From Parafrankia discariae (lineage in GTDB: Bacteria > Actinomycetota > Actinomycetes > Frankiales > Frankiaceae): 64,000 nt of DNA. A program made the translations under genes and the position numbers. Location: NCBI RefSeq assembly GCF_000373365.1, contig NZ_KB891104.1:77538-141537 (forward strand), written 5' to 3'. The notes beneath the pieces were generated by a model. That model did no database searches. It was not told the DNA's origin and saw nothing but the letters and a program-made list of their open reading frames with translations. This document shows positions 1-64,000 of this stretch, one piece after another; position 1 is the first letter of the stretch; every line of letters starts with the position of its first letter.

Positions 1-180
1 GTCAAGGAGGCCGGCCTCGACGACACCGTGGCGGTGCCGATGGAGGTCCCCGCCCGCATGCTGGCCTACTTCGCCTCGTGCGCCGACCCCATGGAATACA
101 CCGGCCGGCTGTTCTGGGCCGAACGTGAACTCGCCGAACTCGGGATCGAACTGGACGACCAGCCCGCGATCACCACCTGA
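1..180 (+). CDS. C-terminal end of a probable short-chain dehydrogenase/reductase (partial)
   Basis: An open frame enters from the left edge and ends at TGA 178-180, leaving 59 residues with no start. The segment PMEYTGRLFWAERELAEL resembles the C-terminal tail of SDR-type NAD(P)-dependent oxidoreductases, where a Tyr-Thr-Gly stretch closes the substrate lobe. The Rossmann fold and the catalytic Ser-Tyr-Lys would lie outside the window, so no active-site residue can be checked. The coding frame is convincing from G/C third positions; the family call is tentative. It reads towards the binding-protein gene 91 bp downstream, but no shared function is evident. Confidence 0.45.
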   Translation, partial: VKEAGLDDTVAVPMEVPARMLAYFASCADPMEYTGRLFWAERELAELGIELDDQPAITT

Positions 181-271
181 AACCGAACAGGCCCGGTCGG
201 CCGGGTCCGTCGACTCCCACAAGAACGAACTCCTGCCTCCCTCCTGCCCGGAAGACAACGAGAGGTCGCTG

Positions 272-1840
272 ATGACGCGTAAGAACCGATTACTCGGCGT
301 AGCTGTCGCCTGCTGCGCCGCCCTCGTCCTGGGGGCCTGCGGAAACGGCGATTCCGGCCCGTCCGCGGGAACCGCGGGTCCCTCTGGTGAGCCGGTGGCC
401 GGAGGGACCGCCCAGATGCTCATCCTGAGCGATCCGCGTAGCCTTGACCCGGCCTCCCTCGGCAACCAGGCGGCGATCACCGCCGTTCTGGGTAACGCCC
501 TGTACGGCACCCTGATGACCACGGACGAGGCGGGCAAGGTCGAGTACTCGATGGCCGAGTCCTTCGCCACGACCGACGAAGGCAAGACCTTCGCGCTGAA
601 GCTGCGGCCGAATCTCGTGTTCTCCGACGGCACGCCGCTCGACGCCGCGGCGGTGAAGTTCAACTGGGACCGCCTCAGGGACCCCGCCACCGCATCGCCC
701 AGCGCGGCGGAGGCGGCGATGGTCGCCTCGACCGAGGTGGTCGACGACGTCACGCTGAAGGTCACGCTGGCCGCTCCCGTGACGGCGTACGCGCAGGCGG
801 TCGTCGGCTCGGGGATGAACTGGATCGGTTCGCCCGCGGCCCTGCGGAAGGGCCCGCAGGCCTTCGACGAGAGCCCGGTCGGCGCCGGTCCCTTCACCCT
901 GCAGAGTTGGAGCAGACAGGCCGAGATCAGGCTCGTCAAGAATCCCCGCTACTGGGATGCTCCCAAGCCCTACCTCGACGGCATCACGATGCGCGCGGTA
1001 CTCGATTCCGACCAGCGTTACAACACCCTGACCAGTGGTGGCGCCGACGTTGTCATCGAAACGGACTGGACCAACCTGAACAAGGCCGAGAAAGCGGGCC
1101 TGCCGACAGACCTCCTGCCGCTCAGCGGCGGCTACTTCATCGCCCTGAACACGCGCCGGGAGCCGTTCGGCGACGTTCGCGCCCGTCAGGCGGTCGCCGC
1201 GGCACTCGACATCGACGCGCTGAACCTCGCCGTCTACAACGGCGAAGGCCAGGTCGCGGACACGCTGTTCGCCAAGAGCTCGCCCTTCTACTCGGACAAG
1301 CCGCTGGCCACCGTGGACCGGGCGAAGGCACAGAAACTCTTCGACGAACTGGCCGCCGAGGGAAAGCCGGTCTCCTTCACGTTCTCCACCTATCCATCCA
1401 CTGAGAACAAGTTGATCGCGGAGAACGTCCAGGCCCAGCTCGGCAGCTTCAAGAACGTCAAGGTGCAGGTCGCGGTCGTCGACTACTCGCAGGTCGGCGC
1501 GATGCGCACCACCCACGACTTCGACGCGATCGTGTCAGCCGCGGCCTTCCAGGACCCCGAGCCGCGACTGTTGGCGAACTTCACCGGGAACTCCCCGGCG
1601 AACATGTCCGGCCTCGTGGACCCGGAACTCGACCGGAGTCTGCTGGCCGGCCGGACCGCCACCTCGACCGAGGAGCGGAAGGCGGCCTACGACGCGGCAC
1701 AGGCGCGGTTGACCGCGACGGTGCCGGCCGTCTTCCTCACCCGGTCGGCGCCTGCCGTCATCGCCGGTAAGGACGTCGGCGGCCTCGTGCAGTACGGCGC
1801 CGGTTCACTGCTGCCCGAGAAGCTGTGGATCAGGAAGTAG
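272..1840 (+). CDS. ABC transporter solute-binding lipoprotein, family 5 (peptide/nickel type)
   Basis: Extracytoplasmic substrate-binding lipoprotein of 522 residues, the usual size for the SBP_bac_5 (DppA/OppA/NikA) family. ATG 272 is chosen because AGAGG at 261-265 lies 6 nt upstream and the first 23 residues form a lipoprotein signal (basic MTRKNR, hydrophobic core, lipobox LGAC with Cys23). Family features follow: SDPRSLDPAS, the LRPNLVFSDGTPLDAAAVKFN-like segment and PVGAGPF. The domain recruits oligopeptides, metal chelates or opine-like solutes to a permease. No permease or ATPase gene follows; a decayed binding-protein gene lies downstream instead, so the transporter partner must be encoded elsewhere or beyond the left edge. 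Substrate cannot be assigned. Confidence 0.9.
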   Translation: MTRKNRLLGVAVACCAALVLGACGNGDSGPSAGTAGPSGEPVAGGTAQMLILSDPRSLDPASLGNQAAITAVLGNALYGTLMTTDEAGKVEYSMAESFATTDEGKTFALKLRPNLVFSDGTPLDAAAVKFNWDRLRDPATASPSAAEAAMVASTEVVDDVTLKVTLAAPVTAYAQAVVGSGMNWIGSPAALRKGPQAFDESPVGAGPFTLQSWSRQAEIRLVKNPRYWDAPKPYLDGITMRAVLDSDQRYNTLTSGGADVVIETDWTNLNKAEKAGLPTDLLPLSGGYFIALNTRREPFGDVRARQAVAAALDIDALNLAVYNGEGQVADTLFAKSSPFYSDKPLATVDRAKAQKLFDELAAEGKPVSFTFSTYPSTENKLIAENVQAQLGSFKNVKVQVAVVDYSQVGAMRTTHDFDAIVSAAAFQDPEPRLLANFTGNSPANMSGLVDPELDRSLLAGRTATSTEERKAAYDAAQARLTATVPAVFLTRSAPAVIAGKDVGGLVQYGAGSLLPEKLWIRK

Positions 1841-1845
1841 CGCAC

Positions 1846-1861
1846 GCCGTCCCGCGACGGC
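1846..1861 (+). terminator. Short hairpin after the binding-protein gene
   Basis: GCCGTC-CCGC-GACGGC, a perfect 6-bp stem with a 4-nt loop, begins 5 nt after the stop codon. No U-tract follows, as is common in high-GC actinomycetes. Probable terminator or 3'-end stabiliser. Confidence 0.45.
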
Positions 1862-1918
1862 ATCCCGATCAGACCATCACGATCTGAATCGGACAAAACT
1901 CCCGGACGACGGAAGGAT

Positions 1919-1955
1919 GTCCGGTGGGGTGCGCGGTTCTGCCGCCCCACCGGAC
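1919..1955 (+). terminator. Strong hairpin between the binding-protein gene and the pseudogene
   Basis: GTCCGGTGGGG (1919-1929) pairs perfectly with CCCCACCGGAC (1945-1955). The 15-nt interior can extend pairing further. It sits between two same-strand genes and would isolate the pseudogene from read-through. An operator role is less likely given the length of the stem. Confidence 0.45.
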
Positions 1956-1983
1956 TCGTCGGCAGCCGTCCGCGGAGGGTCGT

Positions 1984-2733
1984 ATGCGTTCGTCGGACCG
2001 CTCGTCACGCCACCGGGTCACGGTGGTCGGGTCATCGTCGTGGCCGCCCTGGCCGGCTGTACGGCGCCGGGGGCCCGGCACGAGCCGAACCGGCCGGAGG
2101 CGGTCTGTGACAGCCCCGGTGTCACGCCCGACCAGGTGAACCTCGGCCTCGTGTACACCGACTCGGGTATCGGCAGTTCCGCGCTCGTCCGCAGGCTGAC
2201 CGAGCTCGGCGCGGACACCCTGATCGGTTTCACGACCCCGAGGACCTCGCCGAGATCACGCGGGCCGCGCGGGCGGCGGGCCTGGTCCTGGTCCTGGCGG
2301 CCAGCATCTCGCTCACCGGCTATGACCCCAGCCTGCTGCCCACCCTGGGCCCGGCGCTGGCCGGGGTCCCGATCCCGGTCTACTTCCGCCCCTCCGAGGC
2401 CGGCGGAGCGCCGATCGACCGCTACCGTGACGCGATGGCGCGCTACGCGCCGCAGACCGCGATTCCCGAGCAGCAGTTCGCCATGTTCGGCTGCATCTGC
2501 ACCGACCTGTTCCCGCGCGGACTTGAGGCGGCCGGCGAGTGCCCCACCCGCGCGGGTTTCATCAGCGCGCTGCGCAAGGTGTCCGACTACGACATGGGCG
2601 GCCTGATCGACCCGGTGGATCTCGCCAGCAACGCCGGTCAGCCGATCCGGTGCAACGCCTCGTCCAGATCGACCCGGTCAGCAACACCTTCGAGGTGACC
2701 AGGGCGCACGTCTGCGCCGACGGCGGGATCTGA
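1984..2733 (+). pseudogene. Decayed type-1 periplasmic-binding lipoprotein gene
   Basis: Parts of one binding protein of the branched-chain amino acid (type-1 PBP) family lie in three reading frames. ATG 1984 follows GGAGGG. A signal-like stretch with lipobox ALAGC is read in the next frame from about 2030, followed by GVTPDQVNLGLVYTDSG, a family N-terminal signature. Near 2235 the frame changes, with PEDLAEITRAARAAG, PVYFRPSEAGG and YAPQTAIPEQQF downstream. Near 2660 it changes again to VQIDPVSNTFEVTRAHVC before TGA 2731-2733. The remaining sequence would encode about 250 residues, against about 400 for an intact member, so an internal deletion accompanies the frameshifts. Sequencing error alone would not explain the missing centre. 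Confidence 0.75.
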
Positions 2734-2745
2734 GCCGCCGGGCCG

Positions 2746-3738
2746 TCACGGCCGCCAGGCCGGGTCGACCAGCACCGAGGGATCCAGAGCGCCGGCGGTC
2801 ACCCGCCCGGCCGGCCCGAGGCGTCGGAGGAACTCCTCGACCAGGGCGATCAGGTCCCGGGCCAGGTCCGGGGCCAGGTCCGGGGAGAGCACGGCCGGCA
2901 GCTGGGCGCCGGCCGTGCCCACGAAGCTCCGGTTGCTGACGCGGAGCATCGACGCGAACACAGGGATGCCGAGGCTGCCGGCCCGGTCGATGTGCGGGCG
3001 CAGGAAACTCGTCGGCCGGCCGCGGTAGTACTGCACCATGGTGAGCACGACCCCGAGCAGGCGCGGCTCGAGCCGCTTGACCGCCGGGCGGATGCCGGAC
3101 TGCAGCTCCGCCACCCGGTTGTACTCCCAGACGAACCGGCCCAGTTTGCCCATCAGATGCTCGATGCCCGTCGTCGACTGGTTGTCGGGCCGGGACGGGA
3201 CGAGCAGATGGTCGCAGGCGGCGACCGCGGCCCGGGTGACGACCCCGAAGTTCGACGGGCAGTCGATCAGGACGAGGTCGTAGTCGTGCGGCGAGAAGGA
3301 GGCCAGCCCGGTCGCCAGCCGCTGGTAGACGTCGAAGTAGTGTCGGGTGGAGCGGTGCGCCTGCGCGCCGCCGAGCCGGGCGACGAGGTCCATCTCGATG
3401 TCGCCGAGCGCCAGGTGTGAGGCGATCAGGTCCAGCGTCCCGCCGCCCGGGGCGACGGCGGCGGCCACGACCGGCGGAGTGGTCACGTATCCGGCCAGCG
3501 GCGGCGGGATCGCCTCCGGCCGCCACGACTCGAACCAGGCCTTGACCGTCCTGCGCTGGTCGGCGAGTTCGGTCTGCCAGGTCTCGGCGCGGTAGAAGTT
3601 GAGGGTGAGGTTGGCCTGCGGGTCCAGGTCGATCATCAGCACCCGCCGGCCCAGGCGGGCGATGGCCGCGCCGATGTTCGCGGTCAGCGTGGTCTTGCCC
3701 ACGCCGCCCTTGTAGCTGGCGATCGCCACGACCTTCAC
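2746..3738 (-). CDS. ParA/MinD-type Walker ATPase (orphan)
   Basis: Cytoplasmic deviant-Walker ATPase of 330 residues. GTG 3738 is preceded by GAGGAC. The N-terminus MKVVAIASYKGGVGKTTLTA carries the deviant Walker A motif KGGVGKTT with its signature lysine, and LMIDLDPQANLT is Walker A'. LVLIDCPSNFG is Walker B. Such ATPases bind DNA or membrane surfaces as ATP dimers and position plasmids, chromosomes or protein assemblies. No parB-like gene, centromere repeat array or replication gene lies beside it, so a partition role is not supported. ParA-like proteins of this AAA_31 type also act with unrelated partners in actinomycetes. It stands alone between a pseudogene and a glycosyltransferase. 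Confidence 0.85.
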   Translation of the reverse strand: MKVVAIASYKGGVGKTTLTANIGAAIARLGRRVLMIDLDPQANLTLNFYRAETWQTELADQRRTVKAWFESWRPEAIPPPLAGYVTTPPVVAAAVAPGGGTLDLIASHLALGDIEMDLVARLGGAQAHRSTRHYFDVYQRLATGLASFSPHDYDLVLIDCPSNFGVVTRAAVAACDHLLVPSRPDNQSTTGIEHLMGKLGRFVWEYNRVAELQSGIRPAVKRLEPRLLGVVLTMVQYYRGRPTSFLRPHIDRAGSLGIPVFASMLRVSNRSFVGTAGAQLPAVLSPDLAPDLARDLIALVEEFLRRLGPAGRVTAGALDPSVLVDPAWRP

Positions 3739-4064
3739 CGCGTCCTCGCTCCCAGTCGCGCGCTCCGCTCGGTGACGGACCGACCTCCCGCTCGGCCGTC
3801 CTGTCGGGCTCCCCGGTCCGGCTTACCAGCAGACTACGGCGATCGACGGGACCAGCCCACGCAGATCGGGGCACACGGGACGCCTACCCGGCCCGATGGT
3901 GTGGGCCGGGTGCCGAAGTTCCTGGTCACAGCCTTCAGCGGGGCCGCCGGACCGCGCCGGGCCCACCGGCCGCCGGGCCGTCGCACGGGTCCGCGACCAC
4001 CGCGGGGACGGTGGCCGCGACCGCCCGGCGCCGGGCCGCGGACGTCACCGCCCGCTCCGCGCGG
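3739..4064. other. Intergenic region, no gene seen
   Basis: This 326-bp gap separates the ParA start from the end of the mannosyltransferase gene. It must carry the ParA promoter, but no convincing -10/-35 pair, hairpin or coding frame was found. Open frames here have arginine- and proline-rich shadow composition. Confidence 0.4.
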
Positions 4065-5441
4065 TCACCGGACGTAGGCGCCGATCTCCATCGCCGGGCC
4101 GCCTCCGGTCGGCACCGCCCTCGGCTGTGTGGCGCTCGCGCCGGCGGCGCACGCCCGGGACGCCGAGACGGTCGTCGCCACGCTCAACCCCGTCCTGCTC
4201 GTGCCGTCGTTCCTGTCCACCGGCCTGGTGCCGCCGGCCGGCGGCCGGCCGCGGGCCCCGGTGAGCGCCCACACCGCCAGCGCGCCGAGGAGGAGCAGCC
4301 CGGCCAGGAAGTAGGAGTTCCCGGCGAGCAGCTGCCAGCCGTGGTGGGAGAACTCGGCGTCGCCGGTGTTCGGGACCCACCAGATCGGCGCGGCCACGAG
4401 CAGCCCGTAGCCGGCGGCCGCGGCGCCCCGCCCCCACCGCGGCCGGCCCGGGGCCGCGGACAGCCAGAGCAGCGCGGGCACCGCCCACACCCAGTGGTGA
4501 CTCCACGAGATCGGCGACACCAGCAGCCCGGTCAGGGCGCAGGTGACGTCCCCGGGCAGCCGCGCGCCCGAGCGGAACAGCCACGCCGCCGTCGCCAGGC
4601 CGACGGCGGCGGTCGCGACGGCCAGCGGGAGGTAGAGCGGCCGGGCGTTGTCCGCACCGGACATGAGGCGGGCCAGGACGCCGAGCAGCGACTGGTTCCC
4701 GGCGAACGGGACGCCACCCACGTGGCCGGTGTCGAGGAACGTCTCGGACCAGTACGTCGCCGACGAGCCGGGGCTCGCCGCGAAGCCGACGCCGATCGTC
4801 ACACCGAACGTCGCCACCGCGACCAGGGCGGCACGGTGGCGGCCGGTGAGCAGCAGGTGCGGCACGAAGATCAGTGGGGTGAGTTTGATCCCGGCGGCGA
4901 CCCCGATGAGCACGCCCCGCGGCAGCGGCCCGCGCCGGCCGAACAGGTCCAGCGCGACGAACAGCCCCAGCACGATGTTGATCTGGCCCAGGTCGAAGTT
5001 CCGCCGGATCGGCTCGGCCAGCATCGCCAGACCGACGACCGCGCCGACGAGACGCACCCGGCGCCCGGTCGCGGGCCGTCCGTCCACGGGCTGCCCGTCC
5101 ACGGCCGCCGCCAGCGACGTGGCGCAGAAGAAGTACAGCGAGACCAGCAGGAGCAGCGTCCAGACCAGCTGCGCGACCGGCCGCGGCGGCAGCGCGAGCG
5201 GGGTGAACACCGCCGCCGCGAAGGGCGTGTAGGTGAACGGCAGCCTCGAGGCCGGTTCCACCGCGGAGTAGAGATCCCCGCCGTGCAGCAGGACGTCCCC
5301 GCCCAGCCGGTAGACGACGAGGTCGGTCAGCCGACTGGTCACCGCGAAGACGAGGAAAAGAACCGCGAAACCGAGCCCGACCGCGGTTCCCGTTGTTTGC
5401 GCGGCGGCCTGGAGACGCCGCGGCTGTGGCGCCAGGTTCAA
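4065..5441 (-). CDS. GT87-like polyprenol-phosphate mannosyltransferase (DUF2029), membrane
   Basis: Integral membrane protein of 458 residues with about ten hydrophobic helices, typical of the DUF2029/GT87 family. These alpha-mannosyltransferases use polyprenyl-phosphate-mannose at the outer face of the membrane for lipoglycan branching in Actinobacteria. The early VVYRLGGDVLLHGGDLYS and FTYTPFAAAVFTPL match the family pattern of an acidic residue in the first external loop followed by a Tyr/Thr/Pro-rich segment. KLTPLIFVPHLLLTG and PISWSHHWVW are further family-like segments. The start is TTG 5441 with GGAAG upstream, a weak ribosome site, and no better in-frame start is visible. It stands alone; sugar donor and acceptor are inferred from family only. 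Confidence 0.8.
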   Translation of the reverse strand: MNLAPQPRRLQAAAQTTGTAVGLGFAVLFLVFAVTSRLTDLVVYRLGGDVLLHGGDLYSAVEPASRLPFTYTPFAAAVFTPLALPPRPVAQLVWTLLLLVSLYFFCATSLAAAVDGQPVDGRPATGRRVRLVGAVVGLAMLAEPIRRNFDLGQINIVLGLFVALDLFGRRGPLPRGVLIGVAAGIKLTPLIFVPHLLLTGRHRAALVAVATFGVTIGVGFAASPGSSATYWSETFLDTGHVGGVPFAGNQSLLGVLARLMSGADNARPLYLPLAVATAAVGLATAAWLFRSGARLPGDVTCALTGLLVSPISWSHHWVWAVPALLWLSAAPGRPRWGRGAAAAGYGLLVAAPIWWVPNTGDAEFSHHGWQLLAGNSYFLAGLLLLGALAVWALTGARGRPPAGGTRPVDRNDGTSRTGLSVATTVSASRACAAGASATQPRAVPTGGGPAMEIGAYVR

Positions 5442-5829
5442 GGACGCACTTCCATCCGCCGGATGTCGAATGCGCCGTGGATCCCCCCGTTACCCGCGGC
5501 GCGCCGGACGTCAGACCGACGGTAATCGGTCGACGCCGGGAAAGGAGCTCCGCGGGCGCTGATCCCCGCGGGCTCAGAGGTTACCGCACCGCGGTGACCC
5601 GGCCGCCGCCGCTCCGGGCCCCGTACCGCATTCACCGATTCCGATCGACCACCCCCGGATTCCGGGCCGGGGACCACTGCGCGCACGGCACTGGAAAAAC
5701 CGGTGCCGCGCGGCGGACGACAGCCGCGCCAGACCGGCGCGGGACCCCACCCATACACGTTGTATAAAGCCGGTGACCTGCGCTTTCGGGTAATTCCAGC
5801 CGTCGCCGGCCGAGGTCACTCCAGCCGGT
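5442..5829. other. Intergenic region with a small inverted repeat
   Basis: No gene was found in this 388-bp gap. The only AT-richer spot is 5753-5765, ATACA-CGT-TGTAT, a perfect 5-3-5 inverted repeat overlapping TGTATAAAG. It could be an operator or a -10 region on either strand, about 310 bp upstream of the mannosyltransferase start. Confidence 0.35.
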
Positions 5830-5846
5830 GCGTCACGCTGTGACGC
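5830..5846 (-). terminator. Hairpin downstream of the BrkB gene
   Basis: GCGTCAC-GCT-GTGACGC forms a perfect 7-bp stem with a 3-nt loop. It lies 6 bp beyond the stop codon of the leftward BrkB gene and is a probable terminator. Confidence 0.5.
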
Positions 5847-5852
5847 GGACGG

Positions 5853-7013
5853 TCAGCTCTCGGCCGCGCCCGCCACGCGGCGGCGCGACCGCCGGCCGGG
5901 CAGCCAGGACCGGCGCCGCCGCGCCGGCAGAGCCGCCTTCATCTCCTTCGGCCAGGCACGGGTGTCGCGCGGTTCGACGTAGGGCTCGAGATCCTCCGGA
6001 TGGCCCACCGAGATCGCCCGCCCCCGGGCGATCTCGGTGTCGAACTCCAGGCCGAGCAGGATCGCCAGGTTCGACAACCACAGCCACACCAGAAAGACGA
6101 TCACTCCGGCGAGCGCCCCGTAGGTCTTGTTGTACGAGCCGAAGTTCGAGACGTAGAAGGCGAACGCCGCGGACGCCGCCAGCCAGATCAGGACGGCCAG
6201 CAGGCTGCCGGGCGTCATCCAGCGGAAGCCGCGGACCCGGGCGTTGGGGGTGCTCCAGTACAGCAGCGCGATCATGACTACCACGAACAGCACCAGGACC
6301 GGCCACTTCGCCACCGACCACAGGGTGATCATCGCGTCGTCGAGGCCGATCATCCGGCCGACCTGCCGCGCCAGACCGCCGCTGAACACCACGATCACGG
6401 CACTCCCGGCGAGCAGGACCATCAGCAGCACCGTGACGGCCAGCCGGAGCGGGGCGACCTTCCAGACGGGACGTCCCTCGGGCATGTCGTAGATCGCGTT
6501 GGCGGCCCGGATGAAGGCCGCGATGTACCCGGAGGCCGACCACAGAGCCGCCGCGAGGCCCAGCACGGCGAGCAGCCCGCTCGTGCCGGGGGCTTCCCGC
6601 AGCCCGGTGACGGCGTCGTGCACGATGTCGCGGGCCGATCCGGGCGTCAGCTCCTGCAGGTTCTCCAGAACGCTGTCGGTGGCCTGCCGCCCGACGACGC
6701 CGAGCAGCGAGACCAGCACGAGGAGCGCGGGAAAGATCGCGAGCACCCCGTAGTAGGTGAGCGCGGCGGCCCGGTCCGGGAGGTCGTCCCGGCGGAACTC
6801 GCGGACGGTGCGGACCAGCACCCAGAACCACGAACGCAGCCCGAGCCGGGCCGGTGCGGCGGACGCCTCCCCCGCCGCGGCGCTCCGAGTCACGCCGTCC
6901 TGAGTCGTGGCGCCCGTCGCGTCATCCGCCGGGCGCGGGGCGGGCACCTCGTCCACCGACTCGCCGCCCCGTTCGTCCCCCACACCGGCGCGCTTCCCGC
7001 GCATCCCCACCAT
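5853..7013 (-). CDS. YihY/BrkB family inner-membrane protein
   Basis: Polytopic membrane protein of 386 residues with the YihY/BrkB family signature: RDDLPDRAAALTYYGVLAIF at the first helix, then about five more helices, GVIVFLVWLWLSNLAILLG near the end and a basic C-terminal tail. The family was once called ribonuclease BN, which is now regarded as a misassignment; its real function is unsettled. The N-terminal 60 residues are hydrophilic and acidic, probably cytoplasmic. ATG 7013 is used, with a second in-frame ATG at 7004; ribosome-site evidence is weak for both. It is divergent from the small gene at 7201 with a 187-bp shared upstream region. Confidence 0.85.
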   Translation of the reverse strand: MVGMRGKRAGVGDERGGESVDEVPAPRPADDATGATTQDGVTRSAAAGEASAAPARLGLRSWFWVLVRTVREFRRDDLPDRAAALTYYGVLAIFPALLVLVSLLGVVGRQATDSVLENLQELTPGSARDIVHDAVTGLREAPGTSGLLAVLGLAAALWSASGYIAAFIRAANAIYDMPEGRPVWKVAPLRLAVTVLLMVLLAGSAVIVVFSGGLARQVGRMIGLDDAMITLWSVAKWPVLVLFVVVMIALLYWSTPNARVRGFRWMTPGSLLAVLIWLAASAAFAFYVSNFGSYNKTYGALAGVIVFLVWLWLSNLAILLGLEFDTEIARGRAISVGHPEDLEPYVEPRDTRAWPKEMKAALPARRRRSWLPGRRSRRRVAGAAES

Positions 7014-7200
7014 GACGATGTTGTTGCCGCCCGGACGGGCCGCAAATCCCACCGGGCCGGGCCAGATCGCCGCCAGGTCATCGCGCCAGGTCGCAGCCGG
7101 GGCGGCCGCCCCGGCCCGGGCGGCACCAGCCGCACCGCGGGCGGACCGGACGGACCGGACGGCCCGGCGCCGGGGGCGCGTAGTCGACATACTGGGCCCC

Positions 7201-7560
7201 ATGCGCCAAGCGTTCGCCCACGACGCCGTGATCGACATGAGCCCCGACGCCGACGTGGCGGCCCCCGGCGCCGCGGTCACCGTCGCGCTCTGCGGGCACT
7301 GGGAGCACCAACCGCCCTGTCCGCTCGCCACACACCACACGCACGCGACGCGGACCGGCCCGCGCGGGGTACGACTGCGGATCCTCTTCGCCACCGAACC
7401 GGAGCAGGAGCACACGGTTCGGCGCCGGATCGAGGCGGCGCTGGCCACCGGTCGGCTACTCGGGCCCGACGGCCCCACCCGCTGGCAGCTGCGCGCCAGC
7501 CAACGCGGCGACCTGGCCGCCGCGGAGTCCGCGCACGCCGAGCGGCTGACCCGCGACTGA
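7201..7560 (+). CDS. Conserved actinobacterial protein of unknown function
   Basis: A soluble protein of 119 residues starting at ATG 7201. The sequence MRQAFAHDAVIDMSPDAD and the His/Cys-containing CGHWEHQPPCPLATHHTH are its most distinctive parts and could bind metal, but no catalytic family was recognised. The second half (ILFATEPEQEHTVRRRIEAAL) looks like an alpha/beta fold with an amphipathic helix. I believe similar proteins are widespread in actinomycetes; this comes from memory, not a search. It is divergent from the BrkB gene and ends at a bidirectional hairpin shared with the DUF1059 gene. Confidence 0.65.
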   Translation: MRQAFAHDAVIDMSPDADVAAPGAAVTVALCGHWEHQPPCPLATHHTHATRTGPRGVRLRILFATEPEQEHTVRRRIEAALATGRLLGPDGPTRWQLRASQRGDLAAAESAHAERLTRD

Positions 7561-7564
7561 CCCC

Positions 7565-7592
7565 GATGGGCCGGCCCGCGGGCCGGCCCATC
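7565..7592. terminator. Perfect 28-bp palindromic hairpin between convergent genes
   Basis: GATGGGCCGGCCC and GGGCCGGCCCATC are exact complements separated by GC. The element starts 4 nt after the + strand stop and lies 24 nt beyond the stop of the leftward DUF1059 gene. It would terminate transcription from both sides. Confidence 0.65.
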
Positions 7593-7616
7593 GCCGGGCC
7601 CGCGCGCCGATGTGGC

Positions 7617-7763
7617 TCAGTAGGCGAGAAACAGGATCTCGTCCCGCGAGTACTGGTGGTCCGGGTGCTTCTCGGCGAGATGTGCCTGCGTCTTCTCGAC
7701 CAGGTCGTCCTCGTCCTCGCCCTCGATGAACGCTCCGCACGGGCAGCTGAGACGCCGCTTCAC
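7617..7763 (-). CDS. DUF1059 small protein
   Basis: A 48-residue protein, missed by length cut-offs. GTG 7763 follows a strong GGGAGGAGG ribosome site. The sequence begins VKRRLSCPCGAFIEGEDEDD, with the CPCG cysteine pair, and continues with VEKTQAHLAEKHPDH, whose His residues complete a CxC...HxxxxH pattern typical of DUF1059. The fold resembles a small treble-clef-like zinc domain. The acidic character and small size suggest a cytoplasmic binding or sensing role; function is unknown. It is transcribed towards the hairpin at 7565. Confidence 0.75.
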   Translation of the reverse strand: MKRRLSCPCGAFIEGEDEDDLVEKTQAHLAEKHPDHQYSRDEILFLAY

Positions 7764-7933
7764 CGCAACCTCCTCCCTGGCGGGCGCGCTGCGCCCGTCA
7801 CCACTGTCGCTGTCGCACCTATTGTCACTTCCGGGCGGGCCACGCGTGCGGCCGGCGGGCCGGCTGGCGCGGAACAACTGGTGAACCGACGCCGCCCCCG
7901 GCGGGCGGCCCCGGCCCGCCGCCGCCCGCGCGC

Positions 7934-9352
7934 TCAGCCGCGGCCGGCGTGCACCGCCGGTGTGCGGTGCGCCCAGGGCAGCGCCCGCTCGAGCTGGCCG
8001 GCGACCCGCAGCAGCAGGTCCTCCCGGCCGTGCGCGGCGACGAGCTGCACCCCGATCGGCAGCCCGCCGGTGCTCTCCCCGAGCGGCAGGCTGATCGCGG
8101 GCAGGCCCGCGATGTTGAACACCGCGGTGAAGGGCCCGTGGTCGAACAGGGTCCGCAGCCAGCTCTCGACCGTGTGACCGTCCTCGGCGTAGTCGAGCGT
8201 GCCGTGCGGTGCGGGCAGGCCCGCCAGGGTGGGCGTGACCAGCAGGTCGACCTCCGTGAAGAACCGGGCGACCGCCCGGCTCACCCGCCCGGCCGCGTTC
8301 AGCCCGGCCACCAGGTCGACGGCGCGGCGCTCCCGGGCGGCGGTGATCATCACCCGGGAGACCGCCTCCAGCCGCTCGGCCGGCGGCTGCCGCGGGGCGA
8401 GCAGGAAGGGCGCCGCGGACGCCACCGCCTCCGCGGCCACCGCGCCGACCACGCTCTCCCAGTCCAGGACAGGGCTGGCGACATCCACGTGATGGCCGAG
8501 GCCGGCCAGGCACTCGGCGGCCCGCACGGCCGCCTGGGCGACCTCGCCGTCGACCGCGGCCCCGGACCACGCCCGGGTGGTGACGGCCACCCGCAGCCGC
8601 CCCGGGTCGGCGGTGACCTCCTCGGCGTAGCGACCGGTGGGTGCCGCGGCGGTGAACGCGTCACCGAGCCCCGGGCCGGCGACGGCGTCCAGGAGCCGGG
8701 CGGTGTCGCGGACCGTCCTGGTCAGGGCGAACTCGGAGAGCATCCCGAGCAGGCCCATCCCGGTGTCGGCGCCGACGGGGGTGCGCCCGCGGCTCGGCTT
8801 GAGCCCGACCAGCCCGCAGCACGACGCGGGGACGCGCAGGGAGCCGGCACCGTCGTTGCCGTGCGCCAGCGGAACCGCCCCGGCCGCCACCAGGCCGGCG
8901 GCGCCGCCGCTGGAGCCGCCGACCCCGCGGTCGAGGTCCCAGGGGTTGCGGGTCGGGCCGTACCGGAGCGCTTCGGTGGCGAAGTTCAGGCCCAGCTCCG
9001 GCGCGGTCGTCAGGCCCAGCGTCACCAGCCCGGCCGCCCGGAAGCGGGACATGAGCTCGTGGTCCTCCCCGGCCGGCACGCCCGGGCCGAGGGCGCGGCT
9101 GCCGCAGAAGAAACGGACTCCCCGGGCCATCGGACCGATGTCCTTGATCAGGAACGGCACTCCGGCGAACGGGCCGTCCCCGTGCTCGAGCGCGGGGGTG
9201 AACAGCGGCGCGGCCAACCCGTTGATCTTCTCGTTCATCGTCTCCAGGGCCCGCCGGGCGGCCCGTTCGACCTCGGTGGCGCTGACCTCGCCGCGGCGGA
9301 TCAGCCCGCTCAGGCCGACCCCGTCACAGCTGGCGTACTCGTGAGTCTCCAT
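7934..9352 (-). CDS. Amidase (amidase-signature family)
   Basis: Cytoplasmic amide hydrolase of 472 residues. The Ser-cis-Ser-Lys triad is complete: Lys70 in FLIKDIG, cis-Ser147 in GVGGSSGGAAG, and nucleophile Ser171 in NDGAGSLRVPAS. The 24-residue gap between the two serines is the standard spacing. ATG 9352 follows AGGAAAG. Family members hydrolyse short-chain amides, aryl amides, nylon oligomers or fatty amides; nothing here fixes the substrate. The neighbourhood lacks the gatC and gatB subunits, so this is not GatA of the tRNA amidotransferase. It is probably monocistronic. Confidence 0.9.
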   Translation of the reverse strand: METHEYASCDGVGLSGLIRRGEVSATEVERAARRALETMNEKINGLAAPLFTPALEHGDGPFAGVPFLIKDIGPMARGVRFFCGSRALGPGVPAGEDHELMSRFRAAGLVTLGLTTAPELGLNFATEALRYGPTRNPWDLDRGVGGSSGGAAGLVAAGAVPLAHGNDGAGSLRVPASCCGLVGLKPSRGRTPVGADTGMGLLGMLSEFALTRTVRDTARLLDAVAGPGLGDAFTAAAPTGRYAEEVTADPGRLRVAVTTRAWSGAAVDGEVAQAAVRAAECLAGLGHHVDVASPVLDWESVVGAVAAEAVASAAPFLLAPRQPPAERLEAVSRVMITAARERRAVDLVAGLNAAGRVSRAVARFFTEVDLLVTPTLAGLPAPHGTLDYAEDGHTVESWLRTLFDHGPFTAVFNIAGLPAISLPLGESTGGLPIGVQLVAAHGREDLLLRVAGQLERALPWAHRTPAVHAGRG

Positions 9353-10007
9353 CGATCTTTCCTGTTCGGAGGCAGGGAGCAGCGACGGTCGGCCCCGTCG
9401 GGGCACCGACCGCCAGGATGATCGTTTCGAGGGCGACTCACGCTCGCATGCGGCGCAGCATCCCGTCTCCGGCCGGGTGCCGTCCAACGGATTTCCGGAC
9501 GCGGCGCGCGGCGCGCGGCGCGCGGGCCCGCGCGCCGGGCGCCGGGCGCCGCCGAACAGCGTCGTCAGTACGTCGTCCGCACGCGGAACGTCCGGGAAAC
9601 ACCAGGTGGAAATCCCGGGAAAACGTCGCCGGAATGCGCTCACCCGTATTCCGGGGCGGGGCGCGGTGTTCGGGACGACCGTTCATGGAGCGGTCCCCGG
9701 CGCGACGGCGGGCGGTCGCCCGCGGGCCACCCGGCGACGGCGCGGGCGACCCACCCACCCTGACCTCGCACGGAAACCTGCTGGTCACAAGGCTTGTACC
9801 GACCCGAGGGAGGTGCCGGGAGCGGCCGCCGGGCCGGGCGCACCCCCCGGGACTCCGCAGGGAAACCTGACAGTCACCCTTTGGAGCTCTACACAGGCAC
9901 CACGGTGCATAAGAACCTCCGTGCCGTTCGCGACTTCCGACCCGTGTGCGATGGTTTGTGTCAAGAGGTTCCGAAACTGTCATTGACGGGCTGAAAAGGT
10001 GATCGGT
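9353..10007. other. Long intergenic region between divergent genes
   Basis: This 655-bp gap holds no convincing gene. Around 9503-9550 it is almost pure CpG, including a perfect 22-bp palindrome (9516-9537; half CGGCGCGCGGG). The right half is less GC-rich and carries the direct repeat listed at 9772-9877. It should contain promoters for the amidase and the DUF2637 gene. Confidence 0.5.
9772..9877 (+). promoter_or_regulatory. Two direct copies of GGAAACCTGNNNGTCAC upstream of the DUF2637 gene
   Basis: GGAAACCTGCTGGTCAC (9772-9788) and GGAAACCTGACAGTCAC (9861-9877) share 15 of 17 positions, with an 89-bp start-to-start spacing. The second copy ends 130 bp before the start codon. Their orientation and placement suggest a regulator or initiation-factor site. 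What binds is unknown. Confidence 0.4.
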
Positions 10008-11054
10008 GTGGTCGACGGACGTCCGGCGCAGGAGGCTCGGCGGGCCACGGGCCGGGCGGAACGAGCCATCCGGATCACCACCGTGGTCGCGGTGGCCACG
10101 GTCGCGGCCGTGGCGGGCTTCGTGTCCTACCGGCACATGCGGGGGGTCGCGCTGCAGTACGGCGAGGACGCGATGACCGCGGCCGTCCTCCCGTTCAGCG
10201 TGGACGGGCTGATCGTGGCCGCGTCGATGACGATGCTGGCCGACCGGCGGGCCGGCCGGCGCCGCTCCTGGCTGTCCTACACGCTGCTGACGCTGGGGGC
10301 GTGCGCGTCGCTGGCCGCGAACGTCCTGCACGCCGAGCCGACCACCGCCGCCCGGATCATCGCCGGCTGGCCCCCGCTGGCGCTGCTCGGCTCGTACGAG
10401 CTGCTCATGCGCCAGATCCACCCGGCCGGCCGGCGGGCCGCCCGCCAGCAGCCCACCGCCGCGCCCACCGACACCACCAGCGTCGCGCCGCCGGCCGGCG
10501 CCGCGCAGACCGACGGCCCGGCTACCGCCGCGCCGGCCGCCCGACCGACCGCCGGCGGGCAGTCGGGCGAAGGACAGCCGGTGGTGGTGACGGGGGTCAT
10601 CCCGCCGCAGCGGCAACGGATGCCCGCCGTCGGCGGCGACTCCCCGCCCGACACCCCCACCCCTGCCACCGCCCCCGCGGCCCCCGCCACCGTGCCGACC
10701 CCGGACGTCCCGGCCACCGCCCCGACCGGCGGGCCGACGTCCACGGTCGGGGTCGGGGCCGGCCCTGTCGGCGGCCCGGACGGCGCGGACTCCTCGGCGA
10801 AGCGTGAGGCGATCATCCGCGCGCTGGACGAGACCGACGGTTCGGCGACCGCGGCGGTCACCCTGCTCGGCCGGTGGGGCATCACGGTGAGCAAGAGCTG
10901 GGTGTACCAGGTACGCAAGGAGACCCGGCACGCCGACGTGCAGACCGGGCCGCTGGTCATGCCCACCCACCGGGCCCATCCCGCCAGCCGTGGCCGGCGG
11001 CGCGGGATGGCGCCCGACCGGCCGCTCGTGGCACCGAGGACGACCGGGGGCTGA
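10008..11054 (+). CDS. DUF2637 membrane protein with C-terminal helix-turn-helix
   Basis: A 348-residue protein. About four N-terminal membrane helices cover residues 20-130, with the DUF2637 pattern VLPFSVDGLIVAASMTML and WLSYTLLTLGACASLAANV. A Pro/Ala/Thr-rich linker of about 130 residues follows, then a helix-turn-helix-like C-terminus (REAIIRALDETDGSA ... WGITVSKSWVYQVRKE). DUF2637 proteins occur in plasmid-spread (Spd-like) and mobile loci of actinomycetes and also as chromosomal genes. No integrase, replicase or transfer ATPase lies near, so mobility is not supported. GTG 10008 is preferred over GTG 9999 because AAAGGTGA ends 6 nt before it. Confidence 0.8.
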   Translation: MVDGRPAQEARRATGRAERAIRITTVVAVATVAAVAGFVSYRHMRGVALQYGEDAMTAAVLPFSVDGLIVAASMTMLADRRAGRRRSWLSYTLLTLGACASLAANVLHAEPTTAARIIAGWPPLALLGSYELLMRQIHPAGRRAARQQPTAAPTDTTSVAPPAGAAQTDGPATAAPAARPTAGGQSGEGQPVVVTGVIPPQRQRMPAVGGDSPPDTPTPATAPAAPATVPTPDVPATAPTGGPTSTVGVGAGPVGGPDGADSSAKREAIIRALDETDGSATAAVTLLGRWGITVSKSWVYQVRKETRHADVQTGPLVMPTHRAHPASRGRRRGMAPDRPLVAPRTTGG

Positions 11055-11089
11055 CGCCCGCCGTTCGGCCGGCCGCGCCCCCGCGGTGG

Positions 11090-11608
11090 CTAGAGGGCGC
11101 GCAGCAGAACGCGCAGCGCCTGGTCGAAGTGCTCCCGCTGCTCGGGGGTGAGGTGGTTCGCCAGGCGCGCGATGTTGGCGGCGTGCCCGGTGAGCGCGTC
11201 ATCGATGACGGCGAGGCCCTTGTCGGTCAGCCCGACCCGGAAGCTGCGCCGGTCGTCGGGATCCAGGTTGCGCTCCACCAGACCGGCGGCCTCCAGCCGG
11301 TCGAGCCGGTTCGTGATGCCGGCCCGCGACATCATCAGCGACGCGGAGAGCTGCGAGGGGATCAGCACGCACGGCGGGCCGGTGCGGCGCAGCGTGGCGA
11401 GCACGTCGAACTCGCCGGGAGTCAGGCCGTGCTTGTCCAGCTCGTCGTCCATGCTCCCGGTGAGCCCGGTGACGAACATCTTCATCCGGGCGAACATCCC
11501 CATCGCGCTCAGATCAAGGTCGGGGCGCTCGGCCTGCCACTGCTCGACGATGCCGTCGATCTGGTCGGGCTCCGCCCCACTGATGCACGCGTCCGTACCG
11601 CCGTCCAT
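11090..11608 (-). CDS. MarR-family transcriptional regulator
   Basis: A 172-residue dimeric winged-helix regulator. GLTPGEFDVLATLRRTG, LSASLMMSRAGITNRLDRLE (recognition helix), VERNLDPDDRRSFRVGLT (wing) and a C-terminal dimerisation helix are in the standard order. It is divergent from the DHA2 exporter at 11778 with a 169-bp shared region containing a 5-3-5 palindrome. The classic reading is repression of the exporter and of itself, relieved by a small-molecule ligand that the pump then removes. The ligand is not identifiable. The gene ends convergently with the DUF2637 gene. Confidence 0.92.
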   Translation of the reverse strand: MDGGTDACISGAEPDQIDGIVEQWQAERPDLDLSAMGMFARMKMFVTGLTGSMDDELDKHGLTPGEFDVLATLRRTGPPCVLIPSQLSASLMMSRAGITNRLDRLEAAGLVERNLDPDDRRSFRVGLTDKGLAVIDDALTGHAANIARLANHLTPEQREHFDQALRVLLRAL

Positions 11609-11622
11609 GCGACGAGCTTATT

Positions 11623-11635
11623 TGATCATCGATCA
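11623..11635. promoter_or_regulatory. Candidate MarR operator between regulator and exporter
   Basis: TGATC-ATC-GATCA is a perfect inverted repeat 14 bp upstream of the MarR start. ATTCGA hexamers follow at three places up to about 11681, in a strikingly AT-rich stretch for this genome. MarR proteins usually bind 16-20 bp AT-rich palindromes in such divergent regions. Confidence 0.5.
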
Positions 11636-11777
11636 TTCGACCAGAAATAATTCGAGCCTGTACTATCAGGCCGCGTACTATTCGACAGCGAACCAGATGT
11701 CGGGCCACTCCCGGTGACCACATCGACCGGCTGACCACATCGACTGACAGCAACTACCGGACACGAGGAGATCTTCC

Positions 11778-13292
11778 GTGACCGTTTCCACCGACGTCGT
11801 CGGCGACGGGCAGGCGCCCGCCGCGGTCGGGTCACCAGGAGCGAGTAGTCAGCTCGACCCGCGACGCTGGCTGGCGCTCAGCATCATCGCGGTCGCCCAG
11901 CTCATGGTCGTGCTCGACGCGTCGATCGTGACGATCGCCCTCCCCCACGCCCAGAGCGACCTGGGTATCTCCACCGCCAACCGGCAGTGGGTCATGACCG
12001 CCTACACTCTCGCCTTCGGCGGCCTGCTCCTGCTCGGCGGGCGCATCGCCGACTTCCTCGGACGTAAGAGGATCTTCATCTGGGGGCTGATCGGCTTCGC
12101 GGCCGCCTCCGCGCTCGGCGGCGCCGCCCCCAACGCCGAGTTCCTCTTCGCGGCCCGCGCCCTGCAGGGCGCCTGCGCGGCGCTGCTCGCCCCGGCGGCG
12201 CTCTCCCTGATCACCGTCACGTTCACCGAGGGCAAGGAGCGCGCCCGCGCGTTCGGCGTCTACGGCGGGATCTCCGGTGGCGGCGCGGCGATCGGCCTCA
12301 TCGTGGGCGGGCTGCTCACCGAGTACGCGTCCTGGCGCTGGTGCCTGCTGGTCAACGTCCCGATCGCCCTCGCGACCGCCGCGGCCGCGCTGCCCATCGT
12401 GCGGGAGAGCAAGGCCGAGGGCACCCCGAGCTACGACATCCCCGGCGCGGTGACCGTCACCGCCGGCCTGCTCGCGCTCGTGTACGGGTTCACGGTCGCC
12501 GCCGACGACGGCTGGGGCTCGGCGACCACGATCGGCCTGCTCGCCGGCGCGGTGGCGCTGCTCGCGGTGTTCGTCGTGATCGAGACGCGCACGGCCGCCC
12601 CGCTGCTGCCGATGCGCGTGCCGCTGGAACGCAACCGAGGCGGCTCCTTCCTGGCGTCACTGCTCATCGGTGGCGGGCTGTTCGCGATGTTCCTGTTCCT
12701 CACCTTCTACTTCCAGTCGACGCTCGGGTACAGCGCGCTGCGCAGCGGCTTCGCCTTCCTCCCGTTCAGCGCGGGCATCATCCTCTCCGCCGGTCTGGCC
12801 AGCCAGTTCCTCCCCCGGGTGGGACCGACGGTGCTGATGATCGTCGGCACCGCGCTGGCCGCCGGCGGGCTGGTCCTGCTCAGCCTGATCGGGGCGGACT
12901 CCAGCTACGCGGGCCACGTCCTGCCCGCCGAGATCCTGATCAGCCTCGGGATGGGCCTCGCGTTCGTCCCGATGTCGAGCGTGTCCCTGCTGGGGGTCGC
13001 CGACCACGACGCCGGGGTGGCGAGCGCGCTGGTCAACACCACCCAGCAGGTCGGCGGGTCACTCGGTGTCGCTCTGCTGAACACCGTGTACGCGACGGCC
13101 GTCTCGGACTACCTCGGCTCGCACGGCACCGGCGCGGCCGCGCAGCGCCAGGCGGCCATCGAGGGCTACACCACGTCGTTCGTGTGGAGCGCGGTGCTCG
13201 TGGGGATCGCCCTGGTCGCGGTGATCGCGCTGGTCCGCGCGGGCCGGGACGACGTCCCCGCGGTCGACGGCATGCCCGTCCACGCCGGGTAA
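11778..13292 (+). CDS. DHA2-family MFS multidrug exporter
   Basis: A 504-residue, 14-helix proton antiporter. GTG 11778 follows GAGGAG with 7-nt spacing. Family motifs are visible: VVLDASIVTIALPHAQSDLG (helix 1), LLGGRIADFLGRKR (motif A), ARALQGACAALLAPAALSL, and the antiporter motif C region GVYGGISGGGAAIGLIVGG followed by ASWRW. The length and the extra helix pair place it in DHA2 (QacA/EmrB type), which exports cationic drugs, dyes or natural products. Divergent control by the MarR gene is likely. It ends at a tandem hairpin shared with the convergent kinase gene. Confidence 0.92.
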   Translation: MTVSTDVVGDGQAPAAVGSPGASSQLDPRRWLALSIIAVAQLMVVLDASIVTIALPHAQSDLGISTANRQWVMTAYTLAFGGLLLLGGRIADFLGRKRIFIWGLIGFAAASALGGAAPNAEFLFAARALQGACAALLAPAALSLITVTFTEGKERARAFGVYGGISGGGAAIGLIVGGLLTEYASWRWCLLVNVPIALATAAAALPIVRESKAEGTPSYDIPGAVTVTAGLLALVYGFTVAADDGWGSATTIGLLAGAVALLAVFVVIETRTAAPLLPMRVPLERNRGGSFLASLLIGGGLFAMFLFLTFYFQSTLGYSALRSGFAFLPFSAGIILSAGLASQFLPRVGPTVLMIVGTALAAGGLVLLSLIGADSSYAGHVLPAEILISLGMGLAFVPMSSVSLLGVADHDAGVASALVNTTQQVGGSLGVALLNTVYATAVSDYLGSHGTGAAAQRQAAIEGYTTSFVWSAVLVGIALVAVIALVRAGRDDVPAVDGMPVHAG

Positions 13293-13303
13293 CCGGTCGG
13301 GGT

Positions 13304-13363
13304 GCGGGTCCCGTCCGTGGATGGGACCCGCGCACCCGCCGGCGCACCGCGTCCGGCGGGTGC
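13304..13363. terminator. Two adjacent perfect hairpins between convergent genes
   Basis: Stem 1: GCGGGTCCC (13304-13312) with GGGACCCGC (13323-13331), 10-nt loop. Stem 2 follows with no gap: GCACCCGCCGG (13332-13342) with CCGGCGGGTGC (13353-13363), 10-nt loop. The pair fills the 78-bp space between the exporter (+) and the kinase-like gene (-), so each may terminate one side. Confidence 0.7.
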
Positions 13364-13370
13364 GAACTGA

Positions 13371-14813
13371 TCAGCCGGCGGGACGGGAACACGCGGGGGG
13401 CGCGGGGTCGCCGTCCCGCGGGGTCAGGCCGCGCCCCAGATCGCGGACCTCCTGGTTCGCGGCGAGCAGGCCCTCGTGCAGCCGCCGCAGCACGGTCCGC
13501 GCGGCGACCGGGTCGGCCGCCGCCACGCCCTCGGCCGCGGCGGCGGCCCGTTCGAGCTCGGCGAGCCGCCGCTGCATCCCGTCGTTGAGGTCACGGGCCA
13601 TCCGGCGGCGCTGCGCGGCCTGCGCGTCGGCCTCCCGCAGATGCACCGCCCGTGTCTCGACCAGCCGGGCCCGGACGGCGACCTGCAACTGGGCGTTCTC
13701 CAGGGCGAGGCGCCCGGCCCGCAGCGCCGCGTCGGTGAACGCACCGTGATGCCCGAGCGCGGGGTCACCGGTCACCACGGCGAGCGGCTCGCCGTCACGC
13801 GTGCGGACGTCGCACGTCCAGCGGGGGCCCGAGGATCGCGCCGGGGCGGTACTCTCGGCCGGCTGGCCGTCCACGTCGACATAGCCCTCACCGCCGGGCA
13901 GCCGGAAGTGGACCTCCACCGTCGGGTCGTGCAGGACGACGCGCAGCGCGTCCCGGACACTGCGCACGGTCGCCGGGGCGGCCAGGCGGAGCACCCGGTC
14001 GGCGGCGGTGGCCGCACCGAGCGCGCGGCGGCCGGTGGCGACCGCCAGCATCAGCGGGAACACCGAGATGACGGCGCCCTGCGACGCGACCGCCCCCAGC
14101 ACCCGGCTCAGGTCGTCGTCCTCGATGGCCGGGGCCAGCAGGGCCGCGCCGGCCATCGCCACCCCCATCGCGAACAGCACCAGCGGCGCCACGGTGCGCT
14201 CCGGGCCGCGTACCCGCCGGACACGCCGGATCAGCAGGCCCCCCAGGGCGACCGCGAGCAGCGGGTCGATCACCAGGTACGCGTCGCTGATCGCGCCGAA
14301 GACCCGCTGGTCGGCCAGCGGCGCGGGCCACCAGACGTCCGGGGCGTACCCGTTCCACTCCGGCCGCGACGCGAGGACGCTCCACGCCATCAGCGGCCCG
14401 AGCACGATCGCCGTCACCACGACGATCGCCCGGTCGGCCCGCCCGATGAACCGCCCGTCGGGGTAGAGGAGCAGCGCGGTCCCGAACAGCAGGTAGAACA
14501 GGCAGCTGCCGGCGATGCCGAGCAGCGGCAGCGCGCCGGTGTTCCAGCTCATCGTCCACGTCGTGAGCCAGGCGAGACCGGCCCCGGCGAGCAGGACGCC
14601 GGTGCGCCGCAGCAGCGCCGACCCGGCCAGCAGGACACCGGCGGTGGTCAGCGAACCGGCGACGAGGATGTTCAGCGTGGCCAGCGGGCACTCGTGGCGC
14701 AGGTAGGGCCAGCCGGCGACGATCGTGCCCGCGGCGACCGCACCACCGGCGCCGACCGCGGGCAGCAGTCGGCGCACCGCCGCCCACCCGCGTCGGACGA
14801 CCGGCCGGGTCAC
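13371..14813 (-). CDS. Degenerate NarL-type sensor kinase: no ATPase domain, phospho-acceptor His replaced by Asn
   Basis: A 480-residue membrane protein paralogous to the upstream kinase: the same eight-helix N-terminal sensor, the same central cytosolic domain, then a HisKA_3 helix. In the dimerisation box the motif reads MARDLNDGMQRRL, with Asn410 exactly where the upstream paralogue has His410. The protein ends 70 residues later, with no HATPase_c domain. Only the 78-bp hairpin region lies beyond the stop, so a simple frameshift does not hide the ATPase. GTG 14813 overlaps the upstream stop as GTGA, so the two are translationally coupled. It cannot autophosphorylate; a role as dimer partner or decoy is inferred. 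The N-terminus keeps family-like segments such as LLLYPDGRFIGRAD. Confidence 0.8.
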   Translation of the reverse strand: MTRPVVRRGWAAVRRLLPAVGAGGAVAAGTIVAGWPYLRHECPLATLNILVAGSLTTAGVLLAGSALLRRTGVLLAGAGLAWLTTWTMSWNTGALPLLGIAGSCLFYLLFGTALLLYPDGRFIGRADRAIVVVTAIVLGPLMAWSVLASRPEWNGYAPDVWWPAPLADQRVFGAISDAYLVIDPLLAVALGGLLIRRVRRVRGPERTVAPLVLFAMGVAMAGAALLAPAIEDDDLSRVLGAVASQGAVISVFPLMLAVATGRRALGAATAADRVLRLAAPATVRSVRDALRVVLHDPTVEVHFRLPGGEGYVDVDGQPAESTAPARSSGPRWTCDVRTRDGEPLAVVTGDPALGHHGAFTDAALRAGRLALENAQLQVAVRARLVETRAVHLREADAQAAQRRRMARDLNDGMQRRLAELERAAAAAEGVAAADPVAARTVLRRLHEGLLAANQEVRDLGRGLTPRDGDPAPPACSRPAG

Positions 14814-16597
14814 GGCGCGCCGCCGGTGGGCACGCTGACGAGCACCGTCGTCCCGGCACCGGGCGGGCTGGTCAGCAGCATGCTGCCGCCCGCGGTGCCG
14901 ACCCGGTCGCGCAGGCCGGCCAGGCCGCCGGCGGCACCGGCCGCGGCGCCGCCGCGGCCGTCGTCGCGGACCTCGGCCTCGAGCCCGGCCGCGCCGCCGG
15001 TCAGCCGCACCCACACGGCGCCGGCCCCGGAGTGCTTCACCACGTTCGCCAACGCCTCGCAGACCGCGAAGTACACCGTGCGCTCGGCGAGGTCGCCGTA
15101 GGGGGCGGTGCCGGTGAGCTCGATCCGCAGATCCACCGGCAGTCTCAGCCGGCCGGCCGCGTCACGGACCGCCCCGGCCAGGCCGGCGGTGCGCAGGATC
15201 TCCGGGTCCAGGCCACGGGCGACGTTGCGGACCTCCGCGTTCGCCGCCAGCAGCCCGGCCCGGATGTCCCGGAACACCGACGCCGTGCTGTCCGGGTCGT
15301 CGTCGGTCGACCACTCCGCCGCGCTCGCCGACATCGCCAGCGCGAGCAGGCGCTGCTGGACACCGTCGTGCAGGTCCCGCGCGATGCGGTTGCGCTCGGC
15401 GGCCTCGGCCTCCTCGACCCGCCGCTGGGCGGCCCGGGTCTCCACCAGCTGCGCCTGGATGGCGACCTGGAGCTGGGCGTTCTGCAACGCCAGCCGCGCG
15501 GCCCGCAGCGCCGCCTCGGTGAACGACGCGTGCCGGCGCAGCAGCGGCCCGCCCGTCACCACCGCGAGCCGCTCCCCCGAGATCGCCGTCACCTCCTGGC
15601 GCCAGGCCTGCGGCCACCCGTCGGGGTCGGCCGCCTCCCCCGCGACGTCGACGAAACGGTGTTCCTCGGGCAGCCAGAAGAAGACGTCCACCGTGCCGTC
15701 GCGCAGCACGCTGCGCAGCGCGTCCCGGACGGCGCCGACCGTCGCCGGGCCGCCGCCGAGGCGCAGCATCCGGTCGGCGGCGGTCGCCGCGGCCACCGCC
15801 CGGCGCACCATCGCGACGAGCAGCGCGAGCGGGAACACCGCCAGCACGGCGCCCTGCGCGGCGAGGCCGTCGGCGACGTGCCCCGGCTGGTGGTTCTCCA
15901 GGGTGGGTGAGAGCGCCGCCAGGCAGAGGACCACGACGCCCAGCACGGCGAGCGCGGGCGCGATCAGAGAGCGTTCCAGCCCGTAGAGCCGGGCGCGGCG
16001 CCGCACGAGCAGGCCGACGAACACCACCGCGAGCGCCGGGTTGATGACGGTGTAGAGGTCGCTGACGAACCCGAACACGGCCTCGTCGGCCAGCAGGGAC
16101 GGCCAGGCGACCTGCGGCGCGAACCCGTTCCACTCCGGTTCCGCCACGATGATCGCCACCAGGGCCAGCGGGCCGAACGCCACGGTGGTGGCCATCGCCG
16201 CCCACCAGTCCGCCCGGCCGGAGAGCCGCCCGTCCGGGTACAGCAGCACCCCCCAGCCGAACACGACGAAGAACAGCGCGTTCGCGAACAGACCGATCGC
16301 CGGCAGCGGTCCGACCTCCCGGCACAGCAGCCAGGTGGCGGCCCAGCACAGCCCGGCCGCGACGGCCAGCAGACCGGTGCGGCGCAGCACGGCGAGGCTG
16401 GCGAGCAGGATTCCGGAGGTGACGAACGCGCCGGCCACGAAGGCGTTGACCGCGGCCGCCGCGGGCTCGGCACGCCAGTACGGCCAGCCGGCGGCGAGCG
16501 CGAGACCGGCCGCCACGGCGCCGAGCGCGAGGGCCGCCGATGGTAACCGGTACCGGCTCCAGCAGTCCGCCGCCGGGCCGATCACGATCGTCGACAC
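14810..16597 (-). CDS. NarL/DesK-type sensor histidine kinase, membrane-bound
   Basis: A 595-residue kinase. Eight hydrophobic helices span residues 15-265; a linking domain follows; HisKA_3 carries the phospho-acceptor His410 in IARDLHDGVQQRLLALA; HATPase_c has the N-box CEALANVVKHSG, the G1 box VRDDGRGG and GLAGLRDRV. These kinases dimerise and pass phosphate to LuxR-type response regulators. No response regulator lies in the neighbourhood, so the cognate partner is not visible. GTG 16597 follows AAGGGGA. The downstream gene is a kinase-dead paralogue, coupled by GTGA. The signal is unknown; the large membrane sensor suggests a membrane or hydrophobic stimulus. Confidence 0.9.
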   Translation of the reverse strand: MSTIVIGPAADCWSRYRLPSAALALGAVAAGLALAAGWPYWRAEPAAAAVNAFVAGAFVTSGILLASLAVLRRTGLLAVAAGLCWAATWLLCREVGPLPAIGLFANALFFVVFGWGVLLYPDGRLSGRADWWAAMATTVAFGPLALVAIIVAEPEWNGFAPQVAWPSLLADEAVFGFVSDLYTVINPALAVVFVGLLVRRRARLYGLERSLIAPALAVLGVVVLCLAALSPTLENHQPGHVADGLAAQGAVLAVFPLALLVAMVRRAVAAATAADRMLRLGGGPATVGAVRDALRSVLRDGTVDVFFWLPEEHRFVDVAGEAADPDGWPQAWRQEVTAISGERLAVVTGGPLLRRHASFTEAALRAARLALQNAQLQVAIQAQLVETRAAQRRVEEAEAAERNRIARDLHDGVQQRLLALAMSASAAEWSTDDDPDSTASVFRDIRAGLLAANAEVRNVARGLDPEILRTAGLAGAVRDAAGRLRLPVDLRIELTGTAPYGDLAERTVYFAVCEALANVVKHSGAGAVWVRLTGGAAGLEAEVRDDGRGGAAAGAAGGLAGLRDRVGTAGGSMLLTSPPGAGTTVLVSVPTGGAP

Positions 16598-16761
16598 GGA
16601 TCCCCTTCGCCGGATCTGCCGCTCTGCGTAGCGATCGTCGCACGCTCGCGCACCGCCCCACCCGCCGGGGATCCACGCACCGGCCGGCCGGGGGACGACT
16701 GATCGACCAACTGGGGGTCACAACGCCAGGCGGCCCCGGGCCGACCCGCCCGCGGGGTGGT

Positions 16762-19692
<2,931 letters not shown>

Positions 19693-19908
19693 CTAGCCGA
19701 GCGGCCGGCCGCCGGTACAGGCGGCCGAGGTGACGCGGAGCAGATCGATGTGCTCCCGACGCACCAGCATGAGCGGAGTCGGCATGCCGGAACCGAAACA
19801 CGCCGGACACAAGGTCGACAACACGCGTTCGATGTGTCCCACGCCACACTCCGGTAGGTCACCGACAGACCGCGGAACGTCCCGCGAGCCCGCGACCTCG
19901 CCGGTCAC
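19693..19908 (-). CDS. Small cysteine-containing protein, unknown
   Basis: A possible 71-residue protein from GTG 19908 to TAG 19693. Codon third positions are mostly G or C and the composition is balanced, unlike the Arg/Pro/Gly-rich shadow frames nearby. The core STLCPACFGSGMPTPLMLVR has a CPxC pair, with another Cys before (PECGVGH) and one after (SAACTGG), so metal binding is plausible. A weak AGGTG lies 8 nt before the start. It lies between the metY leader and the divergent dioxygenase gene. Existence is moderately supported; no family is recognised. Confidence 0.4.
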   Translation of the reverse strand: MTGEVAGSRDVPRSVGDLPECGVGHIERVLSTLCPACFGSGMPTPLMLVRREHIDLLRVTSAACTGGRPLG

Positions 19909-19981
19909 GGAAAAACACCTGTCCGATCGGGAAAGCGAGTAAAGTCCCGCGGACGCGTCCCGCCCGGAGCAGGGAGGCTCG

Positions 19982-21160
19982 ATGCCCGACTCCCCCGCCG
20001 CTTCCCCCGCTCGCCCGCACCCGGCGGGTGGCGCGGGTGCGGTGCGGCTGCCCGTTCTCGACCTGCGGCACTACACCGCGCCGGCCGGGCGGGCCGAGCG
20101 AGCGGACTTCCTGGACGCGCTGCGGGCCGCCTGCCGCGACCCGGGCTTCCTCCAACTGACCGGGCACGGCGTCCCCGCCGCCCACACCGAACGGATCATC
20201 GCGGTGAGCCGCGCGTTCTTCGACCTGCCGCTCGCCACCAGGCTCGAGATCGAGAACATCCACTCCCCGCATTTCCGCGGCTACACCCGTCTCGGGCACG
20301 AGATCACCCGGGGCAGACCGGACCTCCGCGAGCAGATCGACATCTCCGACGAGCGGCCGGCCCGCGTCCTCGGGCCCGACGACCCGCCCTACCTGCGCCT
20401 GGACGGGCCGAACCAGTGGCCGGCGGCCGTACCGGAACTGCGCGGGGCCGCCCTGGACTACCTGGCCGAGCTGGGACGCGTCGCCCGGGTGCTGGTGCGC
20501 GCGCTCGCCGAGTCGCTGGGACTGCCGCCCGACCACCTCGACCCGACCTTCGCCACCGAGCCCCGCTCCCACCTGAAGCTGCTGCGTTACCTGCCGGCAC
20601 CGGCCGGCGCGGCGGCCGGGCGGGACGCCGGCGAGCACGATCAGGAGGACGGCCAGGGCGTCGGCGCGCACAAGGACGGCGGCTTCCTGACCTTCGTCCT
20701 GCAGGACGACGTTCGCCCGGCACACCCGGGCGGCTCCCCCGCGGATCCGGGCGGCTCCCCCGGCGGCCGGTCCGGTCTGCAGGTCGCCGACGGCGGGGGC
20801 GGCTGGATCGACGCCGAGGCGGTGCCCGGCGCCTTCGTGGTGAACATCGGCGAGATGTTCGAGCTGGCCACCCGGCGTTACTACCGGGCGACCGTCCACC
20901 GCGTCGTAAGCCCACCACCAGGCCACGAGCGGGTGTCCGTGGCGTTCTTCTTCGGACCACGGCTGTCGGCCACCCTCGAACCCATGCCGCTGCCCGCCGC
21001 GCTCCTCGCGGAGATCCCCGACGCCGAACCACCCGACCCGGAGAACCCGATCTTCGCCCAGCACGGGACGAACACCTTGAAAAGCTGGCTGCGCAGCCAT
21101 CCAGAAGTGGCCCGCCGCCACTACGCCGATGTGACGCTCCCGAGCGGAGGCGGCGCGTGA
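19982..21160 (+). CDS. Isopenicillin N synthase-like Fe(II)/2-oxoglutarate dioxygenase
   Basis: A 392-residue non-haem iron oxygenase of the IPNS/flavonoid dioxygenase type. An N-terminal DIOX_N segment (LPVLDLRHYT, GFLQLTGHGVP, AFFDLPLATRLEIEN, RGYTRLGHE) precedes the jelly-roll core. Iron ligands are His230 and Asp232 (GAHKDGG) and His306 (ATVHRVV); Arg317 and Ser319 (ERVSVAFF) are the RxS residues that bind 2-oxoglutarate. A Gly/Asp/Pro-rich insertion lies at about residues 240-260. ATG 19982 follows GGAGG. The stop overlaps the next start as GTGA, coupling it to a second MetY-like enzyme. A sulfur-containing or amino-acid-derived substrate is inferred from that pairing only. Confidence 0.9.
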   Translation: MPDSPAASPARPHPAGGAGAVRLPVLDLRHYTAPAGRAERADFLDALRAACRDPGFLQLTGHGVPAAHTERIIAVSRAFFDLPLATRLEIENIHSPHFRGYTRLGHEITRGRPDLREQIDISDERPARVLGPDDPPYLRLDGPNQWPAAVPELRGAALDYLAELGRVARVLVRALAESLGLPPDHLDPTFATEPRSHLKLLRYLPAPAGAAAGRDAGEHDQEDGQGVGAHKDGGFLTFVLQDDVRPAHPGGSPADPGGSPGGRSGLQVADGGGGWIDAEAVPGAFVVNIGEMFELATRRYYRATVHRVVSPPPGHERVSVAFFFGPRLSATLEPMPLPAALLAEIPDAEPPDPENPIFAQHGTNTLKSWLRSHPEVARRHYADVTLPSGGGA

Positions 21161-22572
21161 CCGACACGATCGGGGCCTCCCCGGCCCGGCGGAACACCGC
21201 CGCGCCCGCGGGCCGGAAGGCCGTCGCGCCGCCGCCCCGGGAGACCGGTGAACCGGGGCGGCCGGGGCAGCCGGTGGCGGGCACTCCGGACTGGTCATTC
21301 GAGACCCGGCAGATCCACGCCGGCACCCGCCCCGATCCCACGACCGGGGCCCGCGCGGTGCCGATCTACCAGAGCACCTCGTTCGTGTTCCCGGACGTGG
21401 CCCACGCCGCCGGCCTGTTCGCCCTCACCGAGACGGGGTTCACCTACACCCGGGTGGTCAACCCGACCCAGGACGCCCTCGAGCAGCGGGTGGCCGATCT
21501 GGAGGGCGGTGTCGCCGCCCTCGCGACAGCCAGCGGGCAGGCCGCGCAGACCCTGGCCGTCCTCAACCTCGCCTCCGCCGGCGATCACCTCGTCTCGTCC
21601 GCGTCGCTCTATGGCGGAACGTACGCCCTGTTCCGGCACACCCTCGCCGATCTCGGCATTGAGACCACGTTCGTTGACGACCCCGACGACCTCGACGCCT
21701 GGCGCGCGGCGATCCGCCCGAACACCGCGGCGTGCTATGGGGAGACGATCGGCAACCCGCGCGGGAACGTCCTCGACATCGCCGGCATCGCGGACGTCGC
21801 GCACGAGGCCGGGATCCCACTGCTCGTCGACAACACGCTGGCCTCGCCCTACCTGACCCGCCCGCTGGAGCACGGGGCGGACATCGTGCTGCACTCGGCC
21901 ACGAAGTTCATCGGCGGGCACGGCACGTCCATCGGCGGGATCGTCGTGGACGGCGGCCGGTTCGACTGGGGCAACGGGCGCTACCCGCGGTTCACCGAAC
22001 CGGACCCGGCCTACGACGGCCTGGTGTTCCTCGACGAGTTCCCCGAGACGGCCTTCATCCTGCGGGCCCGCGCCCGGCTGCTGCGCGACCTCGGCCCGGC
22101 GCTGGCGCCGATGAACGCGTTCCTGCTGCTGCAGGGCCTGGAGACGCTCTCGCTGCGGATGGAGCGGCACAGCGCCAACGCGTTGCGTGTCGCCGAGTGG
22201 CTCGAGGCGCGCGACGAGGTGGGCTGGGTCGCCTACCCGGGCCTGCCCTCCAGCCCGTGGCACGCCGCGGCGGCGCGCTACCTGCCCCGCGGCACCGGGG
22301 CGGTCGTCGCGTTCGGCCTGCGCGGCGGGGCCCTGCTCGGGCCGCGGTTCATCGAGGCGCTGCAGCTGCACAGCCACCTGGCGAACGTCGGCGACGTCCG
22401 GTCGCTGGCCATCCACCCGGCGTCCACCACACACGCGCAGCTGCGCGAGGACGAGCGGCTCACCAGCGGGGTGTCCGCCGACCTGGTGCGGCTCTGCGTC
22501 GGCATCGAGGGCGTGGACGACATTCTCGCCGACCTCGACGGGGCGTTCCGCGCGATCGCGCGGTCCCACTGA
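21157..22572 (+). CDS. Second O-acetylhomoserine sulfhydrylase-like PLP enzyme
   Basis: A 471-residue paralogue of MetY with a 40-residue low-complexity N-terminal extension (Ala/Pro/Gly/Arg). From residue 43 it aligns throughout with the metY product: [45 protein letters not shown], and the PLP Lys250 in [16 protein letters not shown]. All obvious catalytic residues are retained, so it should be active. GTG 21157 overlaps the dioxygenase stop (GTGA). Two such genes diverging from one region suggest that this copy has a special substrate or nucleophile, possibly handed on to or from the dioxygenase, rather than being a backup. That specialisation is inference. Confidence 0.88.
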
Positions 22573-22612
22573 AGGCGGTGGCGGTGGCGGTGCCCCGGCG
22601 GCCGCGGTCGGT

Positions 22613-25132
22613 TCAGGGTGCTTGCGGGCGGAGCCTGCCGTCGTCGCAACGCGTGCTCGCCGCCGCCGGGACCCGCGGGTCCGGGATGGCGCAGCGCAGG
22701 GTGGTGACCGCGCGCGACGGCTCCGCGGAGAGCTCGTAGACCGCCATCAGCTTCCCGGTCGGATCCAGGCCGCCGCCCTGGTCGGGCACGTCGAGCGCGC
22801 GGTCGGGCACGCCGGCGTGCAGGGGCCCGGTGACTCCCACGAAGCCGCTCCGGCCCTGGTAGACCTCGCGGAGCGCGACGTAGAGGTCGAAACCGTCGAA
22901 ACCGAGGACCGGCCGGCGGCGCGCGGTCTCCCGGACGGCGTCAGCCCGCTCCAGCAGCTCGCGGCAGCCGGCCAGGGCCGGTTCCCGCCGGCACGACTCG
23001 GCGCGCAGCCCGACCTGCCCGGCGAGCGTGACGGCGTCGTACAGGGCCCAGGCGGCAGAGTCGGGGAACTCCGCGAACCTGGGCCGGTCCTCCTCCGGGA
23101 GCTGGTCCCGGACCCTGCGGAACTCGCTCACGGCCGGGCCGAAGTCGGCGATGAGACCGTTGTCGAACAGTGTCCGCGCCGAACTCGGGTCCTCCGGGCC
23201 AAAAGCCGAGAACAGGAGCTTCGGCCGGGTGGCCGGGTCTTTCTCGAGAATTTCCTGGACGGTCTCCCAGGCGTCTCCGTCACGCAGGTCGGAAAGCGCG
23301 TCCCCGCCCAGCACGTGGATGTTGCTCCGGCACTTCGCGGGCAGGGTCATGAGCAGGGTGAGCAGCTCGGGGAGCTCGGCCGTCCGCCCGGCGTAGATGA
23401 TGAGCCGGGGTGCGTCGGTCACCTCGACCCCGGCTATCTCGGGATTGTCCCCGCAGATTCTGGCCTGCGGGTCGGCGAGCGCCTGGCCCAGCGGTCTCGG
23501 GGTGTCGGGGTCCGTCGAGTAGGTGATCACGCGCTGGTCGAGCAGGGTCTCGAAAGCGGTGCCGCTGAACCTGGACTCGTACTCGGGGCTGGTCAGCTTG
23601 CCGGTGTAGGCGTCGAGCATGCTGCGGCCCCAGCGGTCCGCCTCGTCGTAGACGATGAACGGCACGACCTGGTCGAGCTGGCCCCGCGGCGCCCAGGACA
23701 GGCCCATCTCGGCCTGCCGGTCGTCGGATCCGCCGATTCGGAAGTAGCCGGGTTCCCCGGTGAGGTCCGTCCCTGACTGGGTGGCCGCGATCATCGGCAC
23801 GCCGGAGAAGGCACTCGTGTTGCCGGCGAGCTCCGTCTGGCCGATATCGTTGATCATTTTCTCCGAGTCGTCCCGGGTCTGGCCGAGCCCCACGACGATC
23901 ACCGGTCCGGCGTTCCTGGTCGCCTCGCGGATCCTGTCCCCGGCCTGGGCGGCGAACTCCGCGTCCCCGCCGAGGTTCGCGGCCCACACCCGCATCCGGG
24001 GGCCGTCGGGGTGCGTGGCGTTGAACCGACGCATCGCGGTCAGCGCGGTGAGCAGTTCGACGTTGTCGAGCCCGTCGGTCTCCTCCCCGGAGCTCAGGTG
24101 GCCGGCCAGCACGACGGTCAGCCGGCCGGTCGGCGTGCCGTGCTCGCGGTCGGCCCGCTCGTTCTCGGCCACGACCTCCCGCCAGGCCGCCTCGACGCTC
24201 CGCTCGACGGCGCTGGGCACCGCCGCGCCCACCGGCCCGCCCGCCAGCGGGCCCGTGCCCGCCGGCGCGCCGACACCGGAGTTCGGGTCGGCGACGGCGA
24301 AGGCCCCGGCCGCGTCCGTCCGGACCCCGACGCACTGCAGCTTCCCCGGGATGGCCGCGGTCTGACGCGACCGCATCGCCTCCAGCGCCGCCGTGCCGCA
24401 GGGGCCGCCGGTGTCCGGGCCGGCGGCGGTGCCGCCCCCGTCGCCGGCTCCGAGGATGTTCCAGAGCCCGAACGCGACCAGGACCGCCAGGACGGTGGTC
24501 GTCGCGACGAGGGTCGTCCGCACCCGGCCGCGGCGGTGGGTCAGGAGGGACACCGACGCCGCCACCCGGCGCCCGAGGGTCGGCGGCGGGGGCAGCCGGT
24601 CCGCCATGACCTGCGCCAGGCGGCCGACCTCCCGCACGTACGTCCCGCTGCTCGGGCGCAGGGCGCTCAGGGGCCGGGATCCGTGGTGCTGACGATCGCG
24701 CAGTACCCGGAGCATGGCGGCACGCCGGTCGTCGCCGCTTTCCTCGGCGGCGGCGAGCAGCCCGGCCAGGTCCATCTCGGACCAGTAGATCGGGATTATC
24801 CGGCGGCGCACACCGTGCCTGGACTGCTCGGCGCGTTCCAGCGCCAGGAACTGGGTGAACTCGCGGAGGCACTCGTCGCTGGCCGCGAAGGCGGGGGACA
24901 CCACCGGCAGCAGGAACAGGACCTTGCCCAGCCCGGTCTCGAGCGTGGGCCGCCAGACGTCACCCGCGACGATGTCGCTGCGATCCTGAAAGATCTTGAT
25001 GTCCCGCCCGGAGCGTTCGCAGAGCTCGTGCTCCAGATCCGCCCTGAGCCTCGTGAGACGGCCACGACCCGTGTCGTCCTTGTGCGCATAGCTCAGGAAG
25101 GCGACCGGCTCCACCATGGCCCGCGGCGCCAT
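22613..25132 (-). CDS. Transmembrane TIR-domain receptor with extracytoplasmic type-1 periplasmic-binding domain
   Basis: An 839-residue protein. Residues 7-180 form a TIR-like domain: VAFLSYAHKDD (box 1), IKIFQDRSDIVAGDVW, VLFLLPVVSPAFAASDECLREF. Glu91 in the last motif occupies the place of the NADase glutamate in catalytic TIRs. A basic stretch (THRRGRVRTT) precedes one membrane helix at about 206-228, giving N-inside topology. The outer 610 residues resemble type-1 PBPs: TVVLAGHLSSG, AGPVIVVGLGQTRDD, VPMIAATQSGTDLT, YFRIGGSDDRQAEMG and a receptor-like tail. The start is ATG 25132 with GGGGGGAG 6 nt upstream. The Ser/Thr kinase gene lies 202 bp upstream on the same strand. Ligand-triggered NAD cleavage or TIR scaffolding is inference. 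Confidence 0.82.
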   Translation of the reverse strand: MAPRAMVEPVAFLSYAHKDDTGRGRLTRLRADLEHELCERSGRDIKIFQDRSDIVAGDVWRPTLETGLGKVLFLLPVVSPAFAASDECLREFTQFLALERAEQSRHGVRRRIIPIYWSEMDLAGLLAAAEESGDDRRAAMLRVLRDRQHHGSRPLSALRPSSGTYVREVGRLAQVMADRLPPPPTLGRRVAASVSLLTHRRGRVRTTLVATTTVLAVLVAFGLWNILGAGDGGGTAAGPDTGGPCGTAALEAMRSRQTAAIPGKLQCVGVRTDAAGAFAVADPNSGVGAPAGTGPLAGGPVGAAVPSAVERSVEAAWREVVAENERADREHGTPTGRLTVVLAGHLSSGEETDGLDNVELLTALTAMRRFNATHPDGPRMRVWAANLGGDAEFAAQAGDRIREATRNAGPVIVVGLGQTRDDSEKMINDIGQTELAGNTSAFSGVPMIAATQSGTDLTGEPGYFRIGGSDDRQAEMGLSWAPRGQLDQVVPFIVYDEADRWGRSMLDAYTGKLTSPEYESRFSGTAFETLLDQRVITYSTDPDTPRPLGQALADPQARICGDNPEIAGVEVTDAPRLIIYAGRTAELPELLTLLMTLPAKCRSNIHVLGGDALSDLRDGDAWETVQEILEKDPATRPKLLFSAFGPEDPSSARTLFDNGLIADFGPAVSEFRRVRDQLPEEDRPRFAEFPDSAAWALYDAVTLAGQVGLRAESCRREPALAGCRELLERADAVRETARRRPVLGFDGFDLYVALREVYQGRSGFVGVTGPLHAGVPDRALDVPDQGGGLDPTGKLMAVYELSAEPSRAVTTLRCAIPDPRVPAAASTRCDDGRLRPQAP

Positions 25133-25334
25133 TCACGACTCCCCCCTCGTGCGAACACGTCAGTATCACCTGCTCGCGCACAGTGGGGGAATAACCGGTG
25201 CCGTTTCACGCCGGCAGAACAGGCAGCGCACGGAGCGACGCCGACATCTGGCGGAACTCGCCGGGGCCGGCACTGCCCCCTGGTATGGGGAAACGATTTG
25301 TCATGCCGGCGGCCGGCCGGTGGACACGGCCGGG

Positions 25335-26969
<1,635 letters not shown>

Positions 26970-27030
26970 CAGCTCCTCCGACCGCCAGGTTCCTGGGCCG
27001 CTGCGTCGGACGGGTCCACGGTCACCACCG

Positions 27031-27044
27031 GATCACTCGTGATC
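27031..27044. promoter_or_regulatory. Perfect palindrome upstream of the kinase gene
   Basis: GATCAC-TC-GTGATC, a 6-2-6 inverted repeat 61 bp upstream of the kinase start, in the 335-bp divergent region 26970-27304. It is a plausible repressor site for the kinase/TIR unit. The rest of the region holds the short repeats at 27043-27079, the promoter at 27292 and no gene. Confidence 0.4.
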
Positions 27045-27079
27045 GGACATCGGACATCTCGCGTCGGGCATCGGACATC
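27043..27079. repeat. Four short copies of TCGGRCATC
   Basis: TCGGACATC starts at 27043, 27050 and 27071, and TCGGGCATC at 27064. Copies within each pair are staggered by 7 bp. They abut the palindrome at 27031. They may be a slippage product or cooperative binding sites. Confidence 0.6.
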
Positions 27080-27291
27080 AGGCGGACGTGCTCGCCGTGC
27101 CCGACCGGCTCGGCGCCCGGTGGCACCCGGCCGGCGGCCCACCACCGCGCGCACGGCGACCACCGGGCCAGAGCCCGTCCACAGGTAGATACGCGGTGAC
27201 CACCCGGCTACCCACGCGCCATCTCACCGCCGCCGCCCGACTGGCTCCGGACACCGCTCCCGAAAGCCGGTGGGCGGGCCGCCCGAGCGCG

Positions 27292-27297
27292 GATAAT
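27292..27297 (+). promoter_or_regulatory. -10 element of a probable leaderless promoter
   Basis: GATAAT is followed 7 nt later by ATG 27305, so transcription would start at or next to the start codon. No Shine-Dalgarno sequence is present before the gene, which agrees with leaderless translation. No good -35 is seen. Confidence 0.45.
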
Positions 27298-27304
27298 TTT
27301 GAGA

Positions 27305-27892
27305 ATGGGGCGTACCTATGACCGGATCGACGACCGGCTGCGGTCGTTCATCGAGGACCAGAAGATCTTCTTCGTGGCGTCGGCGCCGCTCTCCGCCGAC
27401 AGCCACGTCAACCTCTCGCCGAAGGGCCGCGACGGTTCGCTCACCGTGCTCGACGAACGGACGGTCGCCTACCTCGACTTCGGCGGCAGCCACGCGGAGA
27501 CGATCGCGCACCTGCGCGAGAACGGCCGGATCACCCTCATGTGGTGCGCCTTCGACGGGCCACCGAAGATCCTGCGGGTGCACGGGACCGGTGAGCCGGT
27601 GTTCCGGGACGACCCGCGGTGGCCGGAGCTGATCGCCCGGTTCCCGGCGGACCAGGCGGCCGCGAGCGGGCTGCGGGCGATCATCCTGATCTCCGCGCAG
27701 CGGATCAGCGACAGCTGCGGCTACGCCGTCCCGTTCCTGGACTACCGGGACGAGCGTCCACTGCACGCCCAGTACTTCGACCGCAAGACCGACCCCGAGT
27801 TCAGCGCCTACTGCAAGCGGGTCCCGTACAACGGCGCGAGCATCGACGGCCTGCCCGCCCTCCCGCTCCCCCTGCCGCCCCGCACCGGCTGA
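27305..27892 (+). CDS. Pyridoxamine 5'-phosphate oxidase-like FMN-binding protein
   Basis: A 195-residue split-barrel flavoprotein. KIFFVASAPLSADSHVNLSP and KGRDGSLTVLDERTVAYLD form the FMN-binding strands, and HLRENGRITLMWCAFDGPPK follows the family pattern. The C-terminal half (SAQRISDSCGYAVPFLDY) matches the subgroup often annotated as pyridoxamine phosphate oxidase-related FMN-binding protein. Members reduce F420, biliverdin or quinone-type substrates; this one cannot be assigned a substrate and is unlikely to be true PdxH. ATG 27305 is preferred to the in-frame TTG 27299 because the mRNA appears leaderless. It stands divergent from the kinase gene. Confidence 0.85.
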   Translation: MGRTYDRIDDRLRSFIEDQKIFFVASAPLSADSHVNLSPKGRDGSLTVLDERTVAYLDFGGSHAETIAHLRENGRITLMWCAFDGPPKILRVHGTGEPVFRDDPRWPELIARFPADQAAASGLRAIILISAQRISDSCGYAVPFLDYRDERPLHAQYFDRKTDPEFSAYCKRVPYNGASIDGLPALPLPLPPRTG

Positions 27893-28007
27893 GCGGCCCA
27901 TGCCGCCGGCGCTGGCCACCTCGGCGGCGCGACGTCCCAGGTAACGTCAGTTGACCGACATCGCAGGTCTCATAACCTGTCGCCGGAAAGCACCGTACGA
28001 TCCCGGC

Positions 28008-29300
28008 GTGTCGGTTTCGCCTCCCGCCGCGCCGCGAGGCCGCGCAGACGACGGGTCCCCCGCCTCCCCCGCGCCGGCCCCGCCCGGGGCTGCCCCACCT
28101 GTCGCACCGGCCGCCGCGCGGCCGGTCTCGCTCACGCACGCCCGGCTGCCGCTGCTGTTCTCCGCCGTCGGGCTGGAGAGCACGACGGCGGTGGTCGCAC
28201 CGTTCATCGCCGGCACGCTGGGGGCCGCGCCGATCGCGCTCGCCGGGATCGAGGCGGCGGGGCGGGCCGGCGGCAGCGCGGCCCGGGCCGGGGCGACGAA
28301 GCTCGCCGACCGCCGGCCCGGCCTGCGCGGGCCGTTCACCGTCGCCGGGAACACCGGGCTGGCGCTGGCCGCCGCCTTCCTGGCCGGCAGCAACGCCGTC
28401 TGGCAGGCCGGGGCGTGCCGGTCGGGGTCTTGGGTGGCGCGCGGGGTGGGCACCCCGCCGCTGCTGGAGGTGGCGAGCGCGACCGGCACGCCGAGCGAGC
28501 TGGGCGCCCGGCTCGGCCTCGAACGCTCCGTGGGGGCCCTCGGCGCCGCCTTCGGCGCGCTCGCGGCGGCGCTGCTGCTGGCGTTCGTCGAGGTGCGGAC
28601 GGTGATCCTGCTCGCGCTGGTCCCGGTGGTCGCCGCAGTCGCCGTGAGCACGCACGGCACCCTGCGCGGGCGGGACGCGCTCGACCACGGCGTCCCGACC
28701 CAGGCCCGGCCCGAGCTCTCGCTGCTGCGCCAGCCGCCGCTGCGCCGGCTCGCCCTGGGCATCGCCTGCTACGAGGCGTCCAACATCGCGGCCGTGCTCC
28801 TGCTGCTGCGGGCCAGCAAGCTGCTGCCCGACGGCACCGGACGGCTCAGCCAGCTGCAGGCGGTCGCCGTGCTCTACGGCGTGTTCCATCTGTCCTCGGC
28901 CGCCGCGGCGGTGTGGGGCGGCCGGCTCGCCGACCGGTTCGGGGCCGGCCGGGTGATCGCCACCGGCGCGGCCTTCCTGCTCGGCGCGTACGCGGGTTTC
29001 GCCTTCGCCGGCGAGGGTGACCTGACCGCGATGACCGTCTGTTTCCTGCTCGCCGGCACGGCGGCGGGCGCGGTCGACGCGGCCGAGTACACCGGCGCCG
29101 GGCGGCTCACCCCGCCGGAGACGCACCGGGCCGTGTTCGGCGCGCTGTCCGGGCTGCAGAGCGCCGGCCGGGTCGTCGCGACGATCACCGCCGGCGGGCT
29201 GTGGACCCTGGTCGGGCCCGAGGCCGGGCTGCTGGTCTGCGGCCCGCTGCTCGTCCTGTGCGTCGCGCTGTTCACCAGGGGCACCGACCGCCCGCGCTGA
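28008..29300 (+). CDS. MFS transporter
   Basis: A 430-residue polytopic protein of about 12 helices after a Pro/Ala-rich, disordered N-terminus of about 40 residues. RVGTPPLLEVASATG-like and RLGLERSVGALGAAFG segments, ACYEASNIAAVLLLLRASKL at the start of the second half and WGGRLADRFGAGRV (motif A of the second bundle) support the major facilitator superfamily. The first-bundle motif A is degenerate. Substrate is unknown. GTG 28008 lies 7 nt after TACGAT (27996-28001), a -10-like hexamer, and has no Shine-Dalgarno sequence, so it may be leaderless; a longer start at TTG 27951 is possible. Confidence 0.8.
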   Translation: MSVSPPAAPRGRADDGSPASPAPAPPGAAPPVAPAAARPVSLTHARLPLLFSAVGLESTTAVVAPFIAGTLGAAPIALAGIEAAGRAGGSAARAGATKLADRRPGLRGPFTVAGNTGLALAAAFLAGSNAVWQAGACRSGSWVARGVGTPPLLEVASATGTPSELGARLGLERSVGALGAAFGALAAALLLAFVEVRTVILLALVPVVAAVAVSTHGTLRGRDALDHGVPTQARPELSLLRQPPLRRLALGIACYEASNIAAVLLLLRASKLLPDGTGRLSQLQAVAVLYGVFHLSSAAAAVWGGRLADRFGAGRVIATGAAFLLGAYAGFAFAGEGDLTAMTVCFLLAGTAAGAVDAAEYTGAGRLTPPETHRAVFGALSGLQSAGRVVATITAGGLWTLVGPEAGLLVCGPLLVLCVALFTRGTDRPR

Positions 29301-29320
29301 CTGACTGCCGCGGGGACGGC

Positions 29321-29356
29321 CGGTCTTCAGAGCAGGGCCGGTCTTCAGAGCAGGGC
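29321..29356. repeat. Exact 18-bp tandem duplication over a gene end
   Basis: CGGTCTTCAGAGCAGGGC occurs at 29321-29338 and again at 29339-29356. The right copy carries the stop codon (29345-29347) of the leftward FAD monooxygenase, so the left copy is a duplicate of the gene's last codons and stop. Confidence 0.9.
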
Positions 29357-30541
29357 CGAGAGCGGGTCGCGCCCGGGGGACGGCTCGTCCCAGGCGATCC
29401 GGTAGTCGTACACGGCGGCCATCTGGCGCAGGCCGACCTTCATCGCCACCGGGACGATGTGGTCCCGCATCCAGCGGGCGGGGGCGTTCGGCGGCGGGGT
29501 GCGCGGCCGGTTGCGCCGGGCCAGCCGGTGGACGTGCGCCACCCGCTCCGCGCGGGCCGCCCGGTAGGCGGCGAAGCCGATCGGGGCCGTCGGGGCGTCG
29601 CGCAGGCAGCGGCCGAGCACGATCGCGTCCTCGATCGCCATGGACGCCCCCTGGCCGGCGTGCGGGAGCATCGCGTGGGCGGCGTCCCCGAGCAGGCAGA
29701 CGTTGCGCCGGTACCAGGTCCCGGCCGGCTCCAGGACGGACAGCGGGAGCCGTTCGAGCCGGTCGGTGGCGTCCACGACCGCTCGCAGGTGGGCGGGGGC
29801 CCGCTCCAGCCGGGTGAGCAGCCGGCGGCGCACCTGTTCCTGGCCGGCGGCGGTGCGCGGGGAGGGCCACGGGTCGGCGGACACCATCGACATCGCCCAC
29901 ATCACCTCGCCGCCCGGCGTGCCGTAGTGGATGAACGTCCCGGTGCCGACGACGGTGAACTCGAGCATGCCGGTCTTGTACAAGCGGCCGGCCCGGTCCG
30001 CGAACCCGCCGACGGTCACCAGGCCGGCGAAGGTCGGCCAGGGCGTCCCGGGCGCGACGTGGCGGCGCACCCGGGAGCGCAGGCCGTCGCAACCGAGCAG
30101 GAAGTCGCCCGCGGCGCTGGAGCCGTCGGCGAAGTAGGCGCGGACGCCGGCCTCACCCCGGTCGTCCACCGAGTCGAACCGGCGGCCCGGGACGACCGGG
30201 ATCCCGCGCCGGTCGAGCTCGCGCAGCAGCACCTGGCGCAGTTCGCTGCGCCGGATCACCCGGGAGGGTGCCTCGATCGTGCCGAGGTGACGGCCGTGGG
30301 CGTCGACGAAGTGGTTTCCCGCCGAGGGGTGCCCGGCCTCGTCGAGGCCCTGGATGTCGAGGAGCTCCAGGCCGCGTAAGCCGTTCGGGGCGATGCCGAG
30401 CAGCAGGCCGGCGGCGGCCTCGGGATCGGGGTCGGCCTCGAAGACCGTGGGACGGATGCCGGACCGGGCCAGCGCGATCGCCGCCGCGGGTCCCGCGATG
30501 CCCCCACCGATCACCAGCGCCCGCCGACCAGCCATCCCCAT
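29345..30541 (-). CDS. FAD-dependent monooxygenase (class A flavoprotein hydroxylase type)
   Basis: A 398-residue flavoprotein of the PHBH/UbiH group. The Rossmann motif ALVIGGGIAGPAAAIALARSG binds the ADP part of FAD, LLGCDGLRSRVRR holds the DG motif, and CLLGDAAHAMLPHAGQGAS is the second FAD motif. Such enzymes use NADPH and oxygen to hydroxylate aromatic or polyketide substrates, or oxidise other small molecules. No partner gene indicates the substrate. Start ATG 30541 gives MGMAGRRALVIGG; ATG 30535 is also possible. The stop codon lies inside an 18-bp tandem duplication. It is transcribed towards the MFS gene, with 44 bp between their ends. Confidence 0.9.
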   Translation of the reverse strand: MGMAGRRALVIGGGIAGPAAAIALARSGIRPTVFEADPDPEAAAGLLLGIAPNGLRGLELLDIQGLDEAGHPSAGNHFVDAHGRHLGTIEAPSRVIRRSELRQVLLRELDRRGIPVVPGRRFDSVDDRGEAGVRAYFADGSSAAGDFLLGCDGLRSRVRRHVAPGTPWPTFAGLVTVGGFADRAGRLYKTGMLEFTVVGTGTFIHYGTPGGEVMWAMSMVSADPWPSPRTAAGQEQVRRRLLTRLERAPAHLRAVVDATDRLERLPLSVLEPAGTWYRRNVCLLGDAAHAMLPHAGQGASMAIEDAIVLGRCLRDAPTAPIGFAAYRAARAERVAHVHRLARRNRPRTPPPNAPARWMRDHIVPVAMKVGLRQMAAVYDYRIAWDEPSPGRDPLSALL

Positions 30542-30589
30542 GCGCTTAATTATCCGTACGAATAGGCGCCTGTTTCGGACGGGCCGGCG

Positions 30590-30768
30590 GTGGGGCCCCG
30601 CCGCGGAAGTCAGGGCGGCGGGGGTGCGGCTCTGCCGCGGGATCAGGGCGGCCGGGGTGCGGCCCCGCCGCGGGGGTCAGGGCGGCCGGGGTGCGGCCCC
30701 GCCGCGGGGGTCAGGGCGGCCGGGGTGCGGCCCCGCCGCGGGGGTCAGGGCGGCGGGGCCGCTCTGCG
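30590..30768. repeat. Tandem array of a 33-34 bp GC-rich repeat, about five units
   Basis: Units beginning TCAGGGCGG start at 30610, 30643, 30677, 30711 and 30745 (periods 33, 34, 34, 34). Each full unit contains CGGGGTGCGGCCCCG, able to form a 5-bp stem, followed by CCGCGGGG. The three central units are nearly identical; the outer ones are diverged or partial. The array lies in the 499-bp gap 30542-31040, which contains no gene, between the FAD monooxygenase start and the end of the TerY-P-like operon. A non-multiple-of-three period argues against coding. Confidence 0.85.
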
Positions 30769-30969
30769 CGGCAACGGCCATCGGGGCAGGGACGGCCGTC
30801 ATCAGGAATTCGCCGCCGGCCGGGGCCGGCCCGCGAACAGATCGCCCCGGGCCCCTCGACACCGCCCGGCGGGTGGCCGGACGGGCCACCCACGGCCCGC
30901 CGATCGGGGCGTGTTTTCCCTGGTGGCATGGGTTTTTCGGGCCTTGCGGGGGGACTAGTCCCGGGCTAT

Positions 30970-30984
30970 ACGGGCATCGCCCGT
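30970..30984 (-). terminator. Hairpin beyond the kinase-OB gene
   Basis: ACGGGC-ATC-GCCCGT, a 6-bp stem with 3-nt loop, lies 57 bp past the stop of the leftward operon. A 12-bp palindrome GGGACTAGTCCC (30951-30962) lies just beyond. Either could end the operon transcript. Confidence 0.4.
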
Positions 30985-31040
30985 CTGGGCCAGGGGTACC
31001 ACGATCGCGGGGGTGTCTCCGGCCCCGGCGGGCGGTGCCG

Positions 31041-32717
31041 TCAGCTCCATCCGCGCCACGACGGCGCGCGGGTGAGCGTCGGCCCCGGCACCGATGGCGC
31101 CGGCAGCGGCCGCCGGGTCGGCAGGACCGGCCCCGACCCGTAGGCCGAACGGGTCGCGGGCGCGGCGGGCACCGTCCCGGGCCGGTTCAGCAGGCTCGCC
31201 GCCTGGCGTTCGGTGAGCACCCGCAGCAGGCTGCCCCGGCGCAGCTCGATCCGGGGCGCGGGCGGCCGCCCGGCGTTGGACGCGTTGGGCCGGCTGGACC
31301 AGCTGGGCCCGGTCGGCCGGACGGCCCGCGCCGGCGACGTCGTGGTGGGCGCCGGCGACAGGCTCCCCCGGTCGTCCACGGCCAGCTGCCCGATCACCCG
31401 TACCCAGGTGCCCTCGAGCCGCGCCGGGTCGCCGTGGGTCGCGATGAGCTCCCGGCTGACCCGGTCCCACCCGACGACGCTGAAGCCGCCGCCGCGGTCG
31501 TCCCCGAACTCCAGGACGGTGATCAGGCCGGTCCGTTCCAGCTGACGGACCCGGACGACCCGGCCGACGACGGTGGTCTCCTCACCGCGGCGGGCGAGCA
31601 GGCCCGCCCGGTCGAGCGCGGAGAGCACCCCGGGCCCGCCGACGGGCAGCGGGGCCGGGCGCAGCGGCCGGGTACGCAGGTACCGTGCCGCGCTCACGGT
31701 GCTGACCACGCCGACCACACCGGCCACACCGGCCGGGGCGGCAGGGACGGCCACCCCGGCCGGGCGCGGTTGCCGGGCCAGCGCCCTGGGCCCGCCCACC
31801 GGCACCGGGCCGGCGCCCGCCGGGCCCGACCGATACGGGGCGAGCGCGTCGGCGTCCAGCACCGCCGGCACGTCCTGGAAGTCGACCAGGCAGGCGTCCC
31901 GCAGCCGGCGCGCGGTGGCCGCGACCCCGGGCATCCGCTCGAGGCGGGCGAACAGCGCCGAGGCCGACGGATCGGCGAAGTCGGCCGCCGAGAAGATCAG
32001 GTTCTCGCCGGTGTTGAACTCACGCCACAGGCCCGGATTCCGGGCCAGGGCGGCCAGCGACACCGTGATCACTTCCTCGGCGAAGCGGTCGAGGGTGACG
32101 TCGTACTGGTTCGAGCGGTCCGGATGCTGGTAGTTGCGGTGGCCCCGCTCGGAGGCGCCGAGCCCGCCGAGCCCCGGCAGGTACATCCCGTCGTAGTCGA
32201 CGAGCCGCACGGACGTGTCCGGCAGCACCAGGATGTTGCCGTGCTGCAGGTCGCCGTGCGCGGCACCGCGGCGGCGCAGCTCGGCGACGGCGTAGCCCAG
32301 GCCGAGCCGGACCCGGTCGAGGCGCGCCGGCCGGTCCAGGTTCTCCTGGACCCAGTCGTCGAGCCGCGCGCCGTCGATCCACTCCATCCGCACGATCGGC
32401 CAGCAGTGGCCGCGCACCCGGATCCCGGCCGGCTGGTAGTCCACGCCGACCAGGAAGTCCAGCGCGGCCGAGCGGACGAACTCGGCGATGCACGCGTAGC
32501 GCAGCTCCAGGTTGTCGCTGTGCCGGTGGAAGCAGCGCACGGCGTGGCGCCGGCCGTCCAGGCTGACGTCGAAGGTCAGGGCGAACCCGCCGGTGGCGAC
32601 CGCCGGCATGCCCAGCGGGGTCAGCCGCGGCACGCTCGCGCGCAGCCGGTCGTCCAGGAACGCCAGCCGCGGGACCTGGACGGCCTGCTGGTAGTCGAGC
32701 AGGGTCGGCAGCTTCAA
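31041..32717 (-). CDS. TerY-P-type protein kinase with C-terminal OB fold
   Basis: A 558-residue cytoplasmic protein. The N-terminal half is an atypical kinase domain: RHAVRCFHR (Arg61 where most kinases have Lys), GAAHGDLQHGNILVLPD (catalytic loop, HGD in place of HRD, Asp156, Asn161) and LVDYDGMYLPGL (metal-binding DYD in place of DFG). These are the signatures of YegI/TerY-P kinases. After a Pro/Ala linker, TTVVGRVVRVRQLERTGLI ... WVRVIGQLAVDDRG forms an OB-fold-like domain, suggesting nucleic-acid contact. TTG 32717 is the start: the PP2C stop is 1 nt away and GAGGG precedes it. It is last in the zinc ribbon-VWA-PP2C-kinase set. Confidence 0.8.
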   Translation of the reverse strand: MKLPTLLDYQQAVQVPRLAFLDDRLRASVPRLTPLGMPAVATGGFALTFDVSLDGRRHAVRCFHRHSDNLELRYACIAEFVRSAALDFLVGVDYQPAGIRVRGHCWPIVRMEWIDGARLDDWVQENLDRPARLDRVRLGLGYAVAELRRRGAAHGDLQHGNILVLPDTSVRLVDYDGMYLPGLGGLGASERGHRNYQHPDRSNQYDVTLDRFAEEVITVSLAALARNPGLWREFNTGENLIFSAADFADPSASALFARLERMPGVAATARRLRDACLVDFQDVPAVLDADALAPYRSGPAGAGPVPVGGPRALARQPRPAGVAVPAAPAGVAGVVGVVSTVSAARYLRTRPLRPAPLPVGGPGVLSALDRAGLLARRGEETTVVGRVVRVRQLERTGLITVLEFGDDRGGGFSVVGWDRVSRELIATHGDPARLEGTWVRVIGQLAVDDRGSLSPAPTTTSPARAVRPTGPSWSSRPNASNAGRPPAPRIELRRGSLLRVLTERQAASLLNRPGTVPAAPATRSAYGSGPVLPTRRPLPAPSVPGPTLTRAPSWRGWS

Positions 32718-32718
32718 T

Positions 32719-33561
32719 TCACACGCCCTCGGGCCGGCACGGGCCGTCGGCGCGGCCCGGCCCGCGTGGTGGCACCGCACGCACCACGCAGATCGTCGTG
32801 TCGTCGTTGGCGAGCAGCCCGTGATGCCGGTAGGCGGCGACGGCGCGGGAGAACCGGCCGGCGGTCCGCGCGAGCCGGTCGGGCGCCGGCATCCGGCCGC
32901 GGGTCTCGGTCGCGTACAGCAGGAGCCGGGCGAGCGCGTCGGTGGCGAGGACGAACACGTCGCCCGGCCGCAGCTCACCGGTGAGCAGGGTCGGTTCCGG
33001 GGCGGTCGGGCCGCGGCTGGCGACCAGCTGGGCGAACCGGGTGAAGTCGGCGGACCGTCCGACCGGGCCCACCGCGCGCGTCTCCCCGTCGCGCAGGTGG
33101 AACACGCACGAGTCACCGACGCACGTCGCGGTCCAGCACCGGTTCACGACGTCGACGGAAAGCCCGAGGAAAGAGGCGTCGGCGCCCGACTGCAGCTTCG
33201 CCCGCGCGAACCAGGGCAGCCCCGGCCGGCTCACCTGGGCCCGCCAGCGCTCACGCAGCGCGCCCAGGACGTCGGGCGCCAGCGGGTCGAGCCCGTCGTG
33301 GGCGTAGGCGTCGACCAGCAGCCGGCTCCACACCTCAGGGCGGGCCGAGGTCGACGCCCCGTCGGCGACGGCGAACCGGCCGCGCTCCGGACGCAGCGCG
33401 CAGCTGTCCTCGTTCTCCGCCGGCGACCGGCCGAGTTTCGGCACCGAGTGCGCGGTCGCCGCCAGGACGACCACTCCCGCGGACGGGCGCGGGGGGCTCG
33501 GAGGGCTCGGCGCGAGCGGCGGCACCGCCGGGGCGGTGGCGGTGGCGGGCAGCGGGGTCAT
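32719..33561 (-). CDS. PP2C-family protein phosphatase
   Basis: A 280-residue Mn/Mg-dependent Ser/Thr phosphatase. Metal-ligand motifs appear in order: ENEDSCAL, RFAVADGASTS, FVLATDALARL and ANDDTTICVV. An N-terminal Pro/Ala tail of about 25 residues precedes the fold. It has no membrane segment or sensor domain. ATG 33561 overlaps the VWA stop as ATGA, and its own stop lies 1 nt before the kinase start, so the three form a tight operon. In the TerY-P triad the phosphatase is expected to counter the kinase, with the VWA protein as target or scaffold; that relation is known from comparative genomics, not shown here. Confidence 0.9.
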   Translation of the reverse strand: MTPLPATATAPAVPPLAPSPPSPPRPSAGVVVLAATAHSVPKLGRSPAENEDSCALRPERGRFAVADGASTSARPEVWSRLLVDAYAHDGLDPLAPDVLGALRERWRAQVSRPGLPWFARAKLQSGADASFLGLSVDVVNRCWTATCVGDSCVFHLRDGETRAVGPVGRSADFTRFAQLVASRGPTAPEPTLLTGELRPGDVFVLATDALARLLLYATETRGRMPAPDRLARTAGRFSRAVAAYRHHGLLANDDTTICVVRAVPPRGPGRADGPCRPEGV

Positions 33562-34430
33562 CCCGCCGACCGTGGCCCGACGGCCAGGTCCCGCAGGCCG
33601 GTCGGTGTGACCGCCCGGGTCCCGATGTCGAGGAACTCGATCAGCGCGGTGACGTCGGCGTTGTAGAGGAATCCGCGTGAGCCCGCGCCGGCGGGATAGC
33701 CCAGGCTGCCGGCCGCCGCCACCATGGTGGGGGGCAGCGCGCTGGACATGTCGAACAGCGCGCGGGCGAAGTCGTCGGGCAGGTCGGCCCGGTCGTCGGG
33801 AAACGTGACGGTGTTACGCGCCGTGGCCGACAGGTGGGCGTTGAACAGCAGCGCGTCGCCGTCGGCCGTGCCGGCGGCGCGCACCCGGGCGGCGGCGATC
33901 CGCGGGTCACCGTCCGTGCTCTGACCGTCGGTGATGTTGACCACGATCGGCGGGAAGCTGGAGGCGTGCCCCCGGCACCATTCGTCGATGATCCAGGCGG
34001 CCGTCGTCAGCGCCTCCGCCATCGGGGTCCAGCCGTCCGCGACCGGGTCCACCCAGGCCGGGATCGGCGTCTGCACCTCGACCAGGCCGCCGGCGCCGTC
34101 GGAGATCCGGCGCAGCACGTGGTCGACCCGGTTCGGGTTCAGCGCCACCTCGCTGATGGGCAGCAGCGGCCGGCTCGCGTTCGAGCCGTACAGGACGGGC
34201 GACACACCGCGCCCATAGCCCAGAATTCCTACCTCGAAATAGTCGTGGACGCGGTCGTCACCTTTACTGCAGAGCAGCACGGCGTTGCCGAGAAGCCGAT
34301 TGACGGCGAGCGCGAGCTGGTCTGCCTTGCTCATCGCGCCACCGGCCCAGGTCTCGGCCATCGATGTCGAGTGATCGATGACGAGCAGCAGGCAGGCCGG
34401 CTGCTTGCGATTGATCTCGGCGGAGTACAT
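33558..34430 (-). CDS. TerY-like von Willebrand A domain protein
   Basis: A 290-residue cytoplasmic VWA protein. The N-terminus MYSAEINRKQPACLLLVIDH followed by STSM carries the MIDAS DxSxS motif. The second and third metal sites are Thr in DGWTPMAEAL and Asp in VNITDGQSTDGDP. NRLLGNAVLLCSKGDD and YFEVGILGYG match the TerY subgroup. No zinc-ribbon tail is fused here; a separate small zinc-ribbon protein is encoded 178 bp upstream. ATG 34430 is chosen by family N-terminus; AAGGAC lies too near it to be a normal ribosome site, so a slightly longer protein is possible. Confidence 0.88.
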   Translation of the reverse strand: MYSAEINRKQPACLLLVIDHSTSMAETWAGGAMSKADQLALAVNRLLGNAVLLCSKGDDRVHDYFEVGILGYGRGVSPVLYGSNASRPLLPISEVALNPNRVDHVLRRISDGAGGLVEVQTPIPAWVDPVADGWTPMAEALTTAAWIIDEWCRGHASSFPPIVVNITDGQSTDGDPRIAAARVRAAGTADGDALLFNAHLSATARNTVTFPDDRADLPDDFARALFDMSSALPPTMVAAAGSLGYPAGAGSRGFLYNADVTALIEFLDIGTRAVTPTGLRDLAVGPRSAG

Positions 34431-34608
34431 GTCCTTATCGTTCCATATCGCCCGGCCATTCCGACGCTCCGGTGGCGCTCGACAACAGTCCTCGCCCGGC
34501 CCGGTAACACCTTTTGATGAATGCGCGCCGGAATCTACTCCGGGCTGCCCGGCGACAACGGGTCGCACCGGGGCGGGAGCGATGTCGACCCGGCCGGGTA
34601 CCGCCCGG

Positions 34609-34902
34609 TCAGGCACCGCTCCGGCGGAGGTTCAGCGGAGCCAGGTCCTCCCGGTTCGTCCGGCCGCAGCGCGGGCAGGTCTGCTGGCCCAGCGGCAGCA
34701 GCACGCCGCAGCCGCCGTCACCGGCACCGCACCGGCGCCAGTCGTCCCCGACCTCGATACGCGGTCGCGGAGGGGCGAGACGCCCGACACCGCCGCGACC
34801 GAGCGCCCTGGTCAGCCGCCGGGCCGGGCGGGGCCAGCCGCCCCGCGGCGCCTGGTCGCCGGCCGGGGCCGCCGGGGTGCCCGGCGGCGTGGTCTCTCGC
34901 AT
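34609..34902 (-). CDS. Small zinc-ribbon protein upstream of the TerY-like gene
   Basis: A 97-residue protein with a Pro/Arg/Gly-rich first half and a C-terminal zinc ribbon: WRRCGAGDGGCGVLLP, then QTCPRCGRTNREDL. Two cysteine pairs about 18 residues apart suit one Zn ion. ATG 34902 follows AGAGGAGCGAGG. In other TerY systems a zinc ribbon is fused to the VWA protein (TerY-C); here the separate gene sits directly upstream on the same strand, so it may supply that part in trans. Codon use is consistent with coding. Confidence is limited by the small size. Confidence 0.6.
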   Translation of the reverse strand: MRETTPPGTPAAPAGDQAPRGGWPRPARRLTRALGRGGVGRLAPPRPRIEVGDDWRRCGAGDGGCGVLLPLGQQTCPRCGRTNREDLAPLNLRRSGA

Positions 34903-35407
34903 GCGCGTCCTCGCTCCTCTGTCGGGCGATGGCGGTGACGCCCCCGGCGTCAGCGGAAAGCGACACTACGGATCGATGGTGATATCGACAATCCGTCGAG
35001 GCCGGCCAATGGCCCGAACGTCTCACGCGTTCGGGTCGGACACCTGCTTCTCGACACCCGGACGCGGGCGGAATGACCCGCCGCCGCGGGACCGGAGTAC
35101 GGCCCGTTCCCCCGTTCGGCGTAGCCCGATGGCGCCATCCCTATTTTGAGCCCTTACCCGGCGTGGGGCACGATTCGCCCGTGGTCGCTCCGTCGGCTTC
35201 TTCGCCGGCCGGGGTGCGGAACGGTCCCGACCGGGCCTGATATCCGCCGGAGCCGCCCGACGACTTCCGCGCGCGGGGCGAACCGGTTCTCCCGCCCGCG
35301 TTCTCCGCACCGGCCGGACCGGGAACCGCCGAAAAGGCCAAAGGTCACGGGAAATCGCCCCGGCGGAGCGCCGCGGCGCCCCGCCTGCGCACGTCAGGAG
35401 TGTTCGG
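34903..35407. other. Divergent intergenic region before the PKS gene
   Basis: This 505-bp gap has no convincing gene. GATGGCGCCATC (35128-35139) is a perfect 12-bp palindrome next to CCTATTTTGAG, the only AT-rich stretch, and could be part of the PKS promoter. The ribosome site CAGGAG lies about 8 nt before the PKS start. Confidence 0.4.
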
Positions 35408-38400
35408 ATGGACAGCACCCGCCCAGAGCAGGGCCACTCCGGCGAGACCGCGGACCAGGCCCGCGACGCGTGGCGGGCCCGGCTCGTCGAGCTGTCGCCG
35501 GCCGCCCAGATCGAGGCGCTGCTGGACCTCGTCGTCGACCACGTGGTCGTGGTCACCGGCGGCCGGGGCGGTTCGGCGGGAGTCGACCGCGGCGCCCCCT
35601 GGCGCGCGCTGGGGGTCTACCGGCGCATAGCGGACGTCCTGCGGGCGAAGCTCACCGCGGCGACCGGGGTGCGGCTGCCGGCGACGGTGCTCTTCGAGCG
35701 CCCCACGCCGAAGGCGGTGGCGTCGTTCCTGCACGCCGAGATCCTGGGCGTGCGCGAGGAGACGGCCGGCCCGGCACCCGCGCCGGCCGCGCCGGCGGCG
35801 GGGGGCGGGCGCGGCGCCGATCCCGTGGTCGTCGTCGGCCTGGGCTGCCGGCTGCCCGGCGCCGACTCTCCGGCGGCGCTGTGGGAGCTGGTGGCGCAGG
35901 GCCGTGACGTCGTGGCCGGCCTGCCGACGGACCGTGGCTGGGACCTCGACGGCATCTACCACCCGGACCCCGAGCATCCGGGTACCGCCTACACCCGCCA
36001 GGGCGGTTTCCTCCCCGGTGTGGGCCTGTTCGACGCGGGCTTCTTCGGGATCGGCCCCCGGGAGGCCACCGCGATGGACCCGCAGCAGCGGCTCATGCTG
36101 GAGGTGTCCTGGGAGGCGTTCGAGCACGCGGGCATCGACCCGCACCAGCTGCGCGGCAGCCGCACCGGGGTGTTCACCGGCGTCTCCCTGCAGGACTACG
36201 GCCCGCCGTGGCACGACGCCCCCGCCGAGCTGCAGGGCCATCTGCTGACCGGCAACGCGCTGGGGGTGATCGCCGGCCGGGTCTCCTACACGTTCGGCTT
36301 CGAGGGCCCCGCGCTGACGGTGGACACCCAGTGCTCCGCCTCGCTCGTCGCCGTCCACCTGGCGGCCCAGGCCCTGTACTCCGGGGAGTGCGACCTGGCC
36401 CTCGCCGGCGGCGTCACCGTGATGAGCACGCCGTCCATGCTGATGGAGTTCAGCCGCAAGCGCGGGCTGGCGCCCGACGGCCGGTGCAAGGCGTTCTCCG
36501 CCGACGCCGACGGCACCGGCTGGGCCGAGGGCGCCACCGTGGTCGTACTCACCCGGCTCTCCCACGCCCGCGCCCGGCAACTGCCGGTGCTGGCCGTCGT
36601 CGCGGGCAGCGCCGTGAACCAGGACGGCGCCAGCAACGGCCTGACCGCCCCCAACGGCCTGTCCCAGCAGCGGCTCATCCAGCAGGCCCTGGCCAACGCC
36701 GGCCTGCGCGCCGGCGACGTCGACGCGGTCGAGGCGCACGGCACCGGCACCCCGCTCGGCGACCCGATCGAGGCCCGCGCCCTGCTCGCGACCTACGGCG
36801 CCGGCCGGTCCCCGGACCGGCCGCTGTACCTGGGCTCGCTGAAGTCCAACATCGGCCACGCCCAGGCCGCCGCCGGCACCGCCGGCGTGATCAAGATGAT
36901 CGAGGCGCTACGCCACGAGACCCTGCCGGCCAGCCTGCACATCACCGCCCCCACCCCCCACGTGGACTGGTCCACCGGCGCGGTCACCCTCCTCACCAGG
37001 TCCACGCCCTGGCCCGCCACCACGCGGCCGCGCCGCGCCGCCGTCTCCGCCTTCGGCGTCTCGGGCACCAACGCCCACCTCATCCTCGAGGAGCCCCCCG
37101 GCCCGGCCCGCATCCCCGCCCAGGCCACACCCGCCGACGCCGACGGGGCTGGGGCCGGCGCCACCGAAGACGGGGCCGGGGCCACCGGGGACAGCGCCAC
37201 CGCCGGCGGGGACACGCCCGGGTGGGCGGCCAGCCTGCCCACCACGGTGATCCTCTCCGCCCGCGGTGACGACGCGCTGCGCGCGCACGCCGCCCGTCTC
37301 GCCGACCATCTCACCGGCCACCCGGACATCACCGTCGACGACGCCGCCCACACCCTGGGCACGCGGGCCCGGTTCGCCACCCGGGCCGCCGTCGTCCTCG
37401 ACGGGCCGCCGGCGGAACGGGCGTCCCACCTGGTGCGGGCGCTGAGCACGCTGGCCACGGGGCGGGCGGCACCCGCCCTCCTGCGCGGCAGCGCCCCCGC
37501 GGACCCCGCCGGCACCCGGATCGCGATGGTGTTCACCGGCCAGGGCAGCCAGCTCCACGGCATGGGACGGCGCCTGCACACCGCCTACCCGGCGTTCGCC
37601 CGCGCGCTCGACACCGCGTGCGACCACCTCGACCCGCATCTCGACGAGCCGCTGCGCGACGTGATGTTCGCCGCCCCGGACACCGCGCCCGCCGTCCTGC
37701 TGGACCAGACGCTGTACACCCAGTGCGCGCTCTTCGCCTACCAGAGCGCCCTGTTCCGGCTGCTGGAGAGCTTCGGCGTCACCCCGCACCTGCTGCTCGG
37801 CCACTCCGTGGGTGAGTTCACCGCGGCGCACGTCGCCGGCGTCTGGACCCTGCCCGACGCGACCGCGCTGGTCGCCGCCCGCGGCCGTCTCATGCAGAGC
37901 TGTGCCCCCGGCGCCATGGCCGCCGTCGGCGCGACCGAGGACGAGGTCCGCCGCTGCCTGCCCGAGTACGCGGGCCTGGTCGACATCGCGGCCGTCAACG
38001 GCCCCACGGCCGTCGTCGTGGCCGGTGATCCCGACGCCGTCGGCGCGCTCGCCGCGCGCTGGGCCGAGCAGGGGCGCCCGACCCGCCGGCTCGCCGTCAG
38101 CCACGCCTTCCACTCGGCGCACATGGATCCCGTCCTCGACCGCTTCGCCGCCGTCGCCCGCACGCTCGCCTACCACCCGCCCACCGTCCCGATCGCCTCC
38201 GCCCTCACCGGACGCCTGAGCACCGACCCGGACACCCCGGTCGACCTCACCGACCCGGGGTACTGGGTCCGCCACATCCGCGAGCCCGTCCGGTTCCACC
38301 AGGCCACCGTCCGGGCCCGGGCCGAGAACATCACCACCTACCTGGAGATCGGACCGAAGCCCACGCTGACGCCGTACCTGGGCGAGGGCCGCGTGGTCAC

Positions 38401-41400
38401 CGCGGCGCGCCGCGGGCAGCCCGAGACCACCGCGCTGCACATCGGCCTCGCCGAGCTGCACACCCACGGCACCCCGATCGCGTGGCCGGCGGCCAACAAC
38501 CCGCACGCCACCAGCCGCCGGCCCGCCCACCGGCACCTGCCCACCTACCCGTTCCAGCGCCGCCGCCACTGGACCGACCCGGTCCGCCGCTCCACGCCGT
38601 CCGCCCCGGACGGGACGCTCACCCCGGGTGGCACCGCCGGCCCGGACGGGTGGCGTTACCGGATCAACTGGCACTCCCGGCCCGTCCCGCACACCGGTGC
38701 CCTGCCCGGGACGGACGGCACCCCGCCGCCGCTGGTGGGCCGCTGGCTCCTGCTCCTCCCCCCCACGGGCGTCACCGGCGAGGAGGTCTCCCGCGTCTCG
38801 TGGATCGTCGAGCGGCTCGGCGGCACCGTGCTCCGCGTGCCGCTGCGCCACGAGGACACCGACCGGGCCCGTCTCGCCGCCCGCCTGCGCGCCCTCGGCC
38901 GGCCCGGTGCCACCGCCGGCCGCGGCGGCGTGCTGTCACTGCTCGGCCTCGACACGACACGCCACCCCGACCACCCCGGGCTCACGACCGGCTTCGCCCT
39001 CACCTGCGTGCTCGCGCAGGCCCTGCACGACGTCGAGCTGGACGCGCCCCTGTGGGCGCTCACCCGCGGCGCCGTCCAGACCGGAGCCGGAACCGAGGCC
39101 GAGGCCGAGGCCGGGGGCGGGGACGGCGTGCGGGATCCGGCCGGGGCGCTGCTCTGGGGGCTGGGGCGCTCCCTCGCTCTGGAGCGGCCCGGTCACTGGG
39201 GTGGTCTCGTCGACCTCCCCGCCGAACTGGACGACTCCACACTCGGCTGGCTCGGCGCCGCGCTGACCGCGCCGGACGGCGAGGACCAGTTCGCCGCCCG
39301 CCCAGCCGGGCTACTCGTACCCCGGCTGGTCCAGGAGGCCGCACCTGTCACCACCGCACCGTGGGATGTCCGTGGCGCGGTCGTGCTCATCACCGGAGGC
39401 ACCGGCGCCCTCGGCACCCGGATCGCCCGCCGGCTCGCCCACGACGGAGCCCGCCGGCTGATCCTGGCCAGCCGCCGCGGCCCGGACGCCCCCGGAGCGG
39501 CCGAGCTGTGCGCCGAGCTGACCGCCCTCGGCACCCAGACCGTCGTCCGTCACTGCGACGCCGCCGCCGGTGGCGGTGGCACGGGCACGGGCACGGGCCA
39601 GCTGGCCGCGTTGGTCCGCGAGCTCGCCGCCGATCCCGAGGCCCCGCTCTCCGTGATCGTCCATGCCGCCGGCGTCGACGGCCCGCTGGCCGCGCTGCCC
39701 GAGCTCGACCTGGACCAGATCGCGGCCGTGCTCGCGCCCAAGGCCGGCGCCGCCGAGCTTCTGCACGAGGCCGCCTGGGACATCCCGCTGGTGTTCCTGT
39801 CGTCGGTGTCGGCGACGTGGGGCAGCGGCGGCCAGGCCCCGTACAGCGCGGCGAACGCCTATCTCGACGCGCTCGCCGCCTTCCGGCACGCGGCCGGGCG
39901 CCCGGCCGTCTCGGTCGCGTTCGGCCCCTGGGCCGAGGCCGGCATGGGGGCGGAACCGGCCCGCCGTGACTACCTGCGCCGCCGTGGCCTGAACCCGCTC
40001 CCCCCCGACCGGGCCGTCGACGCCCTGGCCCGGGCGGTGGGCGCCGGCCATCCCGGGCCGGTCACCGTCGCCGATGTCGACTGGACGCGGTTCCTCGCCG
40101 CCTACACTGCCGCCCGGCCCTCGCGCCTGTTCGACGAGCTGCCCGCCGCCGCGGACCACGCCGGCTCCCCGGCCGCGGTCGACACCCCCGGCGCCGGCAC
40201 GGGACGTCCCCCGGCCGACGCCGGAACACGGCCCGCGGATCTCACCGGGCCACCGCCCGGCGATCTCGCGGACCCGGGCGGCGATCTCGCGGCGCTGCCC
40301 GCGGCGGAGCGCGGCCGGGCGCTGCGCGACCTCGTCCAGGCCGAGGCCGCCGCGGTACTGGGCCACCGCGAGGCCGACGAGGTCGAGACGGGACGGCGCT
40401 TCCTCGAGCTGGGCTTCGACTCGCTGGCCTCGGTACAGCTCAGCCGCCGGCTGGCGGGTGCTACCGGGGTCGCGCTCGCCACCGCCGCGGTCTTCGAGCA
40501 CCCCACCGTCGCCGACCTCGCCGACCACCTCCACAGCCTGCTCGCCAGCCGGCCCGCCACCGGCACCGCCGGCACCGCCGGCACCGCCGGCGGTGTCACC
40601 CGGCCCGGGACCCGCCGGACCTCGACCGGCCCCCGGGCCGGGAGCGGCAGCGGCGGCGGGGGCGACCACGGCGGCGCCGAACAAACAGGCGTCCGCGGGC
40701 TCTACCGACAGGCGTGCGCCGACGGGAAGTTCGCCGAAGGGGTCGGGGTGCTGCGCGCCGCCGCCAGGCTGCGGGCGACGTTCACCACGTCGAGCGAGCT
40801 CACGAGGCGGCCCCGACCGGTCACGCTGGCCTCCGGCCCCGCCACGCCCGCGCTGGTCTGCCTGCCGTCGATGGTCGCGCCGTCGGGGCCGCACACCTTC
40901 GCCCGGCTCGCCCTGCACCTGCACGGCCGCCGCGCCGTGCACGCGCTGGCGCACCCCGGCTTCGGCGACGGCGAGCTCCTGCCCGCCACCGCCGACCTCG
41001 TCGTCGACCTGCACGCCGAGACGGTGGCCGCGCGCTTCCCGGACACACCGGTCGCGCTCGCCGGCTACTCGTCCGGTGGCTGGCTGGCGCACGCCGTCGC
41101 GGCGCGGCTGGAGGCCCGCGGCATCCGCCCGAGCGCCGTGGTCCTGCTCGACACCTGGCTGCCCGGCGACCGGATCCCCGAGGCCGACATCGCCGAGGAG
41201 CTGCGCGGCATCGCGGTCAACGACCAGGCGTTCGCGCTGATGACCGAGTCCCAGGTGACCGCGCAGGGCGCCTATCTCGACCTGTTCGAGGGATGGAAGC
41301 CCACCGCGGTACGCGCGCCGATCGTCCTCGTCCGCGCCCTCCAGCGCATGCCGGGGCAACGGACCGACCCCGGCGCCGCGGGCCCGTCGACCGGCTGGGC

Positions 41401-41569
41401 GGACGAATGGGACCTGGCCTTCGACACCGTGGACACCTCCGGCGACCACCAGTCGATGATGAACGAGCACGCGGGCGCCACCGCGCGCACGATCCACGCC
41501 TGGCTCGACGGCCTCGGTTCCCGCCGTCCGCCGCTTCACCCCGTCGTCAGCGGGACGGCGGTCCGCTAG
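35408..41569 (+). CDS. Single-module type I polyketide synthase with N-terminal pseudo-ACP and C-terminal thioesterase
   Basis: A 2053-residue multidomain enzyme. Order: degenerate ACP (about 30-115; Arg72 in LGVYRR aligns with the phosphopantetheine Ser of LGFDSL); KS (about 139-558) with Cys309 in DTQCSAS, EAHGTGTPLGDP and NIGHAQAAAG; AT (about 704-1010) with Ser800 in GHSVGE and HAFH, predicting malonyl-CoA; KR (about 1318-1518) with GGTGALG, Ser in SSVSATWG and Tyr1479 in PYSAAN, no LDD motif and Trp before Tyr, suggesting A-type; ACP with Ser1672 in LGFDSL; TE with Ser1888 in GYSSGG and His in GDHQSM. It should extend an acyl starter by one malonyl unit, reduce the ketone and release. 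There is no DH, ER or loading AT. ATG 35408 follows CAGGAG. Confidence 0.93.
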   Translation: MDSTRPEQGHSGETADQARDAWRARLVELSPAAQIEALLDLVVDHVVVVTGGRGGSAGVDRGAPWRALGVYRRIADVLRAKLTAATGVRLPATVLFERPTPKAVASFLHAEILGVREETAGPAPAPAAPAAGGGRGADPVVVVGLGCRLPGADSPAALWELVAQGRDVVAGLPTDRGWDLDGIYHPDPEHPGTAYTRQGGFLPGVGLFDAGFFGIGPREATAMDPQQRLMLEVSWEAFEHAGIDPHQLRGSRTGVFTGVSLQDYGPPWHDAPAELQGHLLTGNALGVIAGRVSYTFGFEGPALTVDTQCSASLVAVHLAAQALYSGECDLALAGGVTVMSTPSMLMEFSRKRGLAPDGRCKAFSADADGTGWAEGATVVVLTRLSHARARQLPVLAVVAGSAVNQDGASNGLTAPNGLSQQRLIQQALANAGLRAGDVDAVEAHGTGTPLGDPIEARALLATYGAGRSPDRPLYLGSLKSNIGHAQAAAGTAGVIKMIEALRHETLPASLHITAPTPHVDWSTGAVTLLTRSTPWPATTRPRRAAVSAFGVSGTNAHLILEEPPGPARIPAQATPADADGAGAGATEDGAGATGDSATAGGDTPGWAASLPTTVILSARGDDALRAHAARLADHLTGHPDITVDDAAHTLGTRARFATRAAVVLDGPPAERASHLVRALSTLATGRAAPALLRGSAPADPAGTRIAMVFTGQGSQLHGMGRRLHTAYPAFARALDTACDHLDPHLDEPLRDVMFAAPDTAPAVLLDQTLYTQCALFAYQSALFRLLESFGVTPHLLLGHSVGEFTAAHVAGVWTLPDATALVAARGRLMQSCAPGAMAAVGATEDEVRRCLPEYAGLVDIAAVNGPTAVVVAGDPDAVGALAARWAEQGRPTRRLAVSHAFHSAHMDPVLDRFAAVARTLAYHPPTVPIASALTGRLSTDPDTPVDLTDPGYWVRHIREPVRFHQATVRARAENITTYLEIGPKPTLTPYLGEGRVVTAARRGQPETTALHIGLAELHTHGTPIAWPAANNPHATSRRPAHRHLPTYPFQRRRHWTDPVRRSTPSAPDGTLTPGGTAGPDGWRYRINWHSRPVPHTGALPGTDGTPPPLVGRWLLLLPPTGVTGEEVSRVSWIVERLGGTVLRVPLRHEDTDRARLAARLRALGRPGATAGRGGVLSLLGLDTTRHPDHPGLTTGFALTCVLAQALHDVELDAPLWALTRGAVQTGAGTEAEAEAGGGDGVRDPAGALLWGLGRSLALERPGHWGGLVDLPAELDDSTLGWLGAALTAPDGEDQFAARPAGLLVPRLVQEAAPVTTAPWDVRGAVVLITGGTGALGTRIARRLAHDGARRLILASRRGPDAPGAAELCAELTALGTQTVVRHCDAAAGGGGTGTGTGQLAALVRELAADPEAPLSVIVHAAGVDGPLAALPELDLDQIAAVLAPKAGAAELLHEAAWDIPLVFLSSVSATWGSGGQAPYSAANAYLDALAAFRHAAGRPAVSVAFGPWAEAGMGAEPARRDYLRRRGLNPLPPDRAVDALARAVGAGHPGPVTVADVDWTRFLAAYTAARPSRLFDELPAAADHAGSPAAVDTPGAGTGRPPADAGTRPADLTGPPPGDLADPGGDLAALPAAERGRALRDLVQAEAAAVLGHREADEVETGRRFLELGFDSLASVQLSRRLAGATGVALATAAVFEHPTVADLADHLHSLLASRPATGTAGTAGTAGGVTRPGTRRTSTGPRAGSGSGGGGDHGGAEQTGVRGLYRQACADGKFAEGVGVLRAAARLRATFTTSSELTRRPRPVTLASGPATPALVCLPSMVAPSGPHTFARLALHLHGRRAVHALAHPGFGDGELLPATADLVVDLHAETVAARFPDTPVALAGYSSGGWLAHAVAARLEARGIRPSAVVLLDTWLPGDRIPEADIAEELRGIAVNDQAFALMTESQVTAQGAYLDLFEGWKPTAVRAPIVLVRALQRMPGQRTDPGAAGPSTGWADEWDLAFDTVDTSGDHQSMMNEHAGATARTIHAWLDGLGSRRPPLHPVVSGTAVR

Positions 41570-41589
41570 CGGGGCGGCGGTCCGCTAGC
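41552..41589 (+). terminator. 19-bp tandem duplication over the PKS stop, forming a hairpin
   Basis: Two 19-bp units (41552-41570 and 41571-41589) differ at one base and both contain GGCGGTCCGCTAGC. The first carries the PKS stop TAG (41567-41569). Together they create GCTAGCGG (41565-41572) facing CCGCTAGC (41582-41589) across a 9-nt loop, so the duplication itself builds a terminator-like stem. Confidence 0.7.
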
Positions 41590-41637
41590 AGGGCGGCCGG
41601 CGGGCCCGGGAGCCGCACGACCTCCGTGGCCGGGATC

Positions 41638-41775
41638 TCAGTCCGGTGGGAGGACCGTGACCACGACGCTGCCGAGCTTCTGCCCGGACTCGACGTACCG
41701 GTAGACGTCCACGATCAGGTACTCCGCGTGCGCTCCGAAGGAGCCCTCGTTTGCGCCCGCCTGCCTCTGGACAGG
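41638..41775 (-). pseudogene. Remnant of a zinc-type alcohol dehydrogenase/quinone oxidoreductase
   Basis: A short frame ends ...GSFGAHAEYLIVDVYRYVES, then GQKLGSVVVTVLPPD and stop (41638-41640). The tail RYVESGQKLGSVVVTV is like the C-terminus of medium-chain dehydrogenases, and GSFGAHAEYLIVD like their GroES-type N-terminal part, joined with the whole nucleotide-binding centre missing. It is best read as an internally deleted relic. No valid start or ribosome site is seen. The remainder of the gap (41590-42076) has no gene. Confidence 0.45.
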
Positions 41776-42076
41776 GTAGAGGCCAGGGCCGTAAGCAGGA
41801 ATAGACCGGGACAGCGAAGACGAAGCCGACATTTTCCCGAGTGTGGCCCGCACCGGCGGGGGCAGCCACCGTGTTCGGCCGGTATCGAAAGACCTCCGGA
41901 ACCACGGCGTTTCGGTACGCCGGCATGACCGGTTCCGCCGGCGTGGCCGATCGGCCCGAGACCCGGAGCCCACCGCCGGCCTGGGACCGTCTCCCCTTCC
42001 GGATATTCACTTCTGGGGCGGCCGCCGGCTGTCTAAGCTCTTATGGCGGGAATCCCCTGGGAACTCTGGAGGCACC

Positions 42077-43513
42077 GTGCCCGACTTCAGCCGCCTCAGT
42101 TTCGGCGCGCCGGCCGCCGAACGCGACATCAGACGCGGGCTCGACGCCTACTTCATCGAGTCGGCCGCGTACCGCAACATGAACACAGGGACGAAGACGA
42201 TCCTGGTCGCGAACCGGGGCGCCGGGAAGAGCGCGATCCTCAAGACCATGGCCCGCCGGCACCGCGACCGCGGGGCCTCGGTGATCGAGCTCGCGCCCGA
42301 GGACTACTCGTACGAGTTCCTCAGCGGGGCGATGACCCGCGAGGCCGACGGCGCGTGGGCCAAGCTGGGCGCGTACGCCGTCGCCTGGAAGTACCTGCTG
42401 CTCGTGCTCATCATGAAGGAGCTGACGAAACGGCACGGCCGGATAAGACGCGGCGCCGAGAGCCAGGTCTACGCCTATCTGCGTGACAATCATCTCGGCG
42501 CCGCGGTCACCCCGCTGGACTCTTTCGTCTCCTATCTGCGCCGCATCGAGTCGGTGAAGCTGGGAAGCTTCGAGGCCGGTATCCGCACGGCCGAGCTCCA
42601 GCGCCTCTACAAGCTCCAGGAGCTGGAACACCTGATCGCGCCGCTGACCCGTCTGTGCGCGCGCTCGGGGGTCACCGTCCTGGTCGACGAACTGGACCGC
42701 GGCTGGGACGCGAGCGAGGACGCCCAGGCGTTCGTCGCCGGTCTCTTCCAGGCCTGTATGTCGCTGAACGAGCTGTCGCCGCACCTGCACGTCTTCATGT
42801 CGCTGCGCCAGGAGCTCTACGACAACATTCCCGCCCTCTACGACGACGCGCAGAAGTTCCGCGATCTCATCGAGGTGGTGCGGTGGGACGAGCCGCACCT
42901 GTGGCAGCTGATCGCCTGCCGTATCCGGCACACCGTTCCCGGGCTGAGCGGTGTGGGTGACGACGAGTGCTGGACGGCGGTGTTCCGGGATCCGCGCTGG
43001 TCGTTCCGTTACATCGTCGACCGCTCGCTGCGCCGCCCGCGCGAGATCATCCAGTACTGCAGCCACGCGCTCGAGCACGCGCGCCAGCACCGCTCCGCCG
43101 GTGGTCAGCGGATCGCGCGGCGCGACATCCTCGCCGTCGAGGCCACCTACTCCGGCGAGCGGACCCGTGACATCGCGGCCGAGTACCGGTTCCAGCACCC
43201 GGGCCTGCTCAGCGTGTTCGAGGCGTTCCGCGGCCGCCCGGCGACCTGGACCCGCGACGACCTCGAGCTGCTGCTGCTGGACATCGCGACGGGAGCCGTG
43301 CGGACCAGCCGCGAGGCCACGAAGTGGATCGCCGACCGGGATCCCGACCATCTGCTGGAGACGCTGTGGAACGTGGGTTTCATCCGCGACCACTCAGTGC
43401 TGTCCGCATCGTGGGCCGGCAGTGATCGCGCGGACTCCCTGACCTCGACCCGGGGCGTCTCGACCTTCGCCGTCCATCCGATGTTCCGGCAGTACGTGGG
43501 AACCCTGGACTGA
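42077..43513 (+). CDS. P-loop ATPase, Sll1717-like family
   Basis: A 478-residue soluble ATPase. GTG 42077 follows GGAGG with 5-nt spacing. LVANRGAGKSAIL is Walker A (Lys51) and VTVLVDELDRGWD is Walker B (Asp204, Glu205), the DELDRGW form seen in the Sll1717 family of STAND/ORC-like ATPases. The N-terminal FGAPAAERDIRRGLDAYFIES and the C-terminal region (DLIEVVRWDEPHLWQLIACR, RSLRRPREIIQYCSHALEHA) are alpha-helical and match winged-helix-containing regulators. Members are scattered and horizontally mobile, sometimes near defence genes. No nuclease or effector is fused or adjacent, so function remains open. It stands alone after the PKS terminator. Confidence 0.8.
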   Translation: MPDFSRLSFGAPAAERDIRRGLDAYFIESAAYRNMNTGTKTILVANRGAGKSAILKTMARRHRDRGASVIELAPEDYSYEFLSGAMTREADGAWAKLGAYAVAWKYLLLVLIMKELTKRHGRIRRGAESQVYAYLRDNHLGAAVTPLDSFVSYLRRIESVKLGSFEAGIRTAELQRLYKLQELEHLIAPLTRLCARSGVTVLVDELDRGWDASEDAQAFVAGLFQACMSLNELSPHLHVFMSLRQELYDNIPALYDDAQKFRDLIEVVRWDEPHLWQLIACRIRHTVPGLSGVGDDECWTAVFRDPRWSFRYIVDRSLRRPREIIQYCSHALEHARQHRSAGGQRIARRDILAVEATYSGERTRDIAAEYRFQHPGLLSVFEAFRGRPATWTRDDLELLLLDIATGAVRTSREATKWIADRDPDHLLETLWNVGFIRDHSVLSASWAGSDRADSLTSTRGVSTFAVHPMFRQYVGTLD

Positions 43514-43737
43514 GATCGACCCCAACCGGGACCAAGGTCGCCGGCGAACAGTTACGCGCAGCACGGCACGCACCACCTGAAGATGTCCGCCACGGCGGCG
43601 GGCGGGATGCCGATCCGTCAGAACAACAGGGTTGAGGGCATCCAGAGGGGCTTCCAGGGGTGAACATTGGGCGTGGTTTGGACGAGCCGGGGGGCGCGGC
43701 CGGACCGCGAGTGCCCGACACGTGTGCTGGAGGATGG

Positions 43738-44643
43738 ATGCCGTACCGCTTCGATCCCGAACTCGCCTCGCTCGTCGAGATCACGCCGCACGGCACCGTC
43801 GACGACATCACCGCGACCCGTGCCCGCGCGGCCGAGCTGATGCTCGCCGCCACGCGTGAGATCGACCTGACCGGGGTCAACATCACCGACACCTGCGTAC
43901 CCGGCCCGCCGGACGCCCCCGACGTGGCGGTGCGCATCTACACCCCGGTCGGTGTCGCCCGGCCCACTCCGGCCGTCCTGCACCTGCCTGGCGGCGGACT
44001 CGTCGCGGGTGGCCTCGGGACGGAGCATCGCGCCAACATCGGGCTGAGCCGCGCCGTCGGCGTCGTCGTCGTCGCGGTGGACTACCGACTGGCCCCCGAG
44101 CATCCCTATCCGTCCGCGCTCGAGGACTGTTACGCGGCCCTGTGCTGGATGGCGGCCCGCGCCGACCGGCTCGGCGTCGATCCGAACCGGATCGCCGTGC
44201 ACGGGGCGGGGGCCGGCGGGGGCCTGGCCGCCGCGCTGGCCCTGCTCACCCGGGACCGGGGCGGGCCGGCGCTGTGCTTCCAGTGCCTGGACTTCCCGGA
44301 GCTCGACGATCGGCGGGCCGCGCCGAGCCTGGCCGCGGCCAGTGCGGTGCGCTGGGACGCGTACCTGGGCGAGGGCCGGGCGGGTACCGACGGTGTGCCG
44401 GTGTACGCGGCGCCCGCGCGGGCCGAGGACCTGCGCGGGCTGCCGCCGGCGTACGTCTGCGTCCAGGAGCGGGACCGGCTGCGCGAGCAGGGGGTCGGCT
44501 ACGCCGACGCGCTGCGCGCCGCCGGTGTCCCGGCGCGGCTGCAGGTCGTCGCCGGCCCGGTGTCCGAGCCGGCGCCCCGGCGGCGCGCCGCCTCGGCCGA
44601 GACGGTGGCCGCCCTGCGCGCCGCCCTGGGTGGCCGTGGCTGA
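43738..44643 (+). CDS. Catalytically degenerate alpha/beta-hydrolase (HSL/acetyl-esterase type)
   Basis: A 301-residue alpha/beta-hydrolase-3 fold. AVLHLPGGGLVAGGLG aligns with the oxyanion HGGG box, but its His is Pro. VVAVDYRLAPEHPYPSALED is fully conserved. The nucleophile elbow GDSAGG reads VHGAGAGGGLAAAL, so Ser is Gly158 and the preceding Asp is Ala157. The Asp near the end survives (QERDRLREQG), but the terminal GxxHGF becomes AGPVSEP, with no His. Two of three triad residues and the oxyanion His are therefore gone, while the fold is intact. ATG 43738 follows GGAGG. A ligand-binding or scaffold role, as in hydrolase-derived receptors, is inferred. Confidence 0.8.
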   Translation: MPYRFDPELASLVEITPHGTVDDITATRARAAELMLAATREIDLTGVNITDTCVPGPPDAPDVAVRIYTPVGVARPTPAVLHLPGGGLVAGGLGTEHRANIGLSRAVGVVVVAVDYRLAPEHPYPSALEDCYAALCWMAARADRLGVDPNRIAVHGAGAGGGLAAALALLTRDRGGPALCFQCLDFPELDDRRAAPSLAAASAVRWDAYLGEGRAGTDGVPVYAAPARAEDLRGLPPAYVCVQERDRLREQGVGYADALRAAGVPARLQVVAGPVSEPAPRRRAASAETVAALRAALGGRG

Positions 44644-44658
44644 ACCACGGCCGAACGC

Positions 44659-44704
44659 GGCCCTGGGGCGGCCCGCCGGCATCGCGGCGGACCGCCCCAG
44701 GGCC
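44659..44704. terminator. Perfect 13-bp inverted repeat between convergent genes
   Basis: GGCCCTGGGGCGG (44659-44671) and CCGCCCCAGGGCC (44692-44704) are exact complements. The 20-nt interior contains CCGCCG facing CGGCGG, so the stem continues. It lies between the hydrolase-like gene (+) and the small gene (-). Bidirectional terminator. Confidence 0.75.
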
Positions 44705-44745
44705 GGTTCGTAACTGCTGGGTGCTGTCGGGTGCCGGTTACCCGG

Positions 44746-44985
44746 TCAGCGACGCTCGGTCGCGTCGGCGCTGGCGTCGGAGCCATCCGCCTGACGCTGG
44801 CCGGGGACGACCGACGGGCCGATGGCCGCGTTGTGCCGGGTGTAGATCGCCTGGATCTCCTGCCGGGCCGCGGGCGTCTCGGTCGAGCTGATCACGAGCT
44901 CGAACTCGTGGCGCTGGCGACGGACGGCGCGGCGGGCGGCGAGCTTCTGGTAGAGGCCCGGACGGTCGGAGCTGGTGAGGTTCAC
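44746..44985 (-). CDS. Small basic protein of unknown function
   Basis: A 79-residue protein. GTG 44985 follows GGGGGA with 5-nt spacing. The conserved-looking core is LYQKLAARRAVRRQRHEFEL and VISSTETPAARQEIQAIYTR, predicted as two helices separated by a turn; the tail is hydrophilic. The Arg-rich first helix could touch nucleic acid or membrane, but no family was recognised. I recall similar short proteins in other actinomycetes, which I cannot verify here. It ends at the bidirectional hairpin shared with the hydrolase-like gene and has a 740-bp non-coding region upstream. Confidence 0.65.
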   Translation of the reverse strand: MNLTSSDRPGLYQKLAARRAVRRQRHEFELVISSTETPAARQEIQAIYTRHNAAIGPSVVPGQRQADGSDASADATERR

Positions 44986-45726
44986 GTCAATCCCCCTGAA
45001 GGATCCTCGGTGCCGACTGGCATTCGGGGCGGCTGGGATTCTGCCGTCGCTATTCATAATGCATCCGCGACCGCCAGATAATCCGCACGGACGACGTGAC
45101 CTCGGACGCACCTTCAAGAGCCGGACACACCACAATGTGGGCCACGTCTATGCCGTGGGACACAGCCCCGACGGAACCGTCGGGGAACCGACACCCCAGG
45201 GTGGCACGGGTCACTCACCGCCGAATGTCGTGACCCACGTCACGGCACCGACGAATCCCGCCGAGAATCCCCGCCACGGGCGGGGCGGGGATTCCGCGCC
45301 GCCCCGGGGCGTGCGTCAGGGCTGGCGAGGTGACCTCCGGACGGCCTTCGGGCAGGCCTCGGGACACCGCCGCTCCGCCCCCCGCCGCGACGGCGGACCC
45401 GCCGGACATCCCGACCCCCGCACCGTCCGACGTCCTGCCTGGGAGGACCTCGGAGGCAGGAGTGCCTGGCACCACGGAGCAATCACCTCCGGCGGGGTCG
45501 CCCCCACCCAGGTGCCCGGCCGCCGGCGCCGGGCCCGCGCCGGGCCCGCGCCGGCCACCCTCGTCGCACCTGTCCGTGACGCACGGGAGCGCCCCCCTTC
45601 CTGTCGGGATGGTGACTTAGCCCGAGTAAAGACCGTTGGTGGTGAGCACATACAATTCTGCCTACCTGATCCCATCCCGCCGCACCGCGCGCGGGATGAC
45701 GTCGTCATCGAATTGGGAGGGCTCAC
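44986..45726. other. Long intergenic region upstream of the Rieske gene
   Basis: No gene is supported in this 741-bp divergent region. It contains the hairpin at 45166-45185, an inverted repeat CGTGAC-CCAC-GTCACG (45229-45244), GC-rich duplications of GCCGGGCCCGC near 45530, and an AT-richer section (45620-45665) that may hold the Rieske promoter. Confidence 0.5.
45166..45185. promoter_or_regulatory. Perfect 20-bp hairpin/palindrome
   Basis: CCCCGACGG-AA-CCGTCGGGG. The 2-nt spacer makes a tight cruciform or dyad; it lies 181 bp upstream of the small gene's start and 561 bp upstream of the possible Rieske start. No gene end is near enough for an ordinary terminator, so an operator or transcript structure is more likely. 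Confidence 0.4.
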
Positions 45727-45795
45727 ATCGACCGCCACGAGCTCGTCGACCTCACGCGACGGGCGCTAAAAATAGCGACCGACAATACAACCGAC

Positions 45796-46866
45796 ATGAC
45801 GCCGACGGAAGGCGGCGTGGCGGCCACGGCCTATACCAGCCAGGAACGTTTCGAACTGGAACGTGAAGTCGTCCGGCGTTCACCGCAGCTCGTGGGTTAC
45901 AGCTCGGAGCTGGCCGCCGCCGGAACCTACTGCACGAAGACCGTGATGGACGTCCCCGTGCTGTTGACGCGCGGCGACGACGGAACGGTGCGCGCTTTCC
46001 AGAACGTGTGCGCCCACCGGCAGGCTCAGGTCGCCCAGGGCTGCGGCGTGGCGCAGCGATTCACCTGCCCCTGGCACGCGTGGACATACGACGCGCGCGG
46101 CGAGTTCGTCGGTGGCCCGGGGCGGGAGGGCTTCCCCGCGACGCTGAACGGCCAGGCGCGGCTCACGGAGCTGCCCGCCGCCGAGAACTCGGGGTTCCTG
46201 TGGGTCGGGCTGGACCCGGCCGCCGGTCCGCTGGACATCGACGCGCACCTGGGCCCGCTGGGCCCCGAGCTGGCGTCCTGGAACATCGGGTCGTGGGCGC
46301 CGGTGGGCGAGAAGGTCCTCGACTCACCGGTCAACTGGAAGCTCGCGCTGGACACGTTCGCCGAGAGCTACCACTTCGCGTCGGTGCACCGGGACACGTT
46401 CGCGCTGATCAACAAGAGTAACTGCGCGCTGTTCGACTCCTACGGGCCGCACCACCGGCTGGTCTTCCCGATGAACCACATCACCGACCTGGCGGACAAA
46501 CCGGAGGAGGACTGGGAGCCGCTGAACAACTTCGTGTTGATCTACGCCCTGTTCCCCAACATCGTCCTGTCCGTGACGGTGGCCAATGGCGAGGTGTTCC
46601 GGGTGTACCCGGGCGAGCGGCCGGGCCACTCGTTCACCTACCACCAGAACGCGTCCCCGATGGACCTCACCGACGAGGCGACCCGGGAGACCGCGGAGAC
46701 GATCTTCGACTACGCGCACAACGCCGTCCGCGACGAGGACTACGCGCTGGCGGCCCAGGTGCAGGCGAGCATGGCCTCGGGTGCCCGCGCGGACCTCGTC
46801 TTCGGGCGCAACGAGCCCGGCCTGCACCACCGGCACGAGGTCCTCGAGGACGCGCTCGGCCGCTGA
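45796..46866 (+). CDS. Rieske non-haem iron oxygenase, alpha subunit
   Basis: A 356-residue oxygenase counted from ATG 45796. The Rieske 2Fe-2S ligands are Cys72, His74 (NVCAHRQ) and Cys91, His94 (FTCPWHAW). The mononuclear iron motif DTFAESYHFASVH has the two His, with a later Asp in the C-terminal part. Such subunits hydroxylate aromatic or other hydrophobic substrates with electrons from a ferredoxin/reductase, which are not encoded nearby. Translation may begin earlier: the frame stays open to 45700, encodes DRHELVDLTRRALK as homologues do, and GGGAGG (45715-45720) sits 6 nt before ATC 45727, but no ATG, GTG or TTG exists there. Confidence 0.9.
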   Translation: MTPTEGGVAATAYTSQERFELEREVVRRSPQLVGYSSELAAAGTYCTKTVMDVPVLLTRGDDGTVRAFQNVCAHRQAQVAQGCGVAQRFTCPWHAWTYDARGEFVGGPGREGFPATLNGQARLTELPAAENSGFLWVGLDPAAGPLDIDAHLGPLGPELASWNIGSWAPVGEKVLDSPVNWKLALDTFAESYHFASVHRDTFALINKSNCALFDSYGPHHRLVFPMNHITDLADKPEEDWEPLNNFVLIYALFPNIVLSVTVANGEVFRVYPGERPGHSFTYHQNASPMDLTDEATRETAETIFDYAHNAVRDEDYALAAQVQASMASGARADLVFGRNEPGLHHRHEVLEDALGR

Positions 46867-46964
46867 CGGCCCGCGCGGACGAACACCACCGCGCGCCGAC
46901 GGCGACCGCCGCGTACCGGTGGAAGCCGGTCCGGCGGCGAGCCCGCGCGGCGGGTCGAACGATC

Positions 46965-47001
46965 AGGGAAAGGGCCCGTGGAGAGCCCGGGCCCTTTCCC
47001 T
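46965..47001. terminator. Perfect 14-bp hairpin between convergent Rieske and icd genes
   Basis: AGGGAAAGGGCCCG (46965-46978) pairs exactly with CGGGCCCTTTCCCT (46988-47001) around a 9-nt loop. TT follows on the + strand and CT-rich sequence on the other. It lies 98 bp after the Rieske stop and 52 bp after the icd stop. Strong bidirectional terminator. Confidence 0.8.
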
Positions 47002-47053
47002 TGACCCAGCTGCTTCTGACGTACCTTTTTCTGACGTACCGTTCGCCGGTGGG

Positions 47054-49741
<2,688 letters not shown>

Positions 49742-52700
49742 TCAGAGCAGGGTGTCGGAGAGGCCGTCCGGGGTGCCGAAGCGGTGGGCGGTGATGCTGA
49801 CCGCCTGCTCGCGCAGGAACGGCAGCAGCTCCAGCCGCCCGGACTCCGTCACCGGTCGCGCGTGGACCGCGATCTCCAGGCGGTCACCGACCGCCGCCGT
49901 CAGCGCGCTGGCGTCCCCACCGATCAGCCGGACCCGCGGCGCGGCCCGGCCCGCCGCGCGCCGGGTGATACCAGCCAACCATTCCTCGTCGGACTGGTGG
50001 CTGTTCGCGACCGCCAACCCGGCGAGTTCCGAACGCAGCCACCGCGGCAGCTCGACCGCGGAGCTCACCGAAAGCGGCGAGCCGGCCAGCAGCCCGGCCG
50101 CGACCACCCGGACGAGTTGGCACACTCCGCCACCCGCGAAGCGGATCTCGACCGGGACCGGCTGGTAGCGCAGCACATTGCGCTCGGCCACCAGGCCGGC
50201 GAGCTCGCGGGCGGCACCGTATTCCTCGGCCCAGGCGGCGGCATCGCTGCGCAGCGCCCGTTCCAGCCCGGCGAGATCCGCGACCGCGGCGGACCCGCCA
50301 GCACCGGACCCGCCCTCGTCGGCAGCGCCGCGGCCGGTGCCGGCCGCGGCGGCGGTGACAGCGGCAGTGACAGCGATGGCGTCAGTGGCGGCGGCCAGCA
50401 GGCGGCGGGCGGGCGGCCCGAGCTCGGCCGTCGCGGTGGCGGGTCTGCTGGCCCAGTCGGCGAGGGCGTAGAGGTAGGTCGGGCCGCCCGCCTTGGTTCC
50501 CGGGCCCACCGCCGACCGCTTCCAGCCGCCGAACGGCTGACGGCCCACGATCGCGCCGGTGATGCCACGGTTCACGTAGAGGTTGCCCGCCTGGACGTGG
50601 CGCAGCCAGTAGTCGAGCTCGGCCGCCTCAAGCGAGTGCAGGCCCGAGGTGAGACCGAAGTCGACCTCGTTCTGGATCTCCACCGCCTCGGTGAGATCGG
50701 CCGCCGCCATGATTCCCAGGACCGGGCCGAAGTACTCCGTCCGATGGAACTCCGATCCGCGGGCCACCCCCGCACGCACCCCGGGCGACCACAGCCGGCC
50801 CCGATCGTCGAGGCGCCGCGGCTGGACGAGCCAGCGCTCCCCGGGGCCGAGCTCGGTCAGCGCGCGCAGCAGCTTGCCCGACGCCGGTTCGACGAGCGGC
50901 CCGAGCTGGGTCCGCGGGTCGGCCGCCTCCCCCACGACCAGCGAGCGGACCGCGTCGACGAGCTGGTCCCGCAGCCGACGCGACGTCGCCGCCGAGCCGA
51001 CGAGGATGAGCAGCGACGCCGCCGAGCACTTCTGGCCGGCATGGCCGAACGCCGAGGCGACGACGTCCCGCACGGCCAGGTCAAGGTCGGCGCTCGGCGT
51101 CACCACGATCGCGTTCTTGCCGCTGGTCTCCGCCAGCAGCGGCAGGTCGCGGCGGAACGACCGGAACAGCTCCGCCGTCTCGAACGCGCCGGTCAGGATG
51201 ACCCGGTCGACCCGCGGGTCACCGACCAGCGCCCGGCCCAGGTCGCCCTCGTCCACGTTGACGAGGTGGAGGACCTCGCGGGGAACCCCGGCGTCCCACA
51301 GCGCCCGCACCAGGACGGCGCCGCAGCGGCGGGCCTGGCCGGCCGGCTTGACCACCACCGGTGAACCCGCGGCGAGGGCGGCGAGGGTGGAACCGGCGGG
51401 GATCGCGACGGGGAAGTTCCACGGCGGCGTGACCACGGTGAGGCGCACCGGCGCGAGCAGCGCCCCGTCGACGTCGTCGAGGCCGGCGCCCCGCGCGGCG
51501 TAGTAGCGGGCGAAGTCGACGGCCTCCGAGACCTCCGGATCGGCCTGGTCGAAGGTCTTCGCGGTCTCGGCGGCCATGATCTCGACCAGTTCGCCGCGCC
51601 GCTGTTCGAGCACCTCGGCGGCCCGGCGCAGCACGGCCGCGCGGCCCGCCCCGCCCAGCGCCGCCCACCCCGGCGCGGCGCGGACCGCGCGCGCCAGCAC
51701 CGCCTCCAGCTCGTCCGCCGTGTGGATCGTGGTGGCGGCCACGAGGTCGACACCCAGCGTGGACGTCGGCACCCGGGCCAGGACCCACCGCGCCCACGTC
51801 CGGTTGGCCGCCAGGGAGGGGTCGGTGTCCGGAGCGTTCCGGAAGCCGCCCGCGCCGCCGGGCCCGGCGAGCCCCGCGGCGTCAGACCCCGCGGGCTCGC
51901 TGGGCCCGACAGGCCCGGCCGGCCCGGTGGCGTCGACGGGGGGCGCGGCACGCAGCCGGTTCTGGGTGCGGCGCGGGGCCGGGACGGTGTCGTCGACGTC
52001 GGCCAGCGACGCGCGGAACCGCTTCTCCTCACGGGCGAACAGCGTCTCGTCGACGGCGAGGTCGAACACCGCCGACATGAAGTTCTCCCGGCTCGCGCCC
52101 TCCTCGAGCCGGCGGACCAGGTACGCGATGGCGACGTCGAACTCCGCGGGCCGCACCACCGGGGTGTAGAGGAGCAGCCCGCCCACCTCGCGCGCGACGA
52201 CCCGGGCCTGCGCCTGCGCCATCCCGAGCAGCATCTCGAAGCGCAGGCCGCCGCGGGCGCTGCGCCGGCCGGCGAGGATCCACGCGAAGGCCAGGTCGAA
52301 CAGGTTGTGCCCGGCGACCCCCACGCGCACGTTGGCCACCCGGTCGGGGTGCAGGGCGTGGTCGAGCAGCCGCTTGTAGTTGGCGTCGGTCTCCCGCTTG
52401 GTGTCGTACGGCGCGGGCGGCCAGCCCCGCAGCGACGCCTCGGCCCGCTCCATCGGCAGGTTCGCGCCCTTCACCAGCCGCACGGTGACCGGCGGGCCGC
52501 CGGCCGCCCGCCGGGCCGCGCTCCACTCCTGCAGGCGGGTCAGGGCGCCGAGCGCGTCGGGCAGGTAGGCCTGCAGGACGATCCCGGCGGCCAGGTGCCG
52601 CAGGGCGGGCCGGTCGAGCAGCGTGGTGAACACCGCGATCGTCAGGTCCAGGTCGCGGTACTCCTCCATGTCCAGCGTGACGAACGTGGCCGGCCGTGAC

Positions 52701-53347
52701 CGCGCCGCCCGCTCGAACAGCGGCGTCAGCGCCGCCACGACGTGCGCCACGGTCTCGTCGAAGGCCCAGGCCGCGTGCGGCGCGACGCTCGCCGAGACCT
52801 TGATCGACACGTGGTCGACGTCGCCCCGGGCGAGCAGCGCCATGGTGCCCGCCAGCCGGCGCGCGGCCTCCCGCTCCCCGAGGACGGCCTCCCCCAGCAG
52901 GTTCAGGTTCAGCCGCACACCGGGCCGGCGCAGCCGTTCGACGGCCCGCCCGAGCCGGCGGTCGGTGGCGTCGACGACCAGGTGGCCGACCATCCGGCGC
53001 AGCACCCGCCGGGCGGCCGGGACGACGACCCACGGCAGCACGGGACCGGCCGCTCCCCCGGCCCGCACCGCCCCCCGCAGGTACCAGGGCAGGAACGCGG
53101 GCACGGACGGGGCGAGCCGGGCCAGGTTGCGTGCCGCCACCCGCGGGTCCTCCGGGCGGACCACCCCGTCGACGAAGCGCACGGTGAACGCCAGCCCGCC
53201 CGGCTCCCGCAGCAGGGCGGCCAGCCGGGCCGCGGCCGGGTCCACCGGTTCGGACGCCGCCTGGGCCACCCAGCGGCGGACCAGCGCGACAGCCTCGTCG
53301 CCCAGGCCGGACAGGTCGTGCGGGCTACTGCTCACTGCCGCGGTCAT
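49742..53347 (-). CDS. putA: Bifunctional proline dehydrogenase / L-glutamate-gamma-semialdehyde dehydrogenase
   Basis: A 1201-residue fusion that converts proline to glutamate. PRODH barrel (about 1-480): LNLNLLGEAVLGEREAARRL, VSIKVSAS, LDMEEYRDLDLT, VRLVKGANLPME and GVAGHNLFDLAF. Aldehyde dehydrogenase (about 520-1010): VVTPPWNFPVAIPAG, Glu740 in LLAETSGKNA, catalytic Cys774 in GQKCSAAS, RQPFGGWKRSAVG. A C-terminal 170-residue domain resembles the inactive ALDH-like domain of type B PutAs. There is no ribbon-helix-helix DNA-binding domain, so it is not an autogenous repressor. ATG 53347 follows GAGGACG. Many Gram-positives use two separate enzymes, so the fused form is notable. Confidence 0.95.
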   Translation of the reverse strand: MTAAVSSSPHDLSGLGDEAVALVRRWVAQAASEPVDPAAARLAALLREPGGLAFTVRFVDGVVRPEDPRVAARNLARLAPSVPAFLPWYLRGAVRAGGAAGPVLPWVVVPAARRVLRRMVGHLVVDATDRRLGRAVERLRRPGVRLNLNLLGEAVLGEREAARRLAGTMALLARGDVDHVSIKVSASVAPHAAWAFDETVAHVVAALTPLFERAARSRPATFVTLDMEEYRDLDLTIAVFTTLLDRPALRHLAAGIVLQAYLPDALGALTRLQEWSAARRAAGGPPVTVRLVKGANLPMERAEASLRGWPPAPYDTKRETDANYKRLLDHALHPDRVANVRVGVAGHNLFDLAFAWILAGRRSARGGLRFEMLLGMAQAQARVVAREVGGLLLYTPVVRPAEFDVAIAYLVRRLEEGASRENFMSAVFDLAVDETLFAREEKRFRASLADVDDTVPAPRRTQNRLRAAPPVDATGPAGPVGPSEPAGSDAAGLAGPGGAGGFRNAPDTDPSLAANRTWARWVLARVPTSTLGVDLVAATTIHTADELEAVLARAVRAAPGWAALGGAGRAAVLRRAAEVLEQRRGELVEIMAAETAKTFDQADPEVSEAVDFARYYAARGAGLDDVDGALLAPVRLTVVTPPWNFPVAIPAGSTLAALAAGSPVVVKPAGQARRCGAVLVRALWDAGVPREVLHLVNVDEGDLGRALVGDPRVDRVILTGAFETAELFRSFRRDLPLLAETSGKNAIVVTPSADLDLAVRDVVASAFGHAGQKCSAASLLILVGSAATSRRLRDQLVDAVRSLVVGEAADPRTQLGPLVEPASGKLLRALTELGPGERWLVQPRRLDDRGRLWSPGVRAGVARGSEFHRTEYFGPVLGIMAAADLTEAVEIQNEVDFGLTSGLHSLEAAELDYWLRHVQAGNLYVNRGITGAIVGRQPFGGWKRSAVGPGTKAGGPTYLYALADWASRPATATAELGPPARRLLAAATDAIAVTAAVTAAAAGTGRGAADEGGSGAGGSAAVADLAGLERALRSDAAAWAEEYGAARELAGLVAERNVLRYQPVPVEIRFAGGGVCQLVRVVAAGLLAGSPLSVSSAVELPRWLRSELAGLAVANSHQSDEEWLAGITRRAAGRAAPRVRLIGGDASALTAAVGDRLEIAVHARPVTESGRLELLPFLREQAVSITAHRFGTPDGLSDTLL

Positions 53348-53655
53348 CGCCGTCCTCGGGTCGGTGTCCGGATCGCCGTGTTCGGGCCGAGGTCCGGTCG
53401 CGGTCCACGGTGGCCGTCCTACACAGTGTGGCCGCGGGCACCGACGGCACGGCCCCACCGGCGGGGTACACACCGGTCGTACCCGCGGCGCGCGGTCCGT
53501 TCACGTCCGTCCCCGCCGGGTGGGCACGGGTCTGCCGGGATACCCGACACGGCCCGGGAAAGCTTCATAGGATCTTGGCCGCGGCGCCGCGTGCCGGTCA
53601 CCGGCCGGGTGAGGCATGGAGACGCCGCCGAGGTGTCGCACGGAGGCGTTCACCC

Positions 53656-54042
53656 ATGTCCGTCGAGCTGAACCACACGATCGTCCACGCCCGCGACGAC
53701 GAGGAGTCCGCCCGGTTCCTGGCCCACATCCTGGGTCTCGAGGTCGGGCCGCGGACGGGCCGGTTCCTGCCGGTCGTCACGGCCAACGGCGTAGCCCTGG
53801 ACTTCGCCGTCACCACGGCCGAGCCCATCGCCACGCAGCACTACGCGTTCCTGGTGTCGGACGAGGAGTTCGACGCGGCGTTCGCCCGGATCAGGCAGGC
53901 CGGCATCACCTTCTACGCCGATCCGCACGGCCGGCTGCCGGGCGAGATCAACCACAACCACGGCGGGCGCGGCCTGTACTTCCTCGACCCGTCCGGGCAC
54001 GGGATGGAGATCCTCACCCGCCCCTACGGGAACAACGGGTAG
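53656..54042 (+). CDS. VOC-family (glyoxalase/bleomycin-resistance fold) protein
   Basis: A 128-residue protein with one beta-alpha-beta-beta-beta pair. SVELNHTIVHARDDEESARF begins the fold; LGLEVGPRTGRFLPV, HYAFLVSDEEFD and GRGLYFLDPSGHGMEILTRP end it. His7 and the late Glu in HGMEILT are at the usual metal-ligand places. VOC proteins include glyoxalases, ring-cleavage dioxygenases and drug-binding proteins; no substrate can be inferred. ATG 53656 follows CGGAGG. The upstream 308 bp (53348-53655) to putA hold no gene. The pentapeptide gene starts 25 bp downstream and may be co-transcribed. Confidence 0.85.
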   Translation: MSVELNHTIVHARDDEESARFLAHILGLEVGPRTGRFLPVVTANGVALDFAVTTAEPIATQHYAFLVSDEEFDAAFARIRQAGITFYADPHGRLPGEINHNHGGRGLYFLDPSGHGMEILTRPYGNNG

Positions 54043-54066
54043 CGACCGGAGGACGGTGGACGGGAC

Positions 54067-55332
54067 GTGACCGACAACGCCGGTGTGACCCCCGGCGGAC
54101 GGGATCCCTGCTCCTGCGGAGGCGCCGGCGGGAGCGGCGCCCGGGCCGGCGGCCCGACCGGTGCCGCCACCAGCGGCGCCGCGCGGCGGTCCGCGGGCCG
54201 GCGCTGGCTGTGGATCGTCGCCGGCCTGGCCGCGGCCGGCGCGGCGGCGGCCGCGGTCGGGATCTGGCATCTCCCGCCGCGGATGTACCCGGACCCGGGC
54301 GACACCGACGCGCGGGCGTCCCTGCAGGGCGGCCTGCTGACCGCGGCCTCGGCGCTCATCGCCGTGGCCGGTGCCCTGGTCGCCCTGGACGAGACCAGGG
54401 CGGCCAACACCGAGACCCGGCGGGCGAACGAGGCCGCCGACGAACGTGAGCGGCAGGCCTACGCGAACACCCATGTCCGCGAGCTCTACACCCGGGCGAT
54501 CGACCAGCTCGGCTCGGACAGCGACACGATCCGCCTGGGCGGCATCTACGCCCTCGAGCGGATCGTCACCGACAGCCCCGCCGACCGGCGTGCCGTCGTC
54601 GAGGTCCTCGCCGCCTTCGTCCGCACCATGAGCACCGATCCCCGGCGTGCCCCGGCGCCGGCCCCGAGCGCCGTGCCGTCGGCCAAGCCCGGGCGGCGCG
54701 GGCCGTCCCGGCCGCCGGCCGTCGACATCCGCGCCGCGGTCGGGGTCCTCGCGCGCCTTCCGCATCCCGCGGATCTCACCGGCGCCGACCTGACCGGGCT
54801 CACCGGGCTCACCGGCCAGGCCGATCTTCCCGGCCCGCCCAGCCTGGCCCACCTGACGCTCACGAACGCCACCCTGACCGACGCCCGGCTGGCCGGGGTC
54901 GATTTCACCGGCGGCAGCCTGGACGACGCCGACCTCGCCCGCGCCGACCTGCGCCGGGCGAACCTCACCGACGCCGAGCTGGTCGACGCGGATCTCACCG
55001 GCGCCCGGCTCGCCGACGCGACCCTCACCGGCTCCCTGCTCTTCCGGGCGAATCTCACCGGGGCCCAGCTGGGCCGGGCCGACCTCACCGGGGCCCAGCT
55101 CGGCGGCGCCGATCTCACGAACGCCGTCCTGGACGACGCGGTCCTCACCGACGCCGTCCTCTCCGGGGCGGACCTCACCAACGCCCGGCTGGACGGCGCC
55201 GACCTCGCCGCGGCGACCGGTCTGGCCCAGCGGCAGGTGGACTCCGCGCGGGGCGACCGGCGGACCCACCTGCCGGCGGGCCTGGTCCGGCCGGCGTCGT
55301 GGGACACCGCGCGGGCCCCGGCCGGGCGGTAG
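54067..55332 (+). CDS. Membrane protein with pentapeptide-repeat domain
   Basis: A 421-residue protein. Two hydrophobic helices, about 47-68 (WLWIVAGLAAAGAAAAAVGI) and 85-103, anchor it. A helical ARELYTRAIDQLGSDSDTIR-like section (HVRELYTRAIDQLGS, IRLGGIYALERI) typical of pentapeptide membrane proteins follows. After a Pro-rich linker the right-handed beta-helix spans about 238-385, with repeats such as ADLTG, ANLTD, ADLTN and ADLAR. The domain may mimic a nucleic-acid-like surface or bind partners; function is unknown. GTG 54067 gives VTDNAGVTPGG. It lies 25 bp downstream of the VOC gene. Confidence 0.85.
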   Translation: MTDNAGVTPGGRDPCSCGGAGGSGARAGGPTGAATSGAARRSAGRRWLWIVAGLAAAGAAAAAVGIWHLPPRMYPDPGDTDARASLQGGLLTAASALIAVAGALVALDETRAANTETRRANEAADERERQAYANTHVRELYTRAIDQLGSDSDTIRLGGIYALERIVTDSPADRRAVVEVLAAFVRTMSTDPRRAPAPAPSAVPSAKPGRRGPSRPPAVDIRAAVGVLARLPHPADLTGADLTGLTGLTGQADLPGPPSLAHLTLTNATLTDARLAGVDFTGGSLDDADLARADLRRANLTDAELVDADLTGARLADATLTGSLLFRANLTGAQLGRADLTGAQLGGADLTNAVLDDAVLTDAVLSGADLTNARLDGADLAAATGLAQRQVDSARGDRRTHLPAGLVRPASWDTARAPAGR

Positions 55333-55457
55333 CACCACGCCCGGCCGGGGGCGTGCGGGTGCCGCGGCAGGCGTGGCGGGCGTGGCGGGCACGGCGGGCA
55401 CGGCGGATGTGCGCGCCGCGCGGATCCAGCCGATCCTGGCGGTGGAGGTGACGGCGG

Positions 55458-56765
55458 ATGACGGCCGGCGGTCTGTCGATCCTGGGGACGCCGGTGGACG
55501 TCCCGGAACCGGACATGGCCGTGGTGCACCTGCTCGGCGTGCTGCGCCGCCAGCTGGGGATGGACCTCGGCTGGCTCTGCCGCTTCGACGGCGACCGGCT
55601 CGTCATGCAGGCTCAGAACGGGGACGGCGCGTCCTACGGTGTCGGCCCGGGCACGACCGTGCTCGGGTCGCCCGAGGATCGGGAGCGCACGCTCTACTGG
55701 CGGGTGCTGACCGGTCGGCTGCCGCCGGTCGTTCCTGACACGCTGGCGGACCCTCGCACGGCGGGGCTGCCCACCGTCACCGAGCTCGGTGTCCGCACCT
55801 ACGCCGCGACGCCCATCCGGGACGGCGACCGCATCTACGGGGTCGTCGGCTGCCTCGGGCGCGTTCCCCGACCGGAGCTGGACTCCCGGCACGTGCAGAT
55901 CCTGATGCTGATCGCGGATCTGCTCAGCGTCTCGGTCCGTGACCTGCACCGGATGTGGGAGGACTCGAGCCGGGCCTGGCGGGCCGTCCGCGAGGTGCTC
56001 GACAGCGGCGGGCCCCGCCTGGTGTTCCAGCCGGTCGTCGACCTGCACACCGGCGCGGCCGTGGCGGCCGAGGCACTCGCCCGGTTCCCCGGGCCGCCGG
56101 CCGATCCCCAGCAGTGGTTCGCGCGGGCCGCCGGCGTCGGGCTCGGCGTCGAGCTGGAGCTCGCCGCCGTCCGGCAGGCGCTGGGCGTGCTGCCCGCCGT
56201 TCCGGCCAACGCCCGCCTGACGGTGAACGTCTCCCCGACCGCGCTCACCGGTGGTCTGCTCGGCGTCCTCCCGGACATCGACCTGACCCGTCTCGTCGTC
56301 GAGATCACCGAACAGGAACGCAGCCTGGACGACCCGGCCGTGGTGCGCGCGACGCGCGAGCTGCGCGCCCGCGGGGCGCGGATCGCCGTCGACGACGTCG
56401 GTGCCGGCTACGCCGGGCTCGCCCGGCTCGTGCAGCTGCGCCCGGACGTGATCAAACTGGACCGGTGCCTGATACACGGCATGGACACCGATCCCGTCCG
56501 CCGCGCGACCGCCATCGCGCTGGTCTACCTGGCCGGGAAGATCGGCAGCCGGATCATCGCCGAGGGTGTCGAGACCGCCACCGAGCTCGCCGCGGCGCGC
56601 GACACCGGGATCGGCTACGGCCAGGGCTACCACCTCGGTGTCCCGGATCCGGCGCTGCCCGCGTTCCACCGGCCACGGTGGTCGGGCGGCCCCGGTCCGG
56701 GACCACCCGACCACCGTCCGGTGGCCGGGGCCTACGACGTCAGCGGTTACGACGTCAGCAGTTGA
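55458..56765 (+). CDS. GAF-EAL domain c-di-GMP phosphodiesterase
   Basis: A 435-residue soluble protein. The N-terminal 165 residues look like a GAF sensor (HLLGVLRRQLGMDLGWLCRF ... IYGVVGCLGR). The EAL domain then shows LVFQPVVDLHTG, Glu205 in AEALARF, LTVNVSPTAL, LVVEITEQE, IAVDDVGAGYAGLARL, VIKLDRCLI and RIIAEGVETATE. All metal-binding positions seem present (the DFG-type DDVG is the common DD variant), so c-di-GMP hydrolysis is likely. ATG 55458 follows GGAGG with a normal gap. Its last residues YDVSGYDVSS come from a 15-bp tandem duplication that also overlaps the end of the convergent lamin-tail gene. Confidence 0.92.
   Translation: MTAGGLSILGTPVDVPEPDMAVVHLLGVLRRQLGMDLGWLCRFDGDRLVMQAQNGDGASYGVGPGTTVLGSPEDRERTLYWRVLTGRLPPVVPDTLADPRTAGLPTVTELGVRTYAATPIRDGDRIYGVVGCLGRVPRPELDSRHVQILMLIADLLSVSVRDLHRMWEDSSRAWRAVREVLDSGGPRLVFQPVVDLHTGAAVAAEALARFPGPPADPQQWFARAAGVGLGVELELAAVRQALGVLPAVPANARLTVNVSPTALTGGLLGVLPDIDLTRLVVEITEQERSLDDPAVVRATRELRARGARIAVDDVGAGYAGLARLVQLRPDVIKLDRCLIHGMDTDPVRRATAIALVYLAGKIGSRIIAEGVETATELAAARDTGIGYGQGYHLGVPDPALPAFHRPRWSGGPGPGPPDHRPVAGAYDVSGYDVSS
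56733..56762. repeat. 15-bp tandem duplication in overlapping convergent gene ends
   Basis: TACGACGTCAGCGGT (56733-56747) and TACGACGTCAGCAGT (56748-56762) differ at one base. The right copy contains TCA (56755-56757), the stop of the leftward lamin-tail gene; the rightward EAL gene stops at 56763-56765. The two coding regions overlap by 11 bp. Confidence 0.85.
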
Positions 56766-58155
56766 GCGTTCCGGCGCGCAGCGCGTGGCTGGCGTCGTTG
56801 CCGTCGTCGGACCACAGGACCGGCTTGTGCCCGGAGGCGCAGGTCTCCTGCGGCGCGATGGCGAACCCCTCGTTGTTGTAGTTCGACATCCCGGTGGGCC
56901 GCTCGTAGAGGGCCGTGACGGCGAGCTGGCCCTGGGCGTTGACGTCGAGCGTCGCGGTGCGGCCCTGGCAGGTGTCGTCACAGGCCGCCCACAGGTGGCC
57001 GGTGCCGGGCTCGTACTCGAGGTCCATCACCCCGGGGAAGCCGCTGGGCACGGTGGCGATCCGGGTGTACCCGCCACCGGTCTGGTCGAGGGCGTAGGCG
57101 TAGATCGTGCCGTTGGCCTCCAGGCCGACGAAGTACAGGCCGCTGCCGTGGCCGGGGTAGGAGGCCGGGTCGTACGCGGCGTTGGCGTGCTCGTCGTGGA
57201 AGCCGTGCGCGGTGAGGAACGAGTCGGGGATCCACGAGATGCCCTCGGGACCGCTGTTGGCCGCGACGGCGGGCAGGTCGGCGGTGAGATCCCACTCGGC
57301 GGTCGCGTTGAGCGTGGTGGTCGTGGCGGAGCCGTCGAACCGGACGATCTTCGGCAGGCTGGTGCTGCCGTTGTTGTCGCGCTCGGTGGCGACCACCACT
57401 CCGTCGGGGGTGACCACCACCCCTTCCGCATCGAGGTCGCCGGTCCCGTTGGCGTAGTGCAGCGCCTTGCCGGAGGTCCAGCCGCCCGAGGTGTCGGGAG
57501 TCCACGTCGCGCCGCTGGGCACGAGCCGGTAGAGGGTGCCGGGGCCGTTCTTCACCGCCCAGAGCACACCGGCGCTCTGGAAGGACAGCCCGCTCAGGTT
57601 GGTGCCGAACGCGTTGGCGGCGTCGGCCACGGTGACCGCGGTGCCACCGGGCCACGCCGTGGCGGTGACCCCACCGCCACCCGCGCAGGAGTTGGCGGTG
57701 CCCCGGGTCGACGCGGTCGTCGTGGCGAACGCGCCGCTGCCGTCCGGGCACCGCCCGTAGGTCGTCGTCGCGTGCGCCGTCCAGGTGTACGAATCCACCA
57801 GCGACGTGCCGCCGGCCTGGTACAGCCGGACGGAATCGGCGCTGCCCAGGCCGAACACCGGATCCACGTCGAGCACCGCGCGCCCGCCGGCGGCCAGCGA
57901 CGTGCCCGCGGCGACCGTGAACACGTGCGAGTCGTCGTTGTCCTTCACCACCCAGCCCGCGATGCTCACCGCCGTCGAGCCGGTGTTGACCAGCTCCACC
58001 CAGTCACCCGGCGAACCGCCGTTCGACTCGATCTCGTTGATCCGCACGTCGGTCGGCCCGGCCGTCGCCGCCGGCACGCCGAACAGCGCGAGCGCGACCA
58101 TGGCCAGGACGGCGGCAACAACAAGCCGCCCCCTCCCACGCAAATTCCAACGCAA
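56755..58155 (-). CDS. Secreted lamin-tail-domain protein with beta-propeller-like region
   Basis: A 466-residue exported protein. TTG 58155 is chosen: GGAGAAGGAG lies about 8 nt upstream and the product opens with MRWNLRGRGRL, a hydrophobic core and a likely cleavage after VPAATA. A lamin-tail domain (about 34-125) follows: DVRINEIESNGG, DWVELVNTGSTAVSIAGWVV and RAVLDVDPVF. The rest, about 150-460, consists of repeats like GLSFQSAGVLWAVKNGPGTL, GISWIPDSFL and FPGVMDLEYEPGTGHLWAAC, suggesting a beta-propeller as in esterase-like phytase proteins. Cysteines near the C-terminus (CDDTC, ETC, LNC) fit an extracellular protein. Substrate unknown. It overlaps the EAL gene end. Confidence 0.8.
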   Translation of the reverse strand: MRWNLRGRGRLVVAAVLAMVALALFGVPAATAGPTDVRINEIESNGGSPGDWVELVNTGSTAVSIAGWVVKDNDDSHVFTVAAGTSLAAGGRAVLDVDPVFGLGSADSVRLYQAGGTSLVDSYTWTAHATTTYGRCPDGSGAFATTTASTRGTANSCAGGGGVTATAWPGGTAVTVADAANAFGTNLSGLSFQSAGVLWAVKNGPGTLYRLVPSGATWTPDTSGGWTSGKALHYANGTGDLDAEGVVVTPDGVVVATERDNNGSTSLPKIVRFDGSATTTTLNATAEWDLTADLPAVAANSGPEGISWIPDSFLTAHGFHDEHANAAYDPASYPGHGSGLYFVGLEANGTIYAYALDQTGGGYTRIATVPSGFPGVMDLEYEPGTGHLWAACDDTCQGRTATLDVNAQGQLAVTALYERPTGMSNYNNEGFAIAPQETCASGHKPVLWSDDGNDASHALRAGTLNC

Positions 58156-58554
58156 CGCAGTGACTCCTTCTCCCAGGGTAATCAACGGAGAGCGGCGAAA
58201 TCGCGCCCCGACGAAGCCTTCAGCACACCGACGACCAGAATCTGAACACCTGACCAACAACACAGGCAACACAGATGACCACCATCCGTGGGCGGACGTG
58301 CCGACTGAGGCACGCTGCGCGTCCGCCGTAAGCACCGCTGGCGCCGACGCCGGATCAGAACGTTTGGCCGGGCTCACATGAGGCCCACATCAACGGCATC
58401 AAGACTGCGGACGACGCCGGACCAGCCCGCCATCCGGCCGCTCCGCCCCCAGCCACTCCGCAACCCGGCCACTCCGCCATCGCGCAGCTCGTTTCTCCGC
58501 CCTCCCGCCGTCCTGTGCCGCTTCGCCCCCGCCGTTCTCAGGAGGATGCCCGCC
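58156..58554. other. Divergent region between two secreted-protein genes
   Basis: This 399-bp region should hold the promoters of the lamin-tail gene (left) and the GH43 gene (right). The part 58190-58290 is less GC-rich. No operator palindrome or gene was recognised. Confidence 0.4.
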
Positions 58555-59820
58555 GTGCCGACTTCGGCCGAACCTCGTCCCGGCACAGCGCCCCACCCGC
58601 CGCCTCCGGCGCTCCCCCCGGCAGATCCGCCGACGCGGCGGCGCGACCGAACGCCGCGACGGGCCGCCGTGGCCGCCGGCGCCCTGATCGCCGTCGGAAC
58701 GGTCGTCGCCGTGCTGGTCACCACACTGATCGCCGCGCGGGGCGGTTCCGCCCAGGCACCGTCCGCCGCCTCGGTCCCGAGCACCGGCACGAGTGGCGCG
58801 AGCGGCACGCCGGGCGGTTCCGGTAGCGCTCCCCCGGACGGCTCATCGCCCGGCTCGCCGGCGGACGAACGCGGCGTGGTCGCCGTCCGGGGATCGAACC
58901 TCGCCGACCCCTACGTGCTCGCCGCCGGCACCACCGGCTACGCCTACGGGACCAACGCGGACGGCGCCAACATCCCCGTGCTCGTCAGCACCGACCCGGA
59001 GCTGCGAACCTGGACGCGGGCCGGCGACGCGCTGCCGCGGCTGCCCGGCTGGGCACAGGACACCGGCTTCACCACCTGGGCGCCCGCGGTCACCAGGGTC
59101 GACGACGGGTATGTGCTCTACTACGCCACCCGGGTCGCCGCCACCGGGCACCAGTGTGTCTCGACGGCCCACGCGGCCAGCCCGACCGGCCCGTTCGCCG
59201 ATACCTCGGCCGCGCCGCTGATCTGCCAGGAGTCCGAGGGCGGCAGCATCGACCCGAGCCCGTACACCGTGGGCGCCGACCGCTACCTCACCTGGAAGAG
59301 CGAGGGCGTCCTGCCCGGCACCACCCCGGCGATCTGGGCGCAGCGCCTCTCCCCCGACGGGCGCGCCCTGCTCGGTGAGCCGGCCCGGCTGCTCATGCCG
59401 ACCCTCGAATGGGAGCACGGCGTCGTCGAGGGCCCGGCGATGCTGGCGAGCGGTGGCCGCTACGACCTGCTCTACTCCGCCGGGGACTGGCACAGCGCCG
59501 GCTACGCGACGGGCACGGCGACGTGCGCCGGGCCGCTCGGCCCCTGCACGCCGCGGCCGGAGCCCCTGCTGCGCACCGGCACCGCCGGCGTCGGCCCCGG
59601 CGGCGCCGAACCGTTCCAGGCGTCGGACGGAACCTGGTGGCTGGCGTTCCACACCTGGAACCGCCGGGAGCCGGCGGCCTCACCGCACGCCGACCGCCAG
59701 CTCGTTCTGGCACCCGCCGCCCCGTCGTGGAGTCCGACGTCTCCCGACCCCCTCACGCGGCCCGACCCGCCTGGTCGGGCCGGGCTCGAGCTGGGCCGCG
59801 TCGTCAGTAGCCGACCGTGA
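58555..59820 (+). CDS. Glycoside hydrolase family 43-like protein, membrane-anchored or secreted
   Basis: A 421-residue protein. A hydrophobic helix at about 37-60 after a basic stretch is a signal anchor; a Ser/Gly/Pro linker leads to a five-bladed propeller. Catalytic carboxylates of GH43 are visible: general base Asp118 in NLADPYVL, pKa-modulating Asp233 in GSIDPSPY and general acid Glu292 in VVEGPAML; WAPAV (about 175) also matches. Family members cleave arabinan, xylan or related side chains, so extracellular plant-polysaccharide degradation is expected. GTG 58555 is preferred to ATG 58546 because AGGAGG (58540-58545) touches that ATG but lies 9 nt from the GTG. The stop overlaps the convergent oxidoreductase gene by 17 bp. 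Confidence 0.85.
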   Translation: MPTSAEPRPGTAPHPPPPALPPADPPTRRRDRTPRRAAVAAGALIAVGTVVAVLVTTLIAARGGSAQAPSAASVPSTGTSGASGTPGGSGSAPPDGSSPGSPADERGVVAVRGSNLADPYVLAAGTTGYAYGTNADGANIPVLVSTDPELRTWTRAGDALPRLPGWAQDTGFTTWAPAVTRVDDGYVLYYATRVAATGHQCVSTAHAASPTGPFADTSAAPLICQESEGGSIDPSPYTVGADRYLTWKSEGVLPGTTPAIWAQRLSPDGRALLGEPARLLMPTLEWEHGVVEGPAMLASGGRYDLLYSAGDWHSAGYATGTATCAGPLGPCTPRPEPLLRTGTAGVGPGGAEPFQASDGTWWLAFHTWNRREPAASPHADRQLVLAPAAPSWSPTSPDPLTRPDPPGRAGLELGRVVSSRP

Positions 59821-60487
59821 AACGCCGCTGGACGTGCCGAGGGAGCTCCACCTCGTCGACAACGGCCATCGCGAGGTCCTCGGCGGAGATGTCGCTGATG
59901 CCGTCCGCGGTGACCAGCAGCTGGTTGCCGCCGACCCGGAACCGGCCGGTACGCGCGCCTGGGGTGATCAGCCCCGCCGACGGGCTCAGGTAGGTCCAGC
60001 TCCGGTCGGACAGGCGGCACAGGTGCAGTACCTCCCGGTGCGCCAGCACGACGTTCACGTACTCCGTCGGGACGCCGAGCGTCTCGGGCAGCCGCTCCGC
60101 GAAGCCCGCGACGTCGACCACCTGGAGCCCGGGACGGACCTCCAGGCTCCCGGCACCGCCGATCACGATCAGCCTCGTCGCCGGGTGCGACTCCAGCGCC
60201 GTGAGCAGAACCCGGGTGGCCGCCGGCAATACGTCGGCGTTCGCGATGGCCCCGGGGATGTCGTCGCCGGCGTTGATCGCGTTGACGATCACGTCCAGCC
60301 CGCTGACTGCTCGCGCGACGTCCGCTACGTCCAGCATCTGGGTGACGGACCACCGGACCGGGCCGGGATCAGCCGGGACCCGGGACGCCGACCGGGTGAA
60401 AGCGGTCACGCGATGCCCCCGGCGGGACCCCTCCGCCACCACTCGCCGGCCGATGACACCTGTGGCGCCGAACACTCCGATGTCCAC
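59804..60487 (-). CDS. NAD(P)-binding oxidoreductase, NmrA/YwnB-like
   Basis: A 227-residue atypical SDR. The N-terminus MDIGVFGATGVIGRRVVAEG has the GxxGxxG nucleotide site; AFTRSASRVPAD is the NADP-selecting region; VIVNAINAGDD and RLIVIGGAGSLEVRP are the family strands. There is no Tyr-xxx-Lys pair, as expected for the NmrA-like group, which reduce quinones or flavins or sense redox state. GTG 60487 follows GGGAG. The gene is divergent from a TetR gene, with a 29-bp perfect palindrome between them that very likely controls it. Its end overlaps the GH43 end by 17 bp. Confidence 0.85.
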   Translation of the reverse strand: MDIGVFGATGVIGRRVVAEGSRRGHRVTAFTRSASRVPADPGPVRWSVTQMLDVADVARAVSGLDVIVNAINAGDDIPGAIANADVLPAATRVLLTALESHPATRLIVIGGAGSLEVRPGLQVVDVAGFAERLPETLGVPTEYVNVVLAHREVLHLCRLSDRSWTYLSPSAGLITPGARTGRFRVGGNQLLVTADGISDISAEDLAMAVVDEVELPRHVQRRFTVGY

Positions 60488-60521
60488 GTCTGCTCCCTGG
60501 TCCGCACGGATGCACTCACCA

Positions 60522-60550
60522 ACACGGCGTTTAAATTTTAAACGCCGTGT
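60522..60550. promoter_or_regulatory. 29-bp perfect palindrome, TetR operator
   Basis: ACACGGCGTTTAAA and TTTAAACGCCGTGT are exact complements separated by one T. The site is 35 bp upstream of the oxidoreductase start and 44 bp upstream of the tetR start, the classic place for a divergent TetR operator. Confidence 0.8.
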
Positions 60551-60593
60551 AGTCCGGAGGGAGCATACTCCGGGCGCGCCGTAGAGTGCCGGG

Positions 60594-61310
60594 ATGAGCA
60601 CGACGTCCGGGCCGACCACGAGCAGGCGGGAACGCCTGCGCACGCAGGCGACGCAGGAGATCAAGACGATCGCGTTGAGGCTTATGAGCGAAGGCGGCCC
60701 CGGCGCCATCTCACTGCGCGCGATCGCCCGCGAGATGGGCATGACCGCCGGCGCGCTCTACAGCTACTTCCCGACGCGGGACGACCTGCTCAGCGCGCTG
60801 ATCGAGGACGTCTACACGTCACTGGTCGAAACGGTCGAGGCCGCCCGGGACGCGCGCCCCACCGCGGATCGGGCCGGGCGGCTGCTCGCCTGGGCCGAGG
60901 CGTTCCGGGACTGGTCACTCGCCAACCCCGAGGGGTTCCGCCTCATCTACGGAGATCCGGTCCCCGGCTACCAGCCGCCGCCGGGCGGCGCGGCCCCGCA
61001 GGCCGAGCACCGTGCCTGCACGGGCCTCGTCGGATTCGTCGCGGATGCCTGGCGGCACGCGGACGCGCCGCCGCCGACCGGCGACGACGACGACTGGTCG
61101 GACTTCCCGCCGGCCCTCGCGGCCGGCGTCCGCGAGGCGTTCCCCGACCTGCCGCCCGGCGCCGTCGCGCTTGCGCTGCGCCTCTGGGGACGGATGCACG
61201 GGCTCGTCGCTCTCGAGGTGCACGGCCATCTCCTGGCCCAGACCCGCCACCCGGACAAGCTCTACCGCGCCGAGATGCTGGACGTCGTCCGGTCACTGGG
61301 CCTGGCCTGA
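60594..61310 (+). CDS. TetR-family transcriptional regulator
   Basis: A 238-residue regulator. The N-terminal helix-turn-helix (about 20-65) reads EIKTIALRLMSEGGPGAISL, then RAIAREMGMTAGALYSYFPT, with the conserved Tyr-Ser-Tyr-Phe after the recognition helix. The C-terminal domain (DWSLANPEGFRLIYGDPVPG, RLWGRMHGLVALEVHGHL) matches the TetR_C_13/WHG-type ligand domain. It very likely represses the divergent oxidoreductase and itself through the palindrome at 60522. TAGAGT (60582-60587) lies 7 nt before ATG 60594 and no ribosome site is present, so the mRNA may be leaderless. Confidence 0.92.
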   Translation: MSTTSGPTTSRRERLRTQATQEIKTIALRLMSEGGPGAISLRAIAREMGMTAGALYSYFPTRDDLLSALIEDVYTSLVETVEAARDARPTADRAGRLLAWAEAFRDWSLANPEGFRLIYGDPVPGYQPPPGGAAPQAEHRACTGLVGFVADAWRHADAPPPTGDDDDWSDFPPALAAGVREAFPDLPPGAVALALRLWGRMHGLVALEVHGHLLAQTRHPDKLYRAEMLDVVRSLGLA

Positions 61311-61362
61311 CCGCGCCGGGCCCGGCAGGGCCTCGCCCACCGGGCCACGTCTGACCGGGCTG

Positions 61363-62010
61363 TCAGGCGGTGACCAGGTCCACGGTGAGCTCAGTACCGG
61401 TGGCGGCGCGGACGTCGTCGACGGTCACGCCGGGCGCGGTCTCGCGCAGCGCCAGGCCGCCGCCGGGGACGACGTCGATGACCGCGAGATCGGTGATGAT
61501 CCGCTGCGCGCAGGCCCGGCCGGTCAGCGGGAGCGTGCACTCGTCGAGGATCTTGTGGCTGCCGTCGCGGGCGACGTGCTCCATCATCACGATCACGTGC
61601 CGGGCGCCGTGCACGAGGTCCATCGCGCCGCCCATGCCCTTGACCATCTTGCCGGGGATCATCCAGTTCGCCAGGTCGCCGACCCGGGAGACCTGCATCG
61701 CCCCGAGGACCGCGACGTCGACGTGGCCGCCGCGGATCATCCCGAAGGAGGCTGCCGAGTCGAAGAACGCCGCACCGGGCAGGACGGTGACGGTCTCCTT
61801 GCCGGCGTTGATCAGGTCCGGGTCGACGGCGGCGTCGGCCGGGTACGGGCCGACACCGAGGATGCCGTTCTCGCTGTGCAGCACCACGGTCACGCCGTCG
61901 GGCAGGTAGTTCGGAACCAGGGTCGGCAGGCCGATGCCGAGGTTCACGTACTGTCCGCTCTCGAGCTCACGGGCGACCCGGGCCGCGAGCTCGGTTCGAG
62001 TCAGGGCCAT
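61363..62010 (-). CDS. scoB: 3-oxoacid CoA-transferase, subunit B
   Basis: A 215-residue beta subunit of a class I CoA-transferase. The catalytic glutamate is Glu47 in [11 protein letters not shown], which forms the CoA-thioester intermediate. [32 protein letters not shown] and [13 protein letters not shown] are family blocks. With subunit A it moves CoA from succinyl-CoA to acetoacetate or 3-oxoadipate; the pair resembles ScoAB/PcaIJ and the donor cannot be settled by sequence. ATG 62010 lies 1 nt past the scoA stop, so the two are coupled. Confidence 0.92.
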
Positions 62011-62011
62011 C

Positions 62012-62764
62012 TCAGCTCACCGTCCGCTTCTCGATCCGCTTCTCCGTGTCCGGCGCGTGCACGACCCGCTGGACGAAGATCCCCGGGGTGTGCACCTGGG
62101 CCGGATCGAGCTCCCCGGGCTCGACCAGTTCCTCGACCTCGGCGATGGTGACCCGGCCGGCCGTCGCGCACAGCGGGTTGAAGTTGGCGGCGCTGGCCCG
62201 GTAGACCAGGTTGCCGTGCCGATCGCCCTTCCAGGCGTGGACCAGGGCGAAGTCGCAGACGATGCCGCGTTCGAGGACGTAGGTCCGGCCGTCGAAGGTC
62301 CGGGTCTCCTTCGGCGGTGAGGCGAGCGCGATGCCGCCGGAGCCGTCGTACAGCCACGGCAGGCCACCCTCGGCCACCTGGGTCCCGACACCCGCGGGGG
62401 TGTAGAAGGCCGGGATGCCGGCGCCGCCGGCCCGCAGCCGCTCGGCCAGGGTGCCCTGTGGGACGAGCTCGACCTCGAGCTCACCGGAGAGGAACTGGCG
62501 CTCGAACTCCTTGTTCTCCCCGACGTAGGAGCCGGTGGTGCGCCGGATCCGGCCGGCCCGCAGCAGCAGGCCGAGCCCCCAGTCGTCCACGCCGCAGTTG
62601 TTGCTGACCGTCTCGAGGTCCTTGGGGCCGGCGGCGAGCAACGCGCGGATGAGGCCACTCGGGATGCCACAGAGCCCGAATCCACCCACCGCCAGCGAGG
62701 CCCCGTCGGGGATGTCCGCCACGGCGAGCTCCGCGCTCGGAACCACCTTGTCCAACCTGTCCAC
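62012..62764 (-). CDS. scoA: 3-oxoacid CoA-transferase, subunit A
   Basis: A 250-residue alpha subunit. The glycine-rich CoA site is [48 protein letters not shown] and [20 protein letters not shown] follow the standard pattern. GTG 62764 follows GGGAG. Subunit B starts 1 nt after its stop. Together they support ketone-body or aromatic (3-oxoadipate) catabolism. The acyl-CoA dehydrogenase gene is divergent across an 847-bp region, suggesting a lipid or aromatic acid catabolic neighbourhood. Confidence 0.92.
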
Positions 62765-63026
62765 CCCTCACTCCCGCACCGGCGACGGTCTCACCCGTCC
62801 CGCAGGTAACCACAGGTCATTGTGTTCACTCGGTGACCACGTTCGATCAGTGCCAGCGCTTGACCGGTGACGGTGCCCGACCAGCGCGACCACCCCGCCG
62901 CGACCGCCCGCGAGCCGGGCGGCCACCGGCCGCGCCGGTGGGGCTGACGACGGAACCCGCGGTGTCGGATGCGCCACGACACCCGCGAGCCCGGTCAGGG
63001 AGACGGCGTGCACGCCACCCGGCACA

Positions 63027-63074
63027 CGACGGTTCACGTGCCCGCAACTGATCACAACGGCCGACGGTTCACGT
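63027..63074. promoter_or_regulatory. 13-bp direct repeat CGACGGTTCACGT, two copies
   Basis: The copies lie at 63027-63039 and 63062-63074, 35 bp apart start to start. They are 263 bp upstream of scoA and 538 bp upstream of the dehydrogenase start. Exact 13-mers this close are unlikely by chance and may be regulator sites. Confidence 0.4.
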
Positions 63075-63245
63075 TAGCAGAGACTCACTGGGCCGAGGCC
63101 GAGCTCACCCGAACGGGTCCGGAAGATCTTCCCGGCCACGAGGTGGGCCGGGTGGCGGCGCGCACTGGACTGCGTCCAGGCAGCGAAGGTACGTTAATCC
63201 CTGGTCTCGCGCCGCGTGTGGCCGCGCGCGAACTCCCGGGACCAC

Positions 63246-63275
63246 CCCAGTTTCAGGCGACCCAGTTTCAGGCGA
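63246..63275. repeat. Exact 15-bp tandem duplication
   Basis: CCCAGTTTCAGGCGA occurs at 63246-63260 and 63261-63275 with no gap. It is non-coding and of the same size class as the other tandem duplications in this window. Confidence 0.85.
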
Positions 63276-63611
63276 TGCGGTTCGCGGTGATCCGTTCCTG
63301 GTGACCGCCAGCGAGGCGATCCGGTGGCGCGACGCGTCCGAGATGACCTGAAGGCGACCGGAGCCCGTGGGATCGATGGCATTCCCACGGTCGGCGGCGC
63401 CTGGCGGGGCACCCTGATGCCCGCCGGCCGGTCCGGGCGGGCCGGTGGCCGGCGCACGGAGCGGTCGCCGGCTGGCGCACGGAACCGACATCCGACCAGC
63501 ACGCGATATCCGACCAGCATGCGAGACCCGGCGGGCCCGTCACGGGCGGGACCCGTCACTCAGACGACGACGTCGGCGGGACACCCCGCCTCGGCCGGAG
63601 AGGGCGACCGG

Positions 63612-64000
63612 ATGCGACGCACGGTCTACGGTCCCGAGCACGAAGCTTTTCGGGCAGCCGTCCGCACCTTCTTCGAAAAGGAGATCGGGGCGCACTACCG
63701 CGAGTGGGAGGAGGCGGGGCTGCCGCCGCGCGACTTCTACAACAAGGCGGGGGACGTCGGAATCCTCGGTCTGGGCATCCCGGAGGAGTACGGCGGCGGC
63801 GGGGCGGACTTCCTGTTCAACGCCGTCGTCACCGAGGAGGCCGCCCGGGCCGGCTACGCGCTGGGCCCGCTGCGCATCCACGCGGACATCTCCGTCCCCT
63901 ACTTCGTGGACCACGGCAACGAGGAGCAGAAGGCGCGCTGGCTGCCGGGCCTGGCCAGCGGCGAGCTGGTCGCCGCGCTGGCGCTGACCGAGCCGGGCGC
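63612..64000 (+). CDS. Acyl-CoA dehydrogenase, N-terminal part (runs off the window)
   Basis: The first 129 residues are visible. ATG 63612 follows GAGAGGG. VYGPEHEAFRAAVRTFFEKE, FYNKAGDVGILGLGIPEEYG, GGGADFLFNAVVTEEAARAG and VDHGNEEQKARWLPGLASGE match the alpha-helical N-terminal domain of the family; the ALALTEPG stretch begins the FAD/substrate-binding middle domain. The catalytic Glu lies beyond the window. It introduces the alpha-beta double bond in an acyl-CoA, passing electrons to electron-transfer flavoprotein. Chain-length preference cannot be read. Confidence 0.93.
   Translation, partial: MRRTVYGPEHEAFRAAVRTFFEKEIGAHYREWEEAGLPPRDFYNKAGDVGILGLGIPEEYGGGGADFLFNAVVTEEAARAGYALGPLRIHADISVPYFVDHGNEEQKARWLPGLASGELVAALALTEPG

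What the first reader, a model, noticed from the sequence alone, without database searches (positions are those of the whole stretch)
22613..26969. TIR domain-membrane helix-periplasmic-binding receptor paired with a transmembrane Ser/Thr kinase
The sequence shows a TIR-like N-terminus with box 1 (SYAHKDD) and a candidate catalytic Glu91, a single helix at about 206-228, and about 610 outer residues of type-1 PBP character. This is Toll-like architecture with a solute sensor outside and a TIR inside. A transmembrane kinase gene lies 202 bp upstream on the same strand. Known bacterial TIRs are NAD-cleaving defence or signalling domains, usually soluble; a PBP-TM-TIR receptor beside a kinase could couple an extracellular ligand to NAD depletion or to phosphorylation. 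This is the best candidate in the window for an undescribed signalling or defence module.
Basis: partly seen in the sequence, partly recalled or inferred. Interest (0 to 1): 0.78.

Follow-up and report, generated by a model that had tools for sequence, protein, structure and literature searches.

The report
Bacterial flytrap receptor with TIR tail
A soil bacterium carries what looks like a cell-surface receptor that joins an outer domain shaped like the amino-acid sensor of the brain's glutamate receptors to an inner TIR domain like those of animal and plant immune receptors, and its relatives plug the same outer sensor into kinases, death-adaptor and NTPase domains.

Summary
The 839-aa ORF (22613-25132, minus) has a confidently predicted TIR domain (invariant Glu91), one membrane helix with N-in/C-out charge bias, and a 610-residue ectodomain with a type-1 periplasmic-binding (Venus-flytrap) fold: Z 25 to Leu/Ile/Val-binding proteins, about 22 to metabotropic glutamate receptors. 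Positions that bind the amino acid in mGluR1 (S165/T188/D208/Y236/D318) hold T419/S453/D470/W501/D611, so an amino-acid-like ligand is likely.

The kinase pairing fails. Kinase orthologues occur in four further same-genus genomes, three of which give no TIR-receptor match at all; two sites are visibly empty; in the fourth genome the receptor lies on another contig, with no kinase in the 715 bp held upstream.

The surprise is wider. In Frankiaceae the same ectodomain, with a membrane helix directly before it, is fused to TIR, TIR+kinase, kinase, TIR+NB-ARC, EAD1, DUF4062, AAA_16 or unannotated NTPase-like domains. TIR-bearing members sit at five places on the ectodomain tree (5 state changes; a single clade is rejected).

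Best reading: ligand closure of the flytrap brings inner TIRs together, switching on NAD+ cleavage or TIR scaffolding. Function is inferred; nothing biochemical was tested.

The parts
22613..25132 (-). TIR-TM-flytrap receptor gene, 839 aa
   Evidence: ORF; orthologues 83% and 61% identical; alignment A2
24593..25111 (-). TIR domain, residues 8-180
   Evidence: TIR_2 E 2.9e-8; model pLDDT 82.0; listed PDB matches are TIR domains, best Z 14.8
25073..25093 (-). TIR box 1 SYAHKDD, residues 14-20
   Evidence: S14, Y15, A16 invariant in 14 of 14 rows of A4
24860..24862 (-). Glu91, candidate catalytic residue
   Evidence: invariant in 14 of 14 rows of A4; aligned with the Glu of flax L6 (SKWCLMEL)
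24449..24517 (-). single membrane helix, residues 206-228, N-in/C-out
   Evidence: hydropathy; positive-inside count
24332..24400 (-). C245...QC267VG juxtamembrane signature (possible disulfide)
   Evidence: C245 in 31 of 33 rows (2 gaps), C267 in 32 of 33 rows of A3
22694..24133 (-). Venus-flytrap (type-1 PBP) core, residues 334-813
   Evidence: range aligned to Leu/Ile/Val-type binding proteins, Z 25.4
23876..23878 (-). Thr419, position of mGluR1 Ser165 (carboxylate)
   Evidence: S or T in 30 of 33; alignment to mGluR5 GPGSSS
23774..23776 (-). Ser453, position of mGluR1 Thr188
   Evidence: T or S in 33 of 33
23723..23725 (-). Asp470, position of mGluR1 Asp208
   Evidence: N 26, D 7 of 33
23630..23632 (-). 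Trp501, position of mGluR1 Tyr236
   Evidence: Y 30, W 3 of 33
23300..23302 (-). Asp611, position of an acidic residue (Glu in the LIV-type protein 4n0q; equated with mGluR1 Asp318 by recall)
   Evidence: D in 32 of 33; aligned to the E of 4n0q VLGGEG
23330..23455 (-). invariant Cys560 and Cys601 (possible second disulfide)
   Evidence: 33 of 33 each
25335..26969 (-). neighbouring Ser/Thr kinase with one hydrophobic stretch; judged NOT part of the receptor module
   Evidence: orthologues in G001, G002, G004, G005 without the receptor beside them as far as the contigs show

Best explanation
It is a stand-alone single-pass receptor: Venus-flytrap amino-acid-type sensor outside, one membrane helix, TIR domain inside. 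Shown by computation: the fold of both domains, their order, the topology signal, the kept amino-acid-binding positions, the kept TIR glutamate, and the lack of a conserved kinase partner. Inferred: an extracellular amino acid (or derivative, such as a small peptide) closes the flytrap; closure changes how two receptors pack, as in Venus kinase receptors; the inner TIRs then meet and self-associate; the assembled TIR cleaves NAD+ through Glu91, producing a nucleotide signal or NAD+ loss, or else recruits soluble TIR proteins. It belongs to a modular actinomycete receptor family in which the same flytrap-plus-helix chassis was joined repeatedly to TIR, kinase, EAD1, DUF4062 and NTPase domains. 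Step confidences: architecture 0.95; amino-acid-like ligand 0.6; TIR association as the switch 0.6; NAD+ cleavage as the output 0.5.
For: TIR; Glu91 in 14 of 14 TIR rows. Flytrap: pTM 0.89; Foldseek best hits mGluR ectodomains, E 1.3e-12; Z 25.4 with LIV-type binding proteins and about 21-22 with mGluR; profile to a Leu/Ile/Val-binding protein homologue E 4.1e-13 and to mGluR5 E 1.3e-5. Ligand-site positions: with the mGluR1 residues as named in PMC4026697 and PMC2680970 (passages). Topology: 45 of 53 family members have more K/R before the helix than after, 6 equal. Family of fusions; tree and tests. No conserved kinase partner.
Against: No ligand, dimer or enzyme activity was measured. TIR domains with a kept Glu need not be NADases, and scaffold-only action would fit the same data. 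Foldseek's superpositions are loose (ectodomain: TM-score on the query 0.44, rmsd 9.0 for the first hit; TIR: 0.54, rmsd 6.0), so the fold call rests on the second aligner and the profiles. T419 and W501 are minority residues in the family (5 and 3 of 33), so the ligand may not be a plain amino acid. Only three members of this exact TIR type were found. The TIRs nearest in sequence are in soluble proteins of unknown output. The tree has long branches, among them L018 beside the window clade.
Confidence: 0.6

Rival explanations
1. The TIR is a scaffold, not an enzyme: ligand binding clusters receptor TIRs that recruit soluble TIR proteins of the same genome, as MyD88 is recruited by Toll-like receptors. 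(Overlaps with the second branch of the best explanation, so the odds are not exclusive.)
For: The same genome holds a TIR protein without a predicted helix (G000:C110, L087), and such proteins with related TIRs (39% identity) occur in another genus of the family (L078-L080). Sister receptors carry EAD1, named an effector-associated domain, in the same place.
Against: Glu91 is kept in all 14 rows of A4, which pure scaffolding would not require.
Confidence: 0.3
2. The receptor works with the adjacent Ser/Thr kinase as a two-gene module.
For: Same strand, 202 bp apart, pair kept in Parafrankia soli; TIR-kinase-TM-flytrap single proteins exist in two Frankiaceae genomes.
Against: Kinase orthologues (74-81% identical over the matched part) in four other same-genus genomes: two visibly empty sites (G004, G005), one with other neighbours (G002), one not visible because the contig ends (G001); G001, G002 and G004 give no receptor match; in G005 the receptor is on another contig. 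The kinases fused with a TIR are only 36-39% identical to this one.
Confidence: 0.1
3. It is an anti-phage or neighbour-alarm receptor: the flytrap senses a molecule released by dying neighbours and the TIR triggers cell death or dormancy.
For: EAD1 and STAND NTPases, found in sister receptors, are named among actinobacterial conflict-system domains in PMC7159879 section 33. The TIR has a weak ThsB match (E 2.1e-4) and the neighbouring kinase matches the PADLOC PD-T4-6 kinase models (best E 3.3e-52) and mad6 (2e-42), though such kinase models catch kinases in general.
Against: Of 10 other neighbour proteins scanned with PADLOC at E at most 1e-5, 9 have no match; the tenth (STK_OB, E 1.1e-83) is kept in G001, G002, G004 and G005 as is the kinase. 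No phage match, and one plasmid match confined to the TIR part.
Confidence: 0.2
4. A nutrient-binding protein that happens to be anchored by a degenerate TIR; the TIR is a relic.
For: The gene is patchy (full length in 3 of 6 same-genus genomes), and one genome keeps only an ectodomain fragment of the family, whose former inner part is unknown (L048).
Against: The TIR part is at least as conserved as the ectodomain between orthologues (86% and 68% for residues 1-204; 82% and 60% for the ectodomain); no ABC-transporter family among the seven window proteins given to Pfam.
Confidence: 0.07

Closest known systems
Toll-like receptors (animal)
   Same: Single pass, ligand-binding domain outside, TIR inside (PMC7075850, passages)
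   Different: TLR ectodomains are leucine-rich repeats; here a Venus flytrap. Order along the chain is reversed: TIR at the N-terminus, flytrap at the C-terminus
Venus kinase receptors (invertebrates; PMC2680970, PMC4026697, passages read)
   Same: Flytrap outside, one helix, signalling domain inside; amino-acid-binding positions
   Different: Tyrosine kinase inside instead of TIR; animal
Caspase-TM-PBP proteins of conflict 'System 4' (PMC7159879, section 33 read)
   Same: Actinobacterial, inner death-type domain, TM helices, outer periplasmic-binding domain
   Different: Caspase plus an EACC1 partner gene; no TIR-PBP protein is mentioned in the passages and section I read; homology of the PBP parts not tested here
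GlnH-GlnX-PknG amino-acid sensing (Actinobacteria; PMC6069109, PMC9769921, abstracts and outlines seen)
   Same: Extracellular amino-acid binding protein controls an inner signalling protein
   Different: Three separate proteins, GlnX with four TM segments, kinase output, no TIR
FxsC TIR-like protein (NCBIfam NF040588)
   Same: Best NCBIfam match of the TIR, E 3.9e-13 over residues 10-174
   Different: 49.7 bits against a cut-off of 130; that model covers 182 positions of a TIR-like domain only
ThsB (Thoeris) TIR
   Same: Weak profile match, E 2.1e-4
   Different: No ThsA among the matches listed for the kinase and 10 other neighbours; membrane receptor architecture

Membership tests
TIR domain | TIR fold | tested here: met
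   Model pLDDT 82.0; the Foldseek matches listed are TIR domains or TIR proteins; best Z 14.8, 148 residues, rmsd 3.4
TIR domain | Curated Pfam TIR_2 score | tested here: met
   34.7 bits, cut-off 28; the other model, PF01582 TIR, is just under its cut-off, 20.9 of 21.3
TIR NADase | Glutamate at the catalytic position | tested here: met
   Glu91 invariant in 14 of 14 rows, aligned to the L6 Glu; its catalytic role in plant TIRs is recalled, with the RUN1 E100A-NAD entry title
TIR NADase | NAD+ cleavage | not testable with these tools
   needs purified protein
Type-1 periplasmic-binding / Venus-flytrap domain | Two-lobed fold | tested here: met
   Z 25.4 over 342 residues, rmsd 3.3; Pfam itself gives no PBP match for the window protein
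Amino-acid-binding Venus flytraps (LIV type, mGluR) | Residues at positions of mGluR1 S165, T188, D208, Y236, D318 | tested here: met
   T419, S453, D470, W501 by the mGluR5 alignment, D611 through the LIV alignment and recall: two identical (D, D), three conservative (T for S, S for T, W for Y)
Amino-acid-binding Venus flytraps (LIV type, mGluR) | Binds an amino acid | not testable with these tools
   needs calorimetry or thermal shift
Toll-like receptor | Leucine-rich-repeat ectodomain | tested here: not met
   Ectodomain is a flytrap; no LRR family in Pfam
FxsC (FxSxx-COOH system) | Curated NCBIfam score | tested here: not met
   49.7 of 130 bits
Thoeris | ThsB match plus a ThsA gene beside it | tested here: not met
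   Weak ThsB match only; no ThsA in the lists for the kinase and 10 other neighbours
Conflict System 4 (EACC1/caspase) | Caspase and EACC1 partner gene | tested here: inconclusive
   No caspase among 7 window proteins given to Pfam; EACC1 not looked for
Kinase-TIR receptor gene pair | Pair conserved beyond close relatives | tested here: not met
   Pair seen in G000 and G003 only; empty sites in G004 and G005, other neighbours in G002, site not visible in G001 but no receptor match there

The most novel reading that the evidence does not exclude
Actinomycetes have their own class of cell-surface receptors built like Toll-like and Venus-kinase receptors: one amino-acid-sensing flytrap-plus-helix chassis onto which TIR, kinase, EAD1 adaptor, DUF4062 and STAND-type NTPase domains have been swapped again and again, so that an extracellular small molecule switches on immunity- or death-type signalling inside a bacterium.
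Probability: 0.45. Interest if true: 0.87.

Novelty: new variant of a known kind. Interest (0 to 1): 0.72.

Why it matters
Bacterial TIR proteins are usually thought of as intracellular alarms for infection. A TIR behind an extracellular amino-acid-type sensor would make it a true cell-surface receptor, the same logic as animal Toll-like receptors but with a flytrap sensor. Because the same sensor is joined to kinases, EAD1, NTPases and TIRs, one set of ligand-binding experiments could reveal what triggers several orphan signalling domains at once. It makes the question 'what activates this bacterial TIR' directly testable with free amino acids.

Tried and rejected
Kinase-receptor module: rejected as a conserved pair. 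Thoeris and FxsC: scores too low or partners missing. Phage or plasmid origin: no phage match, and one plasmid match covering 14% of the protein, TIR part only. Sequence-only PDB search with the single protein gave nothing better than E 0.29, and with the single ectodomain of L139 nothing at E 0.001; profiles were needed. The named-genome scan, which finds close relatives only, gave one relative out of 50 stretches (Parafrankia soli). Pfam missed the flytrap in the window protein. phmmer found no link between the L018 NTPase and the unannotated inner domains; profile comparison did (hhalign probability 98, E 3e-13; an E-value for a single pair, so rough). The paper search for FxSxx-COOH listed nothing on that system in the 8 of 23 papers shown. 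Paper searches that could have shown a bacterial TIR receptor with an outer binding protein listed no title or abstract describing one; only the listed part of each result was seen, and the library lacks most subscription journals and all preprints. Not done: a fold of the full 839 residues (two jobs only), complex prediction, a scan for EACC1, and a wider survey of TIR-flytrap proteins outside Frankiaceae (0 of the 23 non-Frankiaceae loci show a TIR box-1-like motif in the pattern scan, but only six of them were given to Pfam).
Full report
Where it is. The window lies in a 7.9-Mb genome (G000:C3) whose closest named relative found here is Parafrankia soli NRRL B-16219 (83% identity for this protein), so probably a Frankiaceae actinomycete. 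The P. soli contig and G003:C191 have the same length and give the same matches, so I count them as one genome. The gene is 22613-25132 on the minus strand, 839 aa. Third-position GC is 93.0% for this gene, 93.4% for the kinase and 95.6% for the Cys/Met gene, so it does not stand out in composition.

The inside part is a TIR. Pfam TIR_2 matches residues 12-119 above its cut-off; the sister model PF01582 is just under its own. The AlphaFold2 model of residues 1-204 with 14 aligned TIRs has pLDDT 82.0, and the listed structural matches are TIR domains of plant resistance proteins, AbTir, SARM1, SPARTA and Toll-like receptors (best Z 14.8 over 148 residues, rmsd 3.4, RPPT-TIR; Foldseek's own first superposition is looser, TM-score on the query 0.54, rmsd 6.0). 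F12, S14, Y15, A16, W60, S85, E91 and P114 are invariant in 14 of 14 rows. Glu91 aligns with the Glu of flax L6 in the PDB profile search; that this Glu is catalytic in plant TIRs is recalled knowledge. In four further receptor TIRs (L146, L137, L149, L150) an E stands in the same column by eye.

The topology. One hydrophobic helix (residues about 206-228) with 4 K/R before and 0 after. Over 53 family members with an inner part, the mean K/R count in the 20 residues before the helix is 4.1 against 2.0 after; 45 of 53 have more before, 6 are equal. Eight of the ten cysteines lie outside.

The outside part is a Venus flytrap of the amino-acid-binding type. Model of residues 229-839 with 33 aligned ectodomains: pLDDT 81.8, pTM 0.89. 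Foldseek's best hits are metabotropic glutamate receptor ectodomains (E 1.3e-12 for the first; TM-score on the query 0.44, rmsd 9.0) with Leu/Ile/Val-type binding proteins among them from rank 27. The second aligner ranks LIV-type proteins first (Z 25.4, 342 residues, rmsd 3.3) with mGluR and taste receptors at Z about 21-22; the mGluR matches start nearer the membrane (model residue 38-41, against about 100-110 for the binding proteins). By sequence profile, 4n0q (Leu/Ile/Val-binding protein homologue) E 4.1e-13 and mGluR5 E 1.3e-5.

Ligand-site positions. PMC4026697 and PMC2680970 (passages) name mGluR1 Ser165 for the carboxylate and Thr188, Asp208, Tyr236 and Asp318 for the amine of the bound glutamate. 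In the alignment of this family with mGluR5, the spacing of GPGSSS, YSATS, VPSD and NYGE fits these mGluR1 numbers by my count, and the window residues in those columns are T419, S453, D470 and W501. The fifth, D611, was aligned with the Glu of 4n0q in VLGGEG; its equation with mGluR1 Asp318 is recalled. Across 33 ectodomains: 419 is S 25, T 5, D 2, N 1; 453 is T 19, S 14; 470 is N 26, D 7; 501 is Y 30, W 3; 611 is D 32, N 1; 583 is R 32, W 1. So the binding chemistry for an alpha-amino acid is largely kept; the ligand itself is unknown.

The kinase is not a conserved partner. In P. soli the pair is present in the same order. All five other same-genus genomes searched have a kinase orthologue: G003 at 85%, and G001, G002, G004 and G005 at 74-81% over the matched part. 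In G004 and G005 the kinase is followed directly by the Cys/Met-metabolism gene, 192 and 127 bp apart, where the window has 2.76 kb holding the receptor. In G002 the next genes differ and no receptor match lies in the 7.7 kb downstream; in G001 the contig ends inside the kinase gene, so the site cannot be seen. G001, G002 and G004 give no match to the receptor at E 1e-10 (10 candidates scored per genome), though G004 keeps an ectodomain fragment of the family and all three have other flytrap-profile matches. In G005 the receptor sits on another contig, with 715 bp upstream in hand and no kinase in it. So the receptor is a stand-alone gene inserted (or kept) beside a genus-conserved kinase in two sister species.

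The receptor family. A class-wide search with the ectodomain profile found matches in 34 of 393 genomes (E at most 1e-6, only 3 candidates scored per genome, so a lower bound); a phylum draw gave 8 of 396 at E at most 1e-40, all of the window's own class (3 candidates scored). In the order (35 genomes) I count 37 matches at E at most 1e-40 in 23 genomes from the list. All 37 were read (the window). Inner parts: TIR 5 (window, L003, L004, L065, L146); TIR-NB-ARC 1 (L137); TIR-kinase 2 (L149, L150); kinase 2 (L140, L154); EAD1 5 (L148, L151, two in L152, L153); DUF4062 6 (L069, L130-L134); AAA_16 1 (L018, exactly at its cut-off); unannotated, NTPase-like 8 (L067, L073, L135, L138, L142, L144, L145, L147); none, short protein, 3 (L136, L141, L143); undeterminable 4 (L070 contig edge, L077 and L139 masked, L048 fragment). 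Pfam was run on 25 of the 37. Of the other 12, L003 and L004 are called by alignment with the window, L132 and L133 from the start motif shared with Pfam-confirmed DUF4062 members and the tree, L073 and L145 from similarity, the rest from length or as undeterminable. The helix directly before the ectodomain is shared; the TIR-bearing members have one predicted helix, while several others have further hydrophobic segments in the inner part. The unannotated inner domains of 28 members (20 of them outside Frankiaceae) form one similarity cluster and match the AAA_16 part of L018 by profile (probability 98), so they are probably P-loop NTPase relatives; none shows the pattern GxxxxGK[ST].

Repeated swapping. 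An ML tree of 59 ectodomains (L048 left out as a fragment; matches weaker than E 1e-40 that were not left out) puts the eight TIR-bearing proteins at five places; parsimony needs 5 changes for TIR against not-TIR, and the AU test rejects one TIR clade (p 7e-69) and one kinase clade (p 4e-48) (the groups were chosen by domain, after the tree had been seen). 44 of 56 inner branches are starred. Several end branches are long, and the join of L018 with the window clade is flagged as a possible artefact. Changes can be gains or losses.

How it most likely works. Shown: architecture, folds, kept site residues, no fixed partner. Inferred from knowledge of flytrap receptors (Venus kinase receptors act as dimers, PMC4026697 passages) and of TIR domains (activity on self-association, recalled): amino-acid-type ligand closes the flytrap, a receptor dimer or cluster forms, TIRs associate, and NAD+ is cleaved or TIR partners are recruited. 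I prefer the enzymatic output because Glu91 is invariant. Against a defence role: no PADLOC match in 9 of 10 neighbours at E 1e-5; for it: the kinase next door matches PADLOC's PD-T4-6 kinase models strongly (E 3.3e-52), though those models catch kinases in general and the kinase is not a fixed partner.

Compared with the known. It works like a Toll-like receptor but is not one (no leucine-rich repeats). It is closest in plan to Venus kinase receptors, to the caspase-TM-PBP proteins mentioned in one sentence of PMC7159879 section 33 and, in purpose, to GlnH-GlnX-PknG (PMC6069109, PMC9769921, abstracts and outlines). I saw no paper on a TIR-TM-PBP protein in the listings. I file it as a new variant of a known kind: TIR receptor and flytrap receptor are both known, their union in a bacterial modular family is not, as far as I could search.

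Noticed in passing
window 31041-33116 (-): A 691-aa gene matches the PADLOC model STK_OB at E 1.1e-83 and is kept in G001, G002, G004 and G005, so it looks genus-conserved rather than part of a defence island.
   Followed up: partly
window 27951-30541: The MFS and FAD-oxidase genes are present here and in P. soli but have no match at E 1e-15 in the fetched stretches of the same neighbourhood of G001, G002, G004 and G005: a second lineage-specific insert in the same block.
   Followed up: partly
L137:1375-5025 (-): TIR, then an NB-ARC part that passes the NCBIfam cut-off for the FxSxx-COOH system TPR protein (370 bits, cut-off 300), then helix and flytrap.
   Followed up: no
L152:3141-8073 (+): Two EAD1-helix-flytrap genes in tandem; whether EAD1 effectors lie nearby was not checked.
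   Followed up: no
L155:2136-5447 (-): The window's own genome has a 1103-aa frame (G000:C131) with two flytrap-profile matches and an inner part I did not annotate.
   Followed up: partly
L048:4762-5808 (-): G004 keeps only a 348-aa ectodomain piece, probably a decayed receptor gene.
   Followed up: partly
L081:3115-9225 (-): A 2036-aa TIR protein with a NACHT-associated inactive endonuclease domain and WD40 repeats; its TIR is 31% identical to this one.
   Followed up: no
L149:2040-5537 (+) and L150:1665-4601 (-): TIR, Ser/Thr kinase, helix and flytrap in one polypeptide in two Frankiaceae genomes.
   Followed up: partly
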